This document shows, piece after piece, positions 1 to 64,000 of a stretch of DNA of 64,000 nucleotides. Numbering within the stretch: position 1 is the stretch's first letter; each line of letters starts with the position of its first letter. The notes under the pieces were generated by a model. It saw nothing but the letters and a program-made list of their open reading frames with translations. It was not told where the DNA came from and ran no database searches. This stretch comes from Symbiodinium sp. CCMP2592 (lineage: Eukaryota; Sar; Dinophyceae; Suessiales; Symbiodiniaceae), in contig CAJNDT010003835.1 in the NCBI GenBank assembly GCA_905221615.1, positions 267,501 through 331,500 on the forward strand. The letters are read 5' to 3'. The translations under genes and the position numbers were made by a program.

Positions 1-837
1 AGAATCGCACAAGCACCGACCGACATGTGCATTGCGGCCGCAGACTTGCTAAGTTCTTCTTTTGTTTCTTGTTGTTGCTGCTGCTATTGGTGTTGTTTCA
101 CGTCACTAACTACTCGATTCGATTGTGGCTGTCAATCACATGGCTGTTCCTTGTGTTGGAAGGTCGAAGAATGGAATCGGACTGTCCCAAAAGAATCTAA
201 TGCTAAGCCGGCTTGGCAAGTCTACTGATCCTACTTCGACCTTGTTGGTTTCCGTATCAGACTGAAATCCCGCGATGCAGGACGATGTGGAGGAGAGTGG
301 GTCGGAGAGCGATGGCGAGTTCCGCATGTTCGCTGGCGAGGACGGTTCTACTTCTCCAGCAGTAGTCTTGTATTTTGTTTCATTGCAGCATTTCATCGAA
401 GGACCGTAATGACAAACAACATAGACCCCTCAATTATCGCAGACAATACAGGAAACCACAGACCACTGTGGGGTTTTGTTGCAATGGCGGATTTGGGTGG
501 CCTTCAGTGCAGGGTGCAGGAGGTTTTGCCAATTCCAAGGCTCCACCTTTTTCGGCAACCAGCCTTTGCGTTTGTCCTCCCTTGTTGGCTGTCTGACAAC
601 TTTGCACATGTCAGCCTCTTAGGCTAAGAAGTCCGCATGTAGTTATGTAGATGCACCATGCCATCGAAATACAAGAAATTCTGATTGGGTTGTCAATCAA
701 ATCTGCGACGGGACTATGTCGTGATGCCTTGGAATTGGTGTTGCTGAGCCCCCTGCAAACCCCAAAGCAGCACTCAACCCTGCAATCTTCAGAGCTCCTC
801 GGAGTACTCAACCCATCAGGACCCGAAAACCCTAAAC
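1..837. other. Left-edge region, one weak acidic start exon
   Basis: No secure gene. On the plus strand an ATG at 275 opens a 44-residue frame ending at 409 that begins MQDDVEESGSESDGEFRMF. This is acidic and serine-rich and would suit a first exon, but no partner exon was found. The rest shows no readable coding. Confidence 0.25.
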
Positions 838-1130
838 CATAAACCATGAACACCAGACTCCGAACCACGTGCCTCGCCTGGAGTGTCCGAGTATGCGCGC
901 CGAAAAGGCAGGAGGCAAAAACCCTAAACCCCTACAAGCCCTAAACCCTTAACTCAGCCTAAACCCCTAAAGCCTAAACCCTAACCTTGAACCGAGCCTA
1001 AACCCCTAAAGCCTAAACCCTAAACCCCTAAAGCCTAAACCCTAAACCTTGAAGCCTAAACCCTAAACCCCTGGATTGTCCGAGTGTGAGCGCCGAAACC
1101 CCTAAAGCCTAAACCCTAAACCCCTAAACC
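838..1130 (+). repeat. Interstitial CCCTAAA telomere-like array
   Basis: Imperfect CCCTAAA units, many as CCCCTAAAGCCTAAACCC variants, are interrupted by two copies of a second motif, TCCGAGTGTGAGCGCCGAAA (about 884-905 and 1078-1098). The unit equals the plant-type telomere repeat, also used by dinoflagellates and chromerids. Degeneracy and the interior position argue against a true chromosome end. Confidence 0.8.
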
Positions 1131-1228
1131 CCGAAAGCCCAAAAAGGACCTGGAGCATGCCCCCATTGAGCGCCGCTCCGGCAGCCCAGGGCGGAGTGCC
1201 GGGCCCAAGGCCGGGAATCGGTGCTCGG

Positions 1229-1400
1229 CATCTCTGGTTTTAGGGTTTTAGGGTTTAGGGTTTAGGGGGGTTTGGGTTAGGGTTTACATAGGGTTTGTAG
1301 ATACTACAGATCTAGCTAATACTAGTGTTGGTATTATAGGGTCTGGGGTTTTTAGGGTTTGGGGTTTTCTGTTTTCAAGTTGTTTCAGGGCATGGTAATC
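1229..1400 (+). repeat. Interstitial TTTAGGG array, opposite orientation
   Basis: Degenerate TTTAGGG units run along the plus strand directly after the CCCTAAA array at 838-1130, so the two arrays face each other across about 100 bases of GC-rich sequence. The arrangement suggests either a fused-end relic or independent seeding of a mobile repeat. Units decay after about 1270. Confidence 0.7.
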
Positions 1401-2284
1401 TAGGGATTTAGAGTTTTAGGGCTGTGAGACGTGGATTCCTTGATTTGAGGCTGATTTTAAGGCTCAGCATAGAGGGGAAGGTGCAGGGCGTCGACAGTAC
1501 TTTGTGATATCCTTGAGGAATTGCATTCTTGGCAACGAACCGGTCTTCCCATAGAGACCAATTCTTAGGGCGGTGGCAGGGGCCAGATTGCACCGCAGGA
1601 ACTGTAGGATCTACAACACGAAACTTGACTAAACGTAGAATCTACTAGCATCGTGCGACAGTAACCCTCAACCCCTATGTAGCTCTGAGGGTCGAAAACT
1701 TCTGCTTTGGGTAGGCCGTGGGAAGAGGTCTCCACAATCTTGCCTGGGGGTCCCTCTTCCTGCCCTCCATATCTCCGCTTGGGTACTCTCACCGTTGTAG
1801 CTCCGCGAGGCAGGAGCCACGTATTGTCTGTTGTGTTTCGCATTGTTTCTTCTGCCGGCGGGCCTGTCAGATGCGGTCCCGCACCTTTCGTGCAGACTCA
1901 CTCCTGCTTGTGATCGTCATATCCGAAACCCCCACAAGCATCCGAAATCAGATTAAGCCTTTTGGAAGGGCTGTGTTTGGGGACAGGAGCTTTGAGACCC
2001 ACCTAGCAAGCCGTGCAGGTTTGCCAGAACAGAGGGTTCCTATAAGGTTCCTTGCGATCTAAGCCTGTAGACTGGAGGTTTGGCTTAGGGGGCTGGTGCT
2101 TAGACACGTGTGACTTCGTGTCTGCTTGTCAGATTGTGAATCTCGTGGACTTCCTGGAGTGCAACCCGCCGGCCACACCGTCGGGTCCGATGCCCCGGGG
2201 TTGACCGAGACTGCGGGTCTTAAGAATGTACCGCAATCCGCCAGAACGTGTTTGTCTTGTAGGGTTTTCAAGATTCACTTCTAC
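1401..2284. other. No gene recognised
   Basis: Open frames lie on both strands at 1565-2062, none with a convincing protein pattern or splice signals. No structural RNA was recognised. Confidence 0.4.
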
Positions 2285-2418
2285 CTTAACCCACCAGAAC
2301 CTACTTTTTTGTAGGGGCCCTACAAATTCCATAATAGGATATGTAATAGGGACCCACAAAGAAGCAGGTTTTGGTCCAGGTAGGGACCCTACAAAAGGTT
2401 AGGTTCTGGTAGGTTGAG
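2285..2418. mobile_element. MITE-like inverted-repeat element, family C
   Basis: The left end CTTAACCCACCAGAACCTAC is matched by the reverse complement of the right end AGGTTCTGGTAGGTTGAG. A second inner inverted pair (TAGGGGCCCTACA and TAGGGACCCTACA) lies inside. The length is about 134 bases and there is no coding, which is the architecture of a non-autonomous terminal-inverted-repeat transposon. Confidence 0.65.
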
Positions 2419-3780
2419 GAGCTCCTGGAGCGAAGAAACAAGAGCGAGCCAGCTCAACCACAGTTCAGGGCTTCCTGTCTGCTTCTTATGAAGGTTCTAT
2501 AACCCGGAATAACTTACCTCTTTAAAGACTTGTATAAGGAAATCATAATAAGGGGTCCTAAAAAGGTAGGCTATTCAGGGTTAAGGTAGGGTCTTAGGCC
2601 CATCTGGGTTTTGCAGTGATCCATCCAAGGTTGGGTTTTGAGCGTGGGCCCTCCCTTGCAACTCTCCTTGAAGGGGTCTTCTGTGAAATGGCCGAACGAA
2701 GACGTAGAGGGACTCGCCCAGTAGGCTTTTCAGGAAAGCCCAAAACCCCAACCCCTGTAATCTTTAACAGTCAGGATTAAACATGGTTAAACTCTTCGTG
2801 AAAGCTCCAAACCTCACGTGTGGGCCTTTCCACACGATTTCTCGACATGCTGCAAGGGAGGACCAAGCTATCAGGGCACTGCATTCCCGCATTTGAGGTT
2901 TCTTAGGGGTACTTAGAATTATTTTTAATTTTTGGTTATGAAAATCCCTAAGAAACAGCTAAGATTATAATTTTTGCTGCGGTTCTAAGTTCAGTATAGG
3001 TTTGGTTGTTAGACAGGCAGACTTGGTTCTTGGGTGAGGCAGACGGATACGTTTAGGGTTTAAGTTTCACTTTCCCTGCCCACCCCTAAACCCTAAGTCT
3101 TGGCTTAGTATTGCAGGCTTCGTCCTTGCCAGGCAGGGGGCAGAATGTGTGCAGGTCCAGACATGCCAGTCCCGTCAAGCTCCGCTTCGGCAAGCGCTGT
3201 GGCGGCGGGGTCGTCGGAGGCTAGCGGAAGAGGGGTTTCGGATGTGATGTGCGTTTTGGAAGATATGGGGTTGGACGCTTTAGGATTCTAGGTAGTGTTT
3301 AGGGGTGTTTCGTTTGGGTTCGGGGTTTTGTCTTTTGCGGTTTTGGGGCGTTCTGGGTTTAAGTTAAAGCTCGGGCAGTCGCTCCTCCTCTTCTTTTCAC
3401 GCTTTCTGACTGCTACAGCTGAGGGTTCGGCGGGTTTGGCAGTGTTGCGCAGAGTTCGGACATAAAGCGGGCTGCTTTGAGGCCGACTATGATTGACATG
3501 AAACGGTGCTATGGTGTCATGATTGGTTTTCCCGCAGGAGAGACGAACTAACGGAGTCCCCAAGCCCTAATGAGCATGAGAGTCGAAACTCCAAAAGCAT
3601 GGCGATTCTTGGGAAAGCAGATCTAAGCCTAATCTGACTGCAATTTCAGGTTTGTGAGCTTAGGGAGCGTGTTCTTTGTTCAGAGGTTCAGGGTTTACAC
3701 AGTTTAGGCCTAAGGAAGTTTAGCGTTTGCCGCACAGGGTCTTTTCGGACCCCTGATAGCTCCGAAGGTCGTCCTGGCCT
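2419..3780. other. Intergenic, telomere-like words, no gene seen
   Basis: There are scattered TTTAGGG-type words near 3053 and 3095 and a small AT-rich inverted repeat at about 2897-2957 (TTTCTTAGGGGTAC against AATCCCTAAGAAAC). A minus-strand frame at 3288-3563 has low-complexity composition and no recognisable domain. Confidence 0.4.
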
Positions 3781-3859
3781 ACATACATACGGTATACTTA
3801 GACATATACATACCTGCGCGCATACGTACACACATGCATACATACATACATACATACAT

Positions 3860-3901
<42 letters not shown>

Positions 3902-3975
3902 CTATACATAGATGAATATACATGCGTGTGTGTGTGTGTGTGTGTGTTTGCATTGCTGCATGCGCGTGTGTGTGC
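3781..3975. repeat. CATA/TA/GT microsatellite
   Basis: (CATA)n passes into (TA)n and then (GT)n. The frames crossing it are periodic translations of the repeat and are not genes. Confidence 0.9.
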
Positions 3976-4075
3976 CAAAATCCCTTTCCGTATCATAGTT
4001 CCCAAGGTCCCCGTTTGAAAATCCAAACCCCTTCCTTCATACTCATTGTTAGGGAAAAATGCTCTTTGTTGGTCC

Positions 4076-4140
4076 AACCAAAGTACCCTGCCATTCGGGC
4101 TTCGTCTGTGCTAGGTAGGAAAAATACTCTTTGTTGGGAT
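4076..4140 (+). repeat. Dispersed repeat, GCTAGGTAGG family
   Basis: The core is TTCGGGCTTCGTCTGTGCTAGG, preceded by CCAACCAAAGTACCCTGC. Related copies lie at about 18449-18485 and 31555-31620 (the latter just upstream of the first recognised sorting-receptor exon), with a partial one at about 36463-36490. All are on the plus strand. Whether this is a transposon piece or part of an intron 3' region is not resolved. Confidence 0.6.
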
Positions 4141-4906
4141 TCTAAGTCCTATAGAGCGAGGGGCCTGAGAACCGCAGACACTCTAAGACATCTCCTTAGG
4201 GGTGAGGGCTTAGGCCCAACATCCTACAGGCCTACCCTGAAGTTGCTCTAACCGACTCTTTTTGTAGGTTCTTACGATAAAACCCATCTGAGAACTTACA
4301 AGGGCCCAATGAAAAAAGAGCTAGTTTTTGGTAGCTCACGGTACTTTTTAGGGCTTAAATATAAATATAGCAAAATATACACCCAAACCCTACTAAAATG
4401 ATTCAGGCCCCTATATTATAGCCCGATGCCCCCATAAACCGAGACACCCCAAAGCTCGGTTGTCGCGCGCATCGTCGGGGATATGGCCCGAGGATGCCTC
4501 TGAGCAGGAAAGCCCCGACCCCAGCATTTTTTTGGGTGGGTTTTAGGGGATCCTGAAGGGTTCCTTTAAAAGGGTTTAGGGTTTGGTGTTTTGGGGTTTT
4601 GGTTCTGGGCTTAGGGTTTTGAGAGTTTCGGGTTTGGGGTTTAGGTTTTTTTGGTGTTTAGGGAATTGGATGTGGGCTTCTAGAGTCGAGGGCTTCGACG
4701 TTTCAGACTTTGGTTGGGGTCTAGGCTCAGGGCTTGTAGTTCCGGCTGCAGAGCCCTCAAAGTGTCAAGGGGCTTAGGGTTTAGGCTCCAAATGTGGAAG
4801 TTCTGACAGGGGTGCTACATGGAACTTCTCCAGCGTCTTCGTGTTCAGATGGCATTGTTCAGGATAGGGCAGGGGTTCTTGGCTTACCAATGAAGAGTTA
4901 AAGCTT
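4141..4906. other. No gene recognised, telomere-like words
   Basis: TTTAGGG-type words crowd 4565-4660. No frame has supporting splice signals or a recognisable protein. Confidence 0.4.
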
Positions 4907-5011
4907 GGGCACGGCCCCCCACTCAGTAATAGTTGAATAATGTTCATAGTATAGATATACTACCTTAGTAGTAGCCCTTTTATAGACTCTTACTGTATGG
5001 GGGCAGTACCT
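4907..5011. mobile_element. MITE-like element, family B copy 1
   Basis: The left end has GGCCCCCCACTCAGTAATAG and the right end has ACTGTATGGGGGCAGTACC. The same ends and interior appear at 22103-22210, and a related element occurs at 22917-23022 and 41877-41985. The size is about 105 bases with no coding. Confidence 0.6.
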
Positions 5012-5030
5012 AAGTTAAGGCGGTTCAAGG

Positions 5031-5128
5031 GTTTCATTCCGGATGTATGGTTGGATCGTATTCGTGCTCTGACTTCACGTCGTGCTGCTGGTGGTAGTGC
5101 TTCTTTACGTTCATTGGCATTGGGGTAA
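5031..5128 (+). other. Possible orphan exon with GTAAGT donor
   Basis: The frame FIPDVWLDRIRALTSRRAAG continues for about 31 residues to a perfect GTAAGT at about 5131. Codons are T-ending, unlike the GC-rich codons of recognised genes in this window. Nothing coding was joined to it. Confidence 0.2.
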
Positions 5129-5131
5129 GTC

Positions 5132-7250
5132 ACGCTTTCATACGACTTGTGGCGTTGAGGCTTAGGTACGTGGTGCCCCAGTTTCGCCCTGTCCATCCCA
5201 GATTATCAACTGCCAAACCCTGGCTCCCAGACTCACCAATCTGGTAAATTGGTTTCCGGTTTTCGCGACCCTAATCATCGCTCACTGGCGACGAGACACA
5301 CGTGTCGTGTGCCAACGACACACATTCGCGTAGGCTACCTCCCAGGGTAAAGGCACTTGCTAGGTTTCGCCTTACCTCTGGATGATTGCCACAGTAAATG
5401 TCGAGGATGGAACCCCATGGCTGATGCATAACTTTTCTGAAGCTCCAGACTTCGATGACCCTGTCTGCTTGTTTGGACATGCTGAGGTGCCATCCCGCAG
5501 CCGCAATTCAGGTCGGCGCCGATCATCAGCGTGACTACTGCAATAGTTTTGGGGACCATGCGGATGAGGTGCTGATCGGCTCTACCAGATCAGTGATAGT
5601 GGTTTGTCACAACGTTCTACGTTCACTTCTGGCGATCATGACGTTGGTCGCCGCCCCGGTTTGCCCTGGTCCCAGAGCTGCTGCTATTGTCGTTCCCACG
5701 GCCAGTGACGCTGCTAGTAGTACTACCATGGTACTACCGTGGGCCATGACCAAAACACCGTTGTAATGCTGTCCTCTTCATGTTCCTCCACAATTACAGG
5801 TAGTTTAAGATAGACCAAAACCCTGTGTCTAGTCACCGTATTGAGGCCGCTGCAAGACATTAATAAATCCTTCATGGCCTCGTTTTCCTGTGTGGTACAG
5901 CTGCATGGTGGGCACCCACGCAGAATATCATCAGCGACATCTGCTACGTAGGATTGAGGGTTTAGGAGTTTAGTGTTTATGCTAGTTGCTGTTAACGAGT
6001 TGGGGCGAGTAGTGTAAGAAGGGAATGCGGCCTGTCTAAAACCCTTAAACCTAAACCCTCAACGCTAGACGAAACTACTTGCCGTCCAACCTCAGCCCAA
6101 ATCTTGTGCTTTCCCGTACATCACGGCCTCATGCTTGCTGCGTCAACGTAGTCAGCCCCTAGGTGCGTTTTGGGGCATAATATATTTCAGCAGAAATGCA
6201 GATAAGTATACCAAGGAGTGCTAAGGAGTATTGTTGGGAATCATCAAGGCCCTTATGTGACGGAACAATTGGCTCCAGGCGGTGCATGGTCGAGGGCCCA
6301 TCCAAAGTACTCCTGATGACTGCTGAACTTATATGAGCATGGAGCAGAGGTTTATCTTGGTGACCTTGGTGAGTCTGGATAACGCACCTTTCGTTAAGAA
6401 TGAGAGTGTGTATGTGGAATGATAACACCCCCTAACCCGAAACCCTACCCCCATCATGTGAGTATGTCCTCTAACTGTAATTTTCGACTCTGAGAAGCAT
6501 CGCCCCGAGAGGAGAGCCTCGAGAGCAAGCGCCGATAGACATGTATGAAATCCCGCAGAGAAACGCTGTATACACTGCTATGTAGATCCATACAGACACA
6601 AAAAACAGACCCCTTCTTGGAGCCCTGCAAACACTTAAGTAAATCCTCTATGGCCATTCTACGCAGCCCATCAACCTCCTATGCAAGCTGTCCGAGAACG
6701 GTTGTAAGCAACGCATTTTCAGAAGCTGAAACCCTAAGCCCTGTCACAGGAGTGCCCAGCGTAGCCCAGGACCTGCCTCACGACTGCGGGGTTTACAGTA
6801 GATTTTGCGTGCTATTCGAAGTTAAAGCTTGTGGGTTGGGGTCGAGGGTAACAGGTTTGTTTAATTCAGGGTGTAGGGTACTTGTGCCTCCCTCGTTGAG
6901 CAAGCTGGTTCGATTTCAAGTTCGAGCTATGGGCTGCATCACTTCCTCTGTAGTTTTGCCGCGAGTTCCTTTGACAAGTGCGTGTGTCCAGTGGGTGAAA
7001 ACAAAGGAAGTACGGTTCGTGTCTGACAGCTTGAGGGCATGCTCGCTGCAGCCCCTCTTCACCAATGGGCTCAGTTGTTTAATGTAGGGTTCGGGTTTAG
7101 CCTAGGTCCTGGGGCTTAGGCTTGAAAAGTTTAGGGCCTAGGGGTTGCCATTGCTTCTGATTATCTGCGTGATTTTTGCTCTTGCTCTAATAGTCTAACT
7201 GCTGTCATGTAGGCAAGATTGATGGACAGTTCCAGTCAAACCGTCCGAAA
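5132..7250. other. No secure gene
   Basis: Open frames overlap on both strands (for example 5271-5766 and 6454-7087). The minus-strand translations around 5855-5940 and 6454-6657 share the short word EAMKDLL / MAIEDLL, which might be decayed paralogous exons. That is too weak to call. Confidence 0.3.
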
Positions 7251-7259
7251 GCACCCTCG

Positions 7260-7263
<4 letters not shown>

Positions 7264-7294
<31 letters not shown>
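7264..7294. repeat. (GA)n microsatellite
   Basis: A perfect (GA)n tract of about 30 bases. Confidence 0.95.
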
Positions 7295-7297
<3 letters not shown>

Positions 7298-7629
7298 CGA
7301 CGCCGCAACAGAAGGTCAGAAAAAAGTGTGGGTGCGAGTTCGATGCACAAGAGGTAGATGTTTGGTGTGGTTGTTTTGGTTAGCCTTCGGGAGATCCACG
7401 CAGTTTGATGTTTGCTGCTGCTTGCATGGCTCACCTGACGTCCATAAATCGGGAACCCAAACTCCCCTTTGTTCTGCGAGTGAAGCTCACTCAAACAAGG
7501 TCTTTCGTGCAGATCGAGACTTAGTAGTAGAGTAGGATAGAGTAGGTAGCCTTTAATGTTTTGGGTTTAGCATTAATCCCTATAATATCTCACACGTTAG
7601 CCATCAGTTTTTGTAGGATACTGGACAAG

Positions 7630-7651
7630 TCTAGAGAGAGAGAGAGTGAGT

Positions 7652-7748
<97 letters not shown>

Positions 7749-7888
7749 AGGGAGAGGGAGAGGGAGAGGGAGAGGGAGAGGGAGAGGGAGAGGGAAAGGG
7801 AGAGGGAGGAACAGAGAAAGGGAGAGAGAAAGGGAGAGAGAGCGAGAGGGAGAGAAAGAAAAAACGAGAGAGATAGAGATAGAAAGAT

Positions 7889-7960
<72 letters not shown>

Positions 7961-8003
7961 CCGCGAGAGGGAGCGAGGCAGGGAGAGAGAGAGAGAGAGA
8001 GAG
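7630..8003. repeat. Long compound (GA)n / (GGGAGA)n tract
   Basis: About 370 bases of GA with an internal hexamer block GGGAGA at about 7737-7806. It creates long arginine-glutamate and serine-leucine frames on the two strands, which are not genes. Confidence 0.95.
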
Positions 8004-8618
8004 GACGCTCCAGCGCCACTCCTGCGCCGGGGTTCAGCATGCCCATGAGGCCTGGCTTTATGAGGGCGCGTGGCTCTTGAGTTTTAGCTTCGGAAATAAG
8101 GGGAAATAGCTGAATATACTGCGATATACTTTATGAAGCCAAGGACTGTCATTTGCTTAACTGGCCGGCTTTTCGGGAGGATGCCACAGATCTGGCCAGC
8201 ACAGGTGCCTCTCATAGTACTGCATGGCACCTAGCCTGGCATCCAAGCGCCTTCTGTGAAGCCATTGAGACCCTTGAATGTTGATCATCTCCTGCAGAAG
8301 TATCTGACAGCCTAAGCGCAGCGAAGCTTACGAAGCTGTGCTGACGCGCCCTTTCAGCTTGCACAATGCTGAAGACTACCGTATTGTGCACTTTCTCACA
8401 TTCCTGCACTAGGTGCCCTAAGTTTCGGCAATCTTTGGAAAAAGGTCCAAGACGATGTTCCCACAGGCTCCAACATCCCGTGCATACTTAATGGCCCTTC
8501 AGGTGGCATCCCGGCTGTGAGAAAGAAGTCCCAAACACTTACAATCGCTACGGTCGCTACGGCTCAGGCCGAAGCTTGTCTATGTCAGTTAGTCACGGCC
8601 TATCCCGTGTGCATCAAG

Positions 8619-9134
8619 ATGTCTTGGGAGGGTGCTTCCGTGGTAGCCCCACCCATGCGGTCATTCTACGCCGTGGGCTCACTCCTTCAATGCGAGAGCG
8701 AGTTCGATCCGTTGTCGCGGAGCGCAGCGGTGAGCTTGTTCCATCCGCATGCACCGGTTCTAGGCAGCGTGGATGAGTTGCGCACCGATGAGATCGAGGT
8801 CGACTTCACGATGAAGCGGGTACATTGCCTCGGCGAAGCGGAGATGTCCAAGCTATGCCAAAATATCAAGAACGAGGAGTCTGCTTCTGAGTCAAACGGG
8901 TCGGAGTGTTCAGAGAGCTCCCCACCGGTTCGGCGAGGCCATGCAGACGATGTCATCAAGCGACTGAGTCGTTGGGGCGCACGGAGAGGATCGGAAGGCA
9001 CGCTGTGGGACTTTGACGACTCCGACGATCCCGACCGTCCCAGAAGCCCGTGGCGGGCCTCTTCACGATGGTGTGGCTTTGCAGGCATCCTGCGGCGCCA
9101 GAAGAAGCCCGCACCTGCCAGGCGTAGTAGCTGA
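8619..9134 (+). CDS. Duplicated unknown protein, copy A (171 aa)
   Basis: I do not recognise the family. The ATG at 8619 is chosen because similarity to copy B starts there in the same frame (MSWEGASVV). The paralogues share EIEVDFTMKRVHCLGE, then SKLCQN, a serine/glutamate-rich stretch, IKRLSRWGA, and a tryptophan/arginine-rich end with SPWRASSRWCGFAGILR. Differences are mostly conservative and keep the frame open, which supports real coding. There is no signal peptide or membrane segment. The arginine-rich C-terminus could bind nucleic acid or a partner, but that is inference. Extra exons cannot be excluded. Confidence 0.6.
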   Translation: MSWEGASVVAPPMRSFYAVGSLLQCESEFDPLSRSAAVSLFHPHAPVLGSVDELRTDEIEVDFTMKRVHCLGEAEMSKLCQNIKNEESASESNGSECSESSPPVRRGHADDVIKRLSRWGARRGSEGTLWDFDDSDDPDRPRSPWRASSRWCGFAGILRRQKKPAPARRSS

Positions 9135-9690
9135 GAGCTGAAGAACTCTCCTCTCTCTGTCCCGAAGGGATGGAGATCGAGTTCCAGTCCTCATTGAGTT
9201 GGATCATCAGGTTCCATCTCCAACGAGTTTAAGGGTACAACGCAGCACAGGCGAGCCTGCGGGCTGGAAGCCACACCAGGCTTCGAGCTGTGCAGCCAAG
9301 ACATTCGTGGTTTAGGGATTGTACCCAACTGCCCGGACGCAATAAGGGATGTTTAGGATAAACCTTTAAGCCCTATACATCAAGCCCAGTGTTGCACTGA
9401 CTGGTCTGGAAGTTGCCGGCACTGTGCGCGTGCGAGAGTCGAATCGAAACCCGTAGTAATTAAAAGGACAGTTTAGCTTTGTAGATGAGTAGGTAACCTT
9501 TAACTTTTGGGGCTTACCATAGTTCAATAGGTGAACCTGTTTTGAGCTAAGGCACTCAGCCCAAATGTTAGGATAAAGGACACATCGAGGCACGGTTTCT
9601 TTGCTTCCGCAGGCTGCGAAGAGCTCAACGGGATGAAGCCCTGGAGCTCACACGTCCCTTGACAATGCTACGGTGTACCGAACTCCAATA
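9135..9690. other. Downstream flank of copy A, no gene
   Basis: No coding is supported. A copy of the GCGAGAGTCGAA word common in this window is at about 9428. Confidence 0.35.
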
Positions 9691-9793
9691 TGGGAGTTTC
9701 CGAAAATAGGGGACCCTCATATAGTACCCTAAATAGTAGGATCCTCATAAGGAACCCCAAAATAAGGTACCCCCAATTTTCGGAAACTCCCAT
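9691..9793. mobile_element. MITE-like element, family A copy 1
   Basis: TGGGAGTTTCCGAAAAT at the left is matched inversely by ATTTTCGGAAACTCCCAT at the right. The interior has GGATCCT and a TAGGGTACT-like block. The element is about 103 bases with no coding. Other copies are at 14334-14438, 18521-18625, 18998-19042 (right half only), 19806-19910, 21627-21716, 33005-33426 (expanded, in an intron) and 33811-33916. Confidence 0.85.
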
Positions 9794-12630
9794 ATTATAT
9801 CCTCTGAGAATTGTTAAGGGTATAGGGCTTAGGAGGCCCCTGTAATGTGAAGTCCTTCCCGAGAACTCGGTAGAGCGTTCGAACACTCGCACGGTCCGCA
9901 CCAGGAGAAAATGTTGCCCTCACGAGAGTGCTTTGCTTCGCTGTGCACCTCCGAATATACTATAGCATATCTGCCAAATAGTCTACTATATACTACATTA
10001 TGGTATATTGCAACAAATTGTACTCATGTACTCTCATCAACTGCGGATCAGCATTCTGAGCAGGGGCAGCCCACTAAAGTATTTTTTTGCCCGAGTATTG
10101 TGCATCTGTAGATTTTCCGATGCCTGCATTCAGTCAACGAAGAGCGGGGGGCATCTCAGCTGCATCCAGCCTTTCGGGGGGAAGACAAGGATCTGCAACG
10201 GGACAACACATCAAGTGCCAAGGCATGCGTTGTCCTTCGGGCGGTTTTGGAAGCTGATTTATGAAAGTATGTTGTCGTAGATTATGGCTCATTCTGATTG
10301 GTTATTGAAGTATACGACATACAATGTACGATACCATGTTATAGTACACTCTAGTCTTGCTTCTCCGGTTGGAACTCCCCTTCTCCACTTCGCAGCTCTG
10401 CCTGCTCTAGCTACAAATTCGGCATGGAGATTGCGACGGTGACGTGTTACTTTAAGCTGTGAGTTTAAGTCGGGTGCCTCAAAAGGTGGGATGAAGGTAG
10501 GTAGGATGAAGGATCCCTTATCTAAGGATTCTAACCCAGATACCTTCATCCCACCATGGGGGCCCTGGGAGTCTGCATGTAGCGGTGCGTCATGGCGCAT
10601 CCTTTCCGGTTAGGCAGCACCTCCGGCAGTGCGTACTGTTCGAAACGAAGCTTCGGTGAAAGCAAACATAGGGACTGCAATAAGGATTAGAACGGGTCTC
10701 GGGGTATGTTATACTACTCGGGGATGGTACATTTCTTGATAGCGTGAATTTCAATAGACAGAACAGACCCATAATGCTACGACATATGCCAATACCCTGT
10801 CCCACTCAGCACGCGGAGAAAGCCTTGCCTTCACGAGAGTTCGTTGCTTCTGCTTCGCACTGCTCAGCTCCGAAAACGGACTAGCATTCTTAGCAGATGC
10901 AGCCCAGTGACTTTTGCGCTTGTGTCTTGCGAAGGGGTGATTTCCCATGCCTCCATTCTTCAAAGACGTTCGGAGGAGGGAGGGCATCTCAATTCGGTCC
11001 AAACCTATCCTGCAGAGGGACAACCGGAATCAAGGCATGCATTGCAAATTCCGGCAGTATTGGAAGCTGACTTATGAACGTATCCTATCGTAGGTAATGG
11101 TTTATTATATTCCATTCTGGTTTGTTTACGTGTAGTGCAGTATTATGTATTACAATAACCGCTAGTATACAAGTACTATAAGTGCTACAACATGCTGCCT
11201 CTTCGGTTGGACCACCCCTCCTGCCACTTCGCAGATCTGCGCCGGCTTCTGTACAGTTCGGCATAGATACTGCGACGGTGATGTTGCTCTTTCAAGTGAT
11301 TCAAGTGTCAGTCTAGTATAGGGGCCCTAATAAGTACCTATACCTATACTGTTTTGGGGCTCCGTATTATAATCATAGCATAGTATACCCACAATCCGAT
11401 TCTGGCCCCCCTCAGCCACGGTCAAGTTACCATGGAGACAAAGCCGAACTCCCGGCGGAGCCCATGATGTACAGGTGCGTCATGGTGCATCCTTTCCGGC
11501 TTGGCAGCACTTGCGGCAGCACAGTGGGACTGGTTTTTGAAAGGCAATGTAGGGCCGTACTAGTGTTGAGATGGGCCTCGCACTACAAAGGGGGGCCACA
11601 ACAAGCCCCACAGAGCTCGCTGCTGGCTGTCCACCTGTCTCCCCTTCTTCAACCCTTTAACATGGAAACGGCGGGCAAATGCCCGCATTGTCTTTCAAGT
11701 GTAGCAGGGCGCAGATATGCAGGAAGCACGAGCCCCGTACTCTTGGCTGCACAGCCTTCTGCAGGCTCATGCAGCACTCACGAGGACGGGAACAAGAGCT
11801 TTTGCCCTGCACAGCGTTCTGCAGTCTCATGTTGCAGCTTCGACAGCCGCCAGAACCTACGTGAGGCCCCAACATGTAGCATACCGTATTGAAGCCAAAC
11901 TCTCTATCCGCGCAGACGTAGCTGGGCCGTGATTTCTGTTCTGGAGCATGGCTGCACATTCAAGGAAATATATGAATAAATCTTTTCGTTTGAGCGGCCT
12001 TTGTGCGCTTCCCTCTCGGCGCAAACCGTCTTACGACAGTTCATGAGCCCTGGAGCTGAGATTAGTGATTAGGGGTTTGAGTAATCAGTACCAGGACATT
12101 CCCTTGTACCCTTCAATAGGGGTACATGGTCCCTAATTGTGGGTATTTGGGGTCTAAAAGGGGGTAGAAGGAGGGTCTAGGGAGTTTGTAAGAGTGTTGC
12201 GGCATAGTCCATACAAGCTATACTAGATGCTTGGCAGTCGCCTGTGTAGGGGCTGAGAGGGACCGCGCTGACAAGCTAGGAATTTCTTTTTGAGCGCATC
12301 GTGAAAAAGAGGGGGCTTTCGGTGAACGCGGTCTGATGCCAGCATTCGTATGGATGCAGGGCAGCGGAGAGAGAGAGAGAGAGAGAAAGGGTTTAAGGCT
12401 GCGTGGATGTTAATCTACAGAAAGGTTTGATAGAGGGTGCGGAATAATAACTAACATTTCTTCCTTCAGGTTCCTAGCTATGGATGGTTATACCCCTCCC
12501 CCCACCCCCCAAAAAATTGTCATTCTCCCCCCCCGCACCCCAAAACGCGACGTAGTCTCATTATCAAGGCCCCCATGGTATGCAGTCGTCCGAGACTAGG
12601 GCTAGGGGTTGTTTCGTGACTTTGCTGTGT
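9794..12630. other. Repeated flank of unit A, no gene recognised
   Basis: The segment 9890-10640 recurs at 10800-11560 and at 13660-14250. Frames here (for example 11464-11959) translate repeated DNA on both strands without a consistent conserved frame, so none is called. Confidence 0.45.
10485..10555. mobile_element. Short inverted-repeat element, family E copy 1
   Basis: GGTGGGATGAAGGTA pairs with TACCTTCATCCCACC over 71 bases. Copies occur at 14021-14092, inside the segmental duplication, and at 35993-36072, independently placed. The independent third copy suggests a mobile hairpin element. Confidence 0.75.
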
Positions 12631-13032
12631 GCTTTGGTGTGGTCCTAGGCTTTCAATGAAATTGAGCCCTCAGCTTTTGCAGAAGTGTCTGACACCCTAT
12701 GTAAGCGCACCGAAGCTTACAAAGCTCTGGCTCAACAGTCAACACAGCTTGCAACATGCTGAAGACTGCGGTGTTGCCGTACCGTACACTTTCTCACTAG
12801 GGATATTCCCAGAGATTCCAACATCCCTTACATAGTCAAGGCCCCCTGAGTACGCACTCCTGCTGTGATACAGGAACAGCCTATCGTTGCGACTTACAGC
12901 GCTAAACCTGGTTCCAAAGCCTTCCGGAACTAACCCCACATCCCACACACTCAACATGGCTACGATCGGCTACGGCTCAAGCAACATCCCTGGTTTATGT
13001 CAGTTAGTCACAGCTTCTCCCAGTGCAGCAAG

Positions 13033-13542
13033 ATGTCTTGGGAGGGTGCTTCCGTGGTAGTCACGCCCATAAGGTCATTCTACGCCGTGGACTCACTCCT
13101 TCGAAGCGAGAGCGAGTTCGATCCGTTGCCGCGGAGCGCACCGGTGAGCTTCTTCCATGCGCATGCACCCGTTCCGGGTGGCCTGGATGAGTTGCGTGCC
13201 GATGAGATCGAAGTCGACTTCACGATGAAGCGGGTACACTGCCTCGGCGAAGAGGAGATGTCCAAGCTGTGCCAAAATACAAAGAGCCAGGAGTCTGCTT
13301 CTGAGTCGAACGGGTCCGAGGACCCAGAACGCTCACCGGTTCGGCGAGGCCATGCCGACGTCATCAAGCGACTGAGTCGTTGGGGTGCACCGCGAGGATC
13401 GGCAGGCACGCTGTGGGACTTGGACGACTCCGAGGATCCCGACTATCCCACAAGCCCGTGGCGGGCTTCTTCACGATGGTGCGGCTTTGCAGGCATTCTG
13501 CGGCACCGAACGGAATGCCGGTCGAGTGGAAGTCCGTATTGA
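13033..13542 (+). CDS. Duplicated unknown protein, copy B (169 aa)
   Basis: Paralogue of the product at 8619, with the same start MSWEGASVV, the same EIEVDFTMKRVHCLGE core and the same SPWRASSRWCGFAGILR motif. It lacks one residue in the acidic linker (HADVIKR against HADDVIKR), and its last residues diverge after ILR (HRTECRSSGSPY), so the C-terminus is not conserved. The preserved frame with many substitutions suggests both copies have been under protein-level constraint. Function unknown. Confidence 0.6.
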   Translation: MSWEGASVVVTPIRSFYAVDSLLRSESEFDPLPRSAPVSFFHAHAPVPGGLDELRADEIEVDFTMKRVHCLGEEEMSKLCQNTKSQESASESNGSEDPERSPVRRGHADVIKRLSRWGAPRGSAGTLWDLDDSEDPDYPTSPWRASSRWCGFAGILRHRTECRSSGSPY

Positions 13543-14020
13543 GTTGGATCAGCAGGTCCCATCTCTAACAAGCCTAAAAGCACAGGCGAGCGTCCCTTGG
13601 GGTCGATAGCCACCACAACCCTCGAGATCGACGCTCAGATCCTGTGTAGCTGCAGTCGGTCAACAAAGTCGTGGTTTGGTGATGTTTAGGTTTGCCTTAA
13701 AGGGGGAAGACAAGGATCTGCAACGGGACAACGCATCAAGTACCAAGGCATGCGTTGTCCTTCGGGCGGTGTTGGAAACTGATCTATGAAAGTATGTTAC
13801 CGTAGATTGCTAGCTTGTTCTGAATTTTTCTTAGAGTGTACTGAAGTATGCTACGTACAATGAACTATACCATGTTATAGTAAACTCTAGTCCTGCCTCT
13901 CCGGTTGGAGCTCCCCTTCGCCGCTCCGCAGATCTGCATGCTCTAGCTGCAAATTCGTCTTGGAGATTGCAACGGTGACGTGTTCCTTTAAGCTGTGCGT
14001 TTAAGTCGGGTGCCTCAAAC

Positions 14021-14092
14021 GGTGGGATGAAGGTAGGTAGGATGAAGGCCCCTTGTTTATGGACTTTAAGCCCCAGCTACGTTCATCCCACC
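14021..14092. mobile_element. Short inverted-repeat element, family E copy 2
   Basis: Counterpart of 10485-10555 within unit B. The ends GGTGGGATGAAGGTA and TACGTTCATCCCACC differ by one base. Confidence 0.7.
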
Positions 14093-14333
14093 ATAGGGGC
14101 CCTGTGAATCTACATCTGTAGCAGTGCATCATTTCGCATCCTTTTCGGCTAGGCAGCATCTGCGGCAGTGCGGACTGTTCGAAATCAAGCTTCTGTGAAA
14201 GCAAACATAGAGGCTGTAGCAAGGATTCGAACGGGATGGTACACTACGGCTTTGGTGGCGTGAATTGGGAAAACTCCAGATCTCTTAATAGAGCAGACAA
14301 CACAGAGGATGCTGCCGACTGTCTGTACATATG

Positions 14334-14438
14334 TGGGAGTGTCGGAAAATTAAGGGTACCTTATTTGGGGCTTCTTATGAGTAGGATCCTACTATTTAGG
14401 GTACTATATTAGGGTCCCCTATTTTCGGAAACTCTCAT
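14334..14438. mobile_element. MITE-like element, family A copy 2
   Basis: The ends are TGGGAGTGTCGGAAAAT and ATTTTCGGAAACTCTCAT. The interior carries GGATCCTACTATTTAGGGTA as in the other copies. Confidence 0.8.
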
Positions 14439-15662
14439 GTCTCCACTCTGAACCAACCTTTGAACATGGAGACGTCGGTCAAACGCGCTGCAAAACATTT
14501 CCAGTAACTGCACGCCCTCTTTGTGCCGTTCATTGCCCTTCCTGGTTTGCGCTGTTTTTGCGTGCTCTCGGCGCAGATCAGTGCGAATCACCGTCATATT
14601 TTCCCTGTCCAGCACAGCCTTCGGCAGGCTCAGGCAGCACTCACAAGGCATGTGCGGCAGAAGAACACGAGCTTTTTTCCTGCAGGGCATTCTGCAGGCT
14701 CATTTCGCAGCTTCGCCAGCCGGATTTTGGGGTCGATCACCAGTGTCATGCCCTTAAGAGGCTTGAAGCAAATCAGGTTATAACATTTAGGGTGTAGGGG
14801 TGAAGTCAAACTGTTTGTCCGAGCAGACGGAGCTGGGCTGTGCTTTCTGCAACGTGGCTGCGACTTCCAAGAAATACACATTAAATGCATAATGAATCTC
14901 CTCCTTTCCGCGGCCTGTGCGCACCTCCCTCGCTCAGAGCAAGCCCAGATGTCCCCACAGCAGTTCATACACCCTGGAGCTGAGTATAGGGATGTTTACG
15001 GGTTCGAATAATCAGTCGTATCCCCGCTTAGCCCCTCTATGTATAAAAATCATCAGATGAATATATATATATATATATATACACACATTTTTGATATACG
15101 CAATGAAGATGATTTGACATGGTTTGTGCAACTGCTTGTTGCGAGGGACGGTGCTCACAAACTAGGGATTTCTTTTTGACCAGAACGAACGGTGAAAAAG
15201 TTTCGGTGCACCCGGTCTGATACCAGCATTTTCATAGCTGGAGATAGGGAGGAAACCCTGGTTTCATTATTGGGCCCCGACAGTATGGTGGCATCCGAGA
15301 CTAGGGGTTGTTTCGCGATTTCTCGCGCGAGAGGTAGCTCTTCGTCCTTTTGCAGTGTCGTAGTGGCTTCCGTAGTGTGACGTCACATGTTGTGAAGCTG
15401 CTCAGTCGCCCTCAGCCCGGGCACCGGAGTTCTAGTATTCTAGTACTAGCGCCGGGTTTCCCGCCCTGGCCCAGTCTATTTTACTTTTCAAAGGAAGCTT
15501 CCGGCACAGAGGCGGTGTTTGACTTTCTCCGATTGCGAAGCAAGTAACTGCATTATGGGAGAGTTAAAGAGAATCAAAGAGCCAGGCTCAAGGCATTTTA
15601 AGGTTCAGGGATTTAGGGTTTCAGGTTTGAGCATTGCAAAAAAAGGGGTTTACCCCAGCCGT

Positions 15663-16092
15663 TAGCAGGTCGAAGGATGATGTGCTGCTAGAAGAGATCC
15701 GCTACTTGCGTCAGCTGCTGACCGACAGCAACGAGGAGAAGCGGATCCAGGCCGAAGTCGATCAGACTCCGACCTCGTGTCTGCACAATGCTTATGAGCT
15801 GCTAGTCTATACCCTAGAATCCCTAGAATGAACTTCATTTGAAAGGACGAGAGCAAAGAATCCGCAACAAGAGCAACATGCATGTTTGGCCAGTGCAGCG
15901 CCGGCATCATTTCGGGTCCCACTTTAATCTGGTAAGTTGAATATCTCGACCGTAGGGTGTAACGTTTAGGGTTTACATGCTAGGATGTTTCTCCCCTGTG
16001 AGGTGGCCATTGTCCGTGACGAAGTTTCCGAGAAGCAGCGCACCATTGATGAACTCAGACAGCAAGCGGCTGTTGCCGAGGCACAGCGGCTA
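15663..16092 (+). CDS. Coiled-coil protein exons (partial)
   Basis: Two plus-strand exon-like blocks. The first, about 15669-15770, follows a CAG|G acceptor and reads KDDVLLEEIRYLRQLLTDSN then EEKRIQAEVD. The second, about 16004-16092, follows GAG|G and reads VAIVRDEVSEKQRTIDELRQ then QAAVAEAQRLP. Both have heptad-like leucine/charged spacing typical of coiled coils. A third block, about 17151-17260, after CAG|G reads ATLSAVRQQLSGGVSPSAPR and ends in a stop, and may be the last exon. The start exon was not found and the family is unknown. Confidence 0.4.
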
Positions 16093-16154
16093 CCATCATG
16101 GCACCTCCATACACCAAGGGCCTCACCACTGGCATCCCTCACCCATGCAACGCA

Positions 16155-16830
16155 GACTCATCATCACCATCATCATCATCATCATTATCGTCGCTTTTGG
16201 GTGCTTCGCAGCCGCGATCATTAAGTATGTCCGAGCCGAGCGCCCAACCATTGCACAGGCAGCGATGCGATTGGTGAGCAGCTATTGTGAACTGTTGCTC
16301 CTCGCAGGTGTTTTCAGCGTTCCTGAATCAGCTTTCTTTGCACTGGAATTGCCCTTGAACTGCAACTTGTTGTCTCGGCTTACTGCACGCATTTTATTGT
16401 CGTTGTCATGATAGAGCTAACAGAACACCATGGAACAGAAAGAAGGCAGCTCCCAGCTGACCGACTTAGTTCCTGTTCCATGTCCTGAAGCCATTTTGCA
16501 GAGCTGGCTGTCTCAAGTTCCTAGGTCATAGATGGGCAATAAGATAAGATGCACCCGGTCAACTGAGCTCCCCTCTCATATAAGAGAAGCAACAGTTGAT
16601 AGACATGCAGACACTGAGATGCAGCGAGTCGTCGGCTCCTTCGGTTGAGGGTCGAGGGTTCATCTAAGCCAACCCAGTGGACAGGGCAGGTTTGCGGAAC
16701 GTTTGTTATAATTTCGACTATTATGATTATGATGATGATGATTATTATCTTTTCCACATATTAAGATAATCGTCAGAATTTCGGTTTTGATGATGATGAT
16801 GATGATTATGATGATGATGGTTATTATTGT
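16155..16830. repeat. (CAT)n and (GAT)n microsatellites
   Basis: Short trinucleotide tracts lie at about 16157-16190 and 16725-16830. Polyhistidine and polyisoleucine frames here are translations of the repeat. Confidence 0.85.
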
Positions 16831-16994
16831 TATCATATTCCCTGGCAGCTCGCGGATCTCCAGATCCTAGTTCCGAAACCCTTGACCCACACCCTCTAGG
16901 CCTAAATCCCTCCAGCACCTTTCGAAGCCCTGGGACCCTAAACTTCCAAAGCCCTGCAAGAACCCTACAGGGCTTTCCGAAGCCCGAGGCTTGG

Positions 16995-17107
16995 CTACTC
17001 TTTGCTTAAGAAACCCACCCCAAAAAATGTAAAAATAAAAATCCCTATATTACCCCCCATAAGGAATATATTTTTTAGTTTTTGGGGGGTTCTTAAGCAA
17101 ATAGTAG
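16995..17107. mobile_element. Inverted-repeat element, family F
   Basis: CTACTCTTTGCTTAAGAA pairs with TTCTTAAGCAAATAGTAG around an AT-rich core holding CCCCCCAAAAA-type inner repeats. The length is about 113 bases. Only one copy is seen in the window. Confidence 0.7.
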
Positions 17108-17530
17108 TTGGGGTTGAGGGATGTTGAGGGATGTTGAGGGACTCCAGTGCAGGCTACGCTCTCGGCGGTGCGGCAGCAGCTGAGTGGAGGCGTCAGCCCT
17201 TCAGCACCGAGACTTTCCAGCTGTTGCATGACTGGTGTTGGGATGCCTCGAGAATCTTAGTAGTGTGGGTAACCTTGAACATTGTTGTTTCATGATCTCA
17301 CGAGCCCAGATGCAACAAGTTTGTGTTTCGGTTGACTTTACGATTCCAGGGTATATGATATAATTAATGCCTGGTTGTGCCTTGGAGAATCTGCTGAGGT
17401 TGGAAAACCCAGTGCCGCAAGCCGTCAGTTGGAGGCAACATTCAAGCTTCTGGTGATTCTGGTGGTGCTGCCACGATAGAAAGTTTGGATTGCTGGTGTC
17501 AAAGTCCAAGGAGAAGCAAGAATACACAAC

Positions 17531-17624
17531 CCCAGAGAGCCCAATACCACTAAAATATTATGCGCCCCCTTATAATTTAAGTTATATATATATTCCTTCA
17601 TTAAGGGGTATTGGGCTCTCTGGG
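17531..17624. mobile_element. Inverted-repeat element, family G
   Basis: CCCAGAGAGCCCAATACC pairs exactly with GGTATTGGGCTCTCTGGG around an AT-rich 58-base core. The perfect termini suggest a recent insertion. Confidence 0.75.
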
Positions 17625-17901
17625 ACTGAAGGGGCAGTACAGGTTCCCATGTCGAGTTTGTTACAACTACTCTCCTTTTGTGCTTGTCATCGTTGCGTTT
17701 CATGGTCAGTCTTGCTCGGCCCAACCCACCCCCACACCATTGAAGCCCTAAGATAAATCAGGGGCCACGGTGATGTGCTGAACGTGCTAGCCGCTAGCCA
17801 TTTCGCACCACATCGGCAGCAGCGGTTCGAAACGACTATCTTGCTGGGCTTGCTATGCTAATCACGAGTCCTGAAGTAGCAAGCAGCAGCTGCGAGAAGA
17901 G

Positions 17902-19265
17902 ATGTCAAGATATGCCAAGTCTCCTAGTCTTTCACAACCTCCAAAGCTCATGGCACACATCCCGGAGCCGGTGGAGGCTGCGACAGGTCCGCCAGGAGCA
18001 CCATCCCCGACCTCCCAAGGGCTCGAAGAGGGCGAAGCGGCCGTGCCCGAAGCGCAGCCGCAGGCAGAAGAGGAAGTTCGGGGCCCCGAGTCCTTAGAGG
18101 AGTCCCCAGAGGAGTCTCCAGATGAGCCAGTGGCAGAGGCCGATGCAGACCCGTCGCCCAGGGCGCTGGAAAGTGAGAGCAGGGGAAGCTTCCTGGCCAC
18201 TGCGCCTCAGCCGGAGCACGGCTATGCCAGCGACATGAGCAAGCTGTCTGTGTCCAACACAGGCTACAGCTACCCACAGTTTGTGGAGCGCTTCAAGGAC
18301 CAATCCGGCAGTTCAGAAGACCCCCTTCCCTACATCGTTTCGTTTGTTAGTTCCTCTACCATACCTCACAAAAGATAGCCTAAGCCAACGACGAAAAGGC
18401 CCCCCCCTCTTCTCAAGGATCACTCTGCCAAACCCTGAACCCTAAAGATGCGGGCTTTGTCCTTGCTAGGTAGGAGGGAAAAAAGATGGCTGTGTGCGAG
18501 TGTGAGCGTCGAAAACCATCTGGGAGTTTCCGAAAATCCGGGATACCTCATTTTGGGGTCCTTGTAATAAGGATCCTACTATTTAGGATACTACGTTAGG
18601 TTCCCCTATTTTCGGAAATTCCCATCTTGTCAAGGGCCAATCTGCCCAGCCCTGAACCCTAAACCCATCTTTTCACAAACCAATCTGCCAAACCCTGAAC
18701 CCTAAACCCTAAACCATATGTTCTATCATGTCTTCACACCATCAATTTACGAACTTACTGGTGTGACTCACCTTTGCTTGTGCTCGGAGTCCTATGAGTC
18801 GCCCCTCTTGCTACCCATTATAGGATCCTGAGGGAGAGTGAGTCACCTGGGCACGGTCACTTTATGTGTTGTTATGAACTTGTTGCTTGTACTTGACTGC
18901 CTCTCCTAGTGATGTCTCACTCAGCAGACTCCGAACCACATGCCTCGCCTGGATTGTCCGAGTGTGAGCGCCGAAACCCTAAACCCTAAAAGGACCGATT
19001 TAGGCTACTACATTAGGGTCCCCTGTTTTCGGAAACTCCCATCTTTTCAAGGACCAATCTGCCCAGCCCGTGGTGAACGAAGTGAGGGACTTCGTGAACC
19101 GCTTCCCGGCCAACCTCACGCGCCTGCAGGCGGCCCGCCGGATCCATGCTTTCCTGGCAGAGGCCCGGGGAATCCCGAGTTGAGGTTGTTTGACGTTACT
19201 GTGCTCTATATATAAAAATGTGAGCATAGATAAATATGTATATATATATATATGTATATAAATAA

Positions 19266-19310
<45 letters not shown>

Positions 19311-20708
19311 CATATTTTTGTTTAAAAACCCTAAAGACCACCACACACGAGTGTGAGCGCCGAAAGACCACCACACAAAGAAGCCTCAAAACCCTTAACC
19401 GATTTCAAGAAGCTTTCAGGTGACTCCAAAGCTCCTGGTGGCTAAAGCCTTCCGGGACGATGGCGAAAGCATCGCCTCAGAGCTTGCGAATGAAGGCTTG
19501 GAGAAGTTTGTGGCTCCTGGGCCCCGAAGGGTAATGTAGGGGCCTAGATAGTTACCCATAGTTCTTCGGGGGGTTCCTTATTGTAATTATAGTATCATGG
19601 GCCCCAAGACCCTATTCTAAGTATTAAGGCCTCTATACTTATAACTCTACTAAGGTCTCTCGGATTTAAGCATTTAGGGCTTAGGTTTCAGGGTTCAGGG
19701 CTTGCTTATGACAAAAAAAGGCATGGGCCGATTATGCAGGGGCTGCAAGGAAACCTAGCACTTTGGACCCTTAGAGCTCCCTTTGAGAAGCCCTATAAGC
19801 CCTATGGGATGTTCCGAAAATTAGGGATACCTTATTTTGGGGGTCCTTATATTAAGGATCCTATTATCTAGGGTACTTTTTTAGGGTCCCCTATTTTCGG
19901 AAACCCCCACCCTATGAAAACACATCTTGAGAGTAACCTAGTAAGGTAGGTAACCTTTAACCGTTTTGGGGTATCCTTTAGTTCGCCGAGGCCTAGGATA
20001 GTGGACTGGTAGGTTATGAAGGGGATGCTGGGGAGAATCGAGGTCCTGAAGCTATACAAATTGCTCTTCCGCCACGATCCCGCCGACATCCGGGAGGACG
20101 AGAGAGTGGAACAGGCACTTCGAAGTGCTGCCAAAGGGGCGAGCACGATTCAAGCTGCCGTCTCCAAGTTCGACACGAAGCAGCTCGAGGTTTTTGATGC
20201 TGCGGTGCTGGAGCTGCAGATGGTGGAGCAGCACCGGGCGCCAAGGGATAAGCTGAGCTGCTTCGTGAATGCCATCCGCCTCGTCGAGAGCATCGTGGTA
20301 GAGCGGGTCTTCCGGCAAAGAGGAGAGGGCCAGCAGTCGAACTGGGAGCAGCTTCTGGCTGCTCTCATTTTGAAGGCTTCACCCCCAAATCTCTATTCCA
20401 ATCTGGAGTTTACTGCAGCTTTCAGACATCCATCGCTCATGGGCCCCGATGAACGGAAAGCCCTTGCCGATCTTGCCTCGGCTTTCCTCGCTGTCATCGG
20501 CGGCAGCTCTCGGCGTCTTGCTTCCGCTGAGCTCGCGGAGAACTCCGCAGGCCAGTCCGGCTCCATGCCCTTGTGGCTGATGGATGCTGGTGTAACTTTC
20601 AACTTTTCTGACCGCTCCCCGGATGACCTCTCCCTGGGAGAGGTGGACGAGCTCCTGGACGAGTACCAGAGGATGATTCGTGCCATACGAGACCTCATCT
20701 CCACTTAG
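17902..20708 (+). CDS. VPS9-domain protein, probable Rab5-class GEF
   Basis: Four exons join in frame: 17902-18336, 19067-19162, 19420-19512 and 20043-20708, giving about 429 residues. Residues 1-120 are acidic and proline/serine-rich; PQFVERFKDQSG follows. The VPS9 domain then begins with VVNEVRDFVNRFPANLTRLQ, continues through GLEKFV and KLYKLLFRHDP, the core APRDKLSCFVNAIRL, and ALILKASPPNLYSNLEF. Families with this domain exchange GDP for GTP on Rab5-type GTPases at early endosomes. The conserved Asp of PRDK is present. The family's catalytic Tyr in the later LIY-type helix appears as Ala here (LLAALILKASPP). Introns 2 and 3 fit GC donors, and acceptors before exons 3 and 4 are AG|G. No ubiquitin-binding zinc finger was seen. 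Exon-1 donor and start are less certain than the domain call. Confidence 0.85.
18337..19066 (+). other. Intron 1 of VPS9 gene, built from repeats
   Basis: It holds a GCTAGGTAGG-family copy, a full family A element (18521-18625), CCCTAAA words and a right-half family A element ending at 19042. Four related stretches with CCAATCTGCC(C/A)A (about 18411, 18635, 18677 and 19048) appear. The last of these supplies the 3' splice site, so the acceptor region itself looks amplified. Confidence 0.6.
18521..18625. mobile_element. MITE-like element, family A copy 3
   Basis: TGGGAGTTTCCGAAAAT to ATTTTCGGAAATTCCCAT, about 105 bases, within intron 1 of the VPS9 gene. Confidence 0.8.
19200..19312. repeat. 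(TA)n tract in VPS9 intron 2
   Basis: An imperfect TA/AAATA tract lies inside the second intron. It separates exon 2 from exon 3. Confidence 0.9.
19806..19910. mobile_element. MITE-like element, family A copy 4
   Basis: A diverged copy with GATGTTCCGAAAATTAGGG at the left and CCCCTATTTTCGGAAACCCC at the right. It lies in VPS9 intron 3. Confidence 0.75.
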
Positions 20709-21148
20709 GCGTCAGGCCGTAGATCCGACCCACAAGGCGCCTTCAAAAAGGGTGGTTCGGGCGAGGGGAGGAATCCCGACAGATTACATGGCATGAATGT
20801 TGTTCTAAAGGAAACCTGCCATAGCCTAGTGTGCTTGTACATAGAAGCAGATCAGTAGACACAGAAATTGGGCCTGGACAGATGGCCATTTGTCCATGTA
20901 GCGTGGATTTAGCATGTCGCCCGGTTTCAGATGCACGTAGTTCTCGGCTTGAACTTGAACTAGTAGGAAATTGGCGTCAAACAGATCCAGTGTACTGCTT
21001 TGGCATGTATTTACCCAGACGGTGCAGACTAACACAGAGAGGGAGTGAGAGAGAGCAGGAGAACAAACCACTAAGGACTGTGGTTGAGAAGGAAGGAGGG
21101 ACAGAGAGAAAGGGACAGAGGAAGGAAGGAGGGAGAGAGAGAGAGAGG

Positions 21149-21190
<42 letters not shown>

Positions 21191-21234
21191 AAGTACCTGA
21201 GGGAGAGTGGAAGGGAGGGGGGGGCTAGAGGAGG

Positions 21235-21274
<40 letters not shown>

Positions 21275-21626
21275 ATGCTCGGAACAGTGCCACAGTAGAC
21301 AACCAGCTCCAGCTCGCCCCCAAAAGGGGGGACTACGATGAGGCGCGAGGGGTTGCACTAGCGTAAGGCCTAAGGGTTAGAGGGTGCTAGGTGCCGACAG
21401 CGCCTCATCCGGTCGGGAGCGAGAGCAGACCAGAGAACTCGGTGCGCGCCCGCGCGCAGGAGAGTGCTCGCGTGCTCTCCTTGTCTGCGTTTCAAATCAG
21501 GAACCCCAAAGCCCAAACCCGTAGCAAACTGTCCTTACGAAGCCGTGCCTGTGTCGCGCGAGTGCGCGAGTCGAAAACCCAAATCCCCGAGTACCAGACT
21601 TGGAACCGTAAGCCCTCAACACCAAA
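20709..21626. other. Downstream of VPS9 gene, (GA)n tract
   Basis: No gene. (GA)n-rich stretches at about 21038-21275 give arginine-glutamate and serine-leucine frames that are not coding. GCGAGTGCGCGAGTCGAAAA at about 21550 is another copy of the short dispersed word described in the findings. Confidence 0.6.
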
Positions 21627-21716
21627 TGTGAGTTTCCAAAAATTAGGGGTACCTGATTAAGGATCCTACTATTTAGGGTACTATATTAGGGGCCCCTATA
21701 TATTCGGAAACTCCCA
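21627..21716. mobile_element. MITE-like element, family A copy 5
   Basis: TGTGAGTTTCCAAAAATTAG to TATTCGGAAACTCCCA, about 90 bases. The shared GGATCCTACTATTTAGGGTA core is present. Confidence 0.75.
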
Positions 21717-22102
21717 AATGCTGATGCAGGATGAGTTGCAAGACGCAAAGGAGCAGGCTCAGCACACCTCCAGGGTTTCGGCTCAGGGTTCCGGGCTTGT
21801 AAATAGAGTTAGGACCCGGAGTAAGCCCTTATTCCTTTTTTAAGGGTTCAGATTTTCTTCTAAGCCCCTTTTCTAAGCCCCTAAACACCAAAAAGGGGCA
21901 CCCTTTTTATTCCTAGGTCACTCTTGGGTCTGGAGAGTCTTTAAGAATTGCCTATTCTTTTTTGGTGGTTGTTCTTGTTCCTTATTATGATCATAGTATA
22001 AGGGGCCCCAACACCCTATTCAAAATTTAAAGTCCCCTTTGGTAGGAGCTTTGGATTTGGGTTTAGGATAAGCTCGACCCTCTGGGTCATACTCATGCCT
22101 TT

Positions 22103-22210
22103 GGGTACGGCCGCCACTCAGTAACAGTTGGATAATATTCATAATGCAGAAAAATAAGGACCTTAACAGCAGCCGTACTATAGACTGATACTGTATGGGG
22201 GGCCGTACCC
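22103..22210. mobile_element. MITE-like element, family B copy 2
   Basis: GGGTACGGCC at the left pairs with GGCCGTACCC at the right. The interior shares CACTCAGTAA, GATAATATTCATA and ACTGTATGGGG with the copy at 4907. Confidence 0.7.
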
Positions 22211-22335
22211 AACTCATGCCCGAAGTCTGCTGCCGCCTCTTCCGGAACTGCAGCCTCGGGAGAAGAGCAACCCTGGCCCTGTGCTGTGTGTAAGTGGGGG
22301 AGAGGGAGAGAGAAACCCCGAGCAAAGCAAAGCAA

Positions 22336-22379
<44 letters not shown>

Positions 22380-22916
22380 TCCTTGTGCTTCAATGCCAGG
22401 CCTAAGGGTGCACTTTCCAGTCTTTGTCCTGGTGTATATATAGACACACACACACACACATGCGCACATACATTTATGTATACACACGGACATACATATA
22501 TTCATCTGCATACACATCTATCCGTACGTTCGTAGGTACCTACATACAGTCTATTCTCTGCTACATTCCCCAGTAGTACCCATTGGCACTCTTTCTTTTT
22601 GGGTTCCCGTATGAAAAAAAGTGTACCTTCACTAGTAGTATATACTATAATACACAAACCCGATTATGAAGGGGCTATTGGGGAATCTAGGATGTCCTTT
22701 TCATGCCACGAGGCTGCAGAGCTGCAGCGCCGCTGTGCGGATCCGAGTTTGTGGGTAGGTCTCTACATGAAGGGGCCTTTTAGGGTCCTGTTTGTAAGGG
22801 TGCCGTACTGTTTCAGGGACCTAAAACGGAGGCTTAGAGAGTGTGAAGGATTGTCATGACGTAACGTTACCCCCCCTTACTTCATAAGCCCCGCAAGACC
22901 ATACCTACCCTACGCC
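22211..22916. other. (GA)n and (AC)n tracts, no secure gene
   Basis: (GA)n at about 22336-22378 and (AC)n at about 22443-22460. A plus-strand frame at 22599-22859 is open but has no recognisable domain or paired exon. Confidence 0.45.
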
Positions 22917-23022
22917 TTAGAAGGGCCCGCCCAGTAATAGTGGTACAATTCACAATAGGAATATAATGGGGCCCTAGTATAATCCGTATAGTCACTATTA
23001 CAGGGTGGGGGGCCCCTTCTAA
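22917..23022. mobile_element. MITE-like element, family B2 copy 1
   Basis: TTAGAAGGGCCCGCCCAGTA pairs with a right end containing GGCCCCTTCTAA. The interior GTATAGTCACTATTACAG is shared with 41877-41985. Confidence 0.65.
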
Positions 23023-25496
23023 CCTACGCCCCGAAAGCTTAAACCATGAGTAACTCTCGGCCCCAGCACTCCGGAGCCTTGTAGACAGGGTCATATCATA
23101 CAGTGCTCATTGAGGGGCTCGGGATCTTTAGGGTTGTTTAGGTTCCTGCCCCCCCCCCCCCTCTTCACCTCTTCAAAAAAATAGCACCTTTCCAATTTGA
23201 AAGATGGTCTGTGTGGGTCCATCGGTAGGATCAACTCCAGACTTAAAGGTCTTGTAAGAATTCCTACAAGGGTGCTTTAAGGGTTCTCTAGGGTTTCAGG
23301 GGTCAAGGGTCCATGTTCCCAAATAGACTTTGCGGATTCAGGTGCGAAGATGGAGATCGAGAGGGAGGAGCGCGAGGCCTCTTGGGAGTCGAAAAGAAGT
23401 CTGAATGATTTCCAGTACCTACACAGGGGCTTTAAAATTACATATACTATTTGAGGGGTTCCTTATAATATTTATGGTATAAAAAACCCAAAACCCTATT
23501 CCAAATATTCAGGCGCCTATGATTCTGACTGTTGAGGCACCCATATTCAGTCTGAAGGGTTCAAGCAGTTTAGATGTCGAATGTCTGTGGTTCTGACGTG
23601 TTTCGGGGTTTCGGATGTTGGTTTGCTTTAGGACAGAATAAACACAGAACATTACAAAGATGAGCTGATACCTACACCCTGAACCTTAAACCCTACTTGT
23701 CGGTGCCACTTTGAGCTGGGTGTGCGAAGCTCTCGGATCTGGAAGTTTGAAGGTGCGTTGCCAGGGTGATCAAACTGAGTTTAGAGTGCAGGGTTTACTT
23801 TCACCTTGAAGAACCTGCCGTTTTCGGGCTCCTTATTATGATTTCCTCGTTTAAGTCCTAAAAAAGAAGGTAGGTTATTTGGGGTTACGGTAGGCCCTAA
23901 GAATTACTGCCACGAAAGCAGATCCGAGATCCACCCGGGCGGGCATATATAAGTCTGTGCAAACAAGGGTTTAGGGCCCAAAGATCCAACTCCCCAAATC
24001 ACATGACATCAGGGCTTTTAAGGGTTCTGAAGAGCTGGTAAGGGTGCCATAGACTTTCTGATGAGGGTTCTAAAGTAGATTTTTGAAAATACAGGGGGGA
24101 TTCTTTAGTAGAGAGGGAGATGGGGTTTTAGTAGACAGTCTTATCGGGTTGTAGGCTTTAGGAGCAGTGTCTAACCTGCACCCTACTCTGACTTTGCAAC
24201 TCTGATTATCTCTGATTCACCCCGAGGTGGCAATCTCTTGCAAACTCAAAGCTCGCAACCCTACAGCACTGTAGGACCCTGAAACAAACACAAACTCTCA
24301 ATAGTGAATAGTGGTAGTGATGGTGGTAGTAGTAGTAGCAGTAGTAGTAGTACCGCGGAATCCCTTTGTTGTTGTTGTTCCTTCAAGAGTTTCAGTTAGG
24401 GTGCCTTTGAGGCTTCAACTGTGTAAGGGTTTCCTTTGGCTTCTCGAAGGGTTGCTTCACGGGTTGCTGTACTGTAAGGGTTTCCGGGAGTGCTCTTAAG
24501 GGTTAGTTAGGTTAGTTTAAGGGTCACTAGACAGGCTCTATGGGTTTAGGGCTCTTATGGATTCGGGTTTTAAGGGTTGAGGGTTTCGTGTTGTACGGGC
24601 TCTAAGCACTTTGAAATTTCATTGGTTTTCAATCCCTACGACTCCGTAGGGATCTAAGGATTAGAATCGAACAGGTTCTGAGGTATGTTAGTTGAGGGGA
24701 CCCTGATACACAAACCTTTGACGGAACTCCCAACAGTGTAAAGGAGCACTTGCAGGAACCCTGAACGGAACCCAAACCTTAAAACCTTGAGCCCTAAAGC
24801 CCAAAACCCTAGAAGGAGTAGTAAGGGCACTTTAGAGGGAGCCTTGCAAGGCCTTAAACCCTTGGGCCTTTTTTTACTGTCCCTTTGAAGGGGTCTACAG
24901 GGGTTGCTATCAGGGTACTATAATACTGTAGGAACCTGATTCAGAAGCCCTGGGCCTATAACACCAAAAAAGTAAGATTCATATTTGGATCCCCTATTAA
25001 TAAAGGCCCAAGGTTCCTCAATCAGGGTCCTACATAATTATAGTGCCGTTATGGATCCCTTAGAGTAACCCTCATAGACCCCTTTAAAGGGATCCTAAAG
25101 AAAGGCCCTCAAGGGTTTCTTAATCAGGTTCCTACATTAAGCCCCCAAAAGCCTTGTAGTAACCATGTAGTACCCTTTAAAGGAGCCCTTATAGAACCCG
25201 ACACTAAGCTCCCAAAAGCAACCCTAAACCCCGAACCCTCTGATAATCCCAAGCCCTAAACCCTAAACCTAAACCATATACTAGTAGTAATAGCAGCAGT
25301 AGTAGTAATAGTAGTAGTAGAAGAAACCCTAAAACTCGAAGTTGCAGGCTGAGCATCTCAAGCTTCGTGGAAGGCTGGGTTTCTGGGAGGCCCAGCGGCA
25401 CAGCACGGGGTCCTTTCAGGTTTGAGGGCTTAAGTCATAGGGACCCTTAGGGGGCTAGGGTGGAGGGGGTTTGGGGTCTTAAAGTTAGCAGATACC
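23023..25496. other. Repeat-rich region without recognised genes
   Basis: Short words such as AAGGGTTC, CCTTTAAAGG and TTTAGGG recur in both orientations. (GTA)n tracts lie at about 24306-24352 and 25282-25322. CCCTAAACC words lie near 25220-25275. No open frame longer than about 65 residues looks coding. Confidence 0.5.
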
Positions 25497-25613
25497 ATTT
25501 CCATTTTCTAACCATGCCCCCCCTAGGAAATCCAGAACAACCTATGCCTCAACCTCAACTCCACCAAAATACCCAACCCAAGGCTCACATGATGAAAGCC
25601 ATGCTATGGAACC

Positions 25614-25802
25614 ATGCCGAACCCCAAATACAACGTAGCATCCTCAAACCCATACACCAACGCCCTCATAGAAAACCCAATTCTGAATGAGAATGACGAA
25701 ATGAAAGATTTGTTTAAAGCAATTAAAAAAGAGATGACCTCCCTTAAAGGAGAAATAACAAAGTTGAAAACGAAAACAAAAAATGATAGCGATAGCGATT
25801 AA
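25614..25802 (+). CDS. Small charged coiled-coil protein in island (62 aa)
   Basis: The C-terminal half is a lysine/glutamate-rich helix (DLFKAIKKEMTSLKGEITKL) ending in an acidic DSDSD tail, likely a short coiled coil. A proline/glutamine-rich open frame (from about 25514) overlaps upstream in another frame and may be its true N-terminus separated by a frameshift. AT-rich codons match the island, not the host. Function unknown. Confidence 0.5.
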   Translation: MPNPKYNVASSNPYTNALIENPILNENDEMKDLFKAIKKEMTSLKGEITKLKTKTKNDSDSD

Positions 25803-25822
25803 TGTAATATAAGCTATTGTAT

Positions 25823-26038
25823 ATGAGTGAGTTTGAAAATCAGTATAAAGTGTGTATGGAACTAATAAAACAGAAAAGTAGGGAAGTATCCGAAACCGAC
25901 ATATTATTAATTGCGATGAAAGACCTACTAGATAAGTTAGAATTGGAAGAGAAGAAGATAGAAGCATTAAAAAAGAAAAGGCGATGCCCTTGTTTCAATT
26001 TTACTTCTTTACATTGTTGCCCTGTATCATTGTTTTAG
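25823..26038 (+). CDS. Small helical protein in island (71 aa)
   Basis: The ATG at 25823 follows the previous stop by about 20 bases. It begins MSEFENQYKVCMELIKQ and continues with alternating charged and hydrophobic residues, then a KKKRRCPC basic/cysteine patch and a hydrophobic end. The last part may be read past a lost stop, since the character changes after the KKKRR run. Function unknown. Confidence 0.5.
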   Translation: MSEFENQYKVCMELIKQKSREVSETDILLIAMKDLLDKLELEEKKIEALKKKRRCPCFNFTSLHCCPVSLF

Positions 26039-26085
26039 TGATAATTAATAATATAAACATAGAATATTATTAAATATTATCAATT

Positions 26086-26840
26086 TCAAAACGCTGTTGG
26101 AAGTTTATGAAAAAGCATATTATTAACATCCTTGGCGTTGGTGTTTATGTAGCAGAACGCGTAAGGAGCAAAATTAACGGCCTGTTGATACATATCATAC
26201 AGTGTTTTCTTATCAACTAGCGCGCTGTTTTCTTCTAGGAAGCTATTAACTTCATTCATATTCTTCAACCTGAATATACACAAAGCACTAGCATTTAAGC
26301 GAATTATCGGTGCCACGACATTGTATTTGGGTGGATAATATACACGAGATGGCGTTATGTCTTCCATGAGTAAATAATCCGTGAAGAATGCTGGAGTATC
26401 TTACAAATTTAGGGCCATCCGCAAAATCATCAACAACTATCAAGACGCTAAACAAATCCTTTTGTTTATTTTTCTTCTGAAAGTCAATGACTTTATGCTG
26501 TGTTTCTATTAACTTCTTCAATGCTATAGGGTCGTATTCTTCATAATAAACTTGCTCCTTTTCAGTATCAACCCTCACCACATCGGTTATATATTTCTTA
26601 ACGGGCGTCCATGTGTCATCAACATTAACGGTCGGCGAAAAAATGTAAATCCTTTCAAAGGAGTTTCGGTAGATTTTTAATATTAGGTTTTGGATTTTGG
26701 ATAAGCACCGTCGGGTCACCCGTTGATGAAGCCACGCATAACATCCTAGCGGGTAATCTGGGCATCATTTCATATTTAGAGTTTTTGTATTTGTATTCGG
26801 GTATGTCTATTGGTTCTACGGTTGGAATTGTTTCACTCAT
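26086..26840 (-). pseudogene. Broken A32-type viral DNA-packaging ATPase
   Basis: Three successive minus-strand frames (26840-26655, 26719-26288 and 26367-26086) carry consecutive parts of one protein, so at least two frameshifts separate them. Piece 1 holds the P-loop region, but the expected G-K-S/T is read as TGDPT, so the nucleotide-binding Lys is absent. Piece 2 has a Walker B strand, VLIVVDDFAD, and the downstream TQ-type sensor region (CILSTQ). Piece 3 has the conserved IRLNASALCIFRLKN block and a DKKTLYDMY helix. Intact relatives pump viral DNA into capsids. This copy is most likely non-functional. Confidence 0.85.
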
Positions 26841-26880
26841 AATTATTACTTAATCAGAAAATCTATGATTTAAATATATA

Positions 26881-26997
26881 ATGAATGAAAAACATGATGC
26901 TCATATTGAAACAATAAACGGTTTAGAAGTAGTAGAGGCGCAGGTAATAAAAGATAGTAAGGTAAACGATGTTGTTATTTATCATTGGAGTTTGTGA
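26881..26997 (+). CDS. Tiny island ORF divergent from ATPase (38 aa)
   Basis: It begins MNEKHDAHIETINGLEVVEA and ends at a stop at 26997. It is head-to-head with the ATPase remnant, with only 40 AT-rich bases between, consistent with a shared viral promoter region. It may be a truncated remnant. Unknown. Confidence 0.35.
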   Translation: MNEKHDAHIETINGLEVVEAQVIKDSKVNDVVIYHWSL

Positions 26998-27046
26998 AAG
27001 CAGTTATTATTTGCTTGAAAAACGTAAAAAAATCTAAATAGTATAA

Positions 27047-27456
27047 ATGAGCGGTGTAACTGATAGTGAAAAGAAGAAAGGGTTTTTCATAAAGGCTAAT
27101 GGTATATCATGTATCCCTTGTAGATGAAAAAGACAATCTTATCATAAGGAAACTAAAACAGCAAAGGAAACAACATAGTTACAACAAATACAGTCATTGA
27201 TAAACAGAACATGAAATTTGGTGGTGGGAGGAATGTTTCACCCGATGAAAACGGGATATTCAAAAATGATAAACAAACTGGAAGCGTTGAAATATGCGTT
27301 ACTGGATGGGGAAAGGGAAGTCAGATTACCCCTGAGGAATGCGAACAAAGACGAGAAGGAACTGAAACAGACATTGAAGTCATTAAGAAAGACATAGAAA
27401 GGTTGGAGTTTGAACTGAATGACTTAAAACTAAAGATTAGTAAGAAGTTTATATAA
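27047..27456 (+). pseudogene. Interrupted island gene
   Basis: The ATG at 27047 opens MSGVTDSEKKKGFFIKANG and stops after 26 codons. Coding character resumes at 27211 (MKFGGGRNVSPDENGIFKND, then a long charged helix ending at 27456). The two halves are probably one gene broken by stop or frameshift changes. The second half ends in a predicted coiled coil (ETDIEVIKKDIERLEFELN). Function unknown. Confidence 0.5.
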
Positions 27457-27463
27457 TGTAGAT

Positions 27464-27661
27464 ATGGAGTGTTTATTTCCTAAGAAAGAAAAAGTGGAAG
27501 AGAAGAAAAGTTGGTTAGAAGAACGAAGGAACATACGAAGATACAATGCTAGATTAAATGCGGCTTTGGACGAACTAGAGGATTACTACCATTATGAAGA
27601 ATATAAGAAACGATTCAAATTGCTGTTTGAGTTTTATCAGCTAGAAGAATTACTAAAATAA
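27464..27661 (+). CDS. Small charged island protein (65 aa)
   Basis: It starts 8 bases after the preceding stop. It is rich in Lys, Glu, Arg and aromatic residues, with KKSWLEERRNIRRYNARLNA followed by a YYHYEEYKKRFKLLFEFYQL helix. Its stop overlaps the next ATG (TAATG at 27659-27663), the tight packing expected of a virus or bacterium rather than this host. Unknown function. Confidence 0.55.
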   Translation: MECLFPKKEKVEEKKSWLEERRNIRRYNARLNAALDELEDYYHYEEYKKRFKLLFEFYQLEELLK

Positions 27662-27726
27662 TGGAAAAATTAGTTGTGGTGTATATTGACAGTGCCCCCA
27701 TGCCAGTGCCCCGTGTGCTTCCATAA
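27661..27726 (+). pseudogene. Truncated island ORF overlapping the previous stop
   Basis: It begins MEKLVVVYIDSAPMPVPRVL and stops after 21 residues. The following 220 bases are AT-rich without an open frame, so this is likely the start of a decayed gene. Confidence 0.35.
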
Positions 27727-27954
27727 GCGCATCAACAGAATGTGGTAATCGTCTAATAAGTTTGTTTCGTGCTTTTGGGAGAAGGAGAAGAAACACCCCG
27801 ATAGTCCCTATACAATCTTTTAATTTAATGATTTACTTCAAGAATTCAAAATCATTAGAGTATTGTTTCGGTATAAGAAAAGAACTTCTGAAGAAAAACA
27901 CTTAAAGAAATAACAACTACATATATATATATATATATATATATTAAGAGGAAA

Positions 27955-28194
27955 ATGGATTATACAGATGTAAATACATATAAAATACAAGTGAAGTATA
28001 TCAAGAAGATATATCAAATGAAATTAAATGAAATAGGTAATTCAAATAAAATTAAGGAGTTATGTAAGTTGCTTAAAGTTGATGAAAGTGTTTTTGACCA
28101 AGAAGATGTCTTGAATGTTAGGCGCGATATATCTATTTTAGAAGGTAAAATCCCAGAAGAAAAAGTTAATAAAACAATACTCGGATTTAATTGA
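27955..28194 (+). CDS. Island protein, Lys/Ile-rich (79 aa)
   Basis: The ATG at 27955 follows a (TA)n tract. It begins MDYTDVNTYKIQVKYIKKIY and is predicted largely helical. After the stop at 28194, similar AT-coded peptide character continues in another frame to about 28336 (WINVSIEDIEKDYGELINPK), so the gene was probably longer and is now frameshifted. No family recognised. Confidence 0.5.
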   Translation: MDYTDVNTYKIQVKYIKKIYQMKLNEIGNSNKIKELCKLLKVDESVFDQEDVLNVRRDISILEGKIPEEKVNKTILGFN

Positions 28195-28454
28195 ACATAC
28201 TGAAATACTTTGTCAGAAAGGGGGAAGCACAGACGCTAAATATTTAGATGTATAACCAAAAAATGTTGTTAAGTGGATTAATGTAAGTATTGAGGATATT
28301 GAGAAAGATTATGGCGAGCTAATCAATCCTAAATAATAAACCAATAATAATATTATTTTGTTGAATAATATTATTCTTGTTTCTTATCCCTACCTTATTC
28401 CTAAACCTTATTCCTATTAAAAATACGTTATTTAAGAAGAAAATTTCCATTTTC

Positions 28455-29750
28455 AAGGGTTAGGGATTTCGGGTTGATACTATCGGGTTTTCTATGGGAG
28501 TGTGGGCGTATGGGGTTTAGAGTGGCTTTTTCTATGTCGTTACCTACGGGTCTTCCAAGGGTTCTATTTTTCCTATGGGTCCTTTGGTGAGGTTAGGGTT
28601 GAGGTATAGGTTGTTATGGTTTTGGGTCTTCGGGTGGGTCTTTCCTAGGGTTCTACCTATGGGTCTTGGGTGAGTTGAAGGTTGAGGTATAGGTTGTTAT
28701 GGTTTGGGTGCTGGGGGGGGGTGCCATGGTTGAACATGGAAATGGTTTATGCTAGCTCTTAATACCTATAATAAGGATTGAATAAGGCTTATTTAAGGAA
28801 GTATAGTCCCCCTACCCCCGTGAAGGTCCCTATGATTAAGAGGTTTTGGGATTTAGGTCTCCTTGATGGGTGCTGTTAGGGGCTTCTTGCGGTGGTCACT
28901 GAAACTTGCTCTTCTCAGGATTCTGTATGATTTCGGTGAAAATTATTTGAGGATGATGTTTTGAGTTTAGGTGAAGTGTCATGAACATGGAGCTGCCGTG
29001 TTCTACTTTACATCGCTATGGTCTGTAGGTTCGCGGATGGTTGTATGTTTGGAAATGACGGCTCACCACAATAAACCGCTTATGCGTATATGCAGACATG
29101 CACAAGCATAATTGTATCTAGCTGTCTATCCTTGTAGATGCCCATAAATCACTGTCTGTATATAACATGTACTTGTTAATGTTTCCTGTTTATGTGTGTG
29201 TGTGCATGTGCATGTGTCTCTGCTAACGGTGCGCAACAGCTGAACTCTTTCAAGACGGCCAAGAGTCAGAGACGATGTCCAAGTCCGTCGGAAGGATTTC
29301 GTGGGCTCCTATGGGCTTAGCTGGTTGCGAAGATTCAGGGTGTTAGGGTGAAGAGGCCTGGATGCAAAAATAAGGTTTCTTAGCTTCAACCCATAGGGCT
29401 TCAGAAAGGGCTGCCGCGTTGCAAGGACTGCGATCCGGGTTTGGGCAGGAGGTTCCGGGGATTTGGCTTCTGACATGAAGCCAACCACGAAACCATGAAG
29501 CCAGATAGACGTAACCCTCATGCTGTAACGCTTTACACAGGATGTGGCAGAGGTACTGGAGCTTTCACCCTGGGTTTGGTGGAGAGCTGTCGCACACAGT
29601 GCTCGGAATCCTATTGATCCTGCCGTCTGTAGGCTTTGGCCTTTAACAACGATGGTGGCCTCCACATCTCGCATAAGAAGCAGCAAAGCGCATAAGACCG
29701 AAGCCACACCATGACGTTCTGAGTCGCATAGTACGTTGCCCTTCATGTTC
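28455..29750. other. Tandem repeat and repeat-rich DNA right of the island
   Basis: Two diverged copies of a segment of about 90 bases containing GTTGAGGTATAGGTTGTTAT lie at about 28556-28625 and 28650-28709. The rest holds (GT)n near 29190 and no supported gene. The minus-strand frame 29309-29746 has no recognisable domain. Confidence 0.5.
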
Positions 29751-29756
29751 CAGCGA

Positions 29757-29934
29757 CTTCTACAGAAGCTGTTGGGCTAGTTTCGAAGAGGCCTCCATCG
29801 AATCTCTGGCAGAGATCAGCAAAGAGTTCGCATCTCAGAGCACAGCATCTGGAGTTCGTGGCTGGCCCTTCGCACTGCAGCATTTTAGATCCGGAATTGA
29901 CGCTGTTCTCCAGATCGTCACGATCACAACGTAG
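29757..29934 (+). CDS. Orphan exon-like frame (plus strand)
   Basis: A frame reading SCWASFEEASIESLAEISKE then FASQSTASGVRGWPFALQHF and ending ITT-stop has the codon and residue balance of host coding sequence. Partner exons could not be joined. The opposite-strand frame (29743-30102) is a weaker alternative. Confidence 0.3.
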
Positions 29935-31560
29935 CCCTAAAAGCCCCCGGTTCGAAGGACCCTTGAAGGAAGCGTATGTGGATCCCTTAAAGGAGCCCCA
30001 GAGGGAGGGCCCCAAGGGGCCCGACAGCTGCCCCGACCGCCCCCCCCCCGTTCGCACGACAACGAACTTCGCAAGCCCGAAAGGTCTTCTTCTAGGTGGC
30101 AATTTGGGAAACTTTTTAATTTCCCTTATGGCTCCTATAGAGGTACCTATTCATAAATACTTTTCAGAGCCCCAAAACTACAACCCAGTCTATGTTTCAG
30201 GGACTAAAAGGGTTGGGGGTTCCTTAGCAAGAACCCAGTCTTGTGGGGTCTTTGTGTGGAAGCTTCACTGGGCTCGTCGGTGGCCTTTTTCGGACCGTTT
30301 GGATGTGCGCTGGATACTATATCTATTATCTATCACAGGGACACCCTGCATAGGATAAAGCCATAGTAGTATTGATCCCGTGTGAATAGTTGAGATCGGA
30401 CAGGTTTTGGCCGTCTTAGCTGCCAGGCAGACAGGCATCGGGATGGTTTCTTGCTAAGGGCTCAGGATTTAGGCTCGGTTTTCTGAATTTCTTAGGTACG
30501 TCCACGCGCTGCTTAAGGATATTAAACCCCGACACAAAGTCCACACAAAGACCCTCCCGACACCCAGGAGTACACACCCGCTGAAGCGCTAAAGGTCCGC
30601 AGTCGTCGCTTGGGAGGAGGACTTCCGCGAGGCGCGGTGGACTTCAGCTGAGCTCCATTTTCGAGGGTTTTCGGAAGAAGGGAGCACGCGAGAGAGAGAG
30701 AGAGAGATAGAGAGAGAGGGAGCACGCCCTTCACGCCCTGCAGAAGAGAGAGGGAGAGTGAGCGAGGAACCGAATGCTGAGCATGTAACATATCCAACAT
30801 GTCAACCTTGCGTGGCTAGCATAGGTAGAACAGTTGCGCACATGTACCATTACGTATCCATCCATCCATCCCTCTGTCCGTCCGTCAGTCGTCCGTCCAT
30901 CCATCCATCCATGCACCCATGCAGGCATGCATGCATGTACCGATCCTGCGATCATGAACACGGCGAGTCATCCTGCCCACATCGACATGCAGAGAAGGCA
31001 ATAGGCAAGTCGCCTTAGGTGTAAAGGCTCGCATAGAGTGTAGTGCATGAGCGCGAGCATTGCGCAGCCACCTCAAAGCCCCAGGGCCTATACAAATCCT
31101 GAACCTTGAAATAGTGAACCCTAAACCATGAATCGTTATTGTCCGAGTGTGAGCGCCGAAACCGGTAGTGAGGCTCAAGCAGTGGAGAGGGATCTCCTTT
31201 TATGGCGACATGGTGGGATTAAGCCCCGGATCGTCGCTGAGGGCGTGGCTATGGCTGCTGGCGCTTGGCCAGTTGCAGCCGGGCAACTGCCAGATCCTTG
31301 TTCTTGTTAATCGGTTTAGAGTTTAGGGTTCTTGTTGAGCAACAACTTCATCGTTTTTTGTAATTTATAGTAGGGTCGTTATTGCTGTTTTGTGATTTTT
31401 CAAAGTGAGGGTTTGTGCTCTGAAGTTGATCTTGAGCTATAGCATAGGCTGGAAAGCACATTTCTTGCACTATGCCCGAATTTAACCGGCGGGTTGTTAT
31501 GTTCCTCCCTAAACCCTATACCCTAAACCCCTCTTCGTATGAAATCTTAGTTCTTGCAAC
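29935..31560. other. Repeat-rich, no recognised gene
   Basis: GA tract near 30687-30720, (CATC)n-type tract at about 30856-30915, and a TCCGAGTGTGAGCGCCGAAA copy at about 31140. A first exon (signal peptide) of the sorting-receptor gene may lie here but was not identified. Confidence 0.45.
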
Positions 31561-31635
31561 TGTTCAACCAAGACTCCCTGCAATGCGGGCTTCGTCCTTG
31601 CTAGGTAGGAGGGAAGAAAGCCCCAAAGAGCTTAG

Positions 31636-34306
31636 GATCAGGGTGATCACTCCGCCAGAGCTCCTTGCGAAGCTTCACAAGACTCATGGAAGCTTTGTCA
31701 TAGTTGGGTAACATTTTACATTTTTGACGGGACAAAAAACCCAATAAGGATTAACATGTGCATGTTTAATCCTATCCCAACAATGAACCAGGAAGGATCT
31801 CGGGATCCACAGCCACCTTTGGAGCGCCCTTCTATGGGGACACGGTGAAAGGTCGGCTGGTTTATGGCATCTCAAAGGGCGACAACCACTGCACCCCGCA
31901 GGACTACGATGTCCCGAAGCCCGAGACTTTCGAGACGGAAGGTAGCAGCAAGTACAGGAAGGTGAAGCTTCTTAACATCATCATCGTGCGTCGGGGGAAA
32001 TGCTCGTTCACCACGAAGGTTAAGGTGGCTCAAGACAAGGGCGCCCATGCAGTGATCATTGTGGATCGCGAGGACTCTTCCTATACAGCCGAGGGCCTCG
32101 CGAACGTAATCGTTGCTGACGATGGCTATGGCAGCGGCGTCCACATTCCCTCTATCTTGATCGCGAAGGATGACGGGCAGGAGCTCATCAATGAAGCCCA
32201 GTCTACGGAGGTCGTCATCGAGTTAGCATGGAACGTGCCAACTGATCACGTCGTCACCATGGACATGTGGATGAGCTCGGGCTCCAGTGAGTCCATGCAG
32301 TTCATCAAGGACTTCGCCCCTAAACGAAAGGAGCTCAACCAGGTAATGATTTTCAACCCACACTATGCAGTCTTCTCCATGGAGAAGACGAACCCAGCGG
32401 TCTACTCGGGGGTCTGTCTCGATGAAGGCAAGTACTGCGCGAATGATCCTGATGGTGCCGGTGATGTGACGGGCAAGGACGTCCTTCTTGAGGATGTGCG
32501 GCAGCTCTGTATCCATGAAACTACCAAGGTCACCAGGGCTAGTATGGAGGTTATGCAGGGCCTCAAGATTGTGGAGTATGCAGAGAAGTATTGGGACTAC
32601 ATGGAGAAATATCCCCTCAGGTGTCCCGTAGATGGCTCGGGATCCAAGAAGTTCGGCGAAGAGTGTTCCATCCAAGTCATGAAGGAGGTGAACATAGACG
32701 CTGACGAGATCATCCAGTGTGCGATGACGACGAGGCATTATTCCTTGTTTTTCAGTTACTATGCTCCCTGACACTTCGAATCACCGACAATCCTTAAATT
32801 CCTAAACCGCAAGGTCGGAAAAGCTGAAAGAACAGCTTGCGAATACGGCCTGGTCCGACCAAGCCATCAGGGTGAACGGCTGGCGCTTCAGCGGCGTCGT
32901 CACAGCAGACCTCGTGGTACGCGCGGTCTGCTCAGGGTTCATCCACGAGCCGACCGAGTGCGCGAACCTGATCGAGTTTCGGGATGTTTTCAAGCCATAT
33001 CAGGTGGGAGTTTCAGAAACTCACTACTTGTAGAACAGAATGGAACCCTTCTTTTTTACCCGAAGTTTTGTAGGACCATTATTGGAAGGACCCCAAAACG
33101 GAAGGGACCCAAAACTTCACAAAACTCTGAACTCTAAAGAGAAGTCTACGATCTGGTGTGGAGGATTCGGGGGTTGATGAAGAATCTACTATTTTAGAGT
33201 ACTACACTAATTACAAGGCTCCCCTATGGTTTAGGGTTCAGGGCTTAGGATTCTACTACTTAGGGTACTATATTAGGGTCCCCTATGGTTTAGGGTTCAG
33301 GGTTTAGGGTTTCGGCAGAGTCTGGGTTCAAAAAGGGTTTAGGGCTTAGGATTCTACTACTTAGGGTACTATATTAGGGTCCCCTATGGTGTAGGGTTCA
33401 GGGTTTAGGGTTTCGGAAACTCCTATAGTGTTTCGGGACAACTCTTGGCCTTCGCGCTATTCCCGGAGGTTCCGGTGAGTACCGGCGTGAGCTTCGGGGA
33501 GTTGCTCGCCTGGCTCTTAGCCACGATCGGCCTGGGCTTCGTCTGTATGCTCATGTACAAGAGGTACCTGAAGCTGGGCCTTTTTGTAGGATGCCCAGTA
33601 GTACCCTTATTCCCTTTTTGTAGTCCTAGGTTCCTTATGAAGTTACCCAATACCAAAAAGAGAGGCCTTTTTATTCTTAGGTTTCTGGGTATCCTGGTTT
33701 TTCAGGTGTTACCGGGTTTTAGTGTTTGGGCTTTGCTGCTCTTGGGATGTTCCGGGGAAGTTTAGGCTTTAGGGCTCATAAAACGACGAGCAGGGTGCCA
33801 CAGCTGTTTATGGGAGTTTCCGATAATGAGGGGTACCTCATTTTTGGGACCTTATAATCAGGATCGTACTATTTAGGGTGACTATATTAGGGTCCCCTGT
33901 TTTAGGAATCTCCCATCTGGTTTTGGTTTAGGAGAAAAGCCAAGGAAGAGGGAGATGCACAGCACGCTCAGGGAAGAGGTCATGCTGGAGGTGCAGGCAC
34001 AGATGGGCGACTATGCTCAACTCCGTGGTGCGTGAGGGTTGGGGCTTGGGGCTTGCATCGCTGAGCGGGAGAGTCTGGGTTTACATAAGTCTACATGGAT
34101 TGCAGTAGTATCACGCGGGTTGCTTAGGTTTTGCATAAAACTACCCTGCCTTTTTGTACATATCGGTAGAGTATGTGCGGTCATTTAGCGTTCAGGGTTC
34201 AGGGGTGCCTCAGCGTGGATCAGTCTCACCCCCCGCAGCAGACGGGGACGGAGATACCAGTTCATCTCGAGCACAGGAGAGAAGAGGTGCGGAAACAGGG
34301 ACATGA
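31636..34306 (+). CDS. Vacuolar sorting receptor (PA domain), 5' end missing
   Basis: Six exons join in frame: 31636-31707, 31796-32734, 32814-33003, 33409-33577, 33932-34027 and about 34239-34306 (last tentative), about 510 residues without the signal-peptide exon. The order matches plant-type vacuolar sorting receptors: an N-terminal strand (RIRVITPPELL), a PA domain (TATFGAPFYGDTVKGRLVYG through VVRRGKCSF-type and AVIIVD segments), a cysteine-bearing central domain (FNPHYAVFSMEK), NTAWSDQAIRVNGWRFSGVV and AVCSGF, a membrane span (LLAWLLATIGLGFVCMLMY), and a cytosolic tail with DYAQLR. YAQL fits the YxxPhi adaptor signal. Such receptors carry soluble hydrolases to vacuole-like compartments. 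EGF repeats of the plant proteins are absent. The exon 2/3 intron has a GC donor and most acceptors are AG|G. Confidence 0.88.
32735..32813 (+). other. Short GC-AG intron in sorting-receptor gene
   Basis: ACGAG|GCATTATTCC ... CCGCAAG|GTCGG restores the frame, with phase 2 on both sides (AG+G = Arg). The unspliced frame stops at once, so removal is needed. This is the clearest GC donor in the window. Confidence 0.75.
33004..33408 (+). other. Intron formed by an expanded family A element
   Basis: The exon ends CAG and the intron begins GTGGGAGTTTC, the family A terminal sequence one base in. The element's other end, TTTCGGAAACTCCTAT, finishes at 33426, 18 bases past the chosen acceptor TTTAG|GGTTTC. 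Between them, GGGTACTATATTAGGGTCCC and GGTTTAGGGTTCAGGG units occur in three rounds. Splicing here keeps phase 0 and makes the inner terminal repeat encode GFGNSYS. Confidence 0.65.
33811..33916. mobile_element. MITE-like element, family A copy 7
   Basis: TGGGAGTTTCCGATAATGAG to TTTTAGGAATCTCCCAT, in the intron between the membrane-span exon and the tail exon of the sorting receptor. It ends 16 bases before that exon's acceptor. Confidence 0.8.
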
Positions 34307-35992
34307 AGGGCAAAGCAGCCATCACCTTCCTCAGGCCCAGCGGGGGCCCGGTATCCAAATCTCTCCCCAAGGGAGACCTTGCTTTTTGTCAAGGTATCCT
34401 ATTAGGGATCCCGGGAATGTAGCAGACTGTCGAGATCATTATCTGGCGACTGTGCGGCCTGCTAATATGGCTACTTCTCCTACTCGGACTATCCAGGTTG
34501 TATGTTGGCAACGGCAATTAGCAGGGTTTCCACTTCTGTGCGTTTAGGCTCCTACTTGTAACGGTCGCAACAGATAAGACTTTCAGATGCCCGAAACCTA
34601 CCTGGGTTCTCCTTGAGAAGTCTTGTGTATTTTTGGTGTAATATAAAAAAGTGCAAAATCAAAGGGGCTGTGAAGCAATATCATGTCTGGTTCGGGTCTC
34701 TCAGGAGACTCTGGCTCCGAGTGCAACGGAGGGGTCCCTCGTTTTGGGGTTCAGTTTGTTCAGTGTTCTACTGTTTACGGGTCGGGATCCTTTCTTTTTG
34801 GGCATCCTTCGAATGGTCCCATATTTAGCGAGAAGGCTCTGCTGTTGAGGGATGTTTGCTGGCACACAATCCAGCCCATGTTGACAAAGGGGCCAGCGGA
34901 TCAAGGGTGGTTTCCCTTATGAAGTACACCGAAAAAGCCATAGAAACCCTATAGATAAGGCTATGTAGCCTAAACCAGTGAAACGCCCTTGTCGCGCCTG
35001 CCTTGTGCGAGTCCGAGAATCGAAGCGAAAGCCTAAACCGTAAACAGTAGGGCGAGGGATTTAGGATTTATGCGGTTTAGCAGTCTCGAAAGCCTTGATG
35101 CAAGGATCTGGCTGGTCTCCAAGCCCAGTTGCAGAAAGGAGTAGTGAGACTTGTGCCTGGATCCGTCCCTGCCTGTGCGAATCTGCGTTTCAGAAACCCT
35201 AACCCCTAACAGTCCCCTAACCCCAAGAGTCCAGGTACCCAATAATCATATACTCTCCCAAATCCTAACCTAAGTAAGTATTATCCTAAAACCGAGTACC
35301 CGATTATTGGGTCCTTTGGACCCTTAGGGTAAACCCTAAACCCTTTTCCTGTAGCAAAACTTGGATTGCAGACATCAAAAAGGAGCTCAAAAAAATCCAG
35401 AACCTCAGCAGGCCTGCCAGCTCTCCCTGCAACGGCTGAGCGATCGGCGCGTGGCCCTTCGCGTCGCCAGCTGCAAGGCTCGGGCCGTCTTCTTCTTGCC
35501 AGAAGGGGAGGGGGGCAGTCTAGGGTTCCGGGTTTAGGGTTTAGGGTAGGGGGAGAGGCAGGGGGAGGGGGAGGGGGAGGAGGAGTTTAGGTGTTTTCAG
35601 GGTTTAGGGTTTCGGAGGGCCCATCGTCCTCGTTTGCCCAAGTGTGACTCTTCGCCAGAAGTGAGGGAAGCATAGCACAAACGGCACTGAGTTGCAGCGG
35701 TTGCAGTGCAGTATCAGCACCCTGTGAACTTCCATTGGCCCATGGTCTTAAGCCTGCCGAAGATCAGCGCAATGTAGAGGTTTACCAATGAGCAGTAACA
35801 ATCGTTTATCTATTCGTCTCTATATGATGACGGTATAATTGCCTCAAAACCCTATTCTAGTTTGAAAGGCCCCTTCATCATGTTTGCAGTGCGAGCTGTG
35901 TCTGCTCCCCCAAACACAGGAAGCCGCGATCTGCAAAATCTGCTACGATCGTAGGGCACCCAGGATCCGGGATCAACTCGCAGAAATCCCGG
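34307..35992. other. No secure gene; one weak exon
   Basis: CCCTAAA words at about 35325-35345 and 35525-35615. A plus-strand frame at about 35400-35510 (QQACQLSLQRLSDRRVALRV) looks exon-like but is isolated. Confidence 0.35.
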
Positions 35993-36072
35993 GGTGGGAT
36001 GATGGTAGGCGGGGAAATCGCAAGTAAAAGTCCTTGTACAAGGGATCCTTAATCCTACCTGCCTTCATCCCA
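35993..36072. mobile_element. Short inverted-repeat element, family E copy 3
   Basis: GGTGGGATGATGGTAGG pairs with CCTGCCTTCATCCCA. It lies outside the segmental duplication, so family E moves independently. Confidence 0.65.
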
Positions 36073-36595
36073 GTAGGGCTCCTCGCTCTCGGAGCCTGTA
36101 AAGAAGGTGCGCCTAATTTCAGGAACCTTTGCAAGGAATATAGGAGGCGGAACAATGAATAGGAACATCCTGAATAGGAACATCCCCTTATAGTCCCTGG
36201 AAAACTCGCAATGGGCCCCAAAGAACCGACTCTACTTACCGAGGCCCCTGCCTTACTTTTCCTGGGCATGAGCAATGCCCACCCGAATACTTCAGCCCCG
36301 GCAAGTTCCGATCTTCTTTATCACTGTAGGGTTCCTTATGTAACTATACGATTATAATATGACCGCAGACCCTGTTCCCAGAGTTAAGGCCCCAAGATTA
36401 TGTCGCAACCCCTACAGCCCTTATGCCCGAACCCCGAAAGCCGTCCCAAACCCTACACCCAGCACCTCTGCTAGGTAGAAGGGGAAAAAACGAACCCTAT
36501 AACGCCCTAAATCCTTGACCTTAAGGCCTTCATGCCATAATGCCCTATAAATCCGACGTAAATCTTTACGCCTCCCAAGCCTTTTTCCCTACCGA

Positions 36596-36685
36596 CCCAT
36601 AGTCCCCAAAGTAGTTCTTTTTTGGGATTACCTTATCGAATTCTATATATGAACCCCAAAAAGGAACTACTTTGGGGCCTATGGG
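36596..36685. mobile_element. Inverted-repeat element, family H
   Basis: CCCATAGTCCCCAAAGTAGT pairs with ACTACTTTGGGGCCTATGGG around an AT-rich centre, 90 bases. Single copy in the window. Confidence 0.75.
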
Positions 36686-36811
36686 TAAACCCACAGTCTC
36701 ACCCTGGAGGTTCGGCGTCCTGTGCACTACTGCCCTGCAGGCTCCGTGTTTGGGGGGGAGGTTCAGTGGGTCGTTTTAGGGATTCGGGGCTTTCCGGGTT
36801 TTGATTCAGAC

Positions 36812-37045
36812 AAATAGTACGAGTAGTAGTAATAGCAGTGGTCGTCGTAGTAGTCTTGGCGGTGGTGGTGGTAGTAGTAGTAGTAGTAGTCGTCGCGGTG
36901 GTGGTGGTGGTGGTGGTGGTGGTGGTGGTGGTGGTGGTGGTGGTGATGGTGGTGGTAGTAGTGGTAGTAGTGGTAGTAGTGGTAGTAGTGGTAGTAGTGG
37001 TAGTAGTGGTAGTAGTGGTAGTAGTAGTCGTCGTCGTAGTCGGAG
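36812..37045. repeat. (GTA)n / (GTG)n trinucleotide tract
   Basis: A long mixed trinucleotide tract gives polyvaline, polyglycine/serine and polythreonine frames. None is a gene. Confidence 0.95.
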
Positions 37046-37100
37046 TAGTACTAGCGGCTAGCACCGGCCAGTACCGATGCAAACGCAAAGCTTTTGAGGT

Positions 37101-37385
37101 ATGGACTTGCTTGAGCACGCTGTTCTTGAGTCAGCGAAGCATTGGAATGCTGCACCTTTTGCGCACCGACTTTCAGGGCCCTTCCCGGTCAAAAGGGTTT
37201 GCTTCATTATTATTATTATTTTATTATTATTATTATTTCCTTTACGCAGCTACAACAGGTGGGCACTTAAAGTTTTCTTCCAGAGCCGTCGTTTGGACCT
37301 TGGCAGGCATCATGCGTTCTGCTCCACTTGCGCGGAGCGCATCACACAAGGCACGGACCAGGCTGGAAAGGGTGGCTGGCACTGA
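37101..37385 (+). CDS. Possible last exons of an unknown plus-strand gene
   Basis: The frame begins MDLLEHAVLESAKHWNAAPF and ends RLDLGRHHAFCSTCAERITQ plus 10 residues and a stop. The flanks look like host coding, but the middle (about 37200-37257) is a (TTA)n tract that reads as Ile/Leu runs and is probably an intron ending at CAACAG|GTGGGC. A canonical donor that keeps the frame was not found, so the join is unresolved. The CSTC pair could bind metal, but one pair alone is not diagnostic. Confidence 0.35.
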   Translation: MDLLEHAVLESAKHWNAAPFAHRLSGPFPVKRVCFIIIIILLLLLFPLRSYNRWALKVFFQSRRLDLGRHHAFCSTCAERITQGTDQAGKGGWH

Positions 37386-37423
37386 GTAAACGGCGAATGT
37401 CAGTTCGAAGTCTTACTCCTACT

Positions 37424-37475
37424 CCTAAACCCTAAACCCTAAACCCTAAACTAAACCCCTAAACCCTAAACCCTA
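37424..37475 (+). repeat. Interstitial CCCTAAA array
   Basis: About seven units, nearly perfect, soon after the frame ending at 37385. Confidence 0.85.
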
Positions 37476-38475
37476 CGCCTACTCCTACAAAAATGCCTCC
37501 TCCTGCTGCTGTTACGAAGCACGAAGCGAGGATGATGTGGCTCGAAGCTCTGGGTTTCAAGGTTCATCGACCCTTTAGGGTTTAGGGCTTAGGGTTCAAA
37601 GATTTGGAGTTTGGGGTATAATCCCTAAACCCTAAACCCTGAAGTTCAGTTGCCGACCAAGAACCTCGTCTGGATTGTCCGAGTTGCGAGAGCGTAAACC
37701 CTAAACATAAGTTCAGGGCCTAGAGTTTGGGGCTTATAATGGTTTAGCGCTTAGGGTTCCGGGTTTCGGATTTAAATTTCAATTCTGAGACTTGATGTTA
37801 TGGCCCAGCCCAAAGATTTGGTGCGGCTCTTGGAAACAGCGAAACTCGACACCACATACCCATAAGCCCCTTTAACAACCTTATCGGCCCATATAGAGCC
37901 CTTCAAGACTCCCAAAACATGTTTTAAGGCTATCACGGCCCCCGTACCCCAAACCCCATAAGCCCTAAACTCGAATTTCTAACCGCCCAAGAAGAAATCC
38001 TAGAAAAAAGCCTTCAGAGGGACCCCCTCGTCTTTGATCCGACCATCTCGACTTCTGCTCAATCTTTCTGTGGGCTTTGAGGGTTTAGGTTCGGATGTAG
38101 GGTGTTCATGGGATGTTATCGGTGTTTCATCATAGGAGTTGATATGTGTTTTGTCAGGGGTTCATAGGAGTTTATAAAGTTGTCGCATATTGGCCTGAGT
38201 TTGTGGTCTTGGTGTGCCGAATACCAGCTGCACTCGAAACAGTTGCAGGACCAGGGCCGCTCAGCATCAACATGACATGCGTAACTTGCATTGACTAGCT
38301 CGCCCCAATTCCCGAGCATGCTCGTGGGGAATCTTCTGGAACCCTTTTTTTGTAGTAGTAGAGTAATATAACCAAAAAGGTTAACACAACGCTGCCGTAG
38401 ATCCTCGACTTTGCAGGTCTGCCCCATTTGCCGTGCAGCAGTGACCGGGCTTTTTGCGACTTTCAGTGGGTAGTT
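37476..38475. other. No recognised gene
   Basis: TTTAGGG words near 37572-37640 and a GGATTGTCCGAGTTGCGAGA copy at about 37673. A minus-strand frame at 38116-38427 is open without a recognisable pattern. Confidence 0.4.
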
Positions 38476-38599
38476 CCCAGACCCCCGGGAGGATCTAGAA
38501 AGTAGATCCCCAAATTTGGGGCCCTATACTACCAAGGGTACTTTATATAGGAACCCCTCATTAAGGGATCTACTTTTTGGATCCTCCCGGGGGTCTGGG
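38476..38599. mobile_element. Inverted-repeat element, family I
   Basis: CCCAGACCCCCGGGAGGATC at the left is mirrored by GATCCTCCCGGGGGTCTGGG at the right with no mismatch over 20 bases. An inner pair AGTAGATCCC/GGGATCTACT continues the stem. Single copy, recent-looking. Confidence 0.8.
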
Positions 38600-38799
38600 T
38601 TTAGGTGGTTTGGAGGAGTCGAGTCCTCCAGAAAGCAGCCACCCTCTCCATCGAAAGCCGCACGCTCCGAAATGAAAATTTAGGTTCCTTAAAGGGCTCT
38701 TTGAAAGGGAGCTATAAGGCCTCTACATTGTTACATGGCTTCGGTATGTGTAGTGCTGCTAACAAATGAATACATGGCATCACATACCGGGAGCCGAAC

Positions 38800-39335
38800 A
38801 TGTGCACCCATCCGCCCATCCATCCAGCCGGACATCTGTGCATATACAGATACATAGGCATATGCCTAGATGTACACATACGCACATATGTACTTGTGTA
38901 CATACACACATTCATGCATACATACATGCATACATACGTAGATGCGTATAATAAGTAAACACTTACAGATACATGCATGTACATTTTACAGTACCTACAT
39001 GCACATATGCGTATACACAATTAGCAAAACATGTACATATACATTGCATATGCCAATGCAGATGTCTAGACAAATTCATGCGCATACGCGTACATAAATG
39101 CATCCTCACACACTTACACTTACACATCCATGCAGTACATCCTTTCACGTGCAAGCACATACGCACGCATACATGCACATACACATGCACGTTTACATAT
39201 CCTAGGCATATCACCAAAAGGCCCATATGCATATCTTGCACATCTGCTTGTCTTTCTGTGTGTGTGTGTGCATTGACCTCGGTCTATTTATGCATAAATT
39301 TACGCATGCATGCATACATACACACAGCAAGAGGT
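38800..39335. repeat. Degenerate (CATA)n region
   Basis: Over 500 bases of CATA/CACA/CATG variation, with open frames on both strands that are Cys/His/Thr-rich repeat translations. Confidence 0.8.
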
Positions 39336-41065
39336 AGATGACAACAGTGTACAAACTCCCTTGCTGCAACTACTACAGCTTGGCTTCGGCTTCGGGTAAA
39401 CATTCGCCGGAGAACTCACACATTGTAAGCTGGGCTACAGTCCGGCTTTATGCTTGTGGCATATTTCTGGGGGGTTCCGGTCAGTCCTTGGCTTCTAACC
39501 AAGGACGGTTCAGGATTTGAGGCTGAAACGGTGCTTTCGTGAAGGGTCTGTCCTACACGAGGAAGAAGCAGAGCAGGCTTGTGCTAGCTGCTAGCAATTG
39601 CACCCAGGCTGGGTCAGCATTGCTTGGCGCAGAAACCTGCGAGAAAATGAAGCTCAGTTGACTTCAACGCCAAAGCCTTTCGATGTCAAACTCAGACCAA
39701 AAACAGTGAGACCGAGGCACGCAGCCGAAACACCAAGTCCTTCGAGCTTGTAGTTGAAAGTCACTCAAAGTCAGCACACCCGAAGCTTTGCACCTTCAGC
39801 TTTACAACTGTTTCGCCCATATGATCTGCTCTGTCTGCTAAGCTTAAACACAAGCATGACACATAGCCCGAATGTGGCTATGAATGAAAGGGGAGCATTC
39901 AGTAAGCCCATGCCATTGAACGCTGCCTTCTTGACCGGGAACTTATCGTCACCATAAAGGCTACGCTATTGCAAGTTTTGCGCTGATAGTTGGGTACCAT
40001 CTGCTGCAAACTAAGACACCACCCTGAGCGATTAGCGAATGCCATGGTCCCCGGATCGCAAGCATGGCTGACACGAGGCTCTGCCAAGTTAGGGATCGGG
40101 GTCCAGGGCTTTCGGGTTCAAGGGTCCAGGGTTTTGAGCCTCAGTTTCTTTTCTTCAGGGGTATCCGGCAGTCGCAATAGGCCTGGATGCGAAAAGGTTT
40201 TGCGCCACTGACTTCTGATTGCGGGTCCCTGAATCCTGCTTAAATTTGAAGCTCGAAGACAATTTGGAAGAGCCTCCCCAAGTGGACAGTTGCCCTAGAC
40301 CCATGCGGTCTCTTCCCTTCTTACTGTGGATTGAACTTAGCTTTGTGAGTTTGGGGGGGGCTCGGGTCGATCTGAATTTAACGACCTTCTCAGGGCAATT
40401 TTAGGGCTGGGGGATCAGATGCTCAACATTCCTTACTAATAACCATGGAGTACAGTAAGCCCATGAAGTTGAACAGCGGATTGAGGCCAAATAGTGCTGG
40501 GATTCCCTTTGCATTACTCTTAAGGATTGAGGCTATTGGATTATCAACTTTCGCGCTTCTACTGTAATTAAATTGATGTCAGGGGTCCAGGGCAGAGGAT
40601 AGATAGTTAAATGATCTGAATTGAGATGTGACTCTACCTTTGACCTGATTAAGAACCTTGGGCCTTTATTTGGGTTCCTTGTATGAATCCTACTTTGGGG
40701 TTGAAGGCCCAGGGTTTCTTGATCAGATACCCGTGATGTCGGGTGCCATCTGATGCTTCGACTGCCTGGGAGCCAGACTGAGCCATGGTGGGGGTGGTTT
40801 TGTGGGGTTTAAGATGCCTTTAGTAAGAAACCCTTCTATAATTCTCAAAGTCTACTAGCTCTTGATTTGCAGCTCAGTGGGCTCTGTGGGTTTGAGTTTA
40901 GGGTTTCGGTTTGCTTTGCAAGCCGCAACTGCACTGTTGAGATCCTCCCGCCGGCATGTGCATGACGCTCCCTTTCAGGGCTACTTACAAGGAGGGTTCT
41001 ATATCAAGGGTTGCTTTAACGGGATTCTTTGAAGGCTTACTAAAAGGATAGCATTTGGATTTAGG
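39336..41065. other. No secure gene
   Basis: Two stretches share CAGTAAGCCCATG..TTGAAC (39899 and 40454), a diverged duplication. A plus-strand frame at about 40240-40345 (LEDNLEEPPQVDSCPRPMRS) is exon-like but isolated. Confidence 0.35.
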
Positions 41066-41195
41066 ACCCTAAACCCTAAACCCTAAACCCTAAACTTCTG
41101 TCGTCTCTCCCTATGTCAGACCTCGCGAGCCGGGCACAGTTTCCAAGCAATGCGAGGGAAAAAAACCCTAAACCCTAAACCCTAAACCCTAAACT
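41066..41195 (+). repeat. Paired CCCTAAA arrays
   Basis: Perfect CCCTAAA runs at 41066-41095 and 41163-41195 flank 67 unique bases, in the same orientation. Confidence 0.85.
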
Positions 41196-41734
41196 AGGGG
41201 TTAGGAAATCCCGAAACCCGAAGCTCTACAAACCCGGCGAGGCCCGGTCGTGCGCGGCCGCGGCGCTGCGATTCTGCAGGGGCTTCTTCGATCCAGGCCG
41301 GGTTAGAATATGGAGTAGTTACTGAACAGTACCATTCCGAATTCCTTAGGGATCTATGGGAAGTAAAATAGTAGGACCCTTAGAGTATCCCTTAATCTGA
41401 ATAGTTTACTATTCTTTAGGGGTCTATGGTAATTAATATGCTAGAGGACACTTAAAGTATCCCTTCTCGCATCCCTTACAGGAAGCCTCTGCGAGACCCG
41501 ATCCTGATTATTAAGGCCCCCTATATCTTTGCTTCCGGCTTAAATGGGTGAAACTGCGAGTTGAAGACTTTCGGGTGGATCCAGGAAGGCTTTCGGGGTC
41601 ACGGTTCCAAAAGGGGTTTGATAATCCTGCTGGTGGATATCCGCGCCAGGACACAAGCTTGGCAGGTTGTGTGGAGACAGGATTGTCGCCGTTATCGGAT
41701 ATTATCGCCTTTGTGTCCATCAGCTGGCAAAGCC

Positions 41735-41875
41735 ATGATAGGCTTGACAAGCATGTCAAGCAAGTCGTCGTCGCCGTCGTCGTCTTCGTTGTTGTCGCTG
41801 TCCGACATGTACCAAGAGGACTCTGAAGCTGTAGATCGCAATTGCATGCTGGACCTCGCATTCCCACAAGTATAA
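41735..41875 (+). CDS. Short serine-rich frame (46 aa)
   Basis: MIGLTSMSSKSSSPSSSSLL, then LSDMYQEDSEAVDRNCMLDL and AFPQV-stop. The serine run comes from a TCG-rich microsatellite. The acidic tail looks like host coding. It may be a whole micro-protein or a terminal exon. No family recognised. Confidence 0.25.
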   Translation: MIGLTSMSSKSSSPSSSSLLSLSDMYQEDSEAVDRNCMLDLAFPQV

Positions 41876-41876
41876 T

Positions 41877-41985
41877 TTAGAAGGGGCCCCCGCCCTGTAG
41901 TTGTGGTTTTATAGGAATATAGTAGGGCCCGAATATAACCGTATAACCCTGATAGTCACTATTACAGGCCGGGGGCAGCTTCTAA
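41877..41985. mobile_element. MITE-like element, family B2 copy 2
   Basis: TTAGAAGGGGCCCCCGCCCT against GGCCGGGGGCAGCTTCTAA, with the interior GATAGTCACTATTACAG as at 22917-23022. It begins two bases after the stop at 41875, so it could carry the 3' end of that frame. Confidence 0.65.
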
Positions 41986-42692
41986 TGTATAATAATAATA
42001 ATAACAATAATAATAATAGAACCCTATAATGTCCCGTCTTCTGTCCCAAGGCTTCCTCTCGGATAAGGAAAGCACTTCTGAACCGAGAGGCTTCGTTTGG
42101 CGGAGTCCGAGGTGCGAGAGCGCAAACCCTCCACAAACCCCAGCCGACCCCTAAACAACTGACCCTTAAACTCCTAATTATGATATTCTTCTCCTAACCC
42201 TTGAAAGGATCCCTGAAACCGAACTCCCCAAAGCCCCGAAAAACCAATCTCTCAGGCCTGGCTTTTTGTCGGAGGCCATGGCGCCGTGGAGGAGGAAGAG
42301 CTGCAGAGGCTACCCGTCGCAGATCTTCTTTGTCTTCGGGTCTTAGGGTTTAGGGCATCTTTAGGGTACTGGTAGGGTTGAGGGTTTCGGGTAATTTAGA
42401 CTGGCAAAAAATGTCTATCAGGTTGCCGGGGTGTCTGCAGGGGTTGTATCAGGGCTTATGCAGGGTTGTTTTTTGGTTGGAGTCGTTGCATTTTGTGAGT
42501 GGGTTGGGGGGGAGGCGGTTCATTGATTTTGATTCGGGTGTCGAGTTTGGTGTGTCGGGTTATCGGACTTTCATTGGGGTCCCTTTCGGGAACTTTCGTT
42601 TTGGAGCCGCTTCGGAGGCGTATTTGCGATCTTATACCAAGAGTGGTGTAGGTGTAGGCTTTTAACTCATGGCTGTCACGGGGGACCAGTGC

Positions 42693-42985
42693 CTACAAAC
42701 AGGGCCTACAATCTGAGTGAGACTCGCTTTGGACCAGCTTATGCTTCTTTGCACACCCTTCGTGGGCAACTTCCGTGTCAGATCGACTCTGCTTTCGCTC
42801 CCGCTTACTGACTGGACTGATGCCGTGCCGTGCAAGAGATTTCCAAAGATCACGAAACCGCTTGCGGCAGAGTAAACAGGAGGCCTTGAGTTGGTGCAAG
42901 CTTGACGACGCTCCCCCCAGCAATCTTCGGGCAGAAAGCCAACACATCTGAGCATCGTAGTTCAGCTTTGCAAGCTGCAAGCTTT
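42693..42985 (-). CDS. Terminal exon, minus-strand gene block
   Basis: It reads LAKLNYDAQMCWLSARRLLG, then SCLLCRKRFRDLWKSLARHG, a basic stretch (KRERKQSRS) and a stop. It is preceded by a CTTGCAAAG-type acceptor. CxxC (CLLC) and basic clusters are visible. It is the most distal recognised minus-strand exon and may end the long gene upstream or a separate one. Confidence 0.45.
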
Positions 42986-43529
42986 TGCTCCTTCGACCAT
43001 GTACTGCTCAGCCACCGCTGTCTAGACTTACGTAGAGAGGTTCACGTGCACAAGCCCCAAACAATGAAGCTGAAAACCTAAGCCTGCAAACCCTGAAAAC
43101 TTAAACATATGAGCCCTATATTTTCTAAAGACCCTGAATCCTCAAATCTGCCAACCTCGTATCAAGAACTTCATGCCTTTGGAGGCATGAAATCAGCTGC
43201 ATCCTCAGCTGCTGTGAGAGGCCCGTGCTTGTGCTGGGATCTGGGGTCTATGACCTGGAGCCTTAAATCTGCACTGACCTGTGGCAAAAGTGCCCTTTCC
43301 GACCCGAACAATCCTCGCCTGCAGAGTGCGCGTTGCGAGAGTCCAAGCCCTGCACTTTCAGGTCTGGTGGTGTTTCCTTTAGGACGAAATGAAACCTAAA
43401 AGGGTTTAAGGTTCATATACCATACAGGGAATCATAGTAGTGAGGTATAGGGCCCTTACTTTTCAGGGTCATGTGGTCTTTCAGGTTAGGATCAGGGTTA
43501 AGGGTCTCGGTTAAAGCGGGATCTTAGGG

Positions 43530-43577
43530 TTCCCTAAACCCAAAACCCTAAACCCAAAACCCTAAACCCTAAACCGT
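43530..43577 (+). repeat. CCCTAAA array, nearly the last one to the right
   Basis: Short CCCTAAA/CCCAAAA units. Beyond this point the telomere-like motif almost vanishes; the only other clear cluster is at about 56208-56255. Confidence 0.8.
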
Positions 43578-43955
43578 GGCTGGTCGGGTCTGGGCCTTGT
43601 CTGGGCTGTTGGAGCCTTCAGGGCTCCTCTTGAGGCGCTTCGGGCATTTGAGGTTCGGGGTTTGAGGGTTTAAGGGTTTAAGGCTTCAAGAGGCTTGGAT
43701 GCAAAAAAAAAAAGGTTTAAGGCTTAAATCATAGGTGTCCCTATCGATTCTGCTTCGATTTCCCTCCTGCTTCAACTTATGGTTCTGCTTCGACTGGTCT
43801 GTTCTGTCATGGTGCTGCCTGCATCGCGCCTTTTTCTTGCACCCCTGCGAGAAGTCCCCATGTCGTGGCTGCGCAAGATGCTCTCGAACCGACTAGTTTT
43901 CACAAGCAACTTATCTGGTTCTCATGCTCTGCGTTCTAGCTGCTAGTCCTGCTAG

Positions 43956-44745
43956 TTAGTCGGTACGAGCTCTCTTGCCCTTCACAGCTTCGGAAGCCCA
44001 ACACCACACCATAAAGTACGCCTGGCTCATCGAGCGATGCGCCGGGCTGATTTGCTTGACCTCCTTGACTGACTCGTTCAGCTCGTGAACCGGGAGGTCA
44101 GGGTTGTAGGATGCAGCAGTCGACGCCCTAGGTTGGTCCACGATACGGGGAATGAACTGTCTGACCCCCTGCGAGATCAAGCGAACTGACAACACATACA
44201 CGTGCAGCGACACACTATTCTTTGAAAGAAGGCACTTGCTCTTGTACTGGCCACTGCAGAGGCGAGCTTGAAAAAGCGGTCGTGTGGCATCCCGGTGCTC
44301 CGTATGATAGATCGTGACGCCTTCCAAGGGGCCCCATTTCTCGAGCAAGAAGTCCGGCACCGTCGATGTGCAGGAAAGCATGCTCCTCGAGGCCCTGCTG
44401 CGTTCCGCAGCTCCAGGGGGAGCTTGATCCTGCCCAGAATTTCTGCGCCGAACTAGTCATGGGGCAGGATATGTTTTAAGGTAGCTGGCGCAGTCATCCG
44501 GCGTCCTGCTGGGCAGACGCCTCTTCGGGGGCTGCAGTGTCTTGCTCAGCTCCGGCAGCTTGATCAGCGGCTGCTTCCTACCATCTGAGCTGGCACGAGC
44601 ATAAGCTATACGTGTGCATAACACAGACGCAAACATCTCAGAAAGCTCGGCTTGCAGTCCTCTGCAGCAAGTTGCTCGAGCATTTGCTCCGCGCCCTCCC
44701 AGGCTGCATCCGGCTCAGCTATCATCTCCCAGACCTGTGCAATCA
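43956..44745 (-). CDS. Exon group of minus-strand block
   Basis: Successive exons, read right to left: IAQVWEMIAEPDAAWEGAEQ then MLEQLAAEDCKPSFLRCLRL; SDGRKQPLIKLPELSKTLQP then PKRRLPSRTPDDCASYLK; EILGRIKLPLELRNAAG; and TSTVPDFLLEKWGPLEGVTI then YHTEHRDATRPLFQARLCSG. Residue balance and frame changes at AG|G-like sites support spliced coding. No known domain. Confidence 0.5.
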
Positions 44746-44875
44746 GTCGCTTATCGCCTTGCATCCCAGAACACTGCCAGACTGCTTTCCTTCGGAATTC
44801 TATCAGATAGCCCTACTTGTGAATGTCACCCGGCAGCAGGCTCTCGAACTTGAATTTGAAAATATCATAGGGTGA

Positions 44876-45344
44876 CGGTGCGAGGATCAAAAACAAGTTC
44901 TGTTTTGGTGGCTACCAAAAAGCCGAAGGTAGCTGCAATGCTACTTTGCTGAACGTATGGGGATGCAAATACTGCTGGTCGTTTTGGGAGGAGGAATAGT
45001 CAAGGTTGGGGGGCTCATTGTTTCAGTTGACTTGGGATCCAAAGTCTCGGATAATGTGATTAATGAACAGCGTTGCCATATTATATTCCATACACTTAGG
45101 GCGTCAGGGGCTTGGGGTCCAGGGTCCCCGTTGTGGCAAAAGCTTCATGGAACGAGTTGAGTCCCAGATGGCCTGTGTTGTAACTGCTACATATAACCCA
45201 GGAATGCTCTATAACTTTAATTAAAATCTGATATACAATAATTTAGTCGACCCACCGCCCCACATCCCCAAGTGCTTAGCACAGCCGATCCGACCCCCAT
45301 ACCCCTGAGTAATACTTTCGAATCTTCATAACTGTGTAATAACA
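44876..45344. other. Gap between exon groups, no signal
   Basis: No coding recognised on either strand. Probably intron or intergenic spacer. Confidence 0.4.
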
Positions 45345-45820
45345 TTACCTGCAAAGACACAGATTCAGATCTTGATCCAGGGTCTTCGGGCGGGTTTTGT
45401 TCTCTGCTGGGCGGGGCAAACGCATAATCGTCCGACCTTGATGACTTCCAATATCAACAGACCGGTAAAACTTATATAATGGAAACTGACCGCACACTGG
45501 AGCCTCGGGGACCTCCTCGTCTTCCTCGTCCTGCTCTGCGTCGGAGCACTTCTGCCTTCTCTTTGCATCCAAATCCGATAGGATTTGTTCGAGCTTCGCC
45601 AGATTCTCCTCTGACAAGGCTTCGCGCACGATAGGCAACCGCATCAGTGTGCGGATCTTTTCGGATTTTGAAGCGTTCTTCCTCAACCGCTGGCCATAGC
45701 AGTTGATCATTCTGCTCAGGCAGTCCGATGTAATCTTCAAGATCCCACGGCTCGCGATCAGCGAGACCAAGAGGGGCATGGCTTTCAGGGCCCTTCTCAG
45801 AATCAAGGAAGTCCCCAGCT
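45345..45820 (-). CDS. Exon group of minus-strand block, helical/acidic
   Basis: It reads PLLVSLIASRGILKITSDCL, then ASKSEKIRTLMRLPIVREAL, SEENLAKLEQILSDLDAKRR and an acidic run (DAEQDEEDEEVPE). The 20-residue helices and acidic linker are typical of this block. The frame stops at 45345, past a probable splice donor near 45460. Confidence 0.55.
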
Positions 45821-46069
45821 TCGTGGCCAGTTTGACATCGCAGCAATGTACCGAGAAATCGAAGCACTGGACCTTCAGGGGTCATGCTTGTTTCGTGCAT
45901 ACAAAGCAGCATTTTTTCCGCCTTGCCTCCGTAAAGCTCAAAAGCAGCTTGTTAATCTTCCTGTCTCAACAATCTCACGTTGCTGTGGCAACTGAAGCAA
46001 GAACAGACTAACGTCTACACTTCTTCTACACATTGCTCTAAATGCGGCTAATGTGTCCCTCCGCCATCA

Positions 46070-46510
46070 ATAACAAGAGCTTTGACAATGTCGTTCTCCG
46101 TCGTCAAGACATCGTCGATCTCCCAAACCGGAGGCCTTGCAGCCACGTGCTCTTCATCCACGGCCTCGGCCGGCCTCTTCCCTCGGAAAACCAGCTCCAG
46201 CTCTCGCAGTCGCAGTGCCTGCAGTGGAGCAGGACAGGTTCAACAAACATTTCTGGCATATTGGGATGAGGCAAACCTTGCAAATGCGAACTGTCAAACA
46301 TGGCACGGGGCAGGAAGTTTGAACACCGTTCTGATTGTTTGGAGAAGCTTGCTTGACTCACCTTTAAACCTTGGGTTCAAGGTGCATAAGCCACCCCGGG
46401 GTTGTTGCCCAACGACATGTAGTACTGGCCGTTCACACTGATCAGCATGCCCTTCTGGATGAGTCCGGCGACCCAGAAGTTCTCGGATGCCAAAGCCAGC
46501 TCCAGGCCGT
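46070..46510 (-). CDS. Two exons of minus-strand block
   Basis: About 46510-46405 reads LALASENFWVAGLIQKGMLI then SVNGQYYMSLGN. About 46235-46070 reads ALRLRELELVFRGKRPAEAV then PPVWEIDDVLTTENDIVKAL. Both use GC-rich host-like codons. The plus-strand frames over them are shadows. Confidence 0.5.
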
Positions 46511-46556
46511 TCCTGGCATCAGCACTGTCTAGGGTCTTAAGTCTCAGGTCTCCCAT

Positions 46557-47491
46557 TCAGAGGGCATCATGGATTCTGGCGAGGCGCTTCTTCGCTTCGA
46601 TGAAAGCCTGCATGTGGTTCAAGCCCCCTTTGTTGTGGTGGTGCGCCGACGTCGACACAAAGTCGGAAAGGATCTTGTCGATCTGGACATGCTGGCCTAG
46701 GTAGTGCAAAGCAATGTACACAGCAGAAACGAAAAGCACAGCGGAGCGGCACCTGTACAGCAGTTGCCACACTTGTTATTTCTTCAATCTTTGTCCAGCA
46801 TGGATCAAGTTCCAGGGAGCGCTGCTCTCATATTAAAAAATCATTTAGTCAGGGTGTCTTGAGGGAAGCCACGGCTACTGGCCAAGGTGCTGCCAGTGAA
46901 CGTTTCCGGGCAATAGATCTTTTGCTTGATGCCGCGAATGCTTGCACCCTCCCAATCGCGGTCGACCAGGTGGACGGCGGGCGCCTGTTCCTCCTTGTCC
47001 GTCAGCTTGTGGTACACCGCTTTGACGGCGATGCTGCTGAGGGCTGTCATAGAGGCTTTGCCGTTCTTGCAGCTTCTCTTCACGCTGTCTTGAATGGTGG
47101 CAAACTGTTCTTCAATGTTGGCTGATTGTGTCAACATTGGAAACCAGCTGGAGACAAGGCTGCGGGCTGTGTCATCCATCTTGAAGTCGGCTTCGTGAAG
47201 AGCCACGAGGAGCTCCCGATAGCACTGCCACTTTGTGTAAGAGCAAAGCTTGTCGAGGCAAGCAGCTCCTGCAGAGCTGCTTTCCAGCTCCAGCACGACA
47301 CTCCACTCCTTCTTCAAGGACAGCAGGATGTCCGTCTTGGTCCTGTCCAAGTCACGAACTCTGCTGCTGTCCCGGGCCAACAGCCCCGCACAAGAACCGG
47401 GAGCCGACAAGAGGTACAACCTGTAGCAGGAGATCTCGTAGATGCAGCTGAGAACAGCATCGAGGAAATCCCTCAGCAGATCTTGTCGCAC
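46557..47491 (-). CDS. Exon group of minus-strand block, large helical domain
   Basis: Right to left: MRQDLLRDFLDAVLSCIYEI, KKEWSVVLELESSSAGAACL, CSYTKWQCYRELLVALHEAD, IEEQFATIQDSVKRSCKNGK and LTDKEEQAPAVHLVDRDWEG in one open frame to about 46880. Then a separate exon at about 46720-46557 reads VQIDKILSDFVSTSAHHHNK and GGLNHMQAFIEAKKRLARIH. This is the longest uninterrupted coding block of the locus. No family recognised. Confidence 0.6.
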
Positions 47492-47739
47492 ACTGGGCCG
47501 TCGGCGAGTCAGAACCAGCTCCTCGGTATCTATAGCATACAGATTGCGTAATTAGTATAGCCCGGCGGAGTAGCCCGGGAACTTACGTCGAGCAGCAAAA
47601 TCAGCATGAGCAAATTCGTTGAAATTATGAAGCGAAATAGTTTGGTTGTCTTAGCCATCAGAAAGCATCACTATCACATTGTTCTGCTTTAGCATGTGGA
47701 CACATTCGTGTCGTGCAATAGCTGCGTGCGACTACGGAC

Positions 47740-48135
47740 TTCGATCCTGGACAAGCCGCGTGCGACTCGGGCTTTCGCGGAATAGCCGCGGCCGAGGCCA
47801 GATTCGCTGACTAGCCGCGGCGGCTCGGGATGTTGCGGAATAGCCGCGTGCGAGTCGAGATTCGCGGAGAAGCCGCGGCTCGGGAATTTCGCGGAATAGC
47901 CGCGTGCGAGTCGAGATTCGCGGACTAGCCGCGGCTCGGGAATTTCGCGGAATAGCCGCGTGCGAGTCGAGATTCGCGGACTAGCCGCGGCTCGGGAATT
48001 TCGCGGAATAGCCGCGTGCGAGTCGAGATTCGCGGACTAGCCGCGGCGGCTCAGGGATTTCGCGCAGTAGCCGCGTGCGACTAGGACCAATTATATCCAG
48101 GATTTCGCGGATTAGCCGCGTGCGACCGCAGAATT
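47740..48135. repeat. Array of the GCGGACTAGCCGCG palindromic motif
   Basis: A tandem unit of 56 bases with three near-exact copies (CGGGAATTTCGCGG starting at 47881, 47937 and 47993), flanked by diverged units. Each unit holds two half-palindromes, CGCGGAATAGCCGCG and CGCGGACTAGCCGCG. It falls between exons at 47491 and 48630, so it is probably intronic. The same motif in opposite orientation forms arrays at 60809-60960 and 63625-64000. Confidence 0.9.
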
Positions 48136-48339
48136 CGGCGGCTCTCTGCTTCCCACAGGAGAGAATTAGGCACGTTTGCCGGAGCCGGTAAACACTAAGG
48201 ATTTCGCGGAGTGTAGTCGCGAACATGTGGAGTTACGGGTATCTAGCGGCCGCACGGACCAGCTGCATGCAGCGTGAGGAATATTTACGCAAGCTCGCTA
48301 TTGGCTGAATCAGTTGAATTGAAACCTATGTAATTGTGG

Positions 48340-48480
48340 CAGGGCTGGTTTCTGTCCGACAAGGCACATGCCCGCATGCAGACAAGCAGGAAGATAGACA
48401 GACAGATCGACGGATAGACTGACAGACAGGCAGGCAGACAGGCAAGCAGGCAGGCAGACAGACAAAGAGTCAAACAGGGA
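48340..48480. repeat. (CAGA)n-rich tract
   Basis: Degenerate CAGA/GGCAGACAGG units. Confidence 0.8.
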
Positions 48481-48629
48481 CGGCGAGACGACGACGGCGA
48501 GACAGCAGGGAGAGAGAGGGAGAGCTAGAGACTATAGCAGCTTTGTAAATCAAGTACCCACTCACGCAGCCATCACGGTTTGTTTGAAAACCCTGAAGTC
48601 ATAACTACAGCTTCGAGCGGATCCCCTAG

Positions 48630-48863
48630 TCAGAACATATGTTCGGGGCACATGCAATCCTGGATATGCGAAGAAGGCACATTCGCCCGCAGCTCGACGT
48701 CGCAATCCATCTGGAGACGGGCCATCCCTGTCGGGCCAAGGGCATCTTGCAAGAGGCGGTCCAAGCGTCGGTCGAAGCTGCTCGAATTCGCGAACGCCGT
48801 GTGCTCTTGGAGGGATCCCAACATGCTTTTCGTGCTTTGCTTAGATGCAAGTCCACACATCAC
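48630..48863 (-). CDS. Exon of minus-strand block
   Basis: Best frame reads MLGSLQEHTAFANSSSFDRR, then LDRLLQDALGPTGMARLQMD and VELRANVPSSHIQ. Two other open frames overlap; this one has the most protein-like composition and matches the strand of its neighbours. Confidence 0.45.
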   Translation of the reverse strand: MMCGLASKQSTKSMLGSLQEHTAFANSSSFDRRLDRLLQDALGPTGMARLQMDCDVELRANVPSSHIQDCMCPEHMF

Positions 48864-49325
48864 ATCAGACCGTTCGTCAGATGAGGCTGCAAGGCCTGAA
48901 ATGCAATCAAGCTACCAAATCCAAGCACAGCTCAACCCAGACATCGCTGAGCAAGACCATGCCCTCGAAGAGGAGATGCGCTTCTTCGTCTACCAATGCC
49001 TGGCATCGGGAACTCGCGACTCGCGACTGGTGCACACTGTCTGCAATACGCTACGATCTCCACCCGCCGGCCACCCTCAAAAAAAAAAAGCTATCAGTTT
49101 AAACTCAGCTGTTACAGCACACGGTGCCCTGAGGAAGTATTGGACAGAACCGTTGCTTCGGGTTGGCCACATCATGCTTCCCCGAGCTAAGCCGTGGAAT
49201 TCGCTGCTGGGGGGCAGCAACAGACTACATCGAGAAGGATCAATGCACCCTCGTTGTGGTCAGCAAACGAAGCCCCAAACTGGGTGCCGAGTAGATGCTC
49301 ATGGCTCATGGGGTCGGCCCCAAGA

Positions 49326-49939
49326 TTATGAATCACCCAATTTCTGCCCAGCCACACGAATGCAAAGATCGAGCACCTTTTGGTACTTCTGACCTGCTTC
49401 CGCACGTTCGTCTGGCTGGAACTTCGCAAAGGGGTTCAGTCCTTCCTGTCCAGGCACCAAAACAATACATGCATCTTCAGGAATCACAGACGGACGAAGA
49501 TGTTGCGTCCTCCATGCAGCTCCAGAAGACGGCAAGCAAAGTCGAGCTGTAGTACTTGCGGAAGGCTTTCGCGCAATGGCCCCAGCTGCACCATCTCGAG
49601 TGGGAGTACGTAGCTCCGTTTCGCCTCAGCTATAGGGATTAGCGTCCATGGTTTCGAAACCTGCTGCTGCCCAGTTTCTTTGTGGCTTTGTCCACAATCT
49701 CGCAGATGATCTGGAAGGACTCCATGTTCTCGACGGAACAGTCGTATCCGCTCCTGGCGAACGGGCGTTGCAATGCTTGCCTGCTGCCGCGTGCTCTGAT
49801 CATTGCCGACCAGGCACTCGTGCAGGATGCTGCTTCCGAACAGTTGCATCAAGACATCATCCATCTGTGCCTTTGCAGGCAGCGACTTGCAGCAACGGAG
49901 TGACGATGCTGGTTTCATCGGACACCCTGTTCCGCACAA
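49326..49939 (-). CDS. Exon group of minus-strand block
   Basis: Blocks read right to left: AQMDDVLMQLFGSSILHECL then VGNDQSTRQQASIATPV; SKPWTLIPIAEAKRSYVLPL then EMVQLGPLRESLPQVLQLDF; and, after a frame change, PEDACIVLVPGQEGLNPFAK then FQPDERAEAGQKYQKVLDLC. The frame change indicates an intron near 49500. Confidence 0.5.
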
Positions 49940-50419
<480 letters not shown>

Positions 50420-50420
<1 letters not shown>

Positions 50421-50620
50421 TTCTTTTAGTAGTGTACTAGGAGCCCAAAAGAACATGCCCCCACAGGACCGCTAATGCTCATGATGCTTGCCCACCTGCC
50501 CCGAAAGAACCCACTGATGCTCATAATGCTCGCTGATTTGTGCCTCAAATCAGCCGTTCTTTTAGCAGTGTACTCGGAGCGTACTCGGAGCCCAAAAGAA
50601 CACGCCCCCACAGGACCGCT
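50420..50620 (+). repeat. Direct duplication flanking about 80 bases
   Basis: TTCTTTTAG(T/C)AGTGTACT..GGAGCCCAAAAGAACA(T/C)GCCCCCACAGGACCGCT occurs at 50421-50473 and 50557-50620. The second copy carries an internal GTACTCGGAGC doubling. Confidence 0.75.
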
Positions 50621-50789
50621 GTTGCTCAGTTGGAGCACGTATGAGAGTGAGAGGGATAGAGACAGTGAGTGAGGGAGTGAGTGAGTGAGTGTGAGAGAGA
50701 GAGAGTCGGTCGAGAGAGACAGAGCGACTAAGCGACCGAGCGAGGAGAGGGAAACGAAGGCGAACGAAGACCATTGAGGCCAAGCTGCA

Positions 50790-51871
50790 AATTGCAAGTA
50801 CCTTGCAGCTGCTTCCTTCCAGCTGTTGCCCACTTTGTTCGTCTGCCATGGACATTTCCGCGCTTTCATGAGCCATGAGGTCAAGCTGTACATTCCTCAA
50901 CTGAGCAGGGCAGATGAAGCGTGCGGCTCATTTGTTTTAGCAAGGCTTACCACAGTATTGCCGCCCAGTAACTGGCAACACCTGGGTTGCAGTGCATCAC
51001 TCGTAGGTAGTGATTGGACAACTTGTGCCTCGGTCTGAACGCTTCCACTCAAACTTCCCTGCAGAAGCATGCCCAAAGCCCTAGTGCATCTCCTCAAAGT
51101 CAAGGTGCAATTCGTCCCGCAGCAGCATGACCGAAAATCCGGCACTTGCCATCCATGCAAACGAACAGTACAAACTGCTCCCTTCGTCTGGGGCAAGGAT
51201 CAGCCTCAGGTCTTCACGTGAAGTCTCCGTGATGGCATCCCAGGAGGCCTCGCCATTGTGCGGGTTCCAAAGGAAATGCTGCTTGTTCTTGTTGGCGACT
51301 CTCTGTTCGCCTGCACTCAGATCGACGGGGCGAAGTCTCGTCGTTGGCAGCAGCATTTCGAGACCCAGGATGTCCAACACGTGCAAGACGCATCGGAGCT
51401 GCTCTCGAGCGGCCAGTTTCTTCTGCTTGATTCTGGACAGCGTCTTCGGCCTTGGCGTGAGATTAGCTTCCGCAAGCAGTTTGCTGCTCCAAGCTGCAAA
51501 GATCATAGACCAACCAATCCGAGAAACAGCTTGCGAGCACTGGCCTCCCTTCCCTGGGCGACGTTGCTGGCCCAGTTGTCAGCCACCTTCTGTGCCTCGT
51601 CCAGCTTCGTGGAAACAGAGGCCGTGGAGGTCTGCAGGTCAGCCAGCTTTTGCAAAGGCATGCTGGCTGCGCATCGACCGGCATAGACGACGGCGCTCCA
51701 CACCTCAGGCGTACTTGCAATGGATGGATGGCAATTTTGGCAACTTGTCGCCAACGACTGCCAAGCTGCATCCAAAGTCCCTTTCGGGCTCGAGTCTGCC
51801 ATGACCAGAATCGAGCGAAATTTCTGGGCGGCCAGGTCCTGAAAGATAGAAAGACTGATCGTGCTTTCCAT
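50790..51871 (-). CDS. Exon group of minus-strand block, 'APDEGS' exon
   Basis: About 51860-51500 reads DLAAQKFRSILVMADSSPKG, TLDAAWQSLATSCQNCHPSI and STKLDEAQKVADNWASNVAQ. Then 51470-51081 reads NLTPRPKTLSRIKQKKLAAR, REQLRCVLHVLDILGLEMLL, EDLRLILAPDEGSSLYCSFA and AGFSVMLLRDELHLDFEE. A further short exon near 50895-50790 reads AQLRNVQLDLMAHESAEMSM. The LILAPDEGS segment seems to me characteristic of a widespread dinoflagellate family; its activity is unknown. Confidence 0.55.
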
Positions 51872-52019
51872 GTGCTCGGTGCTGCTTTATCTACCGGTCC
51901 TGTCGGATCTCGTTGGCAGACTTCTGCCAGTAGCGATACAAAAAATCGCTGGCTAACCTCAGTTAGAAGAAGGCTGCCTCTTGAGACGAAGAAAGAGGCC
52001 AAGCTGCATCTCGGAAGCC

Positions 52020-52848
52020 GATTCGCGTGAGCAGGAAGCACGTCTTGCAAGCCGAGGCTGACGAGTGTGTCGTCTGTGCCACCCAGGGTTCCTGAAGCCT
52101 TGTGCAGCCATCGGTTCATTGTAACCAGATTCTTGGGCTTGATGTCCATCCGCAGAGATCTCCCGTCCCTCGGAGGAAGTCTTTTACGGCATGACAGGTC
52201 TGATGATGGATGAGGAAAATTGACCACACTCGGCTGCTATTCGGAGTTGCTGTCGCGCCGGATGATAGTCGTCACCAGGCGAGGGAGGCGGCATGACTTG
52301 CATCAGCTTGGCCGGGGTGGTTATCTCGGCCTTCTGGCTCAAGATGTGGATTAATCTCTTCTGCAGCCGAGCATTCCGGCAGCGGCCCTGACAAAGACAT
52401 CTGAGATCTATCATTCTATTGAAAAGAAAACGACTCTTGTTCAAGCACTCAATCGAAAAAACAAGCTTCCTGGCACACCAGCTCATCGTGTGCGCCCCGC
52501 AGGATGAACCATGCCACGGAGGACAACGGAATGCCTCTGGGGGTCGAGATATGTAAGAAGCAACATGGACAGCAGACACAGGCCGACCTGTCTGGAGCTT
52601 CTGCTGTGTGCTTGTAAAAATTTTCGTTCTCTTCCACCTGGCATCTCGAGGCACATGCCATGTGCTCGCAGACAAAAGGACTTCGAGCTATGCGGCCTCT
52701 CACTCCAGCCGACGAAGTCCAATGTGGCCGCCCAAGCCTCCAGATTCACTTCGCCGTCCTCGATCTTCAAAGTACCTAGAGAAGGAAAGGCCACAGGGTT
52801 TTGTGCGACTGAATGGCGGCAGCTGTGAAACTTAATTACTGCTTGCAA
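52020..52848 (-). CDS. Exon group of minus-strand block
   Basis: Right to left: TLKIEDGEVNLEAWAATLDF then VGWSERPHSSKSFCLRAHGM and CLEMPGGRERKFLQ (52770-52610); ARLQKRLIHILSQKAEITTP then AKLMQVMPPPSPGDDYHPAR (about 52385-52240); SLRMDIKPKNLVTMNRWLHK then ASGTLGGTDDTLVSLGLQDV (about 52165-52030). Each block changes frame, consistent with introns. Confidence 0.5.
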
Positions 52849-53189
52849 CTGAAGCTGCAGACTGGCACATGGGGCAGGAGCTCGACGGTCAGATTTGATG
52901 GGAGACAGTGAGAGCAGACCATGTTGATGGCTGCCAGCGCAGCCTTCTGATGCTTGGGGCTGCAGCTGCGTACTTGCAGCACTGAAGCAACCTGGGGATA
53001 CACTCCAGACATCGACTCTGAGTGCTTGGCAGGGAGTAAAGAATCCGACCTCTTAGTCTATCTGTGCGGCCCCAGGAGCTGTCAGAAAGTAGCCTGGGAA
53101 TGTGAGCCCGTTGAATGGTATCCGCACAGGCTGCTCTCCCGTGTCAATGCGCTTGCCCTTGTAATTGCTGGCACGGAGAATATGCCGCT

Positions 53190-53930
53190 TGCAATCCACC
53201 GTCCAAGCAGTCTGGAGGTCTCCAGCCGTGGTATCTTGCCTTGGCTGGAATATCTAGCAACAGCTTGTGGTCACACAGCTCGCCTGCCTGTGGTCTGAAG
53301 TTGAGGCAAGTCGCAATTTGCAGTACCAATTCGGGAAAGGTTGGTTCCTGGACAATTGCGGCCATACCTCGTTCACACGCAGCAGGCATGTGTAGCCCTG
53401 AGTGAAGTCGGCTGCACTGGGAACCTGGGCTCATCGGTTTGGCCAGGAAACAAGACGGCAAGGTGCAGAAACAAAAATATGAGCAGGAGTCGAGATGCTA
53501 TGTGGACCTGCAATATACCCTGCTGGGTTCGCAGATACTTGACGATGTAGTCCGTGTGAGGGCCGGCAGGTAGGGACGAGGCAGGGCTTTCAGAAGTGGG
53601 CGTGCTGTCGGAGGCTGCGTCGTTTGGCTTCTGCGGCTTGGCTGGTCGCAGGGGGACTTGCAGAATAGCCGCGTCCATTCTGAAGTCGTCGAGGAGAGCC
53701 TTGGTTGGTTGGAGTTACGCAGTTCGCAGACTGATGTTGAGTCCACACCAAAAAAAGCGTGCATGGCACGCCTCCAAGCAACCTCCCAGGTTGCTCTTGA
53801 CACAGAACCGACCCTCGCAGAGATCGGCTCTCTTCTGTCGATCTTGTCATCCACAAGATCGAGAAACGCGAAGAACTTCTCGATCAGGTTGGTCCTTTCT
53901 TCCTTGTCCTCTGTCCTTAGGTAACCGAAG
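53190..53930 (-). CDS. Exon group of minus-strand block
   Basis: About 53930-53745 reads EDKEERTNLIEKFFAFLDLV then DDKIDRREPISARVGSVSRA and WRRAMHAFFGV. About 53699-53520 reads ALLDDFRMDAAILQVPLRPA then KPQKPNDAASDSTPTSESPA and HTDYIVKYLRTQQG, where the DAAIL codons overlap a diverged copy of the right-side palindromic motif. About 53385-53190 reads RGMAAIVQEPTFPELVLQIA then TCLNFRPQAGELCDHKLLLD. Confidence 0.5.
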
Positions 53931-54425
53931 CAGAACGTTGCATGAACGAAGCAGAACCTTAGGACGAAGCAGAACGTTGGGGGCTTTTTAAAAGTGCCGA
54001 GGGTCCTTCTGATCTCCAGCAGCTTGGTGGACAGCCATTTGTCCATGGCTCCGCGTGACTTCCTGCGACAGTGGTTCTGCTTGGCCCGTTTCCCTAAGAC
54101 AACGGTTCTGCTTGGTGTGTTTCAGAAAAAAAATGGCACGGTGGCGGGCACGTGCACAAACTTTTATGTTGAAGCAGAACGTTGAGGCAGAACGCACTAT
54201 TTCTGCATTTCCTTGAAACACTCAATAATTTGGTTTCTAAGAGATTTTGCGTTTCATGGTTCTGCTTCAGCGTTCGTGTTTTGGCACGGTGGCGGACACG
54301 TGCGAAAACTTTTTTGCTCAAGCAGAACGTTGAGGCAGAACGCTCGGCGAAGCAGAACGCTCCCGCGCTTTCGGAGCCGAAGCAGAACGCTGCCTATCGC
54401 AAGCAGAACGTTGGAACCCTCGGAA
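53925..54425. repeat. Cluster of AAGCAGAAC / GTTCTGCTT motifs
   Basis: Around a dozen copies of (CG)AAGCAGAACGYT or its reverse complement in 500 bases. Two longer related units (about 54095-54195 and 54253-54343) each have GTTCTGCTT, then TGGCACGGTGGCGGRCACGT, then AAGCAGAACGTTGAGGCAGA, i.e. an inverted motif around a conserved core. Confidence 0.8.
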
Positions 54426-55720
54426 ATGTCGCGGGCCAAGCCCTCGCCTTCTATCTGTACTACAAGGCAGGAACCCGGGATGGGCCTCGGGGCACGGGCT
54501 CCTGTGGCGACCTTCTGACTGTTCTAGAAGCCAGGAACCGTGCACGGGCGGTTTGTGTGAGGTCGGACATTTTGGGGTTCAGGAAGCAGGTCCCCCCGCG
54601 GCCGGCCTCTGCTCTGGGAGTCTTCGGAAAAGGAGCTCTCCTGTGGGCCAAGATTTACACATGAACACAGCAAACACCGATATTACGCCACGTCTTGCCT
54701 CGGGGCTTCAGGCCAGCGGAAGCGCTTCCGTGAGGATTGTTTAATTTATTTACTTTGGGAGCACTGGAGCGGAGGCTCATTTGCCTGCTGGGATTTCGAT
54801 ACGGGTACTCTCTGTTCTCTTGTTCTGGAGTCTGGATCCATGCAGTGGATGCTGAAAAAGACCAGGCCTGGCCTGCGACGGAAGTGATTAAAGTTTTATC
54901 AAAGGCTTGGGCGAGGTATACCATTATTGAACCGTGAAGAAGAAACTACCTGTGAGCACCAGGCGGCCCGGCAGCAGGATAGCGAATCTGATGGAAAGAA
55001 ACAGCACATCGGATGGCCACGCATCACACACTGTTGGATCAACTGACAGCAAGTGCTTTTTGGAGGCCCGTCCGGACGCCCTGTCCAGCAGGTCACAGGT
55101 AGCCCCAAAAGCTCGACGCCACAATTTAATTGGCCACCACTGGGCCACCACCCAGCAGTAGCAGCAGTCCTCAGATCGGCTGTTTACAGTGAGGTCAATG
55201 GTGTCCTGTGGGTGCTTTGGTGAAGGGGTTTCGCTCTGCCTGATTATCCGTGACGGGGCAAGAAATCCTTCAACTCAACTCCAAAGCTCAGTTAACCGGG
55301 GCCTATAGTTACCGTCCTTTCAGGGTGTCGGGCAGGGAGCAATAATGCCTACTCAACCACCCCACCCCCCCAAAAAAAAGTGTCCAAGGCCGCCGTTTCA
55401 TTTTCAAGGTGTCGGGGCTTGTCCTGGGGAGATTATCTGGGCTGCTTCAGTGCGGGGCCCCACTCAAATTGCCTAGCTTGGGGTGGCCTTTTGCCAACTT
55501 CGGTTTGCCAGCAGTGCCACCTGTCTATCCTATATACTTATTAATGAATGTTTGGGGTTGTTACTTGGGAAAGCAGATCAGTCCGTTCAGGGAAGTTTAG
55601 GATTTGGGATTGCGGCGAAGCACTCAGTCAGTTTGCGGTTTGCTACCCAGTTCGGCCAATGACTGACCCGCTCAATCTGATAAGGGTTTGGGGTTTTGGC
55701 CAAGCAGGCATTCCAAGTAA
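54426..55720. other. No secure gene
   Basis: Open frames on both strands (54182-54664 plus; 54899-55151 minus) show no clear preference. Probably intron of the minus-strand block. Confidence 0.35.
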
Positions 55721-55723
55721 AAG

Positions 55724-56077
55724 TTGTGCTACGGGGGCCATATCAACCTTGTGAAGCTGAACCAGAAACACACTTTCATGCTCGCCGTCACGAACTATGG
55801 TGCAGGCAAACGAAAACAACATCTGCGTTACGAAATTTACGGGAATTGGTCTTATATTTCTGCGGTTTACAATACAATTACCATGGGTCTTCTAATTGCC
55901 ACTTTGGGGGCGGGATCGGTAAAAATTTCGGACCTTTGCAACCCAAACGAGAAAGTGTCTATTGGGTTGAAAAACAAGCCTGGTTGCAGGACTAGGAACA
56001 ATTGTCTTTGCACCCCCCACCACAGAACAGCTTCGTTTGGATTCGAAAATATTGGAAATGTATCTTTGGAGACCTGA
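55724..56077 (+). CDS. Possible plus-strand ORF, AT-leaning codons (117 aa)
   Basis: It reads KLNQKHTFMLAVTNYGAGKR, then LRYEIYGNWSYISAVYNTIT and MGLLIATLGAGSVKISDLCN. The composition is protein-like and a hydrophobic stretch is present. It is opposite in strand to all neighbours and its codons are more AT-ending. It may be an intronic nested gene, an insertion, or chance. No family recognised. Confidence 0.25.
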   Translation: MCYGGHINLVKLNQKHTFMLAVTNYGAGKRKQHLRYEIYGNWSYISAVYNTITMGLLIATLGAGSVKISDLCNPNEKVSIGLKNKPGCRTRNNCLCTPHHRTASFGFENIGNVSLET

Positions 56078-56207
56078 GCCCCGGGGGTTTCTGTAATGAT
56101 TCCGAAGGGTCTTATGGGGTTGATGATTACGATCTGGGAGAGGTACGAGTAAGGAGATCGGAAACAACAAATGCAACAAGCCCACACTGCCGACACTTAT
56201 GAGGGTT

Positions 56208-56255
56208 GACGGTTTAGGGTTTAGGGTTTCAGTCTGGGTCTGAGATTTAGGGTTT
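56208..56255 (+). repeat. Lone TTTAGGG cluster in right compartment
   Basis: Short TTTAGGG run, an exception to the near absence of the motif right of 43.6 kb. Confidence 0.75.
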
Positions 56256-56639
56256 GGGGGGCTGCCGAAGCAGCAAAAAACATATTCCGAAAAGGCCCGC
56301 AACCCTGCAAATTCGTGACCTTCCAGGCCTTTCGTGATAACGAACCCCGCTTCTTCGTGAATTCTGTATTGCCCACAAACCAACAGTGCAGCGACATCTG
56401 TGCTCAAGAACTAATTTGTCTCTATACTCTGAAACGAAGGCCGAATTCTGCTGCCCGGCTGCGAAAAGCGGAGAGTGACCTCCTGCGTCGCGAGGCTGCT
56501 CGTTCAGTCAAAAGGCAACTCCACAGCCTAGGTAGATTCCCCCAAACGGACGCAGCCATGGCCCAGCGGGCACAACATTCGAAAACAAACTGATTCCTTT
56601 TAAATAAGGTGCGAAGATCGGCGTCAGTCGCCCATCTCC

Positions 56640-56970
56640 TCTTTCTTGGCCTGCACAGGCTGCAAAAGGCCAGGAATGCGCGGAATTGCGGAATAGCCGC
56701 GTCTGGCCTTGAGTAGCTGGGGCCAGCGCTTCAAGATCTTCTTTCCTCGGAGCGTCAGTTTGCTCGCTGCATCCTTGGATTCTTCGCCAAGGATGCCAGG
56801 AAGTTCACCTCATGCAGTTACATTCACGCTAGCGGAGCAGCCCACGATGCCTGTATATACACATGCAAGTGCGAAAGATGCCTTCAACATCCAGGAGGAC
56901 GTCAAAGGCGTCCGCGAGGCTATAAATCTGCTCTCCATCCAGGATAGCAATGACATGGGGCACATCAGAC
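56640..56970 (-). CDS. Two exons of minus-strand block with motif-derived codons
   Basis: About 56968-56875 reads PHVIAILDGEQIYSLADAFD then VLLDVEG. About 56803-56635 reads PGILGEESKDAASKLTLRGK, then KILKRWPQLLKARRGYSAIP and RIPGLLQ, ending near KKEEMGD-stop. ARRGYSAIP is encoded by GACGCGGCTATTCCGCAA, a diverged copy of the right-side palindrome lying in the exon. Confidence 0.5.
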
Positions 56971-57016
56971 CTCGGCGAAGGAATCAGGTCACAGAATACG
57001 GAACAGCAGTTCTGAA

Positions 57017-57540
57017 TTATTTCACGCAGGCAAGCTGCGATCCAAAGTCGCCTGTCAGAGTCTCCAGAAGATCGCCGCTGAGCTTCTTGAGCTTGTTGCC
57101 AAGGTCACGAGGCAGGGAATCCAGGCCACACGACTGGGGAGTTTCTGCCGGCCTTGCTTCCTTCGCTTCATCCTCGAGTGCCAGCGGCGGCTTATCCTCG
57201 ATGGCCTTCAGCTGCTTTCTGGGCTTGTCTTTCAGGGCATACGGGCCATTGAAGACATCGTCATCCTCGCTGCCCGGCTCCTCAACCTCCTCCTCCTGAT
57301 CATCGTCGTCTTCGCCGTCCTCCTCGGGGTCCTCCGATGCATCTGGCTCTGGCTCCGAAAATTTCAGCCGCTTCGGCGTAACCTTTGGTGTAGGCACGGT
57401 CTCTTCTGCACATCGCCTTTTCTTCTTCCTGGAAAGGGGCTTTGACTTTGGCCTCTCTGCCCCGCGACGGGGAGAGAGGGCCTCCTCCTCGCTCTCACGG
57501 TGCAGCTTGGCCACGTCGTCGGTGGCCTCCTGATACAGGA
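57017..57540 (-). CDS. Acidic exon of minus-strand block
   Basis: After a probable GGAG|G acceptor near 57522 it reads ATDDVAKLHRESEEEALSPR, a basic KKKRRCAEETVPTPKV patch, a 30-residue Asp/Glu tract (EEDGEDDDDQEEEVEEPGSE) and SLPRDLGNKLKKLSGDLLET. Basic patch plus acidic tract resembles nuclear or chromatin-associated linkers, by composition only. Confidence 0.6.
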
Positions 57541-57860
57541 CACTACCAGTACTGTGAAGGAGCAACAGTAGCGAAGGTGCACATGCTCCATATCGTAGTA
57601 TGCAAGACCGAGTATGCATATTTTCAAAGTCGAAGCTGCAAGACTCAGAAGGCTACGGAGCAACTCCTGTAGTTATCTACAGCACATGGCGTTCGCCGCT
57701 GCCTTTCCGGGCAGCAAAGGTGAAAAGAAAAGTCACAGGCCCTCCTCACTTGTGCCTTTGACCGCCGCGTTGACGCTTGAGTCCCCCATTCTTGTCCGCT
57801 TCCTTTTGCCGATTGCTGCGATCGTCATTCGGTGGGTGCCTCGAATCGAAACAAACTCAA

Positions 57861-58652
57861 TCACAGCAAGACAAGCACCAAAAGAGGGGAGCGATAAAAT
57901 GCAAACTTCGCTTGTGACAATGCAGCGAGGAACCCATTCGGCTCCGGCGGCTTCATGCTGCTCTGGGGCGCGTCCTTGTCATCGTCTGCGTCAGTAGTCT
58001 CCTCCTCAAACGCAGGCTCCTGGTCGTCCTTTGCCGGCAGCTTTGCCGGGGCCTCCGGGGCTTTTCTTTTAAAGCCAGGCTTGTTGATCACTCGAGCATA
58101 CACCTCGACCATCTGGTTGTCCACATACTCGAAAGTCATGATCTTGCACAGCGAGAGCACGGATCTCTCTGGCTTCGGCTTGTCCTCCACCTTAGTTTTC
58201 GCATCAGCTTTGGTCCAAGGTTTTCCACCCGTTACATCCATGATGTCAGACTCTCGGACCATGCTGCCGGAAGCCGGCCCCTTCGCGGACCCCACGCCAG
58301 GCATCCGGCTCGGACCGGGGCCGTTGGCAGCAGGAGCCTGTTGCTTTTCTGCACGAGGAGCCTTTTGCTTGTCTGCAGCAACAGCTTGGCTCTCCGGCTG
58401 CGGCTGCTGCACGCCCTGCCCAGATGCCTCCATTTCTTTCTTCAGCTGCACTGCAATCATCTGGGCAATATTTGGCGGCAACACAGCCTGAGCCTCAAAC
58501 TGAGGCTTGGGTCGAGCTGCCTCGGACAAAAGCTGCTGCAGGATCGGGTTGCTGAGCTGTAGTGGAGCTGTGGTCGAAGCTGCGGGGGCATTCGCCTGCA
58601 TCTGAGCCAAGGCCGTCAGAATCTGCTCCATGCCGAGAGACATGGGAGGCAC
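57861..58652 (-). CDS. Gln/Ala/Pro-rich exon of minus-strand block
   Basis: It reads GMEQILTALAQMQANAPAAS, then NPILQQLLSEAARPKPQFEA and PPNIAQMIAVQLKKEMEASG, a Gln/Pro linker, KPERSVLSLCKIMTFEYVDN then QMVEVYARVINKPGFKRKAP, and an acidic end (EEETTDADDDKDAPQ). The exon probably ends near 57935, since the remaining frame is of different character. No recognised domain. Confidence 0.6.
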   Translation of the reverse strand: MPPMSLGMEQILTALAQMQANAPAASTTAPLQLSNPILQQLLSEAARPKPQFEAQAVLPPNIAQMIAVQLKKEMEASGQGVQQPQPESQAVAADKQKAPRAEKQQAPAANGPGPSRMPGVGSAKGPASGSMVRESDIMDVTGGKPWTKADAKTKVEDKPKPERSVLSLCKIMTFEYVDNQMVEVYARVINKPGFKRKAPEAPAKLPAKDDQEPAFEEETTDADDDKDAPQSSMKPPEPNGFLAALSQAKFAFYRSPLLVLVLL

Positions 58653-58867
58653 GGCTCCCGTTGACGCCTATAGCCTGAAGCTTTGAGCCACAACGTTACA
58701 TGACCGAAACAGGTTGCTCAAGCTGCAGCACGATCTCTTGTCTTTGCAGGCAACCGGTTAAAGCAAGCATACTGGATCTGGAAACTTGAAAAGCTTCGCT
58801 CGTCAGGCGTGCAAGCTGCAAAATCTTCTCTTTTGGCACTCCAAGGAAGCTGTGAATCTACCAGAGT

Positions 58868-59194
58868 CTACCGCCAGCCCTTTCCGCCGGGGTTGTGCTT
58901 GCCCTGGGGACCCTTTTGTCTTTTGTAATCGTGGTGCCACCATGATTCCCGGGCCTGGAGACGATCTTCCTTGTCCTTGAGGCGCTCTTCCTTGGCCTTC
59001 AGGTTGTAGTGCCAGTCATCTAGCTGCTTCTGCGTGGCCGCCGCCTTCTCCTCCCGACGGGCCACATCGGCTTCCCTGGCATCCAGGGAAAGCTCCTTCT
59101 CCGACTTCTTCCTGTCCAAGTAACCGCCCAAACGATCACACATCTTGTCGAGCACATTGCGGGGGATGTCGAAGTCTCTGGCTTTGGACGACAT
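58868..59194 (-). CDS. Coiled-coil protein or exon (108 aa)
   Basis: The ATG at 59194 gives MSSKARDFDIPRNVLDKMCD, then RLGGYLDRKKSEKELSLDAR and a long charged coiled coil (REEKAAATQKQLDDWHYNLK, AKEERLKDKEDRLQARE), ending in KHNPGGKGWR and a stop. It could be a complete small protein or an exon of the long gene. Heptad spacing is clear in residues 35-90. Confidence 0.6.
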   Translation of the reverse strand: MSSKARDFDIPRNVLDKMCDRLGGYLDRKKSEKELSLDAREADVARREEKAAATQKQLDDWHYNLKAKEERLKDKEDRLQARESWWHHDYKRQKGPQGKHNPGGKGWR

Positions 59195-59454
59195 GGTGCA
59201 CAGTGCACACGAACGCACCTGTGGTGCAACGGAAAAGGGAGCTGCGAGACAGAAGGCTGCGGCAAGAACGCTCCGCAAATTCAAAATTGCTGAGTGGACA
59301 GGTGCTGGCACTCCATGCCTTAAGTAACCCCCATCGTGCACAAGCAGCAGAAGTCTCCTGGACCATCGCTCGGAGCAGATCCTTGATCTCAGCTGCAAAG
59401 TCTGCAGCTTTCCTCCCAGACTTCCTGCATGCAAGAATCAAGAGGAGCTTCTGA

Positions 59455-60016
59455 TTCTAATAACCTTCAACAGAACGTCCTGTGATTCGGTCCTGTCTGC
59501 AGTCTTCTTCAGAGAGCGAAGCAGCGGCGTGACTTCGTGCAACTTTGACGCGTTGGTGATGTTGATTTGGGCAGGATTCTTCCCGCAAACTGAGCTGCTG
59601 CAGAATCTCACAAGCGACCGCAGATATGCAACGGTGCCGGCACGGCCTAGTCTGACCGAGGTCTATTTTGGGACAAGCGACCGAGGGTGCATAGCTTGGC
59701 CATCCGCCTTTTCCAAGTCACGCCTGCCGCCATTGCCTTCAATCAAAACGAGCAAGGAGGAGAGCAACAGAACACACAGATGGATACCGACAAACCAATC
59801 AACCAGCCTGGTTGAGAGCTTGATTCTGATTGCCCTTGTCCTTCATTCTTCTCAACCCCTTGGCCTTGTTGACCAGAAGTGCTTCCTTAGGCGCAGAACA
59901 CGTACGGTAGCAATCTTATGAAGCAAAACAATCGCAATTATTCAAGCCTACAGTTAAAGAAAGCCAGTGGCCAGCAGATCCTGGTCATCTGGAACTTACT
60001 ACATGTACTTGCGAAG
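59455..60016. other. No secure gene
   Basis: Plus-strand frames (59529-59921) lack recognisable pattern and oppose the local coding strand. Confidence 0.35.
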
Positions 60017-60410
60017 CTAGCAGCTAGCAGGAAGGGGCGACAGGATGGTAAGCAGATGCAGGCAAGGTGCGGTTTCGCCTCCGACCGACATAAGTTCCGC
60101 AGCGGGCAGTTGGTTGGTGACGTTACACAAGCAGACGGCCACTTGTCTGGCACTGAGGTCTTCAAGCCTCACTTGCTTGGGAGACCTGCTGATGTCCTTC
60201 TGCGGCAATCCAAATATCGATGTGATGTCTTCCCAGTCCTCCTGCTCCTCCGAGTCTGTGTCGGGAACTTCGCTGCTCGAGCCTTGCTTGCTCAGTGACA
60301 AAAAATGAAACTATGAAAGCCCGGAAACCTTTGGGGCGGCGGCTTTTCTTGCCCTTCTTCTTGTCCTTCTTCTTTTCCTTCTTCTTCTGGGAGGTCTGCT
60401 CCTCTGCCAT
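60017..60410 (-). CDS. N-terminal exons, lysine-rich start (minus)
   Basis: Exon A, 60410-60329, encodes MAEEQTSQKKKEKKKDKKKG then KKSRRPK. A 46-base GT-AG intron (60328-60283, GTTTCC ... CAAG) follows, with G next as in the other genes. Exon B from 60282 continues SSSEVPDTDSEEQEDWEDIT, SIFGLPQKDISRSPKQVRLE and DLSARQVAVCLCNVTNQLPA. The phase fits (G+GC = Gly). The poly-lysine start suggests nuclear targeting or nucleic-acid contact. This is the most likely 5' end of the large minus-strand block. Confidence 0.6.
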
Positions 60411-60639
60411 ACCTGCAGGCAAGAACTCGAAGCAAAATTTGTTCAAGAAGTGCTCACTGCCTGGCCTGGACCAAGAAACTCTGTCAAACGCTTGTGAGCA
60501 CTTGACATCAGAAAACGGGAAGCTGCATCAGCTTCTTTCTCGGGTTCCGCTTCCAGGGACTTCGTAGAAAGGGTCCTGGCGGACGGGTGCGATGTCTGCA
60601 AGACACCAGGCAGACTAGAAAAGCGAGGCTATATCCACC

Positions 60640-60795
60640 AACAAGTAAACAGTTCATATTCTTGGCAACAAACTTCTCCTGCTCACGGTCTTGCGCATTC
60701 CGATCGCCAAGACAATGCAGGGACGAAGAAGTTCCAAAGGCCCGGGCACGAGGCTCGAGCAGGAGTCGGAGATAAATCGCGACAGGAATCATGTC
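60640..60795 (-). CDS. Possible exon upstream of the block
   Basis: MIPVAIYLRLLLEPRARAFG then TSSSLHCLGDRNAQDREQEK and FVAKNMN on the minus strand. Its frame continues upstream through the 51-base repeat array, whose translation is a 17-residue repeat (CGLAATAAELPRCRLWC). Confidence 0.35.
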
Positions 60796-60808
60796 ATGGA
60801 TCTCCCCT

Positions 60809-60960
60809 GCAGTCGCGGCTAGTCCGCAACACCAAAGCCTGCATCGCGGCAATTCCGCTGCAGTCGCGGCTAGTCCGCAACACCAAAGCCTGCATCGCGG
60901 CAATTCCGCTGCGGTCGCGGCTAGTCCGCAACACCAGGGCCTATATCGTGGCTACACCGC
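60809..60960 (+). repeat. 51-bp tandem array of GCGGCTAGTCCGC motif
   Basis: Three units of 51 bases, each with TCGCGGCTAGTCCGCAACAC and a degenerate half, ATCGCGGCAATTCCGCTGCA. The unit length is a multiple of three, so an open minus-strand frame passes through it. Confidence 0.9.
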
Positions 60961-61940
60961 AACGTCACAAGCCATGACAAAACAGTGGGTAGTAATTCAC
61001 CGGCGGACTAACCGCCAGGTGGGCACATGCCACATTCATCTATTCATGTTTCTGCTATATCGTATACAACACGGAAGGCTGGGGCTTGCTTGCGGCAAGC
61101 AGCACACTCTCAGTGAACCTGCTCTCGCATATTTCTCGAGCGGCTGAACCCCTTCACTCATGTTCGCGGATGCCAGCACCAGACTCCGTGGATGCTGACA
61201 GAATCAGAAGGCGACAGCCCAAAATCCGAAGGTCCAGAAAACTCGCTTGCCGTAGACTTGTCCTCAATGCAAACGCCATGCTTCAACCAATCCTAGAGGA
61301 CATGAGACTCTGTGCTCGCGGTGATTTTACCCAGAGCGACCCCTGAAACAACAAGATAGGCCAGGTCTCCGAGAGCCGCTGGCCTGCGGTGGCTTGTATC
61401 CTGCTGCATGCGTCGACAAACACAGATGCTGGTACTGGTACGTCACATGGTACTAGACTAGAAGCGAACTCGTGTCTGCGTTAATGAGTTTGATTGAGCA
61501 CACGGGTGCTTCAACAAGCCGGAAACAAACCTTCGCTCAATCAGGAGTACCAACTCTAGAACTTCACAGACAGTCCTCGAGGCCCATGAGAGGGGTCTCC
61601 ATCAATCCTCATCCGAGTGGATTGCTTCTTCCTTACGAAGTGTCGTGAAAAAACGACACTGTAAACCACCAGGTCACAAATCACACGAGTCAAGTAGCAA
61701 ACCTCCAGCCAGATCAGAACGGAGCATCAGCGGACTTGTTATCAGACAAGACGCCAATATCTCCCAATCCCGGTCAAAGCCAGGGGCTGCATCGTCGTCG
61801 ATGTAGTCCTGCTTCGCTGAATATCAACTCTCCACGCCCGAATTCGAAGGAACTGAAATGAAAACTCCGCTCAGACGTCTTGCATATGCAAGGCCTGCTG
61901 AGGAGGCTGCGGCGGCATCAACTGGCTTACCTGAAACAAG
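60961..61940. other. No secure gene
   Basis: No consistent coding on either strand. CGACACT words at about 61643-61663 form a small inverted repeat (AGTGTCGTGAAAAAACGACACT around 61639). Confidence 0.35.
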
Positions 61941-61989
61941 GATCTGCGTGTCAGTACCCCGTATGTGTGTGAATCGCTTGGGCGTCCAG

Positions 61990-63190
61990 CATCAGACTAT
62001 TATCAGACTTGAGTGTGACGTGGAGGAACACACAAACCGCGAACTTCGGCTTTATTATCACTTGTGCCGCAACAATCCGTATTCGCCAGATATCATGAAG
62101 AATACACTGACACGCAAGCGCAAAAGCAAATGCACATCTGGCCTGGAGGGCCTGCAGATGCAGAAGGGCCAAGTTCCATGGCCGGGCATCGTACACCCTC
62201 GCCTGCCGGATGTCCAGCATTTTCTGGCCATCCTTATCCTTGGACGGGGAAGCAAAAACAACCCAAAGCAGGAAACCATCTGGATAAACCTTGAGGATGG
62301 GTGTCTAAGTCTAGATTGGGTGTGAGACAAGCGACCAGCGAAGTCAACAGTCCCACCAATGTCCGAATCAAAACCGGCGCGAGTTCCAGCAAATCATTGG
62401 GATTGTTGTGGTTTCGCCACTCTAGCAGCGTGCCAACCTTCGGTGATTTCGGGAAGCGCAAACGGCAGAAGAACGAATATACAGCAGCCATGCATCATGG
62501 CAGCCAGGTGACAGCGCATCCGAAAGTCTTTGTGTAGCCCTGGCACGCCCTCACGTCGCCTCTTAAAGAGGCTGCTCTCACCGTGGTCGCACGGTTCAGA
62601 AACCTTAGCTTGTCCGCAGTGTTTTCAACTTGAAACACTCATCCATGCGAGCTGCCCACACTTCAGACGGTCAGCCGGGTGGCAGATTGCGCATGTCAAA
62701 ATGCTTGGAAACTGCAGCCAGGGCCCTCATGAGATACAAGTGGGTACCGACCAAGGACGTCGGCATCCTGGGATACATGAGTGAAAATGATGAATGGAAT
62801 GTTTTATCATCCTCTCCCTTGCCATTAACATTGCCCTCCTATCTGTGGCTTACGTTGCAGCCTGGCAGCATCAGGCTGTGGGCAAAGGACCCCATGAACA
62901 GGCAGGTCTTCTCGCTGCCGGTTGCATCGACGGACGCCTCAGAGAGAAGAGTGGAGGTCACATATGGAGAAATGTTTCGGTGCACCTCTATTCTTCGAGA
63001 CAAGTCGAGGCACCAAAATCGGACCCTCCTGAAACAGCCCGCTGCTGCGGGGCTGCTCCGTGACGCTGAACACGCCTATGTTCCAACATAGTTGCATCAT
63101 GTGTGACTCCAGCTCCTCAGTTTGCGGCCACAACTGGCTACCCGATTGAAACCATTGGCCTAGCCGGAACACATCCTGCCCAAGCTTCAA
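61990..63190 (-). CDS. Exon group of an upstream minus-strand gene
   Basis: Right to left: EELESHMMQLCWNIGVFSVT, TEQPRSSGLFQEGPILVPRL and SKNRGAPKHFSICDLHSSL (63125-62945); ASVDATGSEKTCLFMGSFAH then SLMLPGCN with a GTAAGC donor (to about 62862); YPRMPTSLVGTHLYLMRALA then AVSKHFDMRNLPPG (62780-62675); FPKSPKVGTLLEWRNHNNPN then DLLELAPVLIRTLVGLLTS (about 62455-62335); ASPSKDKDGQKMLDIRQARV then YDARPWNLALLHLQ (about 62255-62150). Same style as the block below. Family not recognised. Confidence 0.5.
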
Positions 63191-63279
63191 CGAGGCCCTG
63201 GAGTCGTCTGTCTGCTGGCCGCCCAGCGATCATGTTCCTCAGATACTGATGGTTTGTGGTTACAATATATACAAATGAA

Positions 63280-63365
63280 TAAACATATATATATATATAT
63301 ATATACACACACCTGCACATATATACAATAATATCTATATATGCATGTATATATATATATATACA
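63280..63365. repeat. (TA)n tract
   Basis: Imperfect TA/CATA repeat. Frames through it are spurious. Confidence 0.9.
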
Positions 63366-63624
63366 CATATTATGAACTCAACGTGTCACTGACTCCTCAA
63401 TGCCCAGATTCTCCCTGCTTGGGACCTTCTCAGGACATGACCATCGAAGTCCTCCCATACGGACTCGGAGCAAGAGGCTCAAGCCTAGGCTGTGACATGT
63501 GAAGCACATTTCAGTCATATCGGGGATGCTACTATCCTGCCAAGTGGTCTGTGCAGGACATGAGATGCGGATAACTCAGACAAACATATGCCAATCTCTT
63601 TCAGCCGCGAGCTTTCCTCGCAGA

Positions 63625-64000
63625 GTCGCGGCTAGTCCGCGACCCTGGAAGAAGAGCCGATGGACTCGGAAATCGCGGCTAGTCCGCTGACACCGAAACA
63701 CGACAATGTAGCTTCGCTGACCGTTCTTTGATTCGCGGCTAATCCGCGACCGGCTAGTCGCTAATGCCGGCTCAGCACAGTATGCTGGATTCGCTGCCCA
63801 GCCCTCGCGGCTAGTCCGCGTTTTAAAGGTAGAGGCTTCGCGGCTAGTCCGCTGATGCCGACTCACGACGGTCCATCCTCCGCGGCTAGTCCGCGATGTT
63901 GCGGGTTTGGCAGCTCCGCGGCGAGTCCGCAGATGCCGATTCACGACTGACAAGACTAGCTTCACGGCCCATCCTTCGCGGCTAGTCCGCGTATCATACA
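63625..64000 (+). repeat. Array of CGCGGCTAGTCCGCG palindromes, open at window end
   Basis: Eight copies of GCGGCTAGTCCGC or one-base variants start at about 63628, 63675, 63735, 63807, 63840, 63882, 63917 and 63977. Spacing is irregular (33-72 bases). Copies ending CCGCGA/T tend to alternate with copies ending CCGCTGATGCCGACTCACGA, so a higher-order unit of two motifs is visible. Confidence 0.9.

What the first reader, a model, noticed from the sequence alone, without database searches (positions are those of the whole stretch)
33004..33426. An intron of the sorting-receptor gene is an expanded inverted-repeat element (introner-like)
The intron starts CAG|GTGGGAGTTTC, where TGGGAGTTTC is the terminal repeat of family A, found at seven other sites in this window. 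The matching right end GGAAACTCC lies just beyond the acceptor. The whole intron is therefore element sequence, internally amplified about three times. Transposon-born introns (introners) are known in dinoflagellates; a copy caught as an intron beside its intergenic relatives would be direct evidence for this family. It may also have added GFGNSYS to the protein.
Basis: partly seen in the sequence, partly recalled or inferred. Interest (0 to 1): 0.85.

Follow-up and report, generated by a model that had tools for sequence, protein, structure and literature searches.

The report
Intron packed with short mobile repeats
In a coral-symbiont-type alga, one intron of a protein-sorting-receptor gene is about nine-tenths made of copies of a very common short mobile DNA element and starts exactly at an element end; the intron may have been born from that element, but its other end does not fit a clean insertion, and it very probably does not change the protein as first thought.

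Summary
The intron is inferred from homologues, and its 5' end coincides with a family A terminal repeat. The acceptor was misplaced: none of the 120 listed homologues has GFGNSYSVSGQLLAFALFPE, and the closest resumes at 33469, so the intron is 33004-33468. The right terminal repeat (33416-33425) thus lies 43 nt inside the intron, and nothing need be added to the protein. Family A is a mobile ~100-bp MITE with 4-bp target duplications (20 of 39 complete copies perfect) and one empty site. About 90% of the intron is family A sequence, but composite: a diverged antisense copy at the left, then three sense right-half copies. Four of seven other copies in the window are intronic. A paralogue in the same genome has many introns and no detected family A, but no intron at this position; its nearest intron is 12 nt away. 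Birth by insertion at an AGGT exon site is plausible (~0.45); an old or shifted intron invaded by repeats is nearly as likely (~0.4). The genome-wide search for AGGT-flanked copies did not complete. Introners are already known in dinoflagellates.

The parts
31796..32734 (+). VSR/BP80 exon (PA domain part), one uninterrupted exon for P0001 residues ~54-371
32814..33003 (+). VSR exon ending ..FKPYQ| before the intron
33004..33468 (+). Corrected intron, 465 nt, CAG|GTGGGAG ... CCCGGAG|GTTCC
   Evidence: P0001 match starts at 33469; only two open-frame acceptors among 26 AGs tested; alignment of 120 homologues
33002..33005 (+). AGGT at the donor junction (possible left target duplication)
   Evidence: could equally be splice-site consensus
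33467..33470 (+). AGGT at the acceptor junction (possible right target duplication)
   Evidence: sequence; could equally be splice-site consensus
33005..33130 (-). Diverged, near-complete antisense family A copy; its outer end is the TGGGAGTTTC at the donor
   Evidence: inner part alone 14.0 bits, 0 of 500 shuffles; about 65-74% identity to genome copies over 57-107 nt, E down to 4e-8
33145..33239 (+). Diverged sense family A right half (1st)
   Evidence: E 3.4e-4; inner part E 0.005
33228..33315 (+). Sense family A right half with TTTAGGG-like extension (2nd)
33325..33425 (+). Sense family A right half (3rd, 98% to the 2nd over 83 nt) ending in GGAAACTCCTA
33426..33468 (+).
33469..33572 (+). 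VSR exon VPVSTGVSFGELLAW...YKRYLK (transmembrane part); exact end ambiguous by a few nt
33811..33915 (+). Complete family A copy inside the last VSR intron, 29 nt before the acceptor taken here; no matching target duplication (TTAT/ATCT)
33945..34035 (+). VSR last exon (cytosolic tail, stop); exact start ambiguous by a few nt
9691..9792 (-). Complete family A copy, target duplication ATAT
14334..14437 (+). Complete family A copy, target duplication ATGT; empty site in tandem paralogue near 11598-11700
18521..18624 (+). Complete family A copy, target duplication ATCT, in VPS9 intron 1
18990..19041 (+). Right half of a family A copy, ends 10 nt before the VPS9 exon at about 19052
19805..19909 (+). 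Complete family A copy in a VPS9 intron; CTAT repeated 3 nt off the right end
21627..21716 (+). Complete family A copy, target duplication AAAT, gene context not shown

Best explanation
Supported by the calls: the intron is 33004-33468; about 421 of its 465 nt are family A MITE sequence from at least two copies in opposite orientation; the outer end of the left copy is the 5' splice region; the exact position is intron-free in the intron-rich paralogue. Inferred: the window's gene is an intron-depleted, perhaps mRNA-derived, copy. A family A element inserted into its exon at the tetranucleotide AGGT. Its 4-bp target duplication left AG|GT before the element (donor GTGGGAG) and AG|GT after it (acceptor), so splicing restored the coding sequence exactly (FKPYQ|VPVSTG). 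Later a second copy landed inside, its right half was triplicated, and the original right terminal repeat next to the acceptor decayed.
For: Donor at the element end, the only one of 6,792 GT sites with GGGAGTTTC after it. Family A makes 4-bp duplications, mostly of form ANNT, and is mobile (empty site). AGGT at both inferred junctions. The coding sequence joins without gain or loss against P0001. The paralogue at C5383 reads through this position without an intron, has no family A match at E<=1, and breaks at about 15 places over the residues that are one exon in the window.
Against: No intact right terminal repeat before the acceptor: 14 of 437 AGGT sites, this one included, score as well. 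AGGT at both junctions is also what splice consensus gives. Of 20 perfect target duplications 19 are A[AT]NT and one is ACCT, the same as AGGT on the other strand, so AGGT is an unusual target. The other end of the left copy is followed by AACT, matching AGGT at 2 of 4 bases. The paralogue has an intron in the same phase 12 nt downstream, so a shifted old intron is possible. Family A copies in three other introns are nested inside them.
Confidence: 0.45

Rival explanations
1. The intron is old, or is the paralogue's nearby intron moved by 12 nt. It was invaded by several family A copies, one of which landed at the donor and supplied its first bases.
For: Nesting is common here: four of seven other copies lie inside introns away from the splice sites themselves, one of them with a perfect duplication ATCT that is no splice site. 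The paralogue intron is 12 nt away in the same phase, and the two other window introns in the 3' half also lie 2-4 codons from a paralogue intron. The 43-nt tail is not element-like.
Against: A landing exactly at the donor needs luck, and no AGGT follows the right named end inside the intron. A 12-nt intron shift with intact coding sequence is unusual (general knowledge).
Confidence: 0.4
2. The intron was gained in another way, such as a tandem duplication of exon sequence around an AG|G site, and family A arrived later.
For: In the neighbouring VPS9 gene the 14-mer TTCAAGGACCAATC occurs at both ends of intron 1, and sequence like the exon start recurs inside it.
Against: No comparable long repeat was reported between the two borders of this intron.
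Confidence: 0.13
3. One reading: one expanded element whose right end lies just beyond an acceptor at 33408, adding GFGNSYS.. to the protein.
For: The frame from 33409 is open and an AG|G exists there, so it could be a minor splice form.
Against: None of 120 listed homologues has the added segment; P0001 aligns from 33469; the addition would be 20 residues, not 7.
Confidence: 0.02

Closest known systems
Introners of Symbiodinium microadriaticum (family 1; Gozashti et al. 2022, PMC9860276; section 7 and passages read)
   Same: Short TIR element (their example spans 115 bp) with 4-bp target duplications; 5' splice site co-opted from the duplication
   Different: There the element carries its own 3' splice site. 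Family A ends have no AG, and here the right border does not fit. Sequence identity of the families could not be checked.
Dinoflagellate introner families (Roy et al. 2023; known here only through the summary in PMC11453091 passages)
   Same: Recent intron gain from many element families in dinoflagellates
   Different: No set of sibling introns was shown here
Amoebophrya introner elements (Farhat et al. 2021, PMC7789003, passages read)
   Same: Inverted repeats near intron ends and 3-5 nt direct repeats at the borders
   Different: Those are mostly non-canonical introns; this one is GT-AG, and its inverted repeat pair comes from two copies
MITEs (non-autonomous TIR DNA transposons)
   Same: Family A meets the structural features tested
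   Different: No transposase source or superfamily identified

Membership tests
MITE | Short element with terminal inverted repeats | tested here: met
   90-105 bp in six window copies, GGGAGTTTCCGAAAAT...ATTTTCGGAAACTCCC; coding capacity was not examined separately
MITE | Target-site duplication of fixed length | tested here: met
   4 bp perfect in 4 of 6 window copies, 11 of 18 copies near matches, 5 of 15 in 200 kb; chance for 4 of 6 about 3e-8. One of the 18 and one of the 15 (the latter perfect) are of the related GGGTGG type; the rule for 'complete' was slightly looser.
MITE | Empty site without the element | tested here: met
   14334 copy against tandem paralogue, score 72 against a maximum of 35 in 300 shuffles
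MITE | Mobilised by an identified transposase | not tested
   -
Introner | Both intron borders set by the element or its target duplication | tested here: inconclusive
   Donor fits; acceptor has AGGT but no significant terminal repeat, 14 of 437 sites as good
Introner | Many similar introns of the family at different positions | tested here: inconclusive
   Of the four introns with family A that I could place in the window, only this one starts at an element end; the genome-wide pattern search did not complete
Introner | Position without intron in relatives | tested here: inconclusive
   Exact position intron-free in the paralogue, but an intron lies 12 nt away; genes of other species not available as DNA
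Introner | Spliced out in RNA | not testable with these tools
   No reads; inferred from homologues
Vacuolar sorting receptor (BP80) gene | PA domain, transmembrane segment and tail similar along the whole length | tested here: met
   346 homologues at E<=1e-3 among 6,933 candidates, 120 listed; best 77% over 100% of the query; PF02225 and PF25011 precomputed for the listed hits

The most novel reading that the evidence does not exclude
An abundant MITE that prefers A[AT]NT targets makes ready-made GT-AG introns whenever it hits AGGT in an exon, and here it helped to give introns back to a sorting-receptor copy that had lost most of its original ones.
Probability: 0.3. Interest if true: 0.62.

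Novelty: new member of a known kind. Interest (0 to 1): 0.42.

Why it matters
The origin of spliceosomal introns is an open question, and dinoflagellates are a main testing ground. This genome holds an intron-rich paralogue and an intron-poor copy of one gene, plus an abundant element with a measurable target preference. Whether hits on AGGT become introns can therefore be counted directly. The case also shows how a plausible but wrong acceptor can suggest that a transposon changed a protein.

Tried and rejected
Rejected: acceptor at 33408 and the GFGNSYS addition. Rejected: 33005 and 33425 as the two ends of one insertion. Led nowhere: relatives of the gene or element in viral contigs and genome contigs (no match; 80 and 16 stretches with a pattern, none a relative). 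RNA folding of the intron pairs its start with the right repeat, but it is no more stable than shuffles (z -0.89, 19 of 100 at least as stable). A degenerate right repeat just before the acceptor was considered and is not significant. A spliced-leader relic, sequence recalled, was not found upstream of the gene within 6 mismatches; one match with 6 lies at 54302. L003 holds a family A copy with AGGT duplications, but I saw no clear coding frame across it (judged by eye). Passages of PMC6123633 and PMC2488372 were seen; neither speaks of introners in what I saw. In one search the query was the gapped alignment row of P0001; its numbering agrees. The breaks between its matches were counted by eye as introns without resolving each splice site.

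Full report
Setting. The window is C3835:267501-331500 of a 1.098-Gb genome in 5,383 contigs. Protein matches point to a Symbiodinium-like dinoflagellate: the receptor matches proteins of Effrenium voratum (66%) and Symbiodinium pilosum (64%), and the VPS9 gene matches VPS9A of Symbiodinium sp. CCMP2456 (76% over 68% of the query).

Gene model. The gene is a vacuolar sorting receptor (BP80). Of 346 homologues at E<=1e-3, 120 were listed. All 120 were aligned with the query; I printed 70 rows and counted the rest by script. Each of the 120 has 0 to 5 residues in the 20 columns of GFGNSYSVSGQLLAFALFPE, and none holds one of four words of it. P0001 (77%) reads PYVVPVSGGVSFGELLAW, and its match resumes exactly at 33469. 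Of 26 AGs from 33150 to 33479 only those at 33408 and 33468 leave the downstream frame open. Position 33468 is AG followed by G with a pyrimidine-rich run before it; that AG|G is usual in dinoflagellates is recalled, not from a call. The intron is therefore taken as 33004-33468. If 33408 were used, 20 residues would be added, not 7. No RNA data were available.

The element. A model of five window copies finds six complete copies and one right half outside the intron. When the element is taken as GGGAG...CTCCC, four of six complete copies have perfect 4-bp duplications: ATAT, ATGT, ATCT, AAAT. A fifth has CTAT three bases off. The copy at 33811 has none. The chance of four of six is about 3e-8. 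The 14334 copy is missing from the matching place of a tandem duplicate. In genome samples, 11 of 18 complete copies near matches and 5 of 15 in 200 kb, of which 5 kb read N, have perfect duplications. One of the 15 sits at a block edge and could not be scored fairly. One of the 18 and one of the 15 (a perfect one) are of a related GGGTGG type, and the rule for completeness was slightly looser. Of the 20 perfect duplications in all, 19 are A[AT]NT and one is ACCT. One search found 27 places in 200 kb, several of the GGGTGG type, so the family is abundant; the sample was chosen by similarity and is not random.

What the intron is made of. The left 33005-33130 is an antisense family A copy. It scores 20.5 bits. 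Its inner part without terminal repeats scores 14.0 bits, reached by 0 of 500 shuffles. It is about 65-74% identical to copies elsewhere in the genome over 57-107 nt. Then come three sense right halves, the last two 98% alike over 83 nt, ending in GGAAACTCCTA at 33425. Together that is 421 of 465 nt, short linkers included. The last 43 nt have no convincing relative in 327 kb. The 4-mers outside the named ends are AGGT and ATAG, so these ends are not one insertion; the inner end of the left copy is followed by AACT, 2 of 4 against AGGT. AGGT also stands at the acceptor, but the 26 nt before it resemble the terminal repeat no better than 14 of 437 AGGT sites do, this one included.

Where the relatives are. 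The VPS9 proteins place exons up to about 18297, at about 19052-19162 and 19420-19512, and from about 20043 (the borders are read from the sequence). Thus 18521-18624, 18990-19041 and 19805-19909 are intronic, and 33811-33915 lies in the last receptor intron. The other three copies were not assigned to genes.

The paralogue. P0001 also matches C5383:307765-314146. That gene runs through ..FVPYVVPVS without a break at the window's intron position; the next intron starts 12 nt downstream in the same phase, and the 7.5 kb hold no family A match at E<=1. Its matches break at about 15 places over residues 55-371, which are one exon in the window. The S. pilosum protein carries extra segments near two of those places that look like retained introns (inference), so the many-intron state seems older. 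The window copy thus looks intron-depleted, perhaps mRNA-derived. An intron near residue 54 seems shared, and no spliced-leader relic was found; both are against, or at least do not support, a complete mRNA origin. The three later window introns lie 2-4 codons from paralogue introns, so intron shifting cannot be excluded.

Judgement. The sequence facts favour a copy-specific intron with an element-born donor. The insertion model explains the donor, the precise coding join and the intron-free position in the paralogue, but not the missing right repeat or the unusual AGGT target. I give it 0.45 against 0.40 for an older or shifted intron filled with repeats. Introners are established in dinoflagellates (PMC9860276 section 7 and passages; passages of PMC7789003, PMC11453091, PMC10666404; PMC10522408 passages mention a search for them), so the kind is known.

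Noticed in passing
26288-26764 (-): Reading frame matching Pox_A32 packaging ATPase (E 1.3e-6) in a low-GC stretch (0.33 over 26-28 kb); possible endogenous virus-like element.
   Followed up: partly
18292-19069: VPS9 intron 1: the 14-mer TTCAAGGACCAATC occurs at both borders, and sequence like the exon start recurs three times between them; the donor may be GA, which dinoflagellates are reported to use (PMC11453091 and PMC6123633 passages).
   Followed up: partly
8285-15230: Tandem duplication including a gene for an orphan protein (84-86% over two long pieces; one homologue found) that supplies the empty site for one element.
   Followed up: yes
L009 and L010: The two stretches carry the same cluster of family A copies in opposite orientation, with TGGGAGTTTCAGAAA among them.
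   Followed up: no
38476-38599: Another inverted-repeat element with GGGAGGATC ends, weakly similar to family A.
   Followed up: no
L007 around 1480-1560: Another family A right end with a TTTAGGG-like extension before TTTCGGAAACTCCC, so the extended form occurs elsewhere in the genome.
   Followed up: partly
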